Shown piece after piece: positions 1-64,000 of a stretch of DNA of 64,000 nucleotides (the stretch's first letter is position 1; the number at the start of each line of letters is the position of its first letter). The stretch comes from Anadara kagoshimensis. Taxonomy: Eukaryota > Mollusca > Bivalvia > Arcoida > Arcidae. The stretch covers positions 66,887,630-66,951,629 of the forward strand of contig CM037865.1 of the NCBI GenBank assembly GCA_021292105.1, read 5' to 3'. The notes beneath the pieces were generated by a model. It saw only the letters and a list, made by a program, of their open reading frames with translations, did no database searches and was not told where the DNA came from. Both the position numbers and the translations under genes were made by a program.

Positions 1-837
1 ATACCATCAGAATTTTCAACTTCATATAACACTGCAAGCAATGGATTCAAAAATTCCACTTTCTGACCTTGACAAAATGTGTTTGATATTGACCATTCAA
101 TTTTTTTCTGCTACTTGTGTTAATTAAAATCAAGTAACATGTGTATTTGTAGCCTCAGAATACAGCATTACATGGCATTCATTTCAATTCATGTGCTCCA
201 TTCTTGAAATATACCTATTGTATTATCACATCAAATATTTCACAATTTTAAAAAGTGCTTTTCTTCAAGATTTCAACAATTTCCAAATGTCTATTAACTT
301 TGAAAGTATGACATTATTTTTGACAATAATTCCATGTAAACTTAATATGACCATATATATGTCTTTGCTATCCATTGCCTCTTTTAAGTGTAAATGTTGT
401 TTTAAATCCTGTTTCAGCATTTAGTAAATAGAACATCTTTGAAACACTACAGGTAATATTCCATTCACAAATATGGTGCTGAATTCTAATGAATGACACC
501 AACAGCAAACAATATCACCGAAGACGCCTGAAAAACAAGATTAAATTGAGCTTAATACTGATTAAATATATTATAAAAAAATTATAGGAGGGCATGATAA
601 GCTGGTAATCTCTCTGACATTTCTAATCAAGAGTTATGGGTTCTAACTCTATTCAGGATGTTAAAATTTTTCATATGACTTTTACCCTAGAGAACTATAA
701 AATGCTCAATACTAAACAGTCTTTGATCTTATGTTTTCTTATCATATCTCGGTCTGTTTCAATCACTTCTAGTTATAAGCGTCCTCTGTAGCTGCCACAG
801 GTGGACTACTCTTTTTCGAACTCTACAGAGGTGTCTT

Positions 838-1985
838 GACAAACACCTTAGGGAAGAACAGGCAGGATTCAGAGAAGGACGAGGCACAACGGAACAAATT
901 TTTATACTCAGGAACATCATTGAGCAAACTGTAGAATGGAACTCCAACCTTTACATCTGTTTCATTGACTTTGAAAAAGCATTCGATAGTGTTCACCAAG
1001 ACACACTATGGAAAATCATGAAACAATATGGCATCCCAGACAAGATAATCCAAATAGTAAAATGTGCTGTAATAACATCAAGTGGAACATCAGACTGGTT
1101 TAAAATTAGATCAGGAGTTAAGCAAGGTTGCAACATGTCCGGTTTCCTGTTTCTCATGGTTATCGACTGGGTCATGAGAAAATCAACTGCCACAAATAAC
1201 ACAGGAATAAGATGGAACTTTACCACCAAACTGGATGACCTAGATTATGCAGATGACATTGCATTAATCTCAAGCACAAAAGAACAGCTTCAGAGAAAAT
1301 TCAGTGACGTAAGCAACAACGCCCATTCCACCGGCCTCAAAATCAATGCTTCAAAGACCAAGGTGATGAGATTCAATGCAAACAATGCTCAACCAATCAC
1401 AATCAACGACCAGAAAGTAATTGAAGATGTCAAAACCTTTACATACCTAGGAGCAATACTAACCAACACAGGAGGGACAAATGAAGATATCAGAAGACGA
1501 CTCTGCCTCGCCCGATTAACATTCAGCAAACTAGCTCCTATTTGGAACAACAGTCAGATCTCAAAAAGAACAAAATTCCGCCTGCTAAACTCAAATGTAC
1601 TCTCGGTCCTCCTGTATGGCAACGAAACATGGAAAATGACAAAAACCGAAGACGCAATGGTAGACACCTTCCTCCACAAATGTCTAAGAAGAATTTTAAA
1701 AATCTACTGGCCACAAAAATATCGAATGAAGAAACAAGAGCAAGAGCTGGGGCAGAAAAGATCAGCACCACAATCAAAAGAAGAAGATGGAGATTGCTGG
1801 GTCACGTTTTAAGAATGGGAAACAACAGGTACCCAAAACTGGCACTCACCTGGACACCAGAGGGGAAAAGGAAAAGAGGAAGACCCAAAGAGACTTGGAG
1901 AAGGACCATTGAAAAAGAACGTAAGGAACTAGGTTACAACTCATGGACTGAGGCAACAAATGTAGCAACAGATAGAGGAAAATGA
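838..1985 (+). pseudogene. Reverse transcriptase fragment, unit 1 (deletion and frameshift)
   Basis: The frame opens at the insertion boundary (DKHLREEQAGFR) and runs through RGTTEQIFILRNIIEQ, FIDFEKAFDSVHQDTLW, the SGVKQGCNMSGFLF box and the catalytic YADD (about 1246-1257). Codon 34 (937-939) is TGG here. Relative to units 2 and 3, a 21-nt in-frame segment is missing near 1064, at a short direct repeat. One base is missing near 1715, so the C-terminal part (GRPKETWRRT) lies in another frame and ends at 1985. No start codon or endonuclease: not functional by itself. Confidence 0.9.
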
Positions 1986-2045
1986 AGAGAACTTGTAAAT
2001 GGCCCGATTCTCCTCACGGAGAGACGGAAATAAGTCAAGTAAGTC
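838..2045 (+). mobile_element. 5'-truncated non-LTR retrotransposon (LINE), unit 1
   Basis: Flanked by 13-bp direct repeats ACAGAGGTGTCTT at 825-837 and 2046-2058; unit 4 has the site with a single copy. It contains the RT palm and 3' part only, with no endonuclease, so it is 5' truncated. The 3' end has a small hairpin (TCTCC-TCAC-GGAGA near 2010-2024) and a short tail built of AAGT/CAAGT steps instead of poly(A). I recognise the protein type (LINE RT with a GKRKRGRPKETW C-terminal motif) but not the clade. Confidence 0.93.
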
Positions 2046-2370
2046 ACAGAGGTGTCTTTAGCATACACTGAGACATGGGACCTCAGTTTTAAGTCTCGTC
2101 TGAACGACTATTCTGGTAATGATGACCTTTTTACGGCTCTAGTATGGGCAGGAGATGAAAATCATCTCAGAAAGTTTCCAAGTCCTGAGTGAGGTGTGAA
2201 ACCACGACCATTGACTTCAAACCAGTGATAGTACCACTTCTCCCATGTCCGCCCATTTGGGTTGAGATTGATCGATTATAAGACGAGATGAAAACTTTGG
2301 TCCAATGTCTTGGTGCATGCTAAAGACAACAACATATACATAGCAATCCATAAGGAAGAATAGGCCATCT

Positions 2371-2495
2371 GTAGTTACTACTATAGACACTTAGACTATG
2401 AGGTATAGTTACTACTATAGACACTTAGACTATGAGGTATAGTTACTACTATAGACACTTAGACTATGAGGTATAGTTACTACTATAGACACTTA
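2371..2495. repeat. 34-bp minisatellite, unit 1, left part
   Basis: Unit contains AGTTACTACTATAGACACTT then AGACTATGAGGTAT. Interrupted at 2496 by the DNA transposon and resumes at 4858. Confidence 0.95.
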
Positions 2496-2511
2496 AGCCC
2501 CATTTATACGG

Positions 2512-2892
2512 GAGGGCGCGGTGGCCTAATGGATAAGACGTTAGTCTTCAAATCCAGCGTCTCTCACCGCTGTGAGTTCGAGTCCCGCTCGGACCACATG
2601 TGGGAAAGTGAATTTTCCTTATCGTTGGCCTTTACTGATTCACCTGGTGTCAGTATAATGGACTGGGGGAGTGGTACGCTTGTCTGCGGCGTACTGACTC
2701 TGTGAGCTAGCACGGTAAAGTCGCCCTGAGTGCGCGCTAGTACAAGGCAGACCATACAACACACTCGCACTTCACATGCATACACAAAAATTGTTCATCG
2801 ATTAATCCATAGAGATTAATTAAATAGTTCTCGTCGCGAATAGCTGAAAAATTGCTGATGCGACGTTAAGCAACATTCAACCAACCAACCAA
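2512..2892 (+). mobile_element. tRNA-derived SINE inserted in the TIR of the DNA transposon (unit 1 only)
   Basis: Flanked by 13-bp duplications CCCATTTATACGG (2499-2511, 2893-2905). The head has a pol III A box (TGGCCTAATGGATAAG) and a canonical B box (GTTCGAGTCCC, about 2576-2586). The tail is CCAA repeats after GCGACGTTAAGCAAC, a 3' core I associate with mollusc SINEs. Units 2 and 3 have the uninterrupted TIR. Confidence 0.93.
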
Positions 2893-3060
2893 CCCATTTA
2901 TACGGCGAGAATTGCATACCTAAGTATTTTTACTCATGTGTAAATTTACTCATGTAAGTAAAAGTATATTTTGCTTTGTGTTCATACATAATTTATGTAC
3001 CATAAGTGATATAAAGATTTTAAACATTTTGCGATCATTTTCATTCTAAACGAGAAACAG

Positions 3061-3725
3061 TTAAGACTAGTTTATCGGACAAAAAGAGTGTCCCTCGTTA
3101 TATGTGTATTTAAGCACTGGTTTGATACTGGTTTATCAGACAAGAAGAGTGTCCCCCTTTATATGTGTATTTTAGCACTGGTTTGATACTGGTTTATCAG
3201 ACAAGAAGAGTGTCCCCCTTTATATGTGTATTTTAGCACTGGTTTATAGGGCAAGAAGAGTATCCCCCTTTATACGTGTATTTTAGCACTGGTTTGATAC
3301 TGGTTTATCGGACAAGAAGAGTATCCCCTTTATATGTGTATTTTAGCACTGGTTTGATACTGGTTTATCGGACAAGAAGAGTGTCCCCCTTTATATGTGT
3401 ATTTTAGCACTGGTTTGATACTGGTTTATCGGACAAGAAGAGTATCCCCCTTTATATGTGTATTTTAGCACTGGTTTGATACTGGTTTATCGGACAAGAA
3501 GAGTATCCCCCTTAATATGTGTATTTAAGCACTGGTTTGATACTGGTTTATCGGACAAGAAGAGTATCCCCTTTATATGTGTATTTTAGCACTGGTTTGA
3601 TACTGGTTTATCAGACAAGAAGAGTGTCCCCCTTTATATGTGTATTTTAGCACTGGTTTGATACTGGTTTATCAGACAAGAAGAGTATCCCTCTTTTATA
3701 TGTGTATTTTAGCACTGGTTTGATA
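3061..3725. repeat. 61-bp minisatellite inside the DNA transposon, unit 1
   Basis: About eleven copies; unit has ACTGGTTTATCGGACAAGAA, GAGTATCCCCCTTTATATG, TGTATTTTAGCACTGGTTTG. Variants are TATCAG/TATCGG and GTGTCC/GTATCC. Confidence 0.93.
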
Positions 3726-4306
3726 ATTAGCGATTGAAAAGACAAAGGAAAAGTTTTAACTTGGTACCCAGCATATCCATTGGGAAATTGACTTCTTAAG
3801 CAATATACAAACATAAAGCATTTTACATCAGCCCAGATGACATCTGACTAAGGCTAATCAGACCTAGAAAACACTTGACCCTCAAACTCTTTTGGTCGCT
3901 TGAAATTTGAAAGGTTGATGGTGATGTTTGCAGAAAAAGACTTCATATCCATGTCGTGTTTGCTTGTTCAGTAACAGGAGCTTGTGTTGTTCTTTCATAT
4001 GTGAAACAAATCGTAATTTTTAAGGCAAAGTGGAATATTGTTGTTACTGTTATTGTGGAATCCTCGTGATATTCGTTGTTCAAAGGCACGTGGTCACCAC
4101 ATGGCAATCTGCTTTTATGGACAATTCATTGTGAAATTTATAAAAGTATTTTTTACATTCTGTGCTTGTGTTTTCAACACAAGAACTTTCTCTGAAAGCT
4201 AGTAAGAACTTCAAATTTTGGTATGTTACACTTAGTGACTTTTTTGCCAAATAAATCTGTCTACAGCGTTTGACTTCTTTACTGGATATTTATTACAAAC
4301 CAATGA

Positions 4307-4470
4307 GGGCTGTGGTGGCTTAGTGGTTAGGTTCTTTCTACGCTACGTGGGTTCAATCCCCGATTGTAATGCCATATGTGGAAAGTGGATTCCCCTTACA
4401 ATTGGCCCTGTTGGTTAGTTCGGTGTCAGTATGATGTATGCAATGTCAATCTGCGCAAGTGAATATCAGT
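4307..4470 (+). mobile_element. tRNA-like SINE segment inside the DNA transposon, unit 1
   Basis: A box GTGGCTTAGTGGTTAGG and B box GGTTCAATCCCC at about 4350. The body (GTGTCAGTATGATG) resembles the 2512-2892 SINE (GTGTCAGTATAATG). No clear tail or target duplication, so an old or partial copy. Confidence 0.7.
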
Positions 4471-4857
4471 GAAACTGCACCATTTATTCAAGTTTGGTCT
4501 TATTCTAGGAATATAACAAACATAACCGCATACACTCTTGCACCACATGAAATTGAATGGAAATAAGTCACATGACATCAATATCGGCAGTCCATATGTT
4601 TAAAATACATGTATTTATGTAAGTAAAATTTACTGTGCGTTCATACGACATTGTAGCAAAATTTGCATACCTAAGTATAAATTACTCACATATTATAGCA
4701 AATTTGCACTTGGTCCCTACTAGGTGTAAATTTACTTACATGAGTAAAATTTGCGTATGTGCAAAGTTGTTCATACGACACATTTTGCACATGTGAGTAA
4801 ATTTACATATGAGTAAAAAATACTTAGGTATGCAATTCTCGCCGTATAAATGGGGCT

Positions 4858-5213
4858 TTAGACTATGAGGTATAGTTACTACTATAGACACTTAGACTAT
4901 GAGGTATAGTTACTACTATAGACACTTAGACTATGAGGTATAGTTACTACTATAGACACTTAGACTATGAGGTATAGTTACTACTATAGACACTTAGACT
5001 ATGAGGTATAGTTACTACTATAGACACTTAGACTATGAGGTATAGTTACTACTATAGACACTTAGACTATGAGGTATAGTTACTACTATAGACACTTAGA
5101 CTATGAGGTATAGTTACTACTATAGACACTTAGACTATGATGTATAGTTACTACTATAGACACTTAGACTATGAGGTATAGTTACTACTATAGACACTTA
5201 GACTATGAGGTAT
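4858..5213. repeat. 34-bp minisatellite, unit 1, right part
   Basis: About ten copies of the same 34-bp unit directly after the transposon's right end. One copy has GATGTATAG instead of GAGGTATAG, also present in units 2 and 3. Confidence 0.95.
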
Positions 5214-5750
5214 AAACAGTTTTAGTAAAATACAAGATAACCATCATTTCTGTAAGGGATAAACATAGATTGTGACTATAGGTACACAAATCCAAGAGTG
5301 ATGATAATTCAGCTTAAATAGGAATGTATCAGAAAATAGTCATGATATCATTATTATTAATTATTATTTACAAAAAATTATTAAATTTCTTTTACCCAAT
5401 AATCAATGTATTCATGAATAAATTCTTGCAGATTTAGTTATGTAGATTACTGTAAACATATTTATATTCGCTGTGTACTAATTTTGGCTTATTTCGCAGT
5501 CGTTTGTTTTGCAAGAAATTAATACAGAGCAAAAATTATATTATTCTTATGGTGTTATAGTACATTTAAAAAAAACTTAGAATTAAACTACACAGATAGT
5601 CACATACTTCGAAAATAAATACACACGAAATTTAATATGTTTATATGGTTTTCCAGTTATAATCTGCCGGGGTACATGAGAGCACGCGACGTTTAGCGGT
5701 AAAAGGGAAGTAACTCGTACATCTCTGACGTCTAGTTACGGTAAACAAAC

Positions 5751-5954
5751 ATGGCGACAACGCACGCAAGTCACAGAAAATACGAAATGGAAGTTAAAAA
5801 GGGCCTGCGGCTCAGGGTACATAAATCTTTGACGGGGTACATGGGACCATGTAACCTGCCAAAGCCCTGTATAACTTATAATGGTTTTCCAGTTATACTG
5901 GGAGAAAATACCGTTCATGTATTCATTTCTTATAATTCAGGTTATTTCAACTAA
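5751..5954 (+). CDS. Unrecognised 67-codon ORF starting ATGGCGAC, unit 1
   Basis: Starts MATTHASHRKYEMEVKK and contains GYMGPCNLPKPCITYNGF; I do not recognise it. The start context AAACAAACATGGCG is a strong initiation context, and AACATGGCG resembles a YY1-type 5'-end motif. The sequence before it (5665-5745) is richer in CpG than its surroundings. It is open in all three units and the only change is synonymous (ACC/ACA), but the units are so recent that this says little about selection. A donor-like AATTCAG|GTTATT near its end could make it a first exon. It may equally be chance or part of a repeat. Confidence 0.35.
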   Translation: MATTHASHRKYEMEVKKGLRLRVHKSLTGYMGPCNLPKPCITYNGFPVILGENTVHVFISYNSGYFN

Positions 5955-6929
5955 AAAGGACAAAAGTTTAATATATTCTACGAGCATTTTGATGCCCATA
6001 TGTGCAATGGATTAATAAAGCATTTTAGTTTTAACAAAGACAGGCAGATCACATGATGAAGATGTTACGTGAAACTCCACACATTTTTAAGAAAATTTGC
6101 ATTAATTCAAATATAAAATTCCTCATGAACAGTCTCTGTTTTATTTTATCAAGTCAGATTCTCAATCGCAGCAAAAGTAATTTACCGATATATAAGAAAA
6201 TATGGGAATAGCAAGTTATCCGGTTACAAAAAAAATTATGTATCGCCGGCCATGTATTTTTTGTTCCAACACCATGACAGTACCAAAAACAGTGTCAAGG
6301 CAACTAATGGTGTACTAGTGCCAGTGACGTCATTAAATGGCACAATTCAGACTGAGTTTTCATTCTTTTTGTGTAATTCAAGCATGCCAGACTTTTTTCG
6401 GAACAACATGACGTGGCCGGTGATCCATCAATTACATTCGAGATTTTCATGATCTTGGACCATAATAGATGTTCTGTTCAGTTGGGTCTAGTTCAGTCTA
6501 GTTTGATGTTAGTTTTCATTATTGTTTTTACTTACTTGTTCTTGTTCCATTCATTTTTGTTGTTAATTTGTTCTTGGTTGCTATGGTTATTGCCAAGTAC
6601 ATGTTATTCCATTACTTGTTTTTTCTCTTGATTTTAATTTTAAGTATTTTATTGTTTTTCTAATGTTAAAATTTATTTATGTATTAATATATAGACAAAC
6701 AACATTGACCTGTCCACTTGACCTTTAATTGAAATATTTATTATGGACCAGAACATAGGTGTATAGGGAATATAGGCGTTTATCAAAATCATTGGAAACC
6801 TGCATTGTTTTTGGTTAACTGCAAATCAAAACTCTGCACATGTATTGGGTGGACCCTTCTAGATAAATATTTCTAATGAAAGGTCAAGCAGACAGGTCAA
6901 TGTTGTTTGCCCATAGATTTTTTTAGATG

Positions 6930-7140
6930 GATGATGATGATGATGATGACCTTGTTACATGGTTATGTTCTGATGACCTTGTTACATGGTTAATTATGTT
7001 CCAATGATCTTGTTACAAGGTTAATTATGTTCTGTTGACCATGTTTTATGGTTAATTGTGTTCTGATGACCTTGTTACATGGTTAATTGTGTTCTGATGA
7101 CCTTGTTACATGGTTAATTGTGTTCTGTTGACAATGATAA
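6930..7140. repeat. ~32-bp tandem repeat, unit 1 (also near 14526-14735 and 22146-22350)
   Basis: Begins with (GAT)n and then six or seven copies of a unit with GATGACCTTGTTACATGG and TTAATTGTGTTCT. Present at the same place in units 2 and 3. Confidence 0.85.
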
Positions 7141-7540
7141 TGATGATCTCAGTCTTTCATTTAATACAATGTTATATATAAAACAAATTTGACTATTATT
7201 TTCATAGCAATTTAACAATTAAAATTGGAATGTGGCATAAATTATTGACTTTTGTTCTATATGCATTTTCCACTTCAAAAGTTTATAGAGGAATATTAGA
7301 TGGTTTACCAGAGCAAAATGTCTACCAAGCTTAACAGTCATATGTTATTGTGCGCAATGATCGTTATTGGTTTGGGGCATCAGTTGCTTAGTTGTCTAAA
7401 GCATGCACTTACCGATAAGTTGCTTTGTAAAGCATCCAGGCAGATTCTAGTATGAAAATGTTTATTGTATATACCTGTAGTTGGAAATTTTAAGTCAGAA
7501 CCAGGTCAAATCCTTACCAGTTTATGAAAACGACTAAATA

Positions 7541-7867
7541 AAAAACAAACATACTAATCCATGTCCAAATCACAATTCAGAAGCAAAGTAAAAAACTTTG
7601 AAACTGATAAGTTAGGTTAAACATGTGAACTTCCACCACGTAAGTGAGGCCAGGTGCTCCGAAAGGGTAAGCTAGCTACATACGCCAAGTGAGTACCTGT
7701 CCTAATCAAAATTGAGTGAAAGGAACATGGAAGTATGGGACGTCAAATATATCCAGGGTAATCCCAGACACAATGACATCAAAGTTGTCAACAATACTTT
7801 GATGAAGGCCATACAACTTTTTAAGGGCCCTGATAAGCCTAGGCTTGCAATATCCCTTTTAGGATGA
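7541..7867 (+). repeat. Dispersed repeat with a conserved peptide, unit 1
   Basis: Similar over about 320 bp, in inverted orientation, to 32390-32765. The frame at 7727-7867 reads MEVWDVKYIQGNPRHNDIKV then NNTLMKAIQLFKGPDKPRLA, ending at TGA. It matches the 32.4-kb copy at protein level ([23 protein letters not shown]). Upstream the frame is closed (GAGTGA). Likely the 3' part of an unrecognised mobile-element protein. Confidence 0.7.
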
Positions 7868-8836
7868 CAATAGATAAATAAAGCTGGTTTAGATGTATTT
7901 ATTTATTTATTTATTTTTTCATTATTTTTTTTCAATTTTGATATATCACTCTGATACAAAAAACAAATAGCTCTTAAAACAATTAAATTTTAGAGTTATA
8001 CCATCAGAATTTTCAACTTCATATAACACTGCAAGCAATGGATTCAAAAATTCCACTTTCTGACCTTGACAAAATGTGTTTGATATTGACCATTCAATTT
8101 TTTTCTGCTACTTGTGTTAATTAAAATCAAGTAACATGTGTATTTGTAGCCTCAGAATACAGCATTACATGGCATTCATTTCAATTCATGTGCTCCATTC
8201 TTGAAATATACCTATTGTATTATCACATCAAATATTTCACAATTTTAAAAAGTGCTTTTCTTCAAGATTTCAACAATAAAATTTCCAAATGTCTATTAAC
8301 TTTGAAAGTATGACATTATTTTTGACAATAATTCCATGTAAACTTAATATGACCATATATATGTCTTTGCTATCCATTGCCTCTTTTAAGTGTAAATGTT
8401 GTTTTAAATCCTGTTTCAGCATTTAGTAAATAGAACATCTTTGAAACACTACAGGTAATATTCCATTCACAAATATGGTGCTGAATTCTAATGAATGACA
8501 CCAACAGCAAACAATATCACCGAAGACGCCTGAAAAACAAGATTAAATTGGGCTTAATACTGATTAAATATATTATAAAAAAATTATAGGAGGGCATGAT
8601 AAGCTGGTAATCTCTCTGACATTTCTAATCAAGAGTTATGGGTTCTAACTCTATTCAGGATGTTAAAATTTTTCATATGACTTTTACCCTAGAGAACTAT
8701 AAAATGCTCAATACTAAACAGTCTTTGATCTTATGTTTTCTTATCATATCTCGGTCTGTTTCAATCACTTCTAGTTATAAGCGTCCTCTGTAGCCACAGG
8801 TGGACTACTCTTTTTCGAACTCTACAGAGGTGTCTT

Positions 8837-10006
8837 GACAAACACCTTAGGGAAGAACAGGCAGGATTCAGAGAAGGACGAGGCACAACGGAACAAATTT
8901 TTATACTCAGGAACATCATTGAGCAAACTGTAGAATAGAACTCCAACCTTTACATCTGTTTCATTGACTTTGAAAAAGCATTCGATAGTGTTCACCAAGA
9001 CACACTATGGAAAATCATGAAACAATATGGCATCCCAGACAAGATAATCCAAATAGTAAAATGCATGTACAACAACAACGAATGTGCTGTAATAACATCA
9101 AGTGGAACATCAGACTGGTTTAAAATTAGATCAGGAGTTAAGCAAGGTTGCAACATGTCCGGTTTCCTGTTTCTCATGGTTATCGACTGGGTCATGAGAA
9201 AATCAACTGCCACAAATAACACAGGAATAAGATGGAACTTTACCACCAAACTGGATGACCTAGATTATGCAGATGACATTGCATTAATCTCAAGCACAAA
9301 AGAACAGCTTCAGAGAAAATTCAGTGACGTAAGCAACAACGCCCATTCCACCGGCCTCAAAATCAATGCTTCAAAGACCAAGGTGATGAGATTCAATGCA
9401 AACAATGCTCAACCAATCACAAGCAACGACCAGAAAGTAATTGAAGATGTCAAAACCTTTACATACCTAGGAGCAATACTAACCAACACAGGAGGGACAA
9501 ATGAAGATATCAGAAGACGACTCTGCCTCGCCCGATTAACATTCAGCAAACTAGCTCCTATTTGGAACAACAGTCAAATCTCAAAAAGAACAAAATTCCG
9601 CCTGCTAAACTCAAATGTACTCTCGGTCCTCCTGTATGGCAACGAAACATGGAAAATGACAAAAACCGAAGACGCAATGGTAGACACCTTCCTCCACAAA
9701 TGTCTAAGAAGAATTTTAAAAATCTACTGGCCACAGAAAATATCGAATGAAGAAACAAGAGCAAGAGCTGGGGCAGAAAAGATCAGCACCACAATCAAAA
9801 GAAGAAGATGGAGATTGCTGGGTCACGTTTTAAGAATGGGAAACAACAGGTACCCAAAACTGGCACTCACCTGGACACCAAAGGGGAAAAGGAAAAGAGG
9901 AAGACCCAAAGAGACTTGGAGAAGGACCATTGAAAAAGAACGTAAGGAACTAGGTTACAACTCATGGACTGAGGCAACAAATGTAGCAACAGATAGAGGA
10001 AAATGA
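8837..10006 (+). pseudogene. Reverse transcriptase fragment, unit 2 (premature stop)
   Basis: The longest open copy: 9017-10006 is open for 329 codons with YADD at residues 84-87, the GVKQGC box before it and the basic GKRKRGRPKETW motif near the end. The upstream frame is closed by TAG at 8936-8938, where unit 1 has TGG. Confidence 0.9.
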
Positions 10007-10066
10007 AGAGAACTTGTAAATGGCCCGATTCTCCTCACGGAGAGACGGAAATAAGTCAAGTAAGTC
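8837..10066 (+). mobile_element. 5'-truncated non-LTR retrotransposon (LINE), unit 2
   Basis: Same insertion as in units 1 and 3: target duplication ACAGAGGTGTCTT at 8824-8836 and 10067-10079. The identical site and truncation point show one insertion copied by amplification of the unit. Confidence 0.93.
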
Positions 10067-10390
10067 ACAGAGGTGTCTTTAGCATACACTGAGACATGGG
10101 ACCTCAGTTTTAAGTCTCGTCTGAACGACTATTCTGGTAATGATGACCTTTTTACGGCTCTAGTATGGGCAGGAGATGAAAATCATCTCAGAAAGTTTCC
10201 AAGTCCTGAGTGAGGTGTGAAACCACACCATTGACTTCAAACCAGTGATAGTACCACTTCTCCCATGTCCGCCCATTTGGGTTGAGATTGATCGATTATA
10301 AGACGAGATGAAAACTTTGGTCCAATGTCTTGGTGCATGCTAAAGACAACAACATATACATAGCAATCCATAAGGAAGAATAGGCCATCT

Positions 10391-10515
10391 GTAGTTACTA
10401 CTATAGACACTTAGACTATGAGGTATAGTTACTACTATAGACACTTAGACTATGAGGTATAGTTACTACTATAGACACTTAGACTATGAGGTATAGTTAC
10501 TACTATAGACACTTA
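10391..10515. repeat. 34-bp minisatellite, unit 2, left part
   Basis: Same as 2371-2495. Confidence 0.95.
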
Positions 10516-10689
10516 AGCCCCATTTATACGGCGAGAATTGCATACCTAAGTATTTTTACTCATGTGTAAATTTACTCATGTAAGTAAAAGTATATTTTGC
10601 TTTGTGTTCATACATAATTTATGTACCATAAGTGATATAAAGATTTTAAACATTTTGCGATCATTTTCATTCTAAACGAGAAACAGTTA

Positions 10690-11402
10690 AGACTAGTTTA
10701 TCGGACAAAAAGAGTGTCCCTCGTTATATGTGTATTTAAGCACTGGTTTGATACTGGTTTATCAGACAAGAAGAGTGTCCCTCTTTATATGTGTATTTAA
10801 GCACTGGTTTGATACTGGTTTATCAGACAGAAGAGTGTCCCCCTTTATATGTGTATTTTAGCACTGTTTGATACTGGTTTATCAGACAAGAAGAGTGTCC
10901 CCCTTTATATGTGTATTTTAGCACTGGTTTATAGGATAAAAGAGTATCCCCCTTTATACGTGTATTTTAGCACTGGTTTGATACTGGTTTATCGGACAAG
11001 AAGAGTCCCCCTTTATATGTGATTTTAGCACTGGTTTGATACTGGTTTATCGGACAAGAAGAGTGTCCCCTTTATATGTGTATTTTAGCACTGGTTTGAT
11101 ACTGGTTTATCGGACAAGAAGAGTATCCCCCTTATATGTGTATTTTAGCACTGGTTTGATACTGGTTATATCGGACAAGAAGAGTATCCCCCTAATATGT
11201 GTATTTAAGCACTGGTTTGATACTGGTTTATCGGACAAGAAGAGTATCCCCCTTTATATGTGTATTTTAGCACTGGTTGATACTGGTTTTCAGACAAGAA
11301 GAGTGTCCCCCTTTATATGTGTATTTAGCACTGGTTTGATACTGGTTATCAGACAAGAAGAGTATCCCTCTTTTATATGTGTATTTTAGCACTGGTTTGA
11401 TA
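10690..11402. repeat. 61-bp minisatellite inside the DNA transposon, unit 2
   Basis: Same family, with many one-base gaps that are not shared by units 1 and 3. Confidence 0.93.
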
Positions 11403-11978
11403 ATTAGCGATTGAAAAGAAAAGGAAAAGTTTTAACTTGGTACCCCAGCATTTTATTGGGAAATTGACTTCTTAAGCAATATACAAACATAAAGCATCTT
11501 ACATCAGCCCAGATGGCATCTGACTAAGGCTAATCAGACCTAGAAAACACTTGACCCTCAAACTCTTTTGGTCGCTTGAAATTTGAAAGGTTGATGGTGA
11601 TGTTGCAGAAAAAGACTTCATATCCATGTCGTGTTTGCTTGTTCAGTAACAGGAGCTTGTGTTTTCTTTCATATGTGAAACAAATCGTAATTTTAAGGCA
11701 AAGTGGAATATGTTGTTACTGTTATTGGTGGAATCCTCGTGATATTCGTTGTTCAAAGGCACGTGGTCACCACATGGCAATCTGCTTTTATGGACAATTC
11801 ATTGTGAAATTTATAAAAGTATTTTTTACATTCTGTGCTTGTGTTTTCAACACAAGAACTTTCTCTGAAAGCTAGTAAGAACTTCAAATTTTGGTATGTT
11901 ACACTTAGTGACTTTTTGCCAAATAAATCTGTCTACAGCGTTTGACTTCTTTACTGGATATTTATTACAAACCAATGA

Positions 11979-12141
11979 GGGCTGTGGTGGCTTAGTGGTT
12001 AGGTTCTTTCTACGCTACGTGGGTTCAATCCCCGATTGTAATGCCATATGTGGAAAGTGGATTCCCCTTACAATTGGCCTGTTGGTTAGTTCGGTCAGTA
12101 TGATGTATGCAATGTCAATCTGCGCAAGTGAATATCAGTGA
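11979..12141 (+). mobile_element. tRNA-like SINE segment, unit 2
   Basis: Copy of the unit 1 segment at 4307, with the same A and B boxes and small deletions in the body. Confidence 0.68.
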
Positions 12142-12536
12142 AACTGCACCATTTATTCAAGTTTGGTCTTATTCTAGGAATATAACAAACATAACCGCAT
12201 ACACTCTTGCACCACATGAAATTGAATGGAAATAAGTCACATGACATCAATATCGGCAGTCCATATGTTTAAAATACATGTATTTATGTAAGTAAAATTT
12301 ACTGTGCGTTCATACGACATTGTAGCAAAATTTGCATACCTAAGTATAAATTACTCACATATTATAGCAAATTTGCACTTGGTCCCTACTAGGTGTAAAT
12401 TTACTTACATGAGTAAAATTTGCGTATGTGCAAAGTTGTTCATACGACACATTTTGCACATGTGAGTAAATTTACATATGAGTAAAAAATACTTAGGTAT
12501 GCAATTCTCGCCGTATAAATGGGGCTTTAGACTATG

Positions 12537-12812
12537 AGGTATAGTTACTACTATAGACACTTAGACTATGAGGTATAGTTACTACTATAGACACTTAGAC
12601 TATGAGGTATAGTTACTACTATAGACACTTAGACTATGAGGTATAGTTACTACTATAGACACTTAGACTATGAGGTATAGTTACTACTATAGACACTTAG
12701 ACTATGAGGTATAGTTACTACTATAGACACTTAGACTATGATGTATAGTTACTACTATAGACACTTAGACTATGAGGTATAGTTACTACTATAGACACTT
12801 AGACTATGAGGT
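12537..12812. repeat. 34-bp minisatellite, unit 2, right part
   Basis: About eight copies; two fewer than in unit 1. Confidence 0.95.
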
Positions 12813-13349
12813 ATAAACAGTTTTAGTAAAATACAAGATAACCATCATTTCTGTAAGGGATAAACATAGATTGTGACTATAGGTACACAAATCCAAGAGT
12901 GATGATAATTCAGCTTAAATAGGAATGTATCAGAAAATAGTCATGATCTCATTATTATTATTTTATTTACAAAAAATTATTAAATTTCTTTTACCCAATA
13001 ATCAATGTATTCATGAATAAATTCTTGCAGATTTAGTTATGTAGATTACTGTAAACATATTTATATTCGCTGTGTACTAATTTTGGCTTATTTCGCAGTC
13101 GTTTGTTTTGCAAGAAATTAATACAGAGCAAAAATTATATTATTCTTATGGTGTTATAGTACATTTAAAAAAAACTTAGAATTAAACTACACAGATAGTC
13201 ACATACTTCGAAAATAAATACACACGAAATTTAATATGTTTATATGGTTTTCCAGTTATAATCTGCCGGGGTACATGAGAGCACGCGACGTTTAGCGGTA
13301 AAAGGGAAGTAACTCGTACATCTCTGACGTCTAGTTACGGTAAACAAAC

Positions 13350-13553
13350 ATGGCGACAACGCACGCAAGTCACAGAAAATACGAAATGGAAGTTAAAAAG
13401 GGCCTGCGGCTCAGGGTACATAAATCTTTGACGGGGTACATGGGACCATGTAACCTGCCAAAGCCCTGTATAACTTATAATGGTTTTCCAGTTATACTGG
13501 GAGAAAATACAGTTCATGTATTCATTTCTTATAATTCAGGTTATTTCAACTAA
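13350..13553 (+). CDS. Unrecognised 67-codon ORF, unit 2
   Basis: Copy of the ORF at 5751-5954 with an identical predicted protein. Confidence 0.33.
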   Translation: MATTHASHRKYEMEVKKGLRLRVHKSLTGYMGPCNLPKPCITYNGFPVILGENTVHVFISYNSGYFN

Positions 13554-15131
13554 AAAGGACAAAAGTTTAATATATTCTACGAGCATTTTGATGCCCATAT
13601 GTGCAATGGATTAATAAAGCATTTTAGTTTTAACAAAGACAGGCAGATCACATGATGAAGATGTTACGTGAAACTCCACACATTTTTAAGAAAATTTGCA
13701 TTAATTCAAATATAAAATTCCTCATGAACAGTCTCTGTTTTATTTTATCAAGTCAGATTCTCAATCGCAGCAAAAGTAATTTACCGATATATAAAAAATA
13801 TGGGAATAGCAAGTTATCCGGTTACAAAAAAAATTTATGTATCGCCGGCCATGTATTTTTTGTTCCAACACCATCACGTACCAAAAACAGTGTCAAGGCA
13901 ACTAATGGTGTACTAGTGCCAGTGACGTCATTAAATGGCACAATTCAGACTGAGTTTTCATTCTTTTTGTGTAATTCAAGCATGCCAGACTTTTTTCGGA
14001 ACAACATGACGTGGCCGGTGATCCATCAATTACATTCGAGATTTTCATGATCTTGGACCATAATAGATGTTCTGTTCAGTTGGGTCTAGTTCAGTCTAGT
14101 TTGATGTTAGTTTTCATTATTGTTTTTACTTACTTGTTCTTGTTCCATTCATTTTTGTTGTTAATTTGTTCTTGGTTGCTATGGTTATTGCCAAGTACAT
14201 GTTATTCCATTACTTGTTTTTTCTCTTGATTTTAATTTTAAGTATTTTATTGTTTTTCTAATGTTAAAATTTATTTATGTATTAATATATAGACAAACAA
14301 CATTGACCTGTCCACTTGACCTTTAATTGAAATATTTATTATGGACCAGAACATAGGTGTATAGGGAATATAGGCGTTTATCAAAATCATTGGAAACCTG
14401 CATTGTTTTTGGTTAACTGCAAATCAAAACTCTGCACATGTATTGGGTGGACCCTTCTAGATAAATATTTCTAATGAAAGGTCAAGCAGACAGGTCAATG
14501 TTGTTTGCCCATAGATTTTTTTAGATGGATGATGATGATGATGATGACCTTGTTACATGGTTATGTTCTGATGACCTTGTTACATGGTTAATTATGTTCC
14601 AATGACTTGTTACAAGGTTAATTATGTTCTGTTGACCATGTTTTATGGTTAATTGTGTTCTGATGACCTTGTTACATGGTTAATTGTGTTCTGATGACCT
14701 TGTTACATGGTTAATTGTGTTCTGTTGACAATGATAATGATGATCTCAGTCTTTCATTTAATACAATGTTATATATAAAAAATTTGACTATTATTTTCAT
14801 AGCAATTTAACAATTAAAATTGGAATGTGGCATAAATTATTGACTTTTGTTCTATATGCATTTTCCACTTCAAAAGTTTATAGAGGAATATTAGATGGTT
14901 TACCAGAGCAAAATGTCTACCAAGCTTAACAGTCATATGTTATTGTGCGCAATGATCGTTATTGGTTTGGGGCATCAGTTGCTTAGTTGTCTAAAGCATG
15001 CACTTACCGATAAGTTGCTTTGTAAAGCATCCAGGCAGATTCTAGTATGAAAATTTTTATTGTATATACCTGTAGTTGGAAGTTTTAAGTCAGAACCAGG
15101 TCAAATCCTTACCAGTTTATGAAAACGACTA

Positions 15132-15462
15132 AATAAAAAACAAACATACTAATCCATGTCCAAATCACAATTCAGAAGCAAAGTAAAAAACTTTGAAACT
15201 GATAAGTTAGGTTAAACATGTGAACTTCCACCACGTAAGTGAGGCCAGGTGCTCCGAAAGGGTAAGCTAGCTACATACGCCAAGTGAGTACCTGTCCTAA
15301 TCAAAATTGAGTGAAAGGAACATGGAAGTATGGGACGTCAAATATATCCAGGGTAATCCCAGACACAATGACATCAAAGTTGTCAACAATACTTTGATGA
15401 AGGCCATACAACTTTTTAAGGGCCCTGATAAGCCTAGGCTTGCAATATCCCTTTTAGGATGA
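15132..15462 (+). repeat. Dispersed repeat with a conserved peptide, unit 2
   Basis: Copy of 7541-7867; the short frame is at 15322-15462. Confidence 0.68.
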
Positions 15463-16432
15463 CAATAGATAAATAAAGCTGGTTTAGATGTATTTATTTA
15501 TTTATTTATTTTTTCATTTTTTTTTTCAATTTTGATATATCACTCTGATACAAAAAACAAATAGCTCTTAAAACAATTAAATTTTAGAGTTATACCATCA
15601 GAATTTTCAACTTCATATAACACTGCAAGCAATGGATTCAAAAATTCCACTTTCTGACCTTGACAAAATGTGTTTGATATTGACCATTCAATTTTTTTCT
15701 GCTACTTGTGTTAATTAAAATCAAGTAACATGTGTATTTGTAGCCTCAGAATACAGCATTACATGGCATTCATTTCAATTCATGTGCTCCATTCTTGAAA
15801 TATACCTATTGTATTATCACATCAAATATTTCACAATTTTAAAAAGTGCTTTTCTTCAAGATTTCAACAATAAAATTTCCAAATGTCTATTAACTTTGAA
15901 AGTATGACATTATTTTTGACAATAATTCCATGTAAACTTAATATGACCATATATATGTCTTTGCTATCCATTGCCTCTTTTAAGTGTAAATGTTGTTTTA
16001 AATCCTGTTTCAGCATTTAGTAAATAGAACATCTTTGAATCACTACAGGTAATATTCCATTCACAAATATGGTGCTGAATTCTAATGAATGACACCAACA
16101 GCAAACAATATCACCGAAGACGCCTGAAAAACAAGATTAAATTGGCTTAATACTGATTAAATATATTATAAAAAAATTATAGGAGGGCATGATAAGCTGG
16201 TAATCTCTCTGACATTTCTAATCAAGAGTTATGGGTTCTAACTCTATTCAGGATGTTAAAATTTTTCATATGACTTTTACCCTAGAGAACTATAAAATGC
16301 TCAATACTAAACAGTCTTTGATCTTATGTTTTCTTATCATATCTCGGTCTGTTTCAATCACTTCTAGTTATAAGCGTCCTCTGTAGCTGTCACAGGTGGA
16401 CTACTCTTTTTCGAACTCTACAGAGGTGTCTT

Positions 16433-17601
16433 GACAAACACCTTAGGGAAGAACAGGCAGGATTCAGAGAAGGACGAGGCACAACGGAACAAATTTTTAT
16501 ACTCAGGAACATCATTGAGCAAACTGTAGAATAGAACTCCAACCTTTACATCTGTTTCATTGACTTTGAAAAAGCATTCGATAGTGTTCACCAAGACACA
16601 CTATGGAAAATCATGAAACAATATGGCATCCCAGACAAGATAATCCAAATAGTAAAATGCATGTACAACAACAACGAATGTGCTGTAATAACATCAAGTG
16701 GAACATCAGACTGGTTTAAAATTAGATCAGGAGTTAAGCAAGGTTGCAACATGTCCGGTTTCCTGTTTCTCATGGTTATCGACTGGGTCATGAGAAAATC
16801 AACTGCCACAAATAACACAGGAATAAGATGGAACTTTACCACCAAACTGGATGACCTAGATTATGCAGATGACATTGCATTAATCTCAAGCACAAAAGAA
16901 CAGCTTCAGAGAAAATTCAGTGACGTAAGCAACAACGCCCATTCCACCGGCCTCAAAATCAATGCTTCAAAGACCAAGGTGATGAGATTCAATGCAAACA
17001 ATGCTCAACCAATCACAAGCAACGACCAGAAAGTAATTGAAGATGTCAAAACCTTTACATACCTAGGAGCAATACTAACCAACACAGGAGGGACAAATGA
17101 AGATATCAGAAGACGACTCTGCCTCGCCCGATTAACATTCAGCAAACTAGCTCCTATTTGGAACAACAGTCAGATCTCAAAAAGAACAAAATTCCGCCTG
17201 CTAAACTCAAATGTACTCTCGGTCCTCCTGTATGGCAGCGAAACATGGAAAATGACAAAAACCGAAGACGCAATGGTAGACACCTTCCTCCACAAATGTC
17301 TAAGAAGAATTTTAAAAATCTACTGGCCACAGAAAATATCGAATGAAGAAACAAGAGCAAGAGCTGGGGCAGAAAAGATCAGCACCACAATCAAAAGAAG
17401 AAGATGGAGATTGCTGGGTCACGTTTTAAGAATGGGAAACAACAGGTACCCAAAACTGGCACTCACCTGGCACCAAAGGGGAAAAGGAAAAGAGGAAGAC
17501 CCAAAGAGACTTGGAGAAGGACCATTGAAAAAGAACGTAAGGAACTAGGTTACAACTCATGGACTGAGGCAACAAATGTAGCAACAGATAGAGGAAAATG
17601 A
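16433..17601 (+). pseudogene. Reverse transcriptase fragment, unit 3 (premature stop and frameshift)
   Basis: Shares the TAG stop with unit 2 (16532-16534). A further single-base loss near 17470 shifts the frame before the GKRKRGRPK motif. The RT core with YADD is intact. Confidence 0.9.
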
Positions 17602-17661
17602 AGAGAACTTGTAAATGGCCCGATTCTCCTCACGGAGAGACGGAAATAAGTCAAGTAAGTC
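16433..17661 (+). mobile_element. 5'-truncated non-LTR retrotransposon (LINE), unit 3
   Basis: Target duplication ACAGAGGTGTCTT at 16420-16432 and 17662-17674; same truncation point as the other copies. Confidence 0.93.
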
Positions 17662-17988
17662 ACAGAGGTGTCTTTAGCATACACTGAGACATGGGACCTC
17701 AGTTTTAAGTCTCGTCTGAACGACTATTCTGGTAATGATGACCTTTTTACGGCTCTAGTATGGGCAGGAGATGAAAATCATCTCAGAAAGTTTCCAAGTC
17801 CTGAGTGAGGTGTGAAACCACGACCATTGACTTCAAACCAGTGATAGTACCACTTCTCCCATGTCCGCCCATTTGGGTTGAGATTGATCGATTATAAGAC
17901 GAGATGAAAACTTTGGTCCAATGTCTTGGTGCATGCTAAAGACAACAACATATACATAGCAATCCATAAGGAAGAATAGGCCATCTGT

Positions 17989-18111
17989 AGTTACTACTAT
18001 AGACACTTAGACTATGAGGTATAGTTACTACTATAGACACTTAGACTATGAGGTATAGTTACTACTATAGACACTTAGACTATGAGGTATAGTTACTACT
18101 ATAGACACTTA
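17989..18111. repeat. 34-bp minisatellite, unit 3, left part
   Basis: Same as 2371-2495. Confidence 0.95.
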
Positions 18112-18289
18112 AGCCCCATTTATACGGCGAGAATTGCATACCTAAGTATTTTTACTCATGTGTAAATTTACTCATGTAAGTAAAAGTATATTTTGCTTTG
18201 TGTTCATACATAATTTATGTACCATAAGTGATATAAAGATTTTAAACATTTTGCGATCATTTTCATTCTAAACGAGAAACAGTTAAGAC

Positions 18290-19010
18290 TAGTTTATCGG
18301 ACAAAAAGAGTGTCCCTCGTTATATGTGTATTTAAGCACTGGTTTGATACTGGTTTATCAGACAAGAAGAGTGTCCCTCTTTATATGTGTATTTAAGCAC
18401 TGGTTTGATACTGGTTTATCAGACAAGAAGAGTGTCCCCCTTTATATGTGTATTTTAGCACTGGTTTGATACTGGTTTATCAGACAAGAAGAGTGTCCCC
18501 CTTTATATGTGTATTTTAGCACTGGTTTATAGGACAAGAAGAGTATCCCCCTTTATACGTGTATTTTAGCACTGGTTTGATACTGGTTTATCGGACAAGA
18601 AGAGTATCCCCCTTTATATGTGTATTTTAGCACTGGTTTGATACTGGTTTATCGGACAAGAAGAGTGTCCCCCTTTATATGTGTATTTTAGCACTGGTTT
18701 GATACTGGTTTATCGGACAAGAAGAGTATCCCCCTTTATATGTGTATTTTAGCACTGGTTTGATACTGGTTTATCGGACAAGAAGAGTATCCCCCTTAAT
18801 ATGTGTATTTAAGCACTGGTTTGATACTGGTTTATCGGACAAGAAGAGTATCCCCCTTTATATGTGTATTTTAGCACTGGTTTGATACTGGTTTATCAGA
18901 CAAGAAGAGTGTCCCCCTTTATATGTGTATTTTAGCACTGGTTTGATACTGGTTTATCAGACAAGAAGAGTATCCCTCTTTTATATGTGTATTTTAGCAC
19001 TGGTTTGATA
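18290..19010. repeat. 61-bp minisatellite inside the DNA transposon, unit 3
   Basis: Same family as 3061-3725, with few one-base gaps. Confidence 0.93.
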
Positions 19011-19590
19011 ATTAGCGATTGAAAAGACAAAGGAAAAGTTTTAACTTGGTACCCCAGCATATCCATTGGGAAATTGACTTCTTAAGCAATATACAAACAT
19101 AAAGCATCTTACATCAGCCCAGATGACATCTGACTAAGGCTAATCAGACCTAGAAAACACTTGACCCTCAAACTCTTTTGGTCGCTTGAAATTTGAAAGG
19201 TTGATGGTGATGTTTGCAGAAAAAGACTTCATATCCATGTCGTGTTTGCTTGTTCAGTAACAGGAGCTTGTGTTGTTCTTTCATATGTGAAACAAATCGT
19301 AATTTTTAAGGCAAAGTGGAATATTGTTGTTACTGTTATTGTGGAATCCTCGTGATATTCGTTGTTCAAAGGCACGTGGTCACCACATGGCAATCTGCTT
19401 TTGGACAATTCATTGTGAAATTTATAAAAGTATTTTTTACATTCTGTGCTTGTGTTTTCAACACAAGAACTTTCTCTGAAAGCTAGTAAGAACTTCAAAT
19501 TTTGGTATGTTACACTTAGTGACTTTTTTGCCAAATAAATCTGTCTACAGCGTTTGACTTCTTTACTGGATATTTATTACAAACCAATGA

Positions 19591-19755
19591 GGGCTGTGGT
19601 GGCTTAGTGGTTAGGTTCTTTCTACGCTACGTGGGTTCAATCCCCGATTGTAATGCCATATGTGGAAAGTGGATTCCCCTTACAATTGGCCCCGTTGGTT
19701 AGTTCGGTGTCAGTATGATGTATGCAATGTCAATCTGCGCAAGTGAATATCAGTG
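19591..19755 (+). mobile_element. tRNA-like SINE segment, unit 3
   Basis: Copy of the unit 1 segment at 4307, with the same A and B boxes. Confidence 0.68.
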
Positions 19756-20141
19756 AAACTGCACCATTTATTCAAGTTTGGTCTTATTCTAGGAATATAA
19801 CAAACATAACCGCATACACTCTTGCACCACATGAAATTGAATGGAAATAAGTCACATGACATCAATATCGGCAGTCCATATGTTTAAAATACATGTATTT
19901 ATGTAAGTAAAATTTACTGTGCGTTCATACGACATTGTAGCAAAATTTGCATACCTAAGTATAAATTACTCACATATTATAGCAAATTTGCACTTGGTCC
20001 CTACTAGGTGTAAATTTACTTACATGAGTAAAATTTGCGTATGTGCAAAGTTGTTCATACGACACATTTTGCACATGTGAGTAAATTTACATATGAGTAA
20101 AAAATACTTAGGTATGCAATTCTCGCCGTATAAATGGGGCT

Positions 20142-20427
20142 TTAGACTATGAGGTACAGTTACTACTATAGACACTTAGACTATGAGGTATAGTTACTAC
20201 TATAGACACTTAGACTATGAGGTATAGTTACTACTATAGACACTTAGACTATGAGGTATAGTTACTACTATAGACACTTAGACTATGAGGTATAGTTACT
20301 ACTATAGACACTTAGACTATGAGGTATAGTTACTACTATAGACACTTAGACTATGATGTATAGTTACTACTATAGACACTTAGACTATGAGGTATAGTTA
20401 CTACTATAGACACTTAGACTATGAGGT
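20142..20427. repeat. 34-bp minisatellite, unit 3, right part
   Basis: About eight copies of the 34-bp unit. Confidence 0.95.
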
Positions 20428-20967
20428 ATAAACAGTTTTAGTAAAATACAAGATAACCATCATTTCTGTAAGGGATAAACATAGATTGTGACTATAGGTA
20501 CACAAATCCAAGAGTGATGATAATTCAGCTTAAATAGGAATGTATCAGAAAATAGTCATGATATCATTATTATTAATTATTATTTACAAAAAATTATTAA
20601 ATTTCTTTTACCCAATAATCAATGTATTCATGAATAAATTCTTGCAGATTTAGTTATGTAGATTACTGTAAACATATTTATATTCGCTGTGTACTAATTT
20701 TGGCTTATTTCGCAGTCGTTTGTTTTGCAAGAAATTAATACAGAGCAAAAATTATATTATTCTTATGGTGTTATAGTACATTTAAAAAAAAACTTAGAAT
20801 TAAACTACACAGATAGTCACATACTTCGAAAATAAATACACACGAAATTTAATATGTTTATATGGTTTTCCAGTTATAATCTGCCGGGGTACATGAGAGC
20901 ACGCGACGTTTAGCGGTAAAAGGGAAGTAACTCGTACATCTCTGACGTCTAGTTACGGTAAACAAAC

Positions 20968-21171
20968 ATGGCGACAACGCACGCAAGTCACAGAAAATAC
21001 GAAATGGAAGTTAAAAAGGGCCTGCGGCTCAGGGTACATAAATCTTTGACGGGGTACATGGGACCATGTAACCTGCCAAAGCCCTGTATAACTTATAATG
21101 GTTTTCCAGTTATACTGGGAGAAAATACAGTTCATGTATTCATTTCTTATAATTCAGGTTATTTCAACTAA
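20968..21171 (+). CDS. Unrecognised 67-codon ORF, unit 3
   Basis: Copy of the ORF at 5751-5954 with an identical predicted protein. Confidence 0.33.
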   Translation: MATTHASHRKYEMEVKKGLRLRVHKSLTGYMGPCNLPKPCITYNGFPVILGENTVHVFISYNSGYFN

Positions 21172-22752
21172 AAAGGACAAAAGTTTAATATATTCTACGA
21201 GCATTTTGATGCCCATATGTGCAATGGATTAATAAAGCATTTTAGTTTTAACAAAGACAGGCAGATCACATGATGAAGATGTTACGTGAAACTCCACACA
21301 TTTTTAAGAAAATTTGCATTAATTCAAATATAAAATTCCTCATGAACAGTCTCTGTTTTATTTTATCAAGTCAGATTCTCAATCGCAGCAAAAGTAATTT
21401 ACCGATATATAAGAAAATATGGGAATAGCAAGTTATCCGGTTACAAAAAAATTTATGTATCGCCGGCCATGTATTTTTTGTTCCAACACCATCACGGTAC
21501 CAAAAACAGTGTCAAGGCAACTAATGGTGTACTAGTGCCAGTGACGTCATTAAATGGCACAATTCAGACTGAGTTTTCATTCTTTTTGTGTAATTCAAGC
21601 ATGCCAGACTTTTTTCGGAACAACATGACGTGGCCGGTGATCCATCAATTACATTCGAGATTTTCATGATCTTGGACCATAATAGATGTTCTGTTCAGTT
21701 GGGTCTAGTTCAGTCTAGTTTGATGTTAGTTTTCATTATTGTTTTTACTTACTTGTTCTTGTTCCATTCATTTTTGTTGTTAATTTGTTCTTGGTTGCTA
21801 TGGTTATTGCCAAGTACATGTTATTCCATTACTTGTTTTTTCTCTTGATTTTAATTTTAAGTATTTTATTGTTTTTCTAATGTTAAAATTTATTTATGTA
21901 TTAATATATAGACAAACAACATTGACCTGTCCACTTGACCTTTAATTGAAATATTTATTATGGACCAGAACATAGGTGTATAGGGAATGTAGGCGTTTAT
22001 CAAAATCATTGGAAACCTGCATTGTTTTTGGTTAACTGCAAATCAAAACTCTGCACATGTATTGGGTGGACCCTTCTAGATAAATATTTCTAATGAAAGG
22101 TCAAGCAGACAGGTCAATGTTGTTTGCCCATAGATTTTTTTAGATGGATGATGATGATGATGATGACCTTGTTACATGGTTATGTTCTGATGACCTTGTT
22201 ACATGGTTAATTATGTTCCAATGACCTTGTTACAAGGTTAATTATGTTCTGTTGACCATGTTTTTGGTTAATTGTGTTCTGATGACCTTGTTACATGGTT
22301 AATTGTGTTCTGATGACCTTGTTACATGGTTAATTGTGTTCTGTTGACAATGATAATGATGATCTCAGTCTTTCATTTAATACAATGTTATATATAAAAC
22401 AAATTTGACTATTATTTTCATAGCAATTTAACAATTAAAATTGGAATGTGGCATAAATTATTGACTTTTGTTCTATATGCATTTTCCACTTCAAAAGTTT
22501 ATAGAGGAATATTAGATGGTTTACCAGAGCAAAAGGTCTACCAAGCTTAACAGTCATATGTTATTGTGCGCAATGATCGTTATTGGTTTGGGGCATCAGT
22601 TGCTTAGTTGTCTAAAGCATGCACTTACCGATAAGTTGCTTTGTAAAGCATCCAGGCAGATTCTAGTATGAAAATTTTTATTGTATATACCTGTAGTTGG
22701 AAGTTTTAAGTCAGAACCAGGTCAAATCCTTACCAGTTTATGAAAACGACTA

Positions 22753-23083
22753 AATAAAAAACAAACATACTAATCCATGTCCAAATCACAATTCAGAAGC
22801 AAAGTAAAAAACTTTGAAACTGATAAGTTAGGTTAAACATGTGAACTTCCACCACGTAAGTGAGGCCAGGTGCTCCGAAAGGGTAAGCTAGCTACATACG
22901 CCAAGTGAGTACCTGTCCTAATCAAAATTGAGTGAAAGGAACATGGAAGTATGGGACGTCAAATATATCCAGGGTAATCCCAGACACAATGACATCAAAG
23001 TTGTCAACAATACTTTGATGAAGGCCATACAACTTTTTAAGGGCCCTGATAAGCCTAGGCTTGCAATATCCCTTTTAGGATGA
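22753..23083 (+). repeat. Dispersed repeat with a conserved peptide, unit 3
   Basis: Copy of 7541-7867; the short frame is at 22943-23083. Confidence 0.68.
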
Positions 23084-24037
23084 CAATAGATAAATAAAGC
23101 TGGTTTAGATGTATTTATTTATTTATTTATTTTTTCATTATTTTTTTTCAATTTTGATATATCACTCTGATACAAAAAACAAATAGCTCTTAAAACAATT
23201 AAATTTTAGAGTTATACCATCAGAATTTTCAACTTCATATAACACTGCAAGCAATGGATTCAAAAATTCCACTTTCTGACCTTGACAAAATGTGTTTGAT
23301 ATTGACCATTCAATTTTTTTCTGCTACTTGTGTTAATTAAAATCAAGTAACATGTGTATTTGTAGCCTCAGAATACAGCATTACATGGCATTCATTTCAA
23401 TTCATGTGCTCCATTCTTGAAATATACCTATTGTATTATCACATCAAATATTTCACAATTTTAAAAAGTGCTTTTCTTCAAGATTTCAACAATAAAATTT
23501 CCAAATGTCTATTAACTTTGAAAGTATGACATTATTTTTGACAATGTAATTCCATGTAAACTTAATATGACCATATATATGTCTTTGCTATCCATTGCCT
23601 CTTTTAAGTGTAAATGTTGTTTTAAATCCTGTTTCAGCATTTAGTAAATAGAACATCTTTGAATCACTACAGGTAATATTCCATTCACAAATATGGTGCT
23701 GAATTCTAATGAATGACACCAACAGCAAACAATATCACCGAAGACGCCTGAAAAACAAGATTAAATTGAGCTTAATACTGATTAAATATTAAATTATAGG
23801 AGGACATGATAAGCTGGTAATCTCTCTGACATTTCTAATCAAGAGTTATGGGTTCTAACTCTATTCAGGATGTTAAAATTTTTCATATGACTTTTATCCA
23901 TAGAGAACTATAAAATGCTCAATACTAAACAGTCTTTGATCTTATGTTTTCTTATCATATCTCGGTCTGTTTCAATCACTTCTAGTTATAAGCGTCCTCT
24001 GTAGCTGCCACAGGTGGACTACTCTTTTTCGAACTCT

Positions 24038-24050
24038 ACAGAGGTGTCTT
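24038..24050 (+). other. Empty LINE insertion site in unit 4
   Basis: A single ACAGAGGTGTCTT followed directly by TAGCATACACTGAG. In units 1-3 the same 13 bp flank the LINE on both sides. This is the pre-insertion state. Confidence 0.93.
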
Positions 24051-24360
24051 TAGCATACACTGAGACATGGGACCTCAGTTTTAAGTCTCGTCTGAACGAC
24101 TATTCTGGTAATGATGACCTTTTTACGGCTCTAGTATGGGCAGGAGATGAAAATCATCTCAGAAAGTTTCCAAGTCCTGAGTGAGGTGTGAAACCACGAC
24201 CATTGACTTCAAACCAGTGATAGTACCACTTCTCCCATGTCCGCCCATTTGGGTTGAGATTGATCGATTATAAGACGAGATGAAAACTTTGGTCCAATGT
24301 CTTGGTGCATGCTAAAGACAACAACATATACCTAGCAATCCATAAGGAAGAATAGGCCAT

Positions 24361-24843
24361 CTGTAGTTACTACTATAGACACTTAGACTATGAGGTATAG
24401 TTACTACTATAGACACTTAGACTATGAGGTATAGTTACTACTACAGACACTTAGACTATGAGGTATAGTTACTACTATAGACACTTAGACTATGAGGTAT
24501 AGTTACTACTATAGACACTTAGACTATGAGGTATAGTTACTACTATAGACACTTAGACTATGAGGTATAGTTACTACTATAGACACTTAGACTATGAGGT
24601 ATAGTTACTACTATAGACACTTAGACTATGAGGTATAGTTACTACTACAGACACTTAGACTATGAGGTATAGTTACTACTACAGACACTTAGACTATGAG
24701 GTATAGTTACTACTATAGACACTTAGACTATGAGGTATAGTTACTACTATAGACACTTAGACTATGAGGTATAGTTACTACTATAGACACTTAGACTATG
24801 AGGTATAGTTACTACTATAGACACTTAGACTATGTGGTATAAA
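24361..24843. repeat. 34-bp minisatellite, unit 4, uninterrupted
   Basis: About fourteen contiguous copies with no transposon. Some carry CTACAGACAC instead of CTATAGACAC, a variant absent from units 1-3. Confidence 0.95.
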
Positions 24844-24950
24844 CAGTTTTAGTAAAATACAAGATAACCATCATTTCTGTAAGGGATAAACATAGATTGT
24901 GACTATAGGTACACAAATCCAAGAGTGATGATAATTCAGCTTAAATAGGA

Positions 24951-25966
24951 TCTCTAATATCATTAAGAGTGATAATAATTCAGCTTAGCTTAAATAGGAT
25001 CTCTAATATCATTAAGAGTGATAATAATTCAGCTTAAATAGGATCTCTAATATCATTAAGAGTGATAATAATTCAGCCTAAATAGGATCTCTAATATCAT
25101 TAAGAGTGATTATAATTCAGCTTAGCTTAAATAGGATCTCTAATATCATTAAGAGTGATAATAATTCAGCTTAAATAGGATCTCTAATATCATTAAGAGT
25201 GATTATAATTCAGCTTAAATAGGATCTCTAATATCATTAAGAGTGATAATAATTCAGCTTAAATAGGATCTCTAATATAATTAAGAGTGATAATAATTCA
25301 GCTTAGCTTAAATAGGATCTCTAATATCATTAAGAGTGATAATAATTCAGCTTAAATAGGATCTCTAATATCATTAAGAGTGATAATAATTCAGCTTAAA
25401 TAGGATCTCTAATATCATTAAGAGTGATTATAATTCAGCTTAGCTTAAATAGGATCTCTAATATCATTAAGAGTGATAATAATTCAGCTTAGCTTAAATA
25501 GGATCTCTAATATCATTAAGAGTGATTATAATTCAGCTTAGCTTAAATAGGATCTATAATATCATTAAGAGTGATAATAGTTCAGCTTAAATAGGATCTC
25601 TAATATAATTAAGAGTGATTATAATTCAGCTTAGCTTAAATAGGATCTCTAATATCATTAAGAGTGATAATAATTCAGCTTAGCTTAAATAGGATCTCTA
25701 ATATCATTAAGAGTGATAATAATTCAGCTTAAATAGGATCTCTAATATCATTAAGAGTGATTGTAATTCAGCTTAGCTTAAATAGGATCTCTAATATCAT
25801 TAAGAGTGATAATAATTCAGCTTAGCTTAAATAGGATCTCTAATATCATTAAGAGTGATTATAATTCAGCTTAGCTTAAATAGGATCTCTAATATCATTA
25901 AGAGTGATAATAATTCAGCTTAAATAGGATCTCTAATATAATTAAGAGTGATTATAATTCAGCTGC
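24951..25966. repeat. 44/49-bp minisatellite next to the tandem array
   Basis: About 22 copies; unit has AATAGGATCTCTAATATCAT and TAAGAGTGATAATAATTCAG. A 49-bp form has an extra CTTAG before CTTAAATAGG. Its first copy overlaps unit 4 sequence (GTGATGATAATTCAGCTTAA), so the array seems to have grown out of the unit's own sequence, which units 1-3 carry as one copy. Confidence 0.93.
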
Positions 25967-26206
25967 ATTGACATTCAATAGGGTCTCCAATCTACCTCAA
26001 TTCAGGAAAATAGTTGTCAAGGAAAAGATAAATTATAGAAATTGCACTAAGCATTAGTTATGGTATTGAGTGTGGAGGGTGTACCGGTGTATATCCGAGT
26101 ATGATATTGACTGTAAAGGGTGGACTACCAAGTTCATAAAACTTCAGTGTCCTAGGACCACCACTTTGTTTCATACACTGGTGTACATACATATAACATA
26201 GAAAAA

Positions 26207-26207
26207 A

Positions 26208-26268
<61 letters not shown>

Positions 26269-26278
26269 GGGGGGGGGA
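26207..26278. repeat. (TG)n tract followed by GA and a G run
   Basis: TG repeated from about 26208 to 26258, then GAGAGAGAG and a G run to 26277. It sits directly downstream of the MRPS9 C-terminal codons. Confidence 0.97.
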
Positions 26279-26286
26279 GTTCATAC

Positions 26287-26365
26287 CAAGTGTATTTAGC
26301 TCTTGCTCCTTTCTGCCCAGGCTTCTTCCTTTCTCGTGTTCTAGGATCTCTCACTAACAGACCAG
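26287..26365 (-). CDS. MRPS9: MRPS9 exon l (C-terminal tail; last exon seen)
   Basis: Acceptor AACTTGTAG. Encodes [20 protein letters not shown] then ARAKYT and TG of the conserved Trp codon. This is the universally conserved basic S9 tail, which normally ends about four residues later (TWKKR-like). Two readings exist. A donor ACTTG|GTATGA at 26287/26286 would give a tiny final exon further left, which I did not find. Without splicing, the frame runs through a C tract and the CA repeat as [10 protein letters not shown] then (TH)n and stops at 26058. I prefer the splice reading. Confidence 0.9.
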
Positions 26366-29300
26366 CTACAAGTTAAATAATCAACAATGTTTATACATGT
26401 ACATTTAAAAACAACTTACTAATGATGATGATAATGACAATCACTATAATGATGATGATAATGACAATCACTATAATGATGATGATGATGACAATCACTG
26501 TAATAATGATGATGATAATGACAATCACTATAATGATGATGATAATGACAATCACTATAATGATGATGATAATGACAATCACTATAATGATGATGATGAT
26601 GACAATCACTGTAATAATGATGATGATAATGACAATCACTATAATGATGATGATAATGACAATCACTATAATGATGATGATAATGACAATCTCTATAATG
26701 ATGATGATGATGACAATCACTATAATGATGATTATGATAATCACTCTTTGGCAGTTTCAAGTTCAGCTATGGTGGCTTATTTCTGAAATCGACATAATTT
26801 CAGTAGACATACAATCATGTGGACTTAATATCTTGACAAGATGAGAAAACGTTGTGCTACCCAAATAAAAAGTTGAGATAGATAACACGACATGTCTAGA
26901 TACTTATGTCGACTAGTCATGGTAAATACATGTATCTCAAAATAAGTATTTCGACATGCCGTGTTATTTATCTCAACTTTTATTTCATTATCACAAAATT
27001 CCATCATATTATCTCAACTTGTGATATAAAGTGGACATGTCGAGATAATTTTCATGTAGACCGAAATTATCTGGAAGTCAGAAATAAGCCACTATACTCT
27101 GCTGTTAAATTGATTACTAAGTTTTGTTCTGCAGTAATATTTGTCTTAACACAGGCACCTTTCTGATCAGACACAGTTTCAATTAAAATTAACACAGGCA
27201 CCTTTCTGATCAGACACAGTTTCAATTAAAATTAACACAGGCACCTTTCTGATCAGACACAGTTTCAATTAAAATTAACACAGGCACCTTTCTGATCAGA
27301 CACAGTTTCAATTAAAATTAACAATGTCTTAAACTTGTTTTTATGGATTGTTTTGTGTACATGTAACATAAGACAGCCTATAAGGGGGATAAAGATATGT
27401 GCCAGAATTGTAAGACTGGGCCCTGTAATAGCCTGGGTTCAAGTCATATAAACTTACCTACACTACAAAACATTATATTATAGTAAAACAATACAACACA
27501 GGGATCGAATTTTAGTGAAAATACTCGCTAAATGCGAGTGGAATTTCAATTTAGCGAGTTAAAGCTACATCATGCAGGCAAATTTTAGCGAGTGTTTTTT
27601 TTTTGCCAAGTTTCACTTTTGTATGATTATCTTAAGATAAAAATCATAAAAATTCATTAAGTATTAGCCTCTCGGAAAACCCAATAAAAAAGACGATCTT
27701 GTCAGTTCGCACCAACGTTCTTCTTTTTGACCTACATGTGGTTGTTTACAGCCGCCGCCATATTGGCTTTTTGAATTTACGCCAAGTGATAGCGATAAAT
27801 AAACACAAAATATGCTCTTTATACAGCGTTTTAAGTTGAAAAAAGTTTATAATCAACACAAATAATCAGTGTTGAAAGCAGTTTTAATTTTCACGGACGA
27901 TTTTGTTATGAAAATGAAAATATGATAATTTTGAATATGGGAAAATCCCGTCTATCCTCCGAGACTGCTGACTAGATATATCGCAGTGTGATTGAAATCG
28001 GGACGAAATTATAAATGTTGTAGAGTTCCGAGAATAAAGAATAAAAGCTTTGACATTTAACTGATTATAAAAAGGACGGGGTGTCGTGATCATTTTAAAA
28101 AGTATCGATAAAGGGACAGGAGCTAAGTACGCCACGAGTTAAGCATCGGTATTGTAGTTCAATGAATATATGCAAATTGTTTAATTACATATTAAAAAAT
28201 TTAGCAAGTGAAAATTTATTTTAGCGAGTAGAAAGAACCAGCACTTGCTTTTTTTAGCAAGTGATAAAAAATGGGAAAATCGATCCCTGCAACAATCAAT
28301 GTTTGAATATTTACCAACTCAAAAACACATTTTTTATTCATATTTAATAGAAAAGAAACAATAATAACTATCAGACAATTTAGTTTTGAAAAAAAATGGG
28401 GAGTTTATAAAAAGATGGGTTATATATTTTCATTAGCATTAATTTTTTATTTTTCAGATTAAAGGTAAAACATGATTTAAGAGTGTATACAATCATGTCC
28501 CTGTGTATTCTGTGTACATATTATGAGTTTGTGAATGGTGTACTAATACATGTACTTTTGTAAATTGTGTTAAAAAAGGAAAATAAACAAGAGGCCCATG
28601 GGCCTTAATGCTCACCTGAGGCAGAGTACATATCTTATGCAGAGGTTCAATGGTCAATGACATTTTTAAAAGAGAATATCAAAATTTTCAGCAGTAAGGG
28701 CCAATAATATGCAAGTATTTTTGCAAATTACATGTAATTATAATAATTATTATATAAGTATGCTATATATAACATATCTAAAGTCTAGCTACAATATATT
28801 ATTTATAAACAGCTAAAACATCTGTATATTAAAATGTGCATTAGGCCAATACCTACAATATTCCAATATACATGCCTATACAAAGAGTTTATAGTTTTTG
28901 AGATAATTAACCATTTAAGTATTTATTCGCATATATAACCTTGACCTTTGAACCTATGACCTTCATTCATATATCAAAATGATCATTGTGCAAATGTCTA
29001 CAATATCCTAATATACATGCCTATACAAAAAGTTTATAGTTTTTGAGATAATTAACCATTTAAGTATTCGTTCAATTCTATGACCTTGACCTTTGAACCT
29101 ATGACCTTCATTCATATATCAAAATGATTGTTAGGCCAATACCTACAATATTCTAATTTACATGCCTATACAAAAAGTTTATAGTTTTTGAGATAATTAA
29201 CTATTTAAATATTCCTTTGCATCTATGACCTTGACCTTTGAATCTATGACCTTCATTCATATATCAAAATGATTGTTGTGCAAATGCCTACAATATTCTA

Positions 29301-32300
29301 ATATACATGCTTATACAAAAAGTTTATAGTTTTTTAGATAATTAACCATTTAAAAATTCCTTTGCATCTATGACCTTGAACTTTGAATCTATGACCTTCA
29401 TTCATATATCAAAATGATTGTTGTGCAAATACCTACAATATTCCAATATATATGCCTATACAAAAAGTTTATAGTTTTTGAAATAGTTAACCATTTAAAT
29501 ATTCGTTCGCAGCTAGGACCTTGACCTTTGAACCTATGACCTTCATTCATACATCAAAATGATCGTTAGGCCAATACCTACAATATTTCAATACACATGC
29601 CTATACAAAAAGTTTATAGTTTTTGAGTTAATTAACCATTTAAGTATTCGTTCTATTCTATGACCTTGACCTTTGAACCTATGACCTTCATTCATATATC
29701 AAAATGATAGTTGTGCAAATGCCTACAATATTCTAATATGCATGCCTATACAAAAAGTTTATAGTTTTTGCGATAATTAACCATTTAAATATTTGTTCGC
29801 AGCTATGACCTTGACCTTTGAACCTATGAACTTCATTCATATATCAAAATGATCGTTAGGCCAATACCTACAATATTCCAATATACATGCCTATACAAAA
29901 AGTTTATAGTTTTCAAGATATATTGACAAATACATTAATTTTAGTGATTTTCCCCTTAAGTACCTTGCCATTTCCCCATTTTGGCCTCTACAGTTACGAT
30001 TTGTGCAAATCTGAAACTAGGTGCCCTAAGTATGTTTCACATGAAATATCTAAGCTACATCTCTTGTAAGTTCAGAGGAGATGATTTTTAAAGATTTTCA
30101 CAATTTCCCCCTTTATGGGGCCCCAAGGGGACATAATCCTTTCATTTGTGCAAATCTGAAAGGCCTTCACCTAGGCATCATAATCACTAAGTTTCATCAA
30201 ATTTGGCTTGGTAGTTTCAGAGGAGATGATTAAAATGTACAAAGTTAACACACGACGCACGGCAGACAACGGACGGGGAACCATTGCAATAGCTCATCTG
30301 AGCTTTCAGCTCAGGTGAGCTAAAAAAAAATAATACTAACCTACAGTCATTTTTAATAACATATCTTCACTGACAAAGCTTACTAGACTTTTAGATATGG
30401 CTAATCTTAAAGCCAATGATTGACTGGCTAATCCGCCACCTTCGACTTCCGCTACAACATCAACAGAGCCCAGCGCTCCAGTAAATTGTAGTGGAAATAG
30501 TATTTGTTCCCTGGAAAAGAATGCATCAAAAAAGTATCAATATAAAATTTACTTTGACAAGTGAAGTGATAAAATCAAAATTTTCTCAAGATGGCTGCAA
30601 TATCGAGTAAAACATATTGAAAAAGCTACACAAAAATATGAACTTAATACCAATTTATGTGTTGTTGAGTTGTTAAAAGCTTACTTAAATAACACTGCAC
30701 AGGTTCATAATAACGCAAATGCTTTATTCATAAGTTTTGCAATGTCGTACAATAAAGTTTTAAAAGATACTATTTCTACAGTGCTCCAAGTAGCCTAGTA
30801 AATACTCGAAATTTGCGACCAAAAATCGGATTTTGCGACTACAAATTGTCAGACGATCGCCATTATGTCAAATAATTTTTTTGAGTTTGGCCACTAAAAA
30901 TCGGGAAATCCGGAAATTTTGTTCATGACCCGTCACCCAACCTTACAAATAGTCTCGCCATCAATAATATCTTAAAAGCGCTTGAATCAAAGCAGGTAAC
31001 TTTATAGTTTAAAGCGCATAACTGACCGTGATCTAATTATGCATAATGACAGCCAAACGGCAAAAATCACTTTTTGATTTGGGTTTTGTTACGACTTTTA
31101 CTTCATCTAAATGATCAAGTTTGATTGTCTTCTCATCGCTCCGCCTTGAAAGTTGCCTACCATGGTAGGACCAATCCGAGGATCTCGCTAAACCATTCAA
31201 TCGGTAGTAGCGACGGGCGGTGTGATAGAAAGAATTTATATCGTCAACCGTCCTAAAATCGAGAGCGTCCTAAGATTCGAGGCCATTTTTGTTTTCAGTT
31301 ATTATACGAGAGTATCGTCTCTGCAGTGACGATTTCATGCATTAAAGACAAAATTTAGGTACTTATTATGAAACTATCCAGAAAATACAGTTGTCTATTT
31401 TTCAGTTCTCAAATTTTTGTTGCGTTAGCAAATTTAGTTCGTTTTCTATTAGAGTCTCGAATCACAGACGGTCGAGGATAAGGTTTGGCCACCAAGAATT
31501 TTACCTGGCGACAAAAATTTTGAAATGGCTACTGAAATTTTTGAATTATTAGCCATGTGGCTACCAGTTTTCAAAACCTGCTTGGAGCACTGTTTCTAGA
31601 TGGATTAGAACTGTTTTAAAATTAGCAGGTGTAGATATAAATATTTTTAAGCCACATAGTATTTGATCTGTGTCAACAACATCTGCATCAAATGTGCATG
31701 TTTCAATATCAACTGTTATGAAAGGTGCCGGATGGACTAATACTTCGACTTTTAGAAAATATTACAAAATACCTGTTACAGTTTATATATGGTTTTCACA
31801 GGCTATTCTTAATTGAATGCAGAAGTAAATACGTACATGTACATATGTAAATAAATGTAAATATTGTATATAAGAATGTGATATGGTTTTTAATTATGTT
31901 CACTATTGGGCAACTGATTCAGCAGACTCTAAACATCTCACGTGACCCCTCAATACCATGTGTAATAAAATGGAATTGGAAAATTTAAAAAAACTTTATT
32001 GAAGTTTGATTCTAATTTGATGATAACACATGGTAATTAGGGGTAACGTGCCCGCCCACACTGCCCGTGGGTAATCGCTGAATCGTTGCTGCGTTAAAGA
32101 CAACATTGTATCTTTTAATAATCCTAAATTTGAAGACTATCTGAATACATGTATCCTAGTGAGCTTGAAATAAAAAATACAGAATCTTCAAGTCCCGCTT
32201 CATATTAAGACTTATACCTTATGACACCCAAAAAAGGCTACATTTGAAACTTTATGACAAACATGATGACTTCATTTTTTTCTACTGTAAACTTTCCTTT

Positions 32301-35300
32301 TCTATGCAGCAACAATCTGCTTTTCCTGTTTATGGTGCGTTTGTTTCACCTTTAATACTCTATGGTACAGCTTGTTCCCACTACAGGCACTTTGTACAAC
32401 GAAGCAGTCTGCATACAAATAAATTGTTGACCCAGGGAAATTGCAAGCCTAGGCTTATGAGGGCCCTCAAGATGTTTTATGGCTGTCATTACAGTATTGT
32501 TGATAAGTATGATGTCTCTGTGTCCAGAATTACCCTGGATACATTTGATGTCCCATAGTTCTATGTTCCTTTCCCTCTCAATTCTGATTACACACACATG
32601 TGGCGGAAGTAGCTGGATAAACAGGAGGTGCTTACCCTTCCGGTCTCACCTCCCTTGTAAAAGTTCTTGTGATTAGCTTAATTTGTCAATTTCAAAGTTT
32701 TTACTTTACTTTTACATATAGTGATTTGGACATAGATAAGTATGTTTGTTTTTTATTTTGTGTGCATACATAGCCACTTATACTTAGTAAAGTTTTATTC
32801 CAGTGGAAAGACTAATGGATTCAGTGCAGTATTATTTTAGTGCCCATACTTTTTGTGTGCAAACAGTGTCACTTTTACTTAGCCCTGTTTTTTCTAGTTG
32901 AAAGAGCTCAAATAAAGCTGCCACTCAAATGTCCTGGTTTATAGTAATACCTGTATGGCATATGTCCTGGTTTATAGTAATACCTGTATGGGCATATGTC
33001 CGGTTTATAGTAATACCTGTATGGCATATGTCCTGGTTTATAGTAATACCTGTATGGTAGTCCTGGTTTATAGTAATACCTGTATGGCATATGTCCTGGT
33101 TTATAGTAATACCTGTATGGCATATCTTTGAAGTAAAATGTCTGGTTTATAGTAATACCTGTATGGCATATGTCCAGGTTTATAGTAATACCTGTATGGC
33201 ATATGTCCTGGCTTATAGTAATACCTGTATGGCATATTTGAAGTAAAATGTCCTGGTTTATAGTAATACCTGTATGGATATGTCCTGGTTTATAGTAATA
33301 CCTGTATGGCATATGTCCTGGTTTATAGTAATACCTGTATGGCATATGTCCTGGTTTATAGTAATACCTGTATGGCATATGTCCTGGTTTATAGTAATAC
33401 CTGTATGGCATATCTTTGAAGTAAAATGTCCTGGTTATAGTAATACCTGTATGGAATATCTTTGAAGTAAAATGTCCTGGTTTATAGTAATACCTGTATG
33501 GCATATGTCCTGGTTTATAGTAATACCTGTATGGCATATCTTGAGTAAAAATGTCCTGGTTTATAGTAATACCTGTATGGCATATGTCCTGGCTTATAGT
33601 AATACCTGTATGGCATATCTTTGAAGTAAAATGTGACTGTCCTGACTTATAGTAATACCTGTATGGCATATCTTTGAAGTAAAATGTCCTGGTTTATAGT
33701 AATACCTGTATGGCATATGTCCTGGCTTATAGTAATACCTGTATGGCATATCTTTGAAGTAAAATGTGACTGTCCTGACTTATAGTAATACCTGTATGGC
33801 ATATCTTTGAAGTAAAATGTCCTGGTTTATAGTAATACCTGTATGGCATATGTCCAGGTTTATAGTAATACCTGTATGGCATATGTCCAGGTTTATAGTA
33901 ATACCTGTATGGCATATCTTTGAAGTAAAATGTCCTGGTTTATAGTAATACCTGTATGGCATATGTCCTGGTTTATAGTAATACCTGTATGGCATATGTC
34001 CTGGTTTATAGTAATACCTGTATGGCATATGTCCTGGTTTATAGTAATACCTGTATGGCATATCTTTGAAGTAAAATGTCCTGGTTTATAGTAATACCTG
34101 TATGGCATATGTCCAGGTTTATAGTAATACCTGTATGGCATATGTCCAGGTTTATAGTAATACCTGTATGGCATATCTTTGAAGTAAAATGTCCTGGTTT
34201 ATAGTAATACCTGTATGGCATATGTCCTGGTTTATAGTAATACCTGTATGGCATATCTTTGAAGTAAAATGTCCAGGTTTATAGTAATACCTGTATGGCA
34301 TATGTCCTGGCTTATAGTAATACCTGTATGGCATATCTTTGAAGTAAAATGTCCTGGTTTATAGTAATACCTGTATGGCATATGTCCAGGTTTATAGTAA
34401 TACCTGTATGGCATATGTCCTGGTTTATAGTAATACCTGTATGGCATATGTCCTGGTTTATAGTAATACCTGTATGGCATATCTTTGAAGTAAAATGTCC
34501 TGGTTTATAGTAATACCTGTATGGCATATCTTTGAAGTAAAATGTCCTGGTTTATAGTAATACCTGTATGGCATATCTTTGAAGTAAAATGTCCTGGTTT
34601 ATAGTAATACCTGTATGGCATATGTCCAGGTTTATAGTAATACCTGTATGGCATATGTCCTGGTTTATAGTAATACCTGTATGGCATATGTCCTGGTTTA
34701 TAGTAATACCTGTATGGCATATCTTTGAAGTAAAATGTCCTGGTTTATAGTAATACCTGTATGGCATATGTCCTGGTTTATAGTAATACCTGTATGGCAT
34801 ATGTCCTGGTTTATAGTAATACCTGTATGGCATATCTTTGAAGTAAAATGTCCTGGTTTATAGTAATACCTGTATGGCATATGTCCAGGTTTATAGTAAT
34901 ACCTGTATGGCATATGTCCTGGTTTATAGTAATACCTGTATGGCATATGTCCTGGTTTATAGTAATACCTGTATGGCATATCTTTGAAGTAAAATGTCCT
35001 GGTTTATAGTAATACCTGTATGGCATATGTCCTGGTTTATAGTAATACCTGTATGGCATATGTCCTGGTTTATAGTAATACCTGTATGGCATATGTCCTG
35101 GTTTATAGTAATACCTGTATGGCATATGTCCTGGTTTATAGTAATACCTGTATGGCATATCTTTGAAGTAAAATGTCCTGGTTTATAGTAATACCTGTAT
35201 GGCATATGTCCAGGTTTATAGTAATACCTGTATGGCATATGTCCTGGTTTATAGTAATACCTGTATGGCATATGTCCTGGTTTATAGTAATACCTGTATG

Positions 35301-38300
35301 GCATATCTTTGAAGTAAAATGTCCTGGTTTATAGTAATACCTGTATGGCATATGTCCTGGTTTATAGTAATACCTGTATGGCATATGTCCTGGTTTATAG
35401 TAATACCTGTATGGCATATGTCCTGGTTTATAGTAATACCTGTATGGCATATCTTTGAAGTAAAATGTCCTGGTTTATAGTAATACCTGTATGGCATATG
35501 TCCTGGTTTATAGTAATACCTGTATGGCATATGTCCTGGTTTATAGTAATACCTGTATGGCATATCTTTGAAGTAAAATGTCCTGGTTTATAGTAATACC
35601 TGTATGGCATATGTCCTGGTTTATAGTAATACCTGTATGGCATATGTCCTGGTTTATAGTAATACCTGTATGGCATATGTCCTGGTTTATAGTAATACCT
35701 GTATGGCATATGTCCTGGTTTATAGTAATACCTGTATGGCATATCTTTGAAGTAAAATGTCCTGGTTTATAGTAATACCTGTATGGCATATCTTTGAAGT
35801 AAAATGTCCTGGTTTATAGTAATACCTGTATGGCATATGTCCAGGTTTATAGTAATACCTGTATGGCATATGTCCTGGTTTATAGTAATACCTGTATGGC
35901 ATATGTCCTGGTTTATAGTAATACCTGTATGGCATATCTTTGAAGTAAAATGTCCTGGTTTATAGTAATACCTGTATGGCATATCTTTGAAGTAAAATGT
36001 CCTGGTTTATAGTAATACCTGTATGGCATATGTCCAGGTTTATAGTAATACCTGTATGGCATATGTCCTGGTTTATAGTAATACCTGTATGGCATATCTT
36101 TGAAGTAAAATGTCCTGGTTTATAGTAATACCTGTATGGCATATGTCCTGGTTTATAGTAATACCTGTATGGCATATCTCTGAAGTAAAATGTCCTGGTT
36201 TATAGTAATACCTGTATGGCATATCTTTGAAGTAAAATGTCCTTGTTTATAGTAATACCTGTATGGCATATCTTTGAAGTAAAATGTCCTGGTTTATAGT
36301 AATACCTGTATGGCATATCTTTGAAGTAAAATGTCCTTGTTTATAGTAATACCTGTATGGCATATCTTTGAAGTAAAATGTCCTGGTTTATAGTAATACC
36401 TGTATGGCATATCTTTGAAGTAGAGTATACTGCCTCCATTTATACTGATTTTTCCAGTTCCATCTGGATAGAGTCTGACTTTAGCGCTTGATGTTTTCTT
36501 TGTACCTGAAGAAAAAAAGCAACCATTACTAAAATAAGTTCTTGAAAGAAATCAGTTTGGCAATTTTATCATTATAGTGCAAAAACTATTCATAGATATT
36601 CAGTTAATACCATAATTATTCGTGATTATTGTTTGATTAAATTTGCCCCAACATCTAATAAACAAATAACCATGTAATAAGTGTCTGGAGAAATGTGATG
36701 AAACTTTACTAGCTGTCATCAAAATATTTCAATATCCTACTCAATATTTTCAAGTATTTTAGAAATAGATAATAATGAAAAATGCAAACCAATCCACATG
36801 TAAAAAGAGATACTATCTGTGGTTTGACTGGAGCAGTTCATATGCTGTATAGTTGCTTTTATTCACTGGGGATTTAATTTCCATATTCACTGTTTGATCT
36901 AATAGTGTGAAATTAAATACTAAGTAAATGTTTTCATGTTGCATCAATTATACTTAGACTTAAATAACCTTTACAGAAAATTCTTAACACTGGCCACTGC
37001 ACCGCAAAATTTTATACCTGTGACTAAATTACAGTGTCTACACTGCAAAATTTTATACCCGTGACTAAATTACAGTGTCTACACTGCAAAATTTTATACC
37101 CGTGACTAAATTACAGTGTCTACACTGCAAAATTTTATACCCGTGACTAAATTACAGTGTCTACACTGCAAAATTTTATCCCCGCAAACTTAAACAACTA
37201 TACAGTAATACATGTATGTCAATATAAAATCCTAAGTATATCGGTAAATGCAAGCAAGAATATGCCCTAAAACCTTGCAAGTTAATCTGCACTGTAAGCA
37301 AATTATTTAAAACAACAAGAAATCTGTGACCTACTGCTGACTTAGTAAACCCATGCTTTTAACTTCAACCATCGACCTTAAATGTCAAAAAATAAACTAA
37401 GTCAGTTAACAGGAAGTAGATGAGAGGCAGACTTGAAATCAGTACTTGCGGCATTAGACCTCATTCTGAACTTGCAAAAAAAAAAATTCAAGTGGCTGTG
37501 TTTGATAGTTGTGGAGAAAACTGTTATGAAAATTTTTGTTTTGGACGGACAGCGGTAAAACAGTATACCCCCCCCCCCCCCTTCTTCAAAGCAGGTGTAT
37601 AATTATATTTTTCTTGAAAGACTTTTCAGAACATCACTGTAAATTAAAACTGCTGGCAAGAGAAAATCACTTCAAGTAGAAGTAGTATGCTAACACAGGC
37701 TGTATGAGTTTTAATAAAATGTACAACTTAAAATAAGATTAATGAGGACACTGTGTATACAACATAAAACATGCATATACCTCTTGCCACTACAAATTTT
37801 CTTCCTTCTGCATCTTCCAGCATATTCTATTAAAATATATAATTTCAATATAAAATTTGAGAAATAAATAAAATAAAGATCAGTAAAGTATAAGATAAAT
37901 GGTTGTGCTGACCAATTGCCCGGCCACTTGTATACCGAATACGTTGACAAATCGGCCAGCCACTTGTATACCCCATATGCTGACCCATTGGCCAACCACT
38001 TGTTTACTCCATAAACTGCTCCATCAGTCCGCCACTTGTTTACCCAGTAGGCTGACTCATTGGTCAGCCACTTGTTTATCAAATAGGCTGACGCAAGGCC
38101 CTGTACTTGTGTATCCATACCCATGACACAATCCACATCTACATGTATTTATGGCAAATTGAACATCAGAAACATAACAAAGGTCTGTGTGTAAAATTAT
38201 ACCAAGTAATTAAGAGATTTGATTGACATTTATAATTTTTTGTTAACTGTATTAAAAAGACAATCAACATCCACAGAATAAAAGTAATTATTTGAAGAGA

Positions 38301-41300
38301 TATCCAGACAGTACCATCAATTCATAAATATAGGAAGTCCTATAATTCATATGTGATGTTTTTACATAAAAATTGGCTAACCCTCTACTAAGTTTCCAAA
38401 ATAAATGAAATTACTAGTAGCCAAATTTCCAAAATTTGTAAAAATATAGTCCTTTTTGAAGTAACTAAAGAACATAATCAGTGTACCGTACCACTTTGCC
38501 ATGATGCTTGACTTTTACAATGTCAACTTTATTACGATACTTCATCAGGAAATCTTTTTCTTTGTCTGATAGTACATGGTCCATCAAAGCTTCACCCAAA
38601 TTTATAAACTGAGTATACTAGAATAGAAGATATATACACTTCACATTAGTATGCTAAAATATCACTTTATGATGATATTTTTTCATCATGCTATCAATTA
38701 AATAGACATTAGCAATGAGTAAAATTCTAATCATGTCTCATATACAATTATGGACTTTTTAGTGGTTGTATATGGTGTGATATTCATCAGAAAAATAAAT
38801 ATTGATCTAGGCCACAGCCGAGGTCAATATTTTTTTTTTCCGGTGAGTATCACACCATATACAACTACTAAAAAGTCCATAACTGTTTATTATATAATTT
38901 AGCCACTGTGGCAGTTCGGTTGACAATGTTTTCTCAAACCTGTGACCGGGCAATCTAACTATTTTACCTATGTTAGATTTCCCTGCTCACACTGGTTGAT
39001 CACACTAAAATTATCCCGCATTAGTTAGATCAATCTGACTTTTTAAGTCTGATTCTATGAAAAATAAATGGCATTTCGGATGAGACACAATCAATTACAC
39101 ACTACACTGTAAATTGATAATGCCATAACGTCAACGTTCTATGAAAAAAATAACAAGACACAATCACTTGCGTACACTTAATTGATGACGTTCTAATCAC
39201 TTTACGGAGACAGTCAACAAAAATGGATGACGTACACCAAATTTAATATTCACCGGAAAATCAGTGGTATATGATGTGAGATCTAATGGTCACGTGTTAC
39301 CCTTTTAGCCAATCATAAAGATGGAATTGATTAATTATATAACATTATGGGTTATTGACCTGATATTATAGGGTTATTGAGCTGATATTATGAAATAATG
39401 AAATACTGTCCCAAGTTTAATTCACATATGCATGAGCTTGCAAGTGCAAATTTGGAGTTAACAAGGGAAAATATTTCACAATATCAGTTTAATAACCCTT
39501 TCATTATATAGCAAAATACATTTTATTTGCTTCCTTTTAGTATTTCATCTAAAAATACAATTTTATCGCATAGCACATAAATATTGCACTAGTTCTTGTA
39601 AAAGAATATTAGAACTAGTGCAATATGACAACAAGACAACAATAATGTCTTCAGCCATATATACAATATGACAACAAGACAACAATAATGTCTTCAGCCA
39701 TGTATACAATATGACAACTAGACAACAATAATGTCTTCAGCCATATATACAATATGACAACAAGACAACAATAATATCTTCAGCCATGTATACAATATGA
39801 CAACAAGACAACAATAATGTCTTCAGCCATGTATACAATATGACAACAATACAACAATAATGTCTTCAGCCATGTATACAATATGACAAGACAACGGTAA
39901 TGTCTTCAGCCATGTATACAATATGACAACAAGACAACAATAATGTCTTCAGCCATGTATACAATATGACAACAAGACAACAATAATGTCTTCAGTCATG
40001 TATACAATATGACAACAATACAACAATAATGTCTTCAGCCATGTCACAACAATCCTATGGACCCAAAACGGACAGTATCAAGAGACCAAGTGTGCAATAT
40101 GAAAAATGGATTCAGGAATCTTGGGGAGGAATCAAAAGATGGATATATATTTGCATGCTTACAAATTATGAGAAGAATGCAGACATTTATTATTTATTGT
40201 AAGGTAATTGAGAGAATATTCTAGGTAAAAGCTTTTGATTATATGACCAATGAATTTTTCATTTTCTAATTGGCTGAAAATGCATTTGGCTAGCCTGATA
40301 AATTGGCATGTCCGCCCTGCAAACACGCATGTGATGTTATGAGACATAACAATATATAAATATTACATTTCTGATAGGGTGACAGTATGTATGTCACCTC
40401 GGGAAAGCAGTGTCTGCCAACACGATAGCCAAATCTGACAATGCTTTTTGAGAGGTGATAATATGTACTGTAATATTTATTTTTATTACACCAAATGTTT
40501 GTTTTATTTTACCAATATATGATGTGCATCCTTCATCTTTAGTAATGTCTATACCAATTTTCATCCAATTTATCATTTAACCAATTTATCAGCTGTGAAT
40601 GCCTCAAATCCAGTCATTTGAGCAAGAAATTTAAGAAATGTATCCACAGCCCGCTTTATGGTCCATTTAGTTAATGTCGAGTCTTTAGACTCTAATAAAT
40701 TGGCAAGATACTCATTGTCAACTTTGGTAAACATCATTTGTTGTTACAGACGAATGTCATATTGTATAAATATTAACAAATCAATAAAAGTGACAGTTTT
40801 AACCTGTATCTGACATGTCTGAGATATGCTGTTGTGTTTGAATTAAATGTTCCATTTCTATGTTGATTATCAAAATATAAATACATTTACCAGTTATTTG
40901 ACATTAAAGATTTTGTAATTTAAAAAACAATATGGCAATAAAACTCATTCAAAACAATTATTATCTATTGATTCAGTAGACATAAAGATTTATCAACCTC
41001 AAAAACCTCAGTGAAGTGAATATACAAATGTATTTTTGAGGTTGAAAAATCCTTATGTCTACCTCGTTAAAAGTCAATAATTGTATAATGTCACTGTAAA
41101 CAGAACACAACATGATTTAACCCTCTTGTTGCCAAACGGACATACATGTCCTCTACAAGCTGTCTGCCACACGGACACATATGTCTTTTCAATGGAATTT
41201 ACAACTCTTGGTTAAAAGACTAAGTAATACTTATAATCTTTTTGTAAAGTGAACAAAAATGCAAAACATTGACTACTGAGATTAAAATCTACAATTAACT

Positions 41301-44300
41301 AATGGCATCATATAATTACAAGTACATCCGACATCATAACCTATTGTTGACGTCATATCACTTCGCATTGTGAACTTCAATTTGGCACTGCCAACACTGT
41401 GTTGAAAATTAATTTGGCAGCAAGAAGGTTAAAGTACAAACTTCTGTTTCATATTCAGTTTTTTAAAATCAGAATAGCTTTTCGGTAAATTGCTATCAGA
41501 TTTTTCAAGCCCTATGCCAATACTAACAGGAAAGTTACTTCCATGTTCATAAACAATAACTGTGAAATGAAAAAAATTATTTAACCACTGAACTGTCTAA
41601 AAATGGTGTTTATAGTGCTATAACTTCCACTGCAATGCAAAACAAACTGAATAACATGTGTTAGCATTAAATTTACATTTTGCATTTTTTTGAAAATCTT
41701 ATTTTTGTTTTTTAATCCTGAAATAAATTTAAAACATTCGTGTACGACATGCAATTTTAATAGCTGGAACAGGCAATCAATGACGTCACGGCTATAGACA
41801 TAAGCAAGAGATGAGTGATGTCACATTAGTAAATGTAGTTATAGTTCTCTAACTTCATTTGGTCTAAAACAGAGTTTAATACAACCAAACATCATTACCT
41901 GGTATGTAATTATAAGTCTATACATATTTATATCTATGTAAAATTATTACTGGGTAACCTATTCTGGTTTAACAGCAGTTTGAACATAGACCACATCACT
42001 CTAGTTTAAACAAATCAATGATCTTAGTATAATAATGGGGTTTATATAAGATTTATGTAGTTTTTATTAGTTACCTCTTGGTCCGATATTCTTTCCTGTA
42101 TCATTTCAGACAAAGTGTGTTTACTTTTCCATTCTGATGTCGAGGTGTCACTGAAATAAAAAAAAATTCACATAGATATAACTAGGTTTCAAAAATCTGA
42201 AATTAATTATTATCAAAATTTTCAAAATTGAAAATAAAATATAGTCCTTTTTAAAGTATTTTTCCACAATTTTGCTAAAATAGGCAACTTTTTGAAAGAA
42301 TTTCAAAGACATGACAAACCGATGGTGATGTTGCAAACACGAATTGAAACCTACATATAAATTACATGTGCAGTATGGTGAAAATTTCACGTCATAAGAA
42401 TATTATAGTTTGAGTTTCACTTCATAGATCATTGCTTAGATTATTTATTTACTTGTCCACTCATCCAGACAAGTATGTCCTGCTGGGATAAGCGGCATTG
42501 TTCTAGAAGTCAATTCTTTAACTTTATATAGAGATTAAGATGAAACTGTTAAACACACTCATATTTAGACACATACACATGTATATGTATTGCAATCAAG
42601 AAGCCTAATGGACAAACATCATTCACCTTGACATGAAAACATTCAACTAATAAAGCTACCCATTTCACAATTGCAAATAAAAAATTTTCATAATACCAAG
42701 TATAAAAGGTACCATAAGTGATACTAATCTCAAAGCAATAAAATTTTGTGTAATAAAGGGCAATAATTCTGTTAAATCGGGTTTGCCAGTTATTAAACAC
42801 AAACTTGTCAAAGATATCACCATGAAAAACCCTTACATCAAATTCTGCAAAGAAATAAAGCTGCTAGAGCGCTGATAGAAATATCTGTATTTCACTAAAA
42901 TAAACAAAGGGGAATAACTCTGTCAAATAGGGTTCGTCATTTACAAGAATACATCTGAGATATTGCCATGATATATCTTATATCAAGTTTGAATAAGTGC
43001 AACATGTATGTACGCACATACATAATTACATAGGTTCAGGACAAATCCTATATCCTCCAAACTTCGTTTGTTAGGGGTTAAAAACTTGATTTCCATTTGA
43101 ATTTCAAAGTAGTATTGATAGTACTACTGTAGGAACTACTGTGACTGTGACAGTGAAATTCTCTTTATATCCATAGAAAATCAAATAAATTTGAATAAAG
43201 ATCGATATTTTTCACTTACTTGTACCTAGTCGTAACAGGAAATCTGTATGCGCATCCGCGATTAGCCCAAAATATATCTGCATAGGGTAAAACGTTCGTG
43301 CTATGGGGATTTAACATGTTGAAAAACCATGCAAATGGCGGATTCCGTTGCGCATATGACGTAAAATGTCACCAAGGACATCACTTCCGGTGTAAACATT
43401 GTCATTTTTGCATGTGTAAAATCCCCATACCGCCAACATTTTCCTTCCTACAGACATACTTTATGACAATCGCTGATGCGCATACAGATTTCCTATTACG
43501 ACTAGGTACAATGAGGTGAAAAATATCAAATTTTATTCAAATTTATTTGATTTTCTATGGATATAAAGAGAATTTCACTGTCACAGTCACAGTGGTTCCT
43601 ACAGTATATGTATATAACAGAGGAGTGAGAAAGAAAATTCATTCCGAGCATTTAAATAAATTATGTCCGAGTTAAACATTATTATTTCTGATTCAATGTG
43701 TGCCTATTAGGTAAGTACCCTGCTGAGTTTGTTTGTATATAATGATATGTAAAATACCTCATTTTTGTTAATATTAAAACACCCTTACAACTGACCCTTT
43801 TTATCAAAATTGCCAAAATCTTAGACTGCCAAAATAACCTGTCATACAGTATCGAGGGACAATAAAACAAGGTTTTACTATAATTAAATAGTACATACAA
43901 TTTTTGAAATATCTCTGGTAGTGGTACTACTTGTTTGAAATGTATTTCTTTGTCTGTTTCAATTAGGTTCTCAAGTTTTACTGCCATAGTCTGAAAAAAA
44001 ATATGTAACAAATTATACATAAATACAGGATTCTCAGACTAGATAATAAAATAATTAAGGTATTAAAGTCAAGCAACTTGACATTTTGGTATCCCTTTAC
44101 TAGGTTTTCACAAATTTGAAATAATTAGTAGCCAAATTTCCACAAATTTGCTTAAATAGGTTACTTTTTGAAAGAATTCCTCAGAAATTACTAGCCAATG
44201 GCGATTTTGGCTATCAGGAATGGAAACATAGCTTTATACACTGTAAAACATATTTCTTTTTGTAGTGTACTAATTTTGGGGTCCAATAGGACTTTTCGTC

Positions 44301-47300
44301 CCATGCCATTTTGTACCATATTCGGGACATTTCGTACCATATTCAGGACTTTTCACCCCATACTTGTAAGACGTTTCGTACCATAGGACTTTTAGTCCCA
44401 TGATATTTCGTAACATTTTCAGGACTTTTCGTCCCATAATTTTAAGATTTACCATAACATTTCGTAGCTTGTCCACGACTTTTCGTACCGTTACATTCCT
44501 TTATGTTTTATGTTGGTGTTATTGTGCAATTTTTAATGGAAATTTGATGATGTCCAGAGCACAAACCAATAGTTTATTCGCGATTCAGATTCATGTATTT
44601 AATAATTTTTCTTATTACAGTCCAACCTGTGTTAAAGGCCACCTCTATATAAGGGCCACCTGTCTATAAAGGGCACTTTCAATTCCTCCCGAGCCATTTT
44701 ACTCTTTATTTAACCTCTATATAAGGGCCACTGTTCAACTGAGCCAGAGGCCACCCTATTTTTGTACAAAATGGCCCATGAACCTGTCTATAAAGGCCAC
44801 TTTATATATATTCGTATTTTGGGGACAAGTTTTGTTACAGTTTCTAAAAATTTGTGCAAAAATGTTAAGCCATGTAGTTTTTTGAAAATCTTGAAGCTAA
44901 AATCAGATTTTAAACATTGATTATTTAACTTTAAACCATTGATCATTAAACTAAGTACATGTAATAGACTAGGAACAAATTCAGAAAATGTGACTTGAAG
45001 CGGCATTTTTTAGTAAAAGTTGGTAACATGTTTTTCTAACATAATTCGAGGGTGCTGAGTTCAAAAATGGCGGATACCAAGCTCAATTTTGAGTTTTTAA
45101 ACCCATAATTCCAAAAACAAAATGGCGGCTAAAATTAATGGTGTACCAATGCAAAAAATGTTACTTGGGTTGAGAAATTTTGGTAAAAGTTGGTATCATG
45201 ATTTATTTAACATAATTCGAGGATGCTGAATTCAGAAATGACGGATACCAAGCTTAATTTTGAGTTTTTGAACCCATAATTCCAAAAACAAAATGGCGGC
45301 TAAAATTAATGGTGTACCAAGCAAAAAATGTTACTGGGTTGACAAATTTTGGTAAAAGTTAGTAACATGATTTATTTAACATAATTCGAGGATGCTGAAT
45401 TCAAAAATGACGGATACCAAGCTCAATTTTGAGTTTTTAACCCATAATTCCAAAAGCAAAATGGCGACTAAAATTAATGGTTACAATGCAAAAAAAATGT
45501 TACTTGGGTTGAGAAATTTTGGTAAAAGTTGGTAACATGATTTATTTAACACAATTCGAGGATGCCGATTCCAAAAATGATGGATACCATGGTCAGTTTT
45601 AAATTTTTTTACCCATAATTCCAAAATAATGGCGGCTAAAATTAATGGTGTACTAATGCAAAAATGTTAGTTGGGGTTTCAAATTTGAGTAAAAGTTGGT
45701 AACATGACTTATTTAACATAATTTGAGGATTCCAAATTCACATATGACGAATACCAAGCTCAATAACGAGTTCTTGAACCCATAATTCAAAAAACAAAAT
45801 GGTGACTTATAGTGTACTAATGCAAACATGTTACTTGGGGTTTCAATTTTTAGAAAAAGTTGGCAACATGCTTAATTTGACATAATTCGAGTATTTCAAA
45901 AATGACGAATACCAAGTAAAATTTTGAGCTTTTAAAATTTGAACCCATAATTCTGAAAACAAAATGGCGACTGTTTAAATTTATTGGAATATAATTTCTC
46001 AGTGTTATTTAAGTTCCATGTTTTAGCAAAAGATGGTACTTTGTGACATTTCAGCATAACTTGCAGACTTTGGGTTGTTGCATTAAAATGAAAAAGGCTA
46101 AATCGAAGTATAAATGCTTAAACCAAATTTAAAACAATTTCTAAAAATAAAGTGGTGGCTATAGTTAAGTGTTTGTTTATTATGTGTGCCTTTTGCATAA
46201 TGCACTGATAAATCTACATGACTAATAAATTGAGTTCATAACCAAACCATACTGAAATACTGCTCATGGTGTGGAATTACCAGTCAAAATCGAAACTTGT
46301 GGTTGAAATGCAAAAGAGCATATTCGAGAATACTCTTTTATACAGAGTTTGCCACAAGTATAATTACTATATCATCATGCGTCAAACTTTTAAAAATGAT
46401 ATAGCTTAAATAGGTAGAATCACAACCATTATTTAAAAAACATATATCGATTGATACGTTGTGAATCTCATATGTAGTGGTTTGAATTTTGACGGTAATA
46501 TTGCATTATTTTACAACATAGTATCAGTCTCTATACAGTTTTGCCAGGAGCTCAATGCAACTTTTAAATAATTCATTTTCTTGAAAATTCAGAAAGTCCT
46601 CCAATGAATACTCACTATAAAACTGGGTAGTGTAAATAGCAAGACTGACGTGCAAACTTAAGCAAAAGGTTGGCCACTCAATTTAAAATTTAAAGCCACA
46701 ATCGTTAATTGCAGTCAAGGCAATGGTAGAATTGTGTCAGTGGACCAAGACACCTTCACTGAGTTTTCCACAACACTTGAGTTGAATATTTTTCCGTAAC
46801 CGCCTGAAAAGAAATACAAATTATGTGCCATTTTTTGTCCCTTTTGGAAATAATCTACATGCACCATCAGAATACCATCAGTATCTAAGTTAACTTTGGT
46901 GATTGAACAGTCTTTCTATGCCTTCTTTGGCGGTGATGAACCAGGGTGATTCCATTGTTTAGACTGTTATTTGGGCTCATGGATGAAATCATGTCCCGCT
47001 TTGCCTCCATAGAAACAAAGCTATTATGGGAGCTAGCAGGATATACCACTAAAATGTTTAGATTAACACGCGACAAAGTGCATCTTGTGTGCTTCTGATT
47101 AATTGCCAGAAGCCTAATAGACCCAAAGCTTTGTTATTGCAAGATGTCAGAAAAGAATGTACTGTTCTCTGTGAAATGCCAACTCACTGCCCTTATATTT
47201 TCTGTAACTCACCTGTTAGTCATAACAATACCATGTTTTTTATCTATGTTTCCACAATTTTAAAATGATTAGTGGCCAAACTTTCAAAATTTGTGGAAAT

Positions 47301-49781
47301 GTTTAGAGTATTTTTGTTTTTACAAAAAATTGATTTTGAAAGAAAAATATTTCTCAAAAATGAGCAACCAATGGTGTTTTCGGCTACCATGAATGGAATG
47401 AAAACAAAGCTCTATCGACCATTTCTGGGGTTGCAGCTGTGGCATACCTTCTATGACTGGGGTCATCATTAATGTTCTACTTGTCCTGTTCATAATCCGC
47501 CACCCACCTTTTTACTCTTGCCTATGTAGGGGCATGTTGCTATCATATCAGTATGAAAATAACCTTAGGTGCCTAACCGTTTTTGCATATTGGATCCTGC
47601 TATTTCACCATTTTTTACATTTGCCAAGTTACTAGTCCTATTTATTTTAGAGTATTACCTTGCTGATATTAACTTACAAAATTACACTGGTCTTCGATAC
47701 ACGGATTTAAATAGTTAGGGATAGAAGGGTTGCAAAGGGACACCGGCGCTAATCGTCTTAAACAGAAGGCTCACGGTAATATTATTCAGCCCCTCTACTT
47801 CTTACCAATTTTAATAAAATAAAAGCAGTATAACCTTTGCTATAGTTGAATATCAAACTTCACATCACATTTTGTAGTGCAAGTTCACCTTTTTAGCAAA
47901 TAGTCAGCTTAGAGTTGCTCGGTGATGGCATAGCACCCCTAAATAGGTTTGGAAGGCTAGTGTAGTTACATTTACTTTGCTCTTCCACTGCAAAAAGAAA
48001 AAGTCTTAAGCATTTGGTGCAACACAGGCTTCAATTTTGTAAGCTATTTCATTCACACTCTAGACTACATATATCAGTGTTTCAGCATGTTATATGCCAT
48101 ACTTAATTCGTTGAATTAAACAGAAACATACAGACCTATGTTCAAATTACAATCAAAACCAAAGCGAAACCTTTAAAACAGCTAAAATTAAACATGTGAA
48201 CTTCGAATTCGTTCATGAGTCAAATATATACATTTTTTCATAATGATCTTTGTCGCCAGGCCACCTGAGACGAACTGACCGGCATGCAGATATTTTTTTC
48301 ATAAATATCAAACCCCTTTTTACAGAGTTATTGCCCCTGAAAAATACTTGATTTTTTTCGCAATTGTGCTGGTTGTGGTGGCTATTGACTAGAAAACTAT
48401 TAGTGTTATATAAGAAGACATTAAAATAATGAACATGACAAACTAAGTAAGCAATGTTTGTAAGAATACGGTGATCCATAGAGGATTTTTACCCCTGGAG
48501 TATAATGTTTTGCGAATTTGTGTTTTGACCATATTTTTGAAAGAGTATTTATAAATAGATAACAACACCAAGTTGCAAAAATAATCAACATGCTAAGATC
48601 TTACTTCGTAGCAAATTTTGTGTATGATAATCAACGAAGGTGGTGTTGCCCCTAAAATTTCAGTATCTTTTAAATGTTTTCAGGTGAGCAATAAGGCCCA
48701 TAGGTATTTTGTTTAAATTTTCTGTTCATTAACACCCAAGTAAGCCTTGAAATATTACAATCTTTGATTAATGGTTGTTTGTTGCCACCAAAACAACTTT
48801 TATATCAACTTTCATGCAAAAATGCATTTTGATTTTAGCGGCCATTTTGTATTTAAATTTTGACCTACTTAGAGCAATTTTTCAGCTTGGTATCCGCCAT
48901 TTTCGGACTCGGCACACCCAAATTAGGTAAGAAGGATACATGGTTTGCTTTTACTAAATCAAAGTACTGAAGGTACTGAAGCATCAGCTAAACTGAGCAA
49001 TTTGATAAAAAAAATGTGCACTTGAAACTGAGATTTGTCTAATGAATCAGTAACAAATGAAAATCATGCAAATAATAGATACTGTGATCGGGAAGCTTCT
49101 AACAACAAGTCTGCTTTTTATGCAAGTTGTTAGGTTCTAACGTATAAATATGTTACAATGGTCAAAATGGACATGCAACACAATGTTTATCAATTGAGTA
49201 AACTAAGTAATTCGCATAAATATAAATTTTAAATTTTTCAAAAACCAAGAGAGGCTACTAAAGACCCGACCCCAAATCTGAGTGAAATATCTCAAGCGTA
49301 ACGGAAAAAAGTCCAGAGAAACCATCATTTTGATAAAATTCACAAGTAAAAGGGGCATAACTCCACTAAAACGCAGTTGACTGGAAGAAAACCCAAACTG
49401 GATCTATAATCACCACCATCATCATCATAATCACTCCTCATATCACATTTTGATCATCAACATGAAGATATCATCATCATCATCGTCGTCGTCATTAGCA
49501 GCAGCAGTAGAACCCATGCCATGACAATCACCACCACCATTATATTAATCATTTTCAGAAATCCTCATGTTACATCATTAATATGGTCACATCATCATCA
49601 TAGCTGTTCGTGTCACATAATCATCATCATTATCAGCAGTACTGAATGTCATCATCATGTCACATCATCAGCATGAACACATTGGCTTTGTTATTATCAT
49701 CATTATCGTGAATTATTATTATCATCGACAGCAGCAGAACTGAATGTCATCACAACCACCACCATCATCATCACCACCATC

Positions 49782-49816
<35 letters not shown>

Positions 49817-49878
49817 ACTATGGGCAGTGCTCAGCAGTACTGAATGTCATCATTGCCACCATTATCATCATCACCATC

Positions 49879-49928
<50 letters not shown>

Positions 49929-52900
49929 ACTATGGGCAGCGCTCAGCAGTACTGAATGTCATCATTGCCACCATCATCATCATCGGTAGCAACAGAACTC
50001 ATGTCACCATCATAATCATCATCATAGTTCGTCAAGTCACATCGTCATCATCACCATCATCACTCATAGCAGCAGAGCTTATTTTCATCACCACCATCAC
50101 TATCATCTTCTTCATCATGATAATCATTATCATCATCGGCATCAACAGAACTCATGTCATCACCATCATCAACATCATTATCATATCTCCTTGTGTCACA
50201 TCATCATCATGGTGACATCATCATCATCATCATTATCATCATCATTATATCTCCTCATGTCATATCATCATCATCATGGTGACATCATCATTATCATCAT
50301 CGGCAGCAGCAGAACTGAATGTCATCATCATCATTATTATTGTCATCATCTTCACCAGATCATCATGCCACATCATCATCGCCATAGTGTCATCATCACA
50401 AAAAAAAACTTTCACCATGACCAGCTATTTCCCTTGACTTGCAACTGACAGATTAACCATTGTTGAAGTCATTCATTTTATTCATTGAATTCACAATTAA
50501 TTTGAAAAAAATAAAATAAAAATAAAACCTTTGTTTTAGAAATAATTTAAATGTATTTAAAATTATTGTTGAATATATATAAATTGTCCAAGTGAGCTTC
50601 AAAAGCCTGAATTGGTATAAACCATCCTGACACAATAAGCTAATAATCTGTACCTCCCAATTACAGAAGTTGTCCAGGCAACTGTCTCTTTCAAAAAAAG
50701 TTCGTTGACAAGAATTGAGTACAAAATGGGGAAATATTTCTGAATAGGATTAATTGAAAATTAATTGATTATTATTTAGACAACTAAAATGTTACAATAA
50801 AATTACTTTGAATTTAAGAGAAACTGTAAGAGGAGTTGAGTTCACAAAGTCGGTACCCCCATTCTAATACTTGCTTAAAAAGTGACTAAGTTTCAAAGTC
50901 TGGAAAAATGGAGAAAAAATCTTGAAATATTTCCATAAAGTCAGGTGCACATCTTCAAATACTTGCTAAAAAGTGACTAAGTTTTAAAGTCTGGAAAAAT
51001 GGTGAAAAAAATCTTGAAATATTTCCATAAAGTCAGGTCACATCCTCAATATATATATTAACATTCTGTGAAGTTTCAAGGTTTTTGGTTGAAATCTGTA
51101 AGAGGAGTTGAGTTCACAAAGTAGGTACCCCCATTCAAATACTTGCTAAAAAGTGACTAAGTTTCAAAGTCTTGAAAAATGGGGAAAAAATCTTGAAATA
51201 TTTCCATAAAGTCAGGTGCACATCCTCAATATATATATTAACATTCTGTGAAGTTTCAAGGTTTTTGGTTGAAATCTGTAAGAGGAGTTGAGTTCACAAA
51301 GTAGGTACCCCCCATTCAAATACTTGCTAAAAAGTGACTAAGTTTCAAAGTCTTGAAAAATGGGGAAAAAAATCTTGAAATATTTCCATAAAGTCAGGTA
51401 CCATATTTTCCCCGCCCTTAGTTTCTGTTCTACTTCACCAACGGTGCTCTAGAAATCGGAAGAACTTAAGAAAGCACAATCAGTTTTCCTCCATGTCCAG
51501 TGGCCACATTTTATGTGAAATAAAGTAACATGGCTTCATTAAAGGAAATTAAACGTTGTAAAAACCATGGATTAAACTACTGACAACAACTTTAATCGGA
51601 TATCCACTGTAAAACGATCTAATAAGGACTTGTAACAAGGTAAATAAATTTTATCTGAAAATTTTAAAACATCGTTTTTTTCAGTTTTGTTTAGATTTTG
51701 ATTTCAAGTTGTTCCTTCTTGCGATTTATTTTGTTGTCAAAATAAACAACTGGAAAGGGTATTTAAATGAACATTGATGATAATATTGTCTGTCTTCGAA
51801 GACATATGGTGAGAAGTGGAGTGTGTGCGGAAGATCGGAAGTATGTAGCAGAGATTCAAAAATAAAGCATGTCGTTTTTATATTAAACTGATAACTGAAA
51901 AGGACAGGGTGTCATGATCATTTTAAAAGGGGCAAGGGTGCACTGGACTAAAAAGGTCAGTCACTACGCTATGTGAATACATTTAAGCAGGGGCATCGGG
52001 TGTCAAATACCATGCCCCCAAACACATGGCTAATTTGCATACGAACTACGGTATCGATATCCTACACAACTTCACGAGTCACAAACGATTTATCAACATA
52101 GCCAATAACTTGTAAATAAACTTCTTCTTTCAGTTTCGTATCACATTTTTGGGAATAATCTTTGATTTCTACTTTTTTGTTATGCATAATTTCGCTACCG
52201 CCAAACTGACAGGAATGAATTTTAATACCCAATGAAAGCGGAAAATCCTCGTGACGTTATGATGAATATTAATGAACCAGGTCGGGAAATATTATTGACA
52301 ATCAATTTTTAAAAAAAATATATATAATTTATCATCAAATGTGATCCATGTTTGGAGTTATTTAACTTAAAAACTGTTTAATGAGCATACTTTGTGTTTA
52401 TTTATCTATGTCACTTTGCGTAAATTAAAAAAATCCAATATGGCGGCGACTGTAAAACAACCACATGTACAGCACCGTAGGTCAAAAAGAAGAACGTCGG
52501 CGCGAACTGACAAGATCGTCATTTTTGTTGGGCTTTCCGAGGGGCGTATACTTCATGGATTTTTATGGTTTTTATACAAAAGTGAAGAATTAAAAATATA
52601 TCCAGCAAAAACAATTACGGACTATTTCAGATCGGCACATACATTGTTTTCGTAACTTTCCGGGAGACCCAATCACTCAGATTAGAGTTTATACATACCT
52701 GGGATACCCTATATGGAAATTCCCGTAATTTCAGTCGAAACGAAGGATTTGATTGGCTGTCAAGGTGAAATGAGAGCGGCGCTAAATACGAAAAAATCCA
52801 ACGATCGCTATAAAGCATTCAGCATGGCTGATGCTTTAAAAATGCTTCTTCCTCTTTAAAACGTCTTTTCTGAAAATGTGCCTAGTCTATAACCAAATCT

Positions 52901-55900
52901 GTATGTTGATAACAAAAGAATTTTTAAAAAGTATATTTTTGAAACTTTTTTAAAAACTTAAAAAAAATCTTAAGTCATTTATCCTCATGTCAACAAATGA
53001 AGCCATAAAGCACTAAGGATAGATTATTACTCATTATTAATTATGACAATATGATACATATACATGTACTATTTCCTATTGTTTTCATTACTGGCTTCTA
53101 CCTATTAAAGAAAACATGTCTTTATTTAAGATATGTGTATATACTTGGTGATTTTTAAGTTTTTTTTTCAAAGATTGATAAATAGTGTGGTCAGAAGATT
53201 TTTCTTTAATTGTTTTCAAAGAAATTATTCTGTTAAAATTAGCTAATGCCTTTTTTGTAACAGAAATTTTAACAAATAAAATAGATAAATTAGAACTGCT
53301 CACTATTTTTCCAACTAATATTTATATTGATGTCATAACTGGATTTACAAACCTCTATATAAAGGCCACCTGTCCATAAGGGCCACTTTTGCAACTTCCC
53401 CCGAGTGGCCCTTATAGACAGGTTAGACTGTATGTATAAATAGATACTAACTGTGCTCGGAACATTGTCAAACTCTCTCGTAAAGGCATGTTGTCTTGGC
53501 TTTACAGTCTTTCGATAAACGATGCACGCACAGTGAGGCATGATAAATGTTTATGGCTTTAAAGTTTATTCAACTTCACACAAATATAAAGTGTGGTTAC
53601 TGAGTTAAAGCCAAATAATAATTTAAAAAATTAATAATAATAAATATATCCAAGCTGTGTTTGATATAAAAATAATTAAATTTTATTCATGAAACAGTGA
53701 CAAAAAAACTAAAAACTAAAAAATAAATAAAAATATCTATTTATCTCTTTTAAATAATATAACAATGTTATGAAATATCATGAGACAAAAAGTCCTATGG
53801 TACGAAACGTCTTACAAATATGGTACGAAAAGTCCTGAATATGGTACGAAATGGCATGGGACGAAAAAACCTATGGGACGAAATGTCTGTAATTCCTAAT
53901 TTTCGCTTATTTTGCAGTAGTTTTTTCGCGTGAAAATCAATACCGAGTGAAAATTATATTATGCTTATTGTGTTACAGTTCATATTTTAAAAAAAACACT
54001 AAAATTTTATTACGTGGATATGTCTTAATTTCATATACCTCGAAAATAAATACATGCGGACATTAAATATGATTACAGTATGATGTTTCACTCTCCCAGG
54101 TTTTTCAGTTTATGAAAAGATGTTTCAAGTTCATACTACCTGAGGTCACAGTGAACTCGAATGTATGTCAAGGTCAACTAGCTTTGAAAATTTAATAGTT
54201 TTGTGCCCTGGTGCTATTTATAAAGCTTTGATCATCTAGGTATTTTAGTTCATGACAAGAATATGGAGATCATTTGTGTAAAATTCTCAAAAGCATCAAT
54301 GAGTTATAGCCCAGACACACACCCTCTGTGACCTTGACCTTATTAGATATATGTACTTGGTTCAAGGTTATGGCAAACCCTTGTCATTAATCAGTTTTTT
54401 CTATATATAAATTAGTAACTGCATTTTAAGTCATCATCAAAATGAAAATTATAAAATTTAACCTACTTAACATAAACAAGATCCATTCACACATTTGCTT
54501 ACCATACTAAATGTTATCTTCTTCAAAAGGTTACAAATTGTTACATAGTACAACAAAGTTATACATTATGGTCAAAAGGGAGATATCTCAAATAATGCAA
54601 GCATCATTTAATTTTGGTGCAAATCGATCCAGCATTTAAAGAGAAAAAGATTAAGGTTTACAGATGGCAAACAAATGAAGTCACAAATGCATCTGTTGCC
54701 ATGCAATAGCTAGAAAATAAAGTTTCAAAGTTCCAGGTAAGTTTTGTCCTTAGAGAAAATAATTCTTAAAACACTATGAAATACTTACGTGTAAAAGCGC
54801 AAAAAAATTAGGTTTTGCCGTGTAAAATAAATAGTGATATGGCCGTCCATCAAGACCAAATTCTGCCACTGTAAAACAGCAAATAAAAAAATATATACGA
54901 TTTGTGAAGAAAAAAGATCAAGGAAATGTGCAGATGATTTCTCCTAAATTTTCAGTGTGCTTACATTTATATTTCCCTGTGATGAAAAAAGTACTGATCA
55001 TGTTTTAGATATTCACAGAAAAACATATAAATCATTGAAAGAAGTCTGGGGAAATAAGCTAATTTGTTCCACATTAACCTGTAAATACAGTGGTTTCTGT
55101 GCCAACCAAACCACAAAGTAAACTAAATACCTGTCTAAACTGAACAGTTTTACCAGAATATTCTTTTAATAGTTTGATATTGTTTGATAAATGTGTTATA
55201 ATTGAAGTGAGATGCCATTTCATAAGTGACCACCAAACAAACCTCAAATGAAAAATCCCGAACAATGTGCCCATCTACCTAATTAAAGATTGATCATGGC
55301 AAAAGATTGTTCCTGTGAAGTTTCATTAGGATGTGTAAAATAATTTTCTGAAAAATGGCAAACAAATGTTGGAGGAAGAAATGGAGTACACACTATACAT
55401 GTACCCCTCCCCCTTGTTTGGGGACATAATTAACCTGTATAATTCAATACTAAGCATCTGTCTTATCTGAATAACACAATCTTCAGTCTAAATGGTGTTA
55501 GGCAGGTTACACTGTATATACATATAATTCTACAATCAATTAAACAGAGTTTTAGTTCACAGCATTTCTACTAGTACCAATTATTACTAAACCTAAAAAA
55601 GATGGCTTTTTCGGAATAAGTTTCTTTATCAGTGGTGCTTAGACGAACCAATTCATGAATCAGCTGAATAAACTAGACCACCAAACCAAATTGCATATGT
55701 TGTTTAGGGTCATACTAGACAGCTTAGCAGGAACAAAATAACCTGCGAGTTACAAGTCCACTGATTTAACCATTTCACCACTGTTTATATATTTCTTTCA
55801 TCTGAACCCCAGCCAGGATTGACCCAAGACTTGAAAATGGGTAGTGACTGTTCTTTTGCCAAGCACTCGGCATTACCAAATGAAAGTCGGGGTTCTTTTG

Positions 55901-58900
55901 GATGGAAACTTAAATAAATGAAGTCCCCTGTCATGGTAGGCTTGGCACAATAAAGAACCCTGCTGTATAATGCCATCAGAGCAACACACAGGTAACATTT
56001 CTGCAGCTTTGTCTATAGCTGGCAACATATCAACACAAGTGAAAAATTCTTGACTGGGGCGTTAAACACCATCATTCAACTCAACTCTTAGCTTCTAGAT
56101 CTAAAACTTACCCTTTCTACCTGGCATTACATATATCGGATGCTGAAATTGAAACAAGATAAACATATATACTATATATGCATGTATATCAGGCCCCAGT
56201 TTCACAATCATTCCTAAACTAAAATTTACCTTTACGTAAATCTGGTAAATTCTAGGATTACTATGTTCCTAAATATAAAAATTTCCAATGAAATTTAGAT
56301 GTAGCTGTAATAAGCTTGAACTGATCTTCAAAATAACACCTTAAATTCATGAGTAACTTCATAACTAAATTAGAGAAATGATCACTTTGTCATCCCCAAT
56401 CATCACAGGAAAAAAACCACTTTTTTAAGTACCTGTAATAATTATTGTAATTAATACTGTTTGTGTATCAACAATTACGGACATTCTTAAAACTGTTGAC
56501 ACAAGTATTATATGGACATCTAATGAACGCCATTATGAATCAGTGACATTTAGATTTTATTTCTTGTGAAAAAAAAAGATGTAACATATTTACGGAATAA
56601 TGATATGTAGTCTTGTGAGACTGATCTCTCTTTAATTGAAGTCTCACAATGGGGGAGTTATCTCTCTTAAATGTTCTGTGAACCATGTAGATGCTGGAGA
56701 ATATAACATACCAGTAACAAGCACAAGATTGTGTTGATGTTTGTTTTTATAATCAATGTATATGTCCAACAAATACAATAATTACCTTCATCACTGGTCT
56801 ATGTGTTAGTGGTTTTTAAAAATTACCTTCATCACTGGTCTATGTGTTAGTGGTTTTTAAAAATTACCTTCATCACTGGTCTATGTGTTAGTGGTTTTTA
56901 ATAATTACCTTCATCACTGGTCTATGTGTTAGTGGTTTTTAATAATTACCTTCATCACTGGTCTATGTGTTAGTGGTTTTTAATAATTACCTTTATCACT
57001 GTCTATGTGTTAGTGGTTTTTAATAATTACCTTTATCACTGGTCTATGTGTTAGTGGTTTTTAATAATTACCTTCATCACTGGCCTATGTGTTAGTGGTT
57101 TTTAATACATGTAATTACCTTCATCACTCGTCTATTTGTTAGTGGTTTTTAATAATTACCTTTATCACTGGTCTATGTGTTAGTGGTTTTTAATACATGT
57201 AATTACCTTCATCACTGGTCTATGTGTTAGTGGTTTTTAATAATTACCTTCATCACTGGTCTATGTGTTAGTGGTTTTTTATAATTACCTTCATCACTGG
57301 TCTATGTGTTAGTGGTTTTTAATAATTACCTTTATCACTGTCTATGTGTTAGTGGTTTTTAATAATTACCTTTATCACTGGTCTATGTGTTAGTGGTTTT
57401 TAATAATTACCTTCATCACTGGCCTATGTGTTAGTGGTTTTTAATACATGTAATTACCTTCATCACTGGTCTATGTGTTAGTGGTTTTTAATAATTACCT
57501 TCATCACTGGTCTATGTGTTAGTGGTTTTTAATAATTACCTTCATCACTGGTCTATGTGTTAGTGGTTTTTAATAATTACCTTCATCACGGGTCTATGTG
57601 TTAGTGGTTTTTAATAATTACCTTCATCACTGGTCTATGTGTTAGTGGTTTTTAATAATTACCTTTATCACTGTCTATGTGTTAGTGGTTTTTAATAATT
57701 ACCTTTATCACTGGTCTATGTGTTAGTGGTTTTTAATAATTACCTTTATCACTGGTCTATGTGTTAGTGGTTTTTAATAATTACCTTCATCACTGGTCTA
57801 TGTGCAGGGATTTATTAAGGGCCTATTTAGGGCCGAAATTCGGCCCCATTCCCAATGAAAAACATTGATTTTTTCCCAAAATGGGCTGAGAAAATTCCCA
57901 ATTAGAAAATCGTACCAGATACATAGCTGAAGTCTGGCCATAAATGTGGCTGCTTTTCTCGATCTTCAATCAACTCAGTACACTAAAAGCATTAGATTTA
58001 ATCATTAATGGCATCAAAAATGATGTCAAAATTTTCCCAAAATGAGCAAAAAGTTGCTGGTTTTTCCCAATTTTTAGTTTAGGGCCTTTTCCCAAAAGAC
58101 CCTGATAAATCCCTGATGTGTTAGTGGTTTTTAATAATTACCTTTATCACTGGTCTATGTGTTAGTGGTTTTTAATAATTACCTTCATCACTGGCCTATG
58201 TGTTAGTGGTTTTTAATACATGTAATTACCTTCATCACTGGTCTATGTGTTAGTGGTTTTTAATAATTACCTTTATCACTGGTCTATGTGTTAGGGGTTT
58301 TTAATACATGTAATTACCTTCATCACTGGTCTATGTGTTAGTGGTTTTTAATAATTACCTTCATCACTAGTCTATGTGTTAGTGGTTTTTAATACATGTA
58401 ATTACCTTCATCACTGGTCTATGTGTTAGTGGTTTTTAATACATGTAATTACCTTCATCACTGGTCTAGCCCTTTTATCGTGCAAACCTGATGGTAATAA
58501 ATAGTTTATTGCTCTCTAAAATAGAAAACAAAACATATCTATACAGAAAATTTAAATCCCAAATGACAAAATAATTTTTTGTTTTCACAATTTTGATTCT
58601 TATTTTCACAGTTTAATTCTTATTTTCACAGTTTTTTATTCTTATTTTCACAGTTTAATTCTTATTTTCACAGTTTTTTATTCTTATTCTCACTGTAATA
58701 AAAGTTTACCTTGGACTCAAAGTACTGGAATACTTCTGCATTCTTAATAATTCAAGTTACATTGCATCTTTACATACAGGTACCGTAGTTCTTATTGCTT
58801 GTTAATTTCACAAACAACTAATCTGGAAAAATGCTATATATTATTTAATCTACTCAATAATCCATGTAATACGGTCATACAATAAAAATCGTATTGAATG

Positions 58901-61442
58901 AGTGTGACGTCATAAAAGCATAAAAGTCATTCCAGAGTGACGTCACACAATTAACCTAGTTCACAGTTGTTTGTATCATTTGACACTGTTTGTTGATTCT
59001 AATTTAAGCTGATACATTTGTACTTTTCTTCTGAAAAGAAAATACATTGTATTTAAATTGAAATTGTTTGTTTTGTTTTTGTATCCTGCGAACAGACTAT
59101 TGTTTGCTTTTAATATTTCAGCAGGATGTACACATTTATGTGAACTTGTTGTGTTTCGGTCAATCAGCTGTTTTCTTATAATGAGAAGAAAAGTTTTAAA
59201 TCTATGAAAAACTCGTTTTTTATGGGATTATATAATAAATAGAATCTTACATTCATGTTTATGTAATATTGAATTTATTCAACTCGTTGAATAATGTTTT
59301 ATGCAACTCGCCAAGGCTTGTTGCATAAAAAATTATTCAACTCGTTTAATACATTCAATATTACATAAACACTCATGCAAGATCCTCTATATATTATTTG
59401 CTGGTTATATATTATAATATACCATCTGAGCTACCATAATGGTGATTTCATGTTGAATGGACTATTACCTTCCAATGTTGTTTTGACAGAAAAATGTTAT
59501 TATCAGATTAGAGCAGTCTTTTAATAGAAATAACCTTCTTCCCCCAAAATTGAGAGTTGTTATTTTTATAATTGATTTTGTGACCTTGACTCTTGACCTA
59601 TGCAACTAAATTTAATATGCAACACATCACCTCATATTGGTTTTCATTTATACCACATTTGATCAATATCCATAGACAATGGCAGACAAACAGACACAGA
59701 CAGATGGGCATGGCGATTCCTATACAGCCTCATAAACTTCATCGGAGGGTCAATAATATACATGTTCAGAACTTATGAATATTACTTTAAAACAGTCTAA
59801 AATTCTTGTGGTTTCTGCCTCAGATGTGATAATCTGTATAGGTGACACTTCTAACCAGAATACTACATGTATAACATAATCTTTTTGGATTTCAATATTT
59901 TAATAATAAAATAATCTACAAGTATACAGTAAAACCTTGATTCATCGCCACCATTTGTTCAGTCAAATTTTGGCGTTATAAAGGGTTTTGGCAATAAATC
60001 GAGAAAGGCTCATAAAGAAATACATAAACAAAATGGAGTTTGGGACTTCAAAATAGTGTGGCGATAAGCAAGGTGGCAAAGTTATCGAGGGGCATTATAA
60101 CGAGGTTTTACTGTATTTAGATTTTCTGTTTTTGTTTCGTTGTTTTCATTGTTGTGTATACATATTTTTTTCTAGGAGCATTAGCAGAAATGCATATTTT
60201 TGGTCTCAAAGAAATAATAACAACAACAAAATAAACAAAGCATCTACATCCTAAAAAAAATACATACGTTTATATCATCCTGACCAAAAGTTGCAGGATC
60301 TTGTCCCATAATTTTAGCCAAATGTCTTTTTCCTAGTTTGTACTTTTCTGTTTCTGCCTTTAGAATAGCCTCTGAAAATATAAATGTTAAATAAATTGTA
60401 AAATAAAAAATATCAAATATTTAAATTATCAATGCCATGCCATTTTCAATGGTGATATATAACATATGTACTTCTATATTTACTGCTGCTATTTTCTTAC
60501 TACAAATTTTTGTGTTTATTTTCACATAAACTTGTGAGAGTATCAAGCCGCAAAAATAAACTTTTGTGAATATTTACCGTAATTTTATGCAATTAACTAG
60601 CATTAGAACTGATTGTCATCTGACCACGAAAAATAGAATTACATAAATAACTTGAAAGGTCCTTACTTTCAAAAATTTACTGACTTGAAAATTTTCAATT
60701 AACATTATATCGTTTTAATGTTCCTGAATTTTGGCAAACAAAAGATCAGCATGGATATTGCCGAAAATGAATTTATCATGATGATTATAAATTTTGAGAC
60801 CATGGATAGTGCAATCAATTCTCAAATAGTTATTTGTAAACGACATGTCCAACGATAAACTATAGCAGAGTTGAGAGTTGAGTAATGGTGTTAAATTTCC
60901 AGTCAAGAATATTTCACTTATATTAATATGTCGCCAGCTATAGGTGAAGGTGCAAAAATTTTGCCTGTGTTTTGTGCTGATGGCATTATACAGCAGAATT
61001 CTTTATTGTGCACTGCCTACCTTGACAAAGGGCCTACTTTATTTTAAGTTCTCATCTTAAAGAACCATGACTCAGTCGGATGTTCGACACCAATGACCTC
61101 CCACTTATGGAGTGAGCACTCTACCAACTTACCCACTGCAGTGGTTTAATTATACAGGTGAATTGTCACAGAAGCCTAACGGTACCTTATCATGCCTGCA
61201 CCTTTAAGTGACTTATCTCTATAAATTTGTTGTAAGTTTATTTAGTCATAATCTGATTAATCTTATAAACAATTACGCCACAAAATTTACCACTACCTCT
61301 TGTATACTAGATGAAGGGATACATACCTTCTGCTTTTGTACTTTCCAAATATAGTTTCATAGCTGTACTGATTTTTTCTACCTTGGACATTTTTCTGGTT
61401 ATCTCCCTGTTCTGTTTGGGGACTGTAACTTCATTTTTAGAA
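26287..61442 (-). CDS. MRPS9: MRPS9, mitochondrial small-subunit ribosomal protein uS9m (12 exons seen; N-terminal leader and last codons not found)
   Basis: Twelve exons on the minus strand join in frame at every junction: 61442-61327, 60371-60268, 58515-58453, 56142-56112, 54868-54789, 43990-43899, 42150-42075, 38617-38492, 37826-37781, 36505-36400, 30510-30341, 26365-26287. All introns are GT/AG. The product is a mitochondrial small-subunit ribosomal protein. Its N-terminal part is the metazoan mitochondrial extension ([38 protein letters not shown]), and its C-terminal part is the S9/uS9 fold ([54 protein letters not shown]). In the family the C-terminal tail contacts 16S-type rRNA near the P site. 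The window holds 363 codons; vertebrate MRPS9 has close to 400. The first exon here begins in phase 2, so a leader exon lies upstream. Introns total about 34 kb and are almost all repeats. Identification rests on recognised residue patterns, not on a search. Confidence 0.95.
26418..26735. repeat. ~30-bp ATG-rich minisatellite in the last MRPS9 intron
   Basis: About 10-11 copies of units with ATAATGATGATGATAATGAC and AATCACT. ORFs reading poly-I, poly-H or poly-M across it are artefacts of the repeat. It ends about 50 bp from the exon l acceptor. Confidence 0.93.
27140..27325. repeat. Four-copy ~43-bp tandem repeat
   Basis: Unit has TTAACACAGGCACCTTTCTG and ATCAGACACAGTTTCAATTA. The copies are practically identical, so the expansion is recent. 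Confidence 0.93.
27499..28289. mobile_element. hAT-like non-autonomous element, 791 bp
   Basis: Ends CAGGGATCGAATTTT and inverted AAAATCGATCCCTG, with subterminal TAGCGAGT / AGCAAGTG motifs. Flanked by a 5-bp duplication CAACA (27494-27498, 28290-28294). No transposase. CAGGG termini fit hAT; a 5-bp duplication is shorter than the usual 8. Parts of its interior recur at 51860-52600. Confidence 0.82.
28589..30322. mobile_element. AGGCCCATGGGCCT / CTCACCTGAG dispersed repeat, 1.7 kb
   Basis: Starts AAGAGGCCCATGGGCCTTAA then GCTCACCTGAG; ends with GCTCATCTGAG, GCTCAGGTGAGC and an A run. The ends are inverted with respect to each other. The 3' part contains GACGCACGGCAGACAACGG and TTCAGAGGAGATGAT, which I know as common dispersed sequence in bivalves. 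The middle is the 145-bp tandem array. Confidence 0.75.
28840..29925. repeat. 145-bp tandem array, about 7.5 copies
   Basis: CCTACAATA recurs at 28851, 28996, 29141, 29286, 29431, 29576, 29721 and 29866 (first base of the decamer), exactly 145 bp apart. Two variants, TTAGGCCAAT and TTGTGCAAAT, mostly alternate. Each copy has TGACCTTGACCTTTGAAC. Confidence 0.95.
30341..30510 (-). CDS. MRPS9: MRPS9 exon k (S9 core)
   Basis: 170 nt, acceptor CTTTTCCAG, donor GTAG|GTTAGT. Encodes [40 protein letters not shown] and [16 protein letters not shown]. The GGG-x-Q-A-RLA pattern is the core uS9 signature (usual Q-AGA-R here reads Q-S-LALR). A dispersed repeat ends only about 20 nt beyond the donor (see finding). 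Confidence 0.96.
30779..31592. mobile_element. hAT-like MITE, 814 bp, carrying an 18S rRNA fragment
   Basis: Inverted ends CAGTGCTCCAAG / CTTGGAGCACTG with further similarity inward; 6-bp duplication TTTCTA (30773-30778, 31593-31598). No transposase. Its middle contains the 3' end of 18S rRNA in reverse orientation. Confidence 0.82.
31086..31224 (-). rRNA. 18S rRNA 3'-end fragment (~139 bp, pseudogene inside a MITE)
   Basis: Read on the minus strand it gives CACACCGCCCGTCGCTACTA, CCGATTGAATGGTTTAGCGA, GATCCTCGGATTGG, then AGAAGACAATCAAACTTGA, TCATTTAGATGAAGTAAAAG and TCGTAACAA. These are the universal 3'-terminal sequences of eukaryotic 18S rRNA (helix 44 region to the end). The variable helix 44 tip is shorter or diverged (CCATGGTAGG). 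A fragment, not a functional gene. Confidence 0.9.
32036..32118 (+). repeat. SINE-like 3' fragment
   Basis: AATCGCTGAATCGTTGCTGC followed by GTTAAAGACAACATT resembles the 3' core of the SINE at 2512 (GCTGATGCGACGTTAAGCAA). No tRNA-like head is seen. Confidence 0.5.
32390..32765 (-). repeat. Dispersed repeat with a conserved peptide, in an MRPS9 intron
   Basis: Inverted relative to the array copies. The minus-strand frame 32597-32352 reads [59 protein letters not shown] and continues to 32352. Substitutions against the array copies often keep the residue or its class, which suggests descent from a coding sequence. Function not recognised. Confidence 0.7.
32931..36422 (-). repeat. Exon j-intron junction minisatellite (33/47-bp units, ~90 copies)
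   Basis: In gene orientation the long unit is TACTTCAAAGATATGCCATACAG joined to GTATTACTATAAACCAGGAC and ATTT; the short unit lacks TTTTACTTCAAAGAT. The first 23 nt are exactly the last 23 nt of MRPS9 exon j (36422-36400) and the rest is the start of the intron. The array begins at the true donor and runs about 3.5 kb into the intron. 33-mers come in runs of one to four between 47-mers, giving higher-order blocks of 80, 113, 146 and 179 bp. The [11 protein letters not shown] reading frames on it are not proteins. Confidence 0.96.
36400..36505 (-). CDS. MRPS9: MRPS9 exon j (start of the S9 fold)
   Basis: 106 nt, acceptor TTTCTTCAG, donor CCATACAG|GTATTA. Encodes [20 protein letters not shown] then [16 protein letters not shown] (last codon split). 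This is the GKRKTAxA / GxGKIxVNG start of the S9 domain. Its last 23 nt (36400-36422) are the exon part of the minisatellite unit in the next intron. The boundary is fixed by exon k, which begins G-GAA-CAA and restores the conserved REQ. Confidence 0.94.
37003..37180. repeat. 41-bp tandem repeat, about 4 copies
   Basis: Unit has CTGCAAAATTTTATACCCGT and GACTAAATTACAGTGTCTAC. It lies in intron i-j, not adjacent to a splice site. Confidence 0.93.
37781..37826 (-). CDS. MRPS9: MRPS9 exon i
   Basis: 46 nt, acceptor TTTTAATAG, donor AGAG|GTATAT. Encodes [15 protein letters not shown] plus one base that joins exon j. It is the linker before the S9 fold. Support is from phase and splice sites more than from residue identity. 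Confidence 0.82.
37900..38110. repeat. Diverged ~42-bp minisatellite, about 5 copies
   Basis: Units share GCCACTTGTATACC or GCCACTTGTTTACC and GCTGACCCATTGG-like parts. The copies differ at many sites, so this is an old array. It is in intron h-i. Confidence 0.85.
38492..38617 (-). CDS. MRPS9: MRPS9 exon h
   Basis: 126 nt (42 codons), acceptor CTATTCTAG, donor GTG|GTACGG (a weak donor). Encodes [20 protein letters not shown] then a basic helix ending KVKHHGKV. The Y-QFI-L start matches the family. Confidence 0.88.
38749..38879. mobile_element. Hairpin-type inverted repeat (MITE-like)
   Basis: GGACTTTTTAGTGGTTGTAT ATGGTGTGAT (38753-38782) is inverted as ATCACACCATATACAACTAC TAAAAAGTCC (38850-38879), with about 65 bp between them. 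Confidence 0.8.
39620..40040. repeat. 45-bp minisatellite, about 9-10 copies
   Basis: Unit has CAATATGACAACAAGACAAC and AATAATGTCTTCAGCCATG. It lies in intron g-h. Confidence 0.93.
40989..41062. mobile_element. Short hairpin inverted repeat
   Basis: GTAGACATAAAGATTTATCA and CCTCAAAAA are inverted as TTTTTGAGGTTG and ATCCTTATGTCTAC around a short spacer. Confidence 0.7.
41121..41428. mobile_element. piggyBac-like MITE, 308 bp
   Basis: Flanked by TTAA at 41117-41120 and 41429-41432. Ends CCCTCTTGTTGCCAAA and inverted ATTTGGCAGCAAGAAGG. TTAA duplication with CCC ends is typical of piggyBac. Confidence 0.72.
42075..42150 (-). CDS. MRPS9: MRPS9 exon g
   Basis: 76 nt, acceptor TTTATTTCAG, donor GAG|GTAACT. 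With the two bases from exon f it gives 26 codons ending [21 protein letters not shown]. It precedes the conserved YxQFI motif that opens exon h. Phase agrees on both sides. Confidence 0.87.
43127..43604. mobile_element. Palindromic MITE, 478 bp, TA-flanked
   Basis: Arms of about 130 bp: CTGTAGGAAC, GTCACAGTCACAG-type sequence, TTCTCTTTATATCCATAGA, ACCTAGTCGTAA and TGTATGCGCATC on the left, with the inverse on the right. TA at 43125-43126 and 43605-43606 fits Tc1/mariner-type insertion. Confidence 0.87.
43899..43990 (-). CDS. MRPS9: MRPS9 exon f
   Basis: 92 nt, acceptor TTTTTTTCAG, donor AAATT|GTATGT. Encodes [20 protein letters not shown] then [10 protein letters not shown]. It matches the family's less conserved region after the HYLFYT block (a helix followed by LPE). 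It ends with two bases of a codon completed by exon g. Confidence 0.87.
44280..44412. repeat. Inverted repeat A, left copy
   Basis: Contains TTTCGTCCCATGCCATTT, GTACCATATTCAGGACTTTT and GTAAGACGTTTCGTACCATA. The inverse lies at 53783-53885. Confidence 0.88.
44617..44805. mobile_element. GGCCACCTCTATATAAGGGC repeat with TACAGTCCAACCT end
   Basis: Starts TACAGTCCAACCTGTGTTAA with repeated TATAAGGGCCAC motifs. This type ends in a TA-flanked inverted repeat; the matching inverse end (GGTTAGACTGTA) is at 53425-53436. Confidence 0.7.
45005..46030. repeat. ~170-bp tandem repeat, about 6 diverged copies
   Basis: Each copy has CATAATTCGAGGATGCTGA, AATGGCGGATACCAAGCTC, CAAAATGGCGGCTAAAATTA and GTTACTTGGGTTGAGAAATT. 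Divergence rises toward the right end. An inverse copy lies at 48790-48925. Confidence 0.88.
46150..48175. other. Intron sequence, little recognised
   Basis: Part of intron e-f. A segment at 47229-47405 resembles 44100-44235, 42180-42360 and 38375-38470 (AGTAGCCAAATTTCCA..., GCCAATGGCGATTTTGG), a dispersed family with no clear ends. An open minus-strand stretch at 46885-47076 is not recognised. Nothing else is supported. Confidence 0.5.
48180..48720 (-). mobile_element. Second copy of the AGGCCCATGGGCCT / GCTCACCTG family
   Basis: GGTGAGCAATAAGGCCCATA at 48683-48702 is the inverse of the 28589 start. The body differs from 28589-30322 and lacks the 145-bp array, so it is another subfamily or a truncated copy. 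Confidence 0.6.
48790..48925 (-). repeat. Single inverse copy of the ~170-bp repeat
   Basis: TTTTAGCGGCCATTTTGT and CAGCTTGGTATCCGCCATTT are the inverse of motifs in 45005-46030. Confidence 0.75.
49400..50410. repeat. (ATC)n-rich low-complexity region
   Basis: About 1 kb of imperfect ATC/CAT triplets with repeated islands such as CAGCAGTACTGAATGTCATC and ACTATGGGCAG. The poly-S, poly-I and poly-H ORFs over it are artefacts. Confidence 0.93.
50815..51405. repeat. ~180-bp tandem repeat, about 3 copies
   Basis: CTGTAAGAGGAGTTGAGTTC recurs near 50825, 51095 and 51275, each with AAAAAGTGACTAAGTTTCAA and TGAAATATTTCCATAAAGTC. The first interval is longer because of a partial extra copy. Confidence 0.85.
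51860..52600. repeat. Sequence related to the interior of the 27499-28289 element, rearranged
   Basis: 51890-51940 (GACAGGGTGTCATGATCATT) matches 28072-28098 in the same direction. 52435-52590 (TGGCGGCGACTGTAAA, GTCAAAAAGAAGAACG, TGACAAGATCGTC) matches 27610-27770 inverted. The order and orientation differ from a simple copy. Confidence 0.65.
53338..53436. mobile_element. GGCCACCTCTATATAAGGGC repeat, inverse end
   Basis: ACCTCTATATAAAGGCCACC then inverted GTGGCCCTTATAGACAGG and GGTTAGACTGTA. It could be a small separate MITE or the right end of an element that starts at 44617. Confidence 0.65.
53783..53885. repeat. Inverted repeat A, right copy
   Basis: Contains TATGGTACGAAACGTCTTAC and ATGGCATGGGACGAAA, the inverse of 44280-44412. 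Confidence 0.88.
53895..54078. repeat. Diverged copy of sequence upstream of the array ORF
   Basis: Shares the order TTATTT(C/T)GCAGT, AAAATTATATTAT, GTGTTA(C/T)AGT, CGAAAATAAATAC with 5490-5645 in each array unit. Confidence 0.7.
54080..54788. other. Intron sequence, nothing recognised
   Basis: AT-rich, with several AGGTCA/TGACCT-containing stretches typical of dispersed bivalve repeats. No element ends or coding sequence are supported. Confidence 0.4.
54789..54868 (-). CDS. MRPS9: MRPS9 exon e
   Basis: 80 nt, acceptor TGTTTTACAG, donor CAC|GTAAGT. Encodes [20 protein letters not shown] and FFALLH; DGRP-HYLFYT is a signature block of the mitochondrial extension. The next intron, 54788-43991, is the largest in the gene (10.8 kb) and is rich in repeats. 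Confidence 0.95.
55790..56095 (+). mobile_element. SINE-related repeat ending GCGTTAAACACC
   Basis: Contains CCAAGCACTCGGCATTACC, AAGTCCCCTGTCATGGTAGG, TTGGCACAATAAAGAACCCT and the 3' core GGGGCGTTAAACACCATC followed by CAACTCAACTC. I know this layout as a common bivalve SINE type. The tRNA-like head at the left is too decayed to place. Confidence 0.72.
56112..56142 (-). CDS. MRPS9: MRPS9 exon d (31-nt micro-exon)
   Basis: 31 nt, acceptor TTTCAATTTCAG, donor AAAGG|GTAAGT. Encodes [10 protein letters not shown] plus one base. It follows RPVMK of exon c exactly, as in the family (RPVMKHP), and its phase joins exon e. The match of both phases and the HP start support this short exon. Confidence 0.9.
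56780..58468 (-). repeat. Exon c-intron junction minisatellite (41/46-bp units, ~33 copies)
   Basis: In gene orientation the unit is TAGACCAGTGATGAAG followed by GTAATTATTAAAAACCACTA and ACACA. The first 16 nt are exactly the last 16 nt of MRPS9 exon c (58468-58453); the rest is the start of the intron, including the donor. A 46-bp form has ATTACATGTATT in place of ATTATT, and it is the form next to the exon. A hAT-like MITE interrupts the array at 57805-58115. Confidence 0.96.
57805..58115. mobile_element. hAT-like MITE, 311 bp, inside the exon c minisatellite
   Basis: Inverted ends CAGGGATTTAT / ATAAATCCCTG, with AGGGCCTATTTAGGGCC and TTTAGGGCCTTTTCCC near the ends. 5-bp duplication ATGTG (57800-57804, 58116-58120); removing it restores the repeat unit CTATGTGTTAGTGG. 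Confidence 0.88.
58453..58515 (-). CDS. MRPS9: MRPS9 exon c
   Basis: 63 nt (21 codons), acceptor TATTTTAG, donor ATGAAG|GTAATT. It encodes [20 protein letters not shown], the best conserved block of the mitochondrial extension. The last 16 nt of this exon with the following donor are the seed of the minisatellite that fills the next intron (56780-58468). The true exon is told from the repeats by its LPSGLHDK coding part and its own acceptor. Confidence 0.95.
58902..58948. promoter_or_regulatory. Inverted pair of full CRE-like sites
   Basis: GTGTGACGTCA (58902-58912) and TGACGTCACAC (58938-58948) form an inverted repeat, each with a perfect TGACGTCA palindrome. Possibly CREB/ATF sites or the ends of a small element. 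No promoter is otherwise seen. Confidence 0.35.
59255..59385. mobile_element. Hairpin-type MITE
   Basis: ATGTTTATGTAATATTGAAT ... TTATGCAACTCG is inverted as TTGTTGCATAAAAAATTATT ... ATTCAATATTACATAAACA around a centre near 59315. Confidence 0.82.
59927..60113. mobile_element. Tc1/pogo-like MITE, 187 bp
   Basis: Ends CAGTAAAACCTTGATTC and inverted ACGAGGTTTTACTG, flanked by TA at 59925-59926 and 60114-60115. Confidence 0.85.
60268..60371 (-). CDS. MRPS9: MRPS9 exon b
   Basis: 104 nt, acceptor TATTTTCAG, donor AAC|GTATGT. With the G left by exon a it encodes 35 codons including [20 protein letters not shown] and GQDDIN, which is the diagnostic GKRHLA / DP-T-F block of mitochondrial S9. It ends in phase 0. 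Confidence 0.93.
60866..61150 (-). mobile_element. SINE, reverse orientation
   Basis: Inverse of the same family: on the minus strand it has a tRNA-like head (GTGGGTAAGTTGGTAGAGTG), then GCACAATAAAGAATTCTGCT and the 3' part with TTAACACCATTACTCAACTC. About 280 bp. Confidence 0.75.
61327..61442 (-). CDS. MRPS9: MRPS9 exon a (most upstream exon found)
   Basis: 116 nt, acceptor TTTCTACAG, donor AAG|GTATGT. It starts with one nucleotide of a split codon, then SKNEVTVPK...[15 protein letters not shown]. The AMKLYLE segment matches the N-terminal helix that precedes the GKRHLA motif in MRPS9. The codon at the start is completed by a leader exon that should lie at higher coordinates and was not identified. 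Confidence 0.88.
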
Positions 61443-61600
61443 CTGTAGAAAGCACACAGACATGGAACTCTAGACTACAATACGCATGGAAACATAAATA
61501 TTTTACTACAACATCATCAATAAATATTAAATACTGCTGATGTACAGCGTAGTTGGGAAAATGGTGTTGGGTAGGACTAGGAATATAACCGAACATCCTC

Positions 61601-61632
61601 CCCAGTGTGTGTGTGTGTGGGGGGGGGGGGGA
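61601..61632. repeat. (GT)n and G run
   Basis: A short GTGTGTGTGTG tract followed by a run of Gs to about 61631. Confidence 0.9.
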
Positions 61633-61744
61633 GGAAGGGTTGATTGATGCATAGTCAGACGGATGGTGTTATTGAAAAAGAATCAGTGTACCAAACCATG
61701 TATTGCTAGGTAAAAAACGGCAGAAAATAATAATTCCATAAATA

Positions 61745-63112
61745 CAGTCGAAACCACTTAATTGCATATCGGATTATCGCATAAATTGGTTAATCGCATA
61801 GGATTTTGAAATCCAAAACCATTTCTTATTTATTCTATTGAAAATTACCCGCATAATTGCATAGCCAAAAAAGCCCAACTCTGGTTAATCGCATAGAAAA
61901 TTTCTCGACCCGATCCCAAAACCCTAGGATTTCTTTTAAAAAAATCATAATTTTTCTTCAAAATACGATGTGCACTTGATTTCATTTCCAGGTTTTGTGA
62001 CAAACCCAAGATCGTCGCCGTTATCAAGGGAAAGTGTCAAATATGTTTATTATACAGACGTAGAAGAACATTTGTATAAAATGAATAAAATATGTTGTAT
62101 AAATTGTGTTTACTTGTTTGTGTTTTGTATTTTTTCCTTCTTTCTGAACATATCGTGGTACTCCAGTAAAGCAGCCGCCATTTTGAATATTTTATTAGTT
62201 TGTCTCCCTTATCGGAAATTTATCGCTTATCGGATGACACAAAACCTAACAGAACTCACAGGTGTTTAACTTATTTACAATGGGTCATTCCGATTAGCCA
62301 TTTAGAGCTGTTTGAAGTTTTTACTGTGTAAATATTCTGATACAAACAGTAACTTCAGTGACATATGTCAGTTATAATTTTAATTGTTAAAAAACACAGT
62401 GGTAGAGTTAAGAAGCTGAAACCAATGATAGTAAAGTAAACATCGGGGATTATTCTATGATCACAGGAGACAACACATTGATTATTAAAATAACAACGAT
62501 TGGAATAAAAACTGCTTTTATAATTAGAAAAAGTTCCAATGTTGTTAATCACGATCTTTGATGGTGATCCGAAAAAAAAGGAACTGCAAAAAGTTAAGTT
62601 AAGTTACTTCACCAATAGACGGAATTTATTTTCATGCAATTTTTCCTAAGTTTCTTATTTTACAACTTAAAGATTATTACAACTTAATAAAATTATTTAA
62701 AAAATATCGTTTTAATAACTTGATGTAGATGCCGTTTCATTTACACATTATCGAGCACATGTTACACTTCTTAGTAATACTGTCAAAACGGAAGTTTTCA
62801 GTTTTTAAATTCTATTCAACTTGTGGCTAAAAAACGACAACAACAAACACTTTTTAAATTATTTTATTCTCGGGATTATCGTCTCTCTTTTTGTTTAACA
62901 CAATAAGTGTAGACATGTTACTTATTCTGAAATTATATACAAGTACAATGTACTCGATGACAACTGTAGATGTAGTCCCCCCCCCCCCCCCCCCCAGCAT
63001 GCGTCTCGAAGTCCCGACATCGGTTAACCTTGCTTATCAGTTAATCGCATATATCGGTTAATAGCATAGAATTTTGAATCACGGAGCCTATGCGATTAAC
63101 CGGGTTCGACTG
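61745..63112. mobile_element. Pogo/Tigger-like element, 1.37 kb, no intact transposase
   Basis: Ends CAGTCGAAACCACTTAATTG and inverted GATTAACCGGGTTCGACTG, flanked by TA (61743-61744, 63113-63114). Subterminal GGTTAATCGCATA motifs recur in both orientations. No transposase was recognised. It is possible that two elements lie here rather than one. Confidence 0.72.
62977..62995. repeat. Poly(C) tract
   Basis: A run of about 19 Cs, near the right end of the pogo-like element. Confidence 0.97.
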
Positions 63113-63114
63113 TA

Positions 63115-64000
63115 TATGAAATAAGATAATCAGTATTAAAATTTAATAAAGTTTTATAAATTGTAATTGATCGTGGTTTGTCATTTTGGATAGAGAGAAA
63201 GAGTTTTTGCAGACCTGTCCCCTGCTAGGAAGTTCATTCTAGTGTTTTTATGTAACTTGATCATTTGCTGTTAAGTTTAGTTTTTAATAAACTGCTGATT
63301 ATCACTCACAAATTTCCCAATTTATGGCAATTTTACTTCAAAATCAGTAGTAAAGCATTTAAAATCCATATTTGTATTCCATGTGCTCAGTTTGCACGTG
63401 GCACTTTACAATTTATCTCCCTTTCATGGAACTGAAATCTAATTGATAAATCAGTTTTAAAATGTGACAGAATATCTCATTACCAAAATAGGTTATTATA
63501 CCCTTCAAAAAGAATTTAAATTACCAAAGATTTCATAAAGAATTAGTTAAATTCACCTGCCTTTGTTGTATATGTCATAAAAAGTTATGATTTTACATTG
63601 TAGGATGCAAACTTTCCAGACTACATTTTATTGTATTCTACAAGATGTTAACCAGACTGCACAAATTATTGGATCCATCCCGACACAATATGTTACTAGA
63701 TTCCGAAATAATATTCTGAAAATTTATTCCAAATGTGCATATATAACTAAATGCATTACCTGTATCAAAATTAAAACAGATATATTCCTTTTAGGTTCAT
63801 TTACCAGGCGCACTATTTCTAATGCGTATTGACAATAGTCAGCTGGGAGTTAGAATATTGGAACGAACTGACTATAATTCATTGCAAACTGGCCAAAGGA
63901 TGAGACGACCGATATCCCTGGAAAAATGGGGGGGGGGGGGGGTGTCACGAGTGCCCTTGACTCCAGGACACAGATAAACTTTTTATCTGCTATACAAAAT
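63115..64000. other. Unassigned right end
   Basis: Expected to hold or precede the MRPS9 leader exon, but no mitochondrial-targeting exon with a phase-2 donor was recognised on the minus strand. A plus-strand stretch at 63795-63925 (VHLPGALFLMRIDNSQLGVR) is open but short and not recognised. A G run lies at 63929-63941. Confidence 0.4.

Follow-up and report, generated by a model that had tools for sequence, protein, structure and literature searches.

The uS9m gene and its two junction arrays

The window, a stretch of 64,000 nucleotides (C9:66887630-66951629) with a G+C content of 33%, includes exons of the uS9m (MRPS9) gene on its minus strand together with two minisatellite arrays, each derived from one exon-intron junction of the gene (Table 1). 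The gene had been named as MRPS9 in the original prediction, and the translated exons matched uS9m chains in PDB with a best E-value of 9e-68 (3e-60 in an earlier search). Array 2 is an addition to that prediction, which included only array 1.

Table 1. Features of the uS9m locus in gene order. In donor motifs a slash marks the exon-intron boundary.
Feature	Coordinates	Strand	Remarks
uS9m exon B	60268..60371	-	PDB uS9m match
uS9m exon C	58453..58515	-	ends ...KRARPVMK; PDB uS9m match
Array 2, minisatellite derived from exon C / intron junction	56777..58468	-	33 donors AAG/GTAAT; units mainly of 47 and 41 nt; insertion within the array
311-bp element inside array 2	57805..58115		short terminal inverted repeats (CAGGGATTTAT..); CACAT on both flanks
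uS9m exon C2	56112..56142	-	31 nt; next exon past array 2; frame restored
uS9m exon D	54789..54868	-	PDB uS9m match
uS9m exon J	36400..36505	-	ends ...YFKDMPYR; codon split AG/G with exon K
Array 1, minisatellite derived from exon J / intron junction	32931..36422	-	91 donors CAG/GTATTA; mostly 47- and 33-nt units
uS9m exon K	30341..30510	-	next exon past array 1; PDB uS9m match
uS9m exon L	26287..26365	-	Ribosomal_S9 C-terminus

The exon set is incomplete. The parts between exons D and H and between exons H and J were not found in the window, exon H is without a settled donor, exon G is a weak match to a human segment, and exon A is a guess, the residues of which failed to align in the PDB uS9m comparison. 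The Rfam search produced no matches in the window at gathering thresholds. A (TG)25 run (26209-26258; CA on the gene strand) lies about 29 nt past the donor of exon L and has 12.5 units in a second copy of the gene. Positions 1-24000 of the window are occupied by three tandem segments that resemble one another, are about 7.6-8.0 kb long and each contain a long reverse-transcriptase-like ORF. These segments share the same 34-, 61- and 31-bp arrays, and RVT_1 and DUF6451 were detected in the first segment, the only one tested.

Exon J ends at position 36400 of the minus strand with ...GATATGCCATACAG and is followed by the intron sequence GTATTACTATAAACCAGGACATTT. The string ATACAG/GTATTA, at which the region was split by script, is present in array 1 in 91 exact copies on the minus strand, the first donor having its G at 36399 and the last being at 32950. 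The 90 inter-donor units included 54 of 33 nt, 28 of 47 nt and eight of other lengths, and the first five units from the exon J side were all 47-mers. The 47-mer consists of the 23 nt ending exon J (TACTTCAAAGATATGCCATACAG) and 24 nt of intron, while the 33-mer is the same unit minus a 14-nt middle stretch and retains 11-13 nt of the exon, the range reflecting a two-base ambiguity. Every inter-donor interval is too short to conceal a unit with a broken donor. Past the final copy the intron continues as a different sequence, GAGTGGCAGC....

Most of what had been predicted for this array was thus borne out: the coordinates, here on the minus strand, about 90 tandem copies of the intron's own 5' splice site, the collinearity of the repeat with the exon J end including the 23-nt exon end, units with 11 or 23 nt of exon, an authentic donor in every unit (91/91 exact), and 47-mers as the copies nearest the exon.

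Array 2 has the same anatomy. It begins at the end of exon C, at 58452, and is formed by copies of the junction at 58453 (...AGACCAGTGATGAAG/GTAATTACATG), with 33 donors AAGGTAAT; its 47-nt unit includes 16 nt of exon C and 31 nt of intron. Because the exon ends in question are ordinary conserved protein sequence, the exons are the source of the arrays, not their product. When the genome was searched with an 80-base piece of array 1, two candidate places being scored and very common words skipped, 74 of the 74 matches among those listed were at the window locus or at the second gene copy.

The second gene copy and the decoy donors

The other uS9m copy is located at C9 around 71.125-71.153 Mb, in inverted orientation. 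Outside the arrays the aligned blocks of the two copies are about 95-99% identical. Of the eight exons compared, four had no mismatches, exon J among them, and three had one, exon C among them; the guessed exon A showed six in an ungapped comparison. Both arrays are present also in the second copy, with different numbers of donors: array 1 has 91 in the window versus 44 in the second copy, where 41 of the 43 units are 33-mers, and array 2 has 33 versus 54, the latter uninterrupted and lacking the 311-bp element. The two versions of array 1 share the same tail and differ greatly in internal unit order.

Many matches to TCP1 in the same genome are likewise paired on one contig, inverted on C7, C9 and C11 and in the same orientation on C16, C18 and C19. 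The best alignments of eight TCP1 locus pairs showed identities of 92.6-99.2%, and weaker blocks reached as low as 88.7%. Judged from these paired genes, the second uS9m copy is probably the other haplotype retained in the assembly, and the length difference between the two copies would be allelic. An assembly that seems to retain duplicated haplotypes could also be suspected of having inflated or created an array through misassembly. This is extremely unlikely, as both uS9m copies carry both arrays and array 1 combines a common tail with a different internal order, although the exact copy number of the arrays could be affected by assembly.

In the printed alignment to 3jd5_I, in which the first donors were assumed, exons C, C2 and D were joined without gaps and no gap was present at the junction of exons J and K. 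Colinearity of the uS9m protein with its relatives requires the first donor in both arrays, and splicing at these donors can be inferred. Donor sequence strength cannot separate the real donor from the decoys, because all 91 donors of array 1 are identical over 12 nt.

This identity would also suit an array of alternative donors, in which the decoys are partly used and yield variant proteins. A system of this kind is the minisatellite with multiple splice donor sites in human IFI6 (6-16; Turri 1995, as cited in PMC2915984 and PMC4526556), where two downstream repeat units reportedly serve as donors and give isoforms, according to PMC4526556. IFI6 and uS9m are alike in that a minisatellite gives the transcript its row of donor sites. 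The difference is that downstream units are reported to be used in IFI6, whereas none of the uS9m decoys is in frame without a stop codon. Of the array 1 decoys in the window, 88/90 would give an extension with a stop codon and 2/90 would shift the frame, leaving 0/90 in frame without a stop; the corresponding numbers in the second copy are 25/43, 18/43 and 0/43. In array 2 the extension includes a stop for all decoys both in the window (32/32) and in the second copy (53/53), so that 0/32 and 0/53 are open. Use of the decoys for variant proteins is therefore highly improbable, and the predicted addition of 11-residue repeats by decoy use was contradicted by the same counts.

Masking by RNA structure was rejected as a general answer to the choice of donor, as the first donor of array 1 is among the least accessible in the predicted structures: only 7 and 6 of the 90 decoys in the window, and 1 and 2 of the 43 in the second copy, were less accessible. 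The first donor of array 2 had the highest predicted accessibility in three of four settings and was mid-ranked in the fourth (31/53 lower).

Within the donor window (-3..+6), all nine columns were invariant, both in array 1, with 132 of 135 copies scored, and in array 2, with 81 of 87 scored; the other 3/135 and 6/87 units were omitted because of shifts or array ends, and their anchored donor core is intact. Across the whole unit 12/33 columns were variable in array 1 and 14/41 in array 2, which gives hypergeometric P-values of about 0.008 and 0.013, respectively, for columns that are not independent in homogenized arrays. Of the 33 nine-base windows in array 2, the donor window alone showed no change, while in array 1 44% of the windows were unchanged. 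Altogether, the 222 donor copies of the four arrays are all intact over at least -3..+5.

This invariance agrees with the idea that the donor copies are kept for a function, for example as U1 snRNP sites reinforcing a donor without G at +5, or as zero-length recursive sites (AG/GT) regenerating the junction. Such a function is nevertheless quite unlikely. Apart from the non-independence of the columns, a TCP1 array on C11 (L016) includes one copy with a lost donor (TAG/ATAAGT), and no clear pyrimidine tract was seen by eye ahead of the AGs. Both uS9m array donors lack G at +5, and a weak donor of this kind was also considered as a cause of the arrays. That explanation was dropped, since the TCP1 repeats L016 and L040 have GTAAGT, and the presence of G at +5 in these two likewise argues against reinforcement. 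A more specific view holds that selection acts on the inner donors, which as rows of sites for U1 binding or of recursive splice points would help to define or excise the introns. It starts from the 222 intact donors in units that drift over much of their remaining length, and it is very unlikely to be correct.

Junction-spanning repeats in other genes

Junction-spanning repeats were searched for in the same genome around exon matches to PF00118 (TCP1 chaperonin), a case being a direct repeat within 400 nt that extends 8 nt or more to both sides of an exon edge. From 74 matches, four C19 rows, C9:24117330 and three presumed intronless matches (two on C19 and C2:6896881) were removed, which left 66 matches and 132 edges. 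Tandem repeats spanning the junction were found at 5/132 edges, representing four distinct events. Three of these were on the donor side: an 82-bp unit in four copies, present in both copies of one gene, a 64-bp unit in two copies, and a 304-bp unit in two copies at L028 (C7:14496989), the pair of which, L027, is without the repeat. The fourth event, at L042 (C1:43269768), was on the acceptor side and included three copies of a 77-bp unit, with the real exon after the final copy, mirroring the donor-side cases. Loci L016, L017, L028 and L040 are thus affected on the donor side and L042 on the acceptor side, so that both boundary types occur in the genome. The 304-bp duplication at L028 is a junction repeat at the two-copy stage.

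Further TCP1 signals were left out of the count. A 47-bp repeat in two copies on C11 starts past the junction, and an acceptor match on C2 and a match on C19 span no edge. A 27-nt match on C9, 280 nt distant, was not counted either and is possibly an old case.

The same test was positive in 104/1548 TCP1 control windows, which were half-overlapping and therefore non-independent, lay at least 150 nt from exon matches and may include unrecognized exons; compared with the 5/132 edges, this gives a Fisher P-value of 0.27. For HSP90, in which 14 of the 18 matches were used and 26 edges lay within the sequence examined, none of the 26 edges had a junction-spanning repeat, and the background was also 0/94 windows. 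In uS9m itself 2/18 edges were positive versus 181/622 intron windows, these windows including both arrays and several edges being approximate and that of exon G not genuine. The proposal that junctions are hotspots of duplication thus found no support, as the edges of TCP1, HSP90 and uS9m were not above the non-coding background in the samples.

Mirages and the origin of the arrays

Minisatellite-like tandem repeats across exon-intron boundaries have been named mirages in lancelets, and in PMC3087553 and PMC3902484 they are described from the Adh3, troponin C (TnC) and globin genes, with an imperfect form in PGBD5. According to the same sources they occur on both donor and acceptor sides, differ in length between haplotypes and reportedly do not interfere with splicing, and somatic instability has been reported for those of Adh3. 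The uS9m arrays resemble them in that the units span the exon-intron boundary (23+24 nt and 16+31 nt) and in that the repeats carry the AG/GT splice signals, of which the window has 91 and 33 copies. They differ in the number of copies, up to 91 donors versus six and three units in the globin gene BflGb6, the only lancelet counts compared, and in that two arrays are present in one gene, in another genome. By their sequence the uS9m arrays are mirage minisatellites, a known kind of repeat now seen in one more genome, and they have a higher copy number than the globin example from lancelets. How the gene is still spliced correctly had been put forward as an open question, and this stands for the choice of donor, while for correct splicing as such the lancelet mirages, reportedly leaving it undisturbed, offer a precedent in the sources cited above.

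Two further systems are related in part. Intron gain through tandem duplication of sequence with a proto-splice site, as presented in PMC2891723, likewise involves a tandem duplication of a stretch bearing splice signals, whereas in uS9m the intron pre-exists and the duplication lengthens its start without producing a new intron. The TSSK1-like gene of abalone has a 27-bp intronic minisatellite, for which no relation to a junction is stated in the section of PMC6905558 consulted. In the literature on bivalve intron minisatellites, splicing and mirages, so far as its accessible text extends, no report of a mirage-type junction repeat from a mollusc was found.

It is very probable that the uS9m arrays arose when an ordinary tandem duplication straddled the junction, expanded and was tolerated because the exon-adjacent copy gives the correct exon. 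Each array would have started from a short tandem duplication that crossed the exon-intron junction by chance, and a founding unit of 47 bp, the longest regular unit, is assumed for both. Growth would have followed through unequal exchange or slippage during replication, and the shorter derived units of 33 and 41 nt would have spread. The copy nearest the exon would keep the exon end and the donor, so that the first donor would still be usable and the whole array would be removed with the intron. Since this copy still permits splicing at the first donor, the duplication would be nearly neutral and persist.

The origin by tolerated duplication is favored by the collinearity with the exons, a conserved exon as the source, the differing array lengths, the similar events in TCP1 and a rate at or below the background. 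Against it stand the invariant donor window (-3..+6), a feature not required of a purely neutral array, copy numbers in uS9m far above those of the TCP1 cases (2-4), and the lack of a case in HSP90, though there the background was likewise 0/94. On a plain reading, the genome is rich in tandem duplication, and duplications at junctions survive as one intact junction adjoins the exon.

With 91 identical donors in one intron, the sequence of a donor is separated from its position. Should the first donor be the one chosen, the reason would be neither the 5' splice site nor the preceding 23 nt, as the 47-mers share both, and the locus is therefore a natural test of exon definition versus simple donor competition. 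The presence of the same type of repeat in other genes, at a level not above the sampled background of duplication, suggests that mirages are an expected by-product in repeat-rich genomes and not a peculiarity of lancelets. Intron length polymorphism could often originate from them, and they could supply raw material for changes in splice sites.
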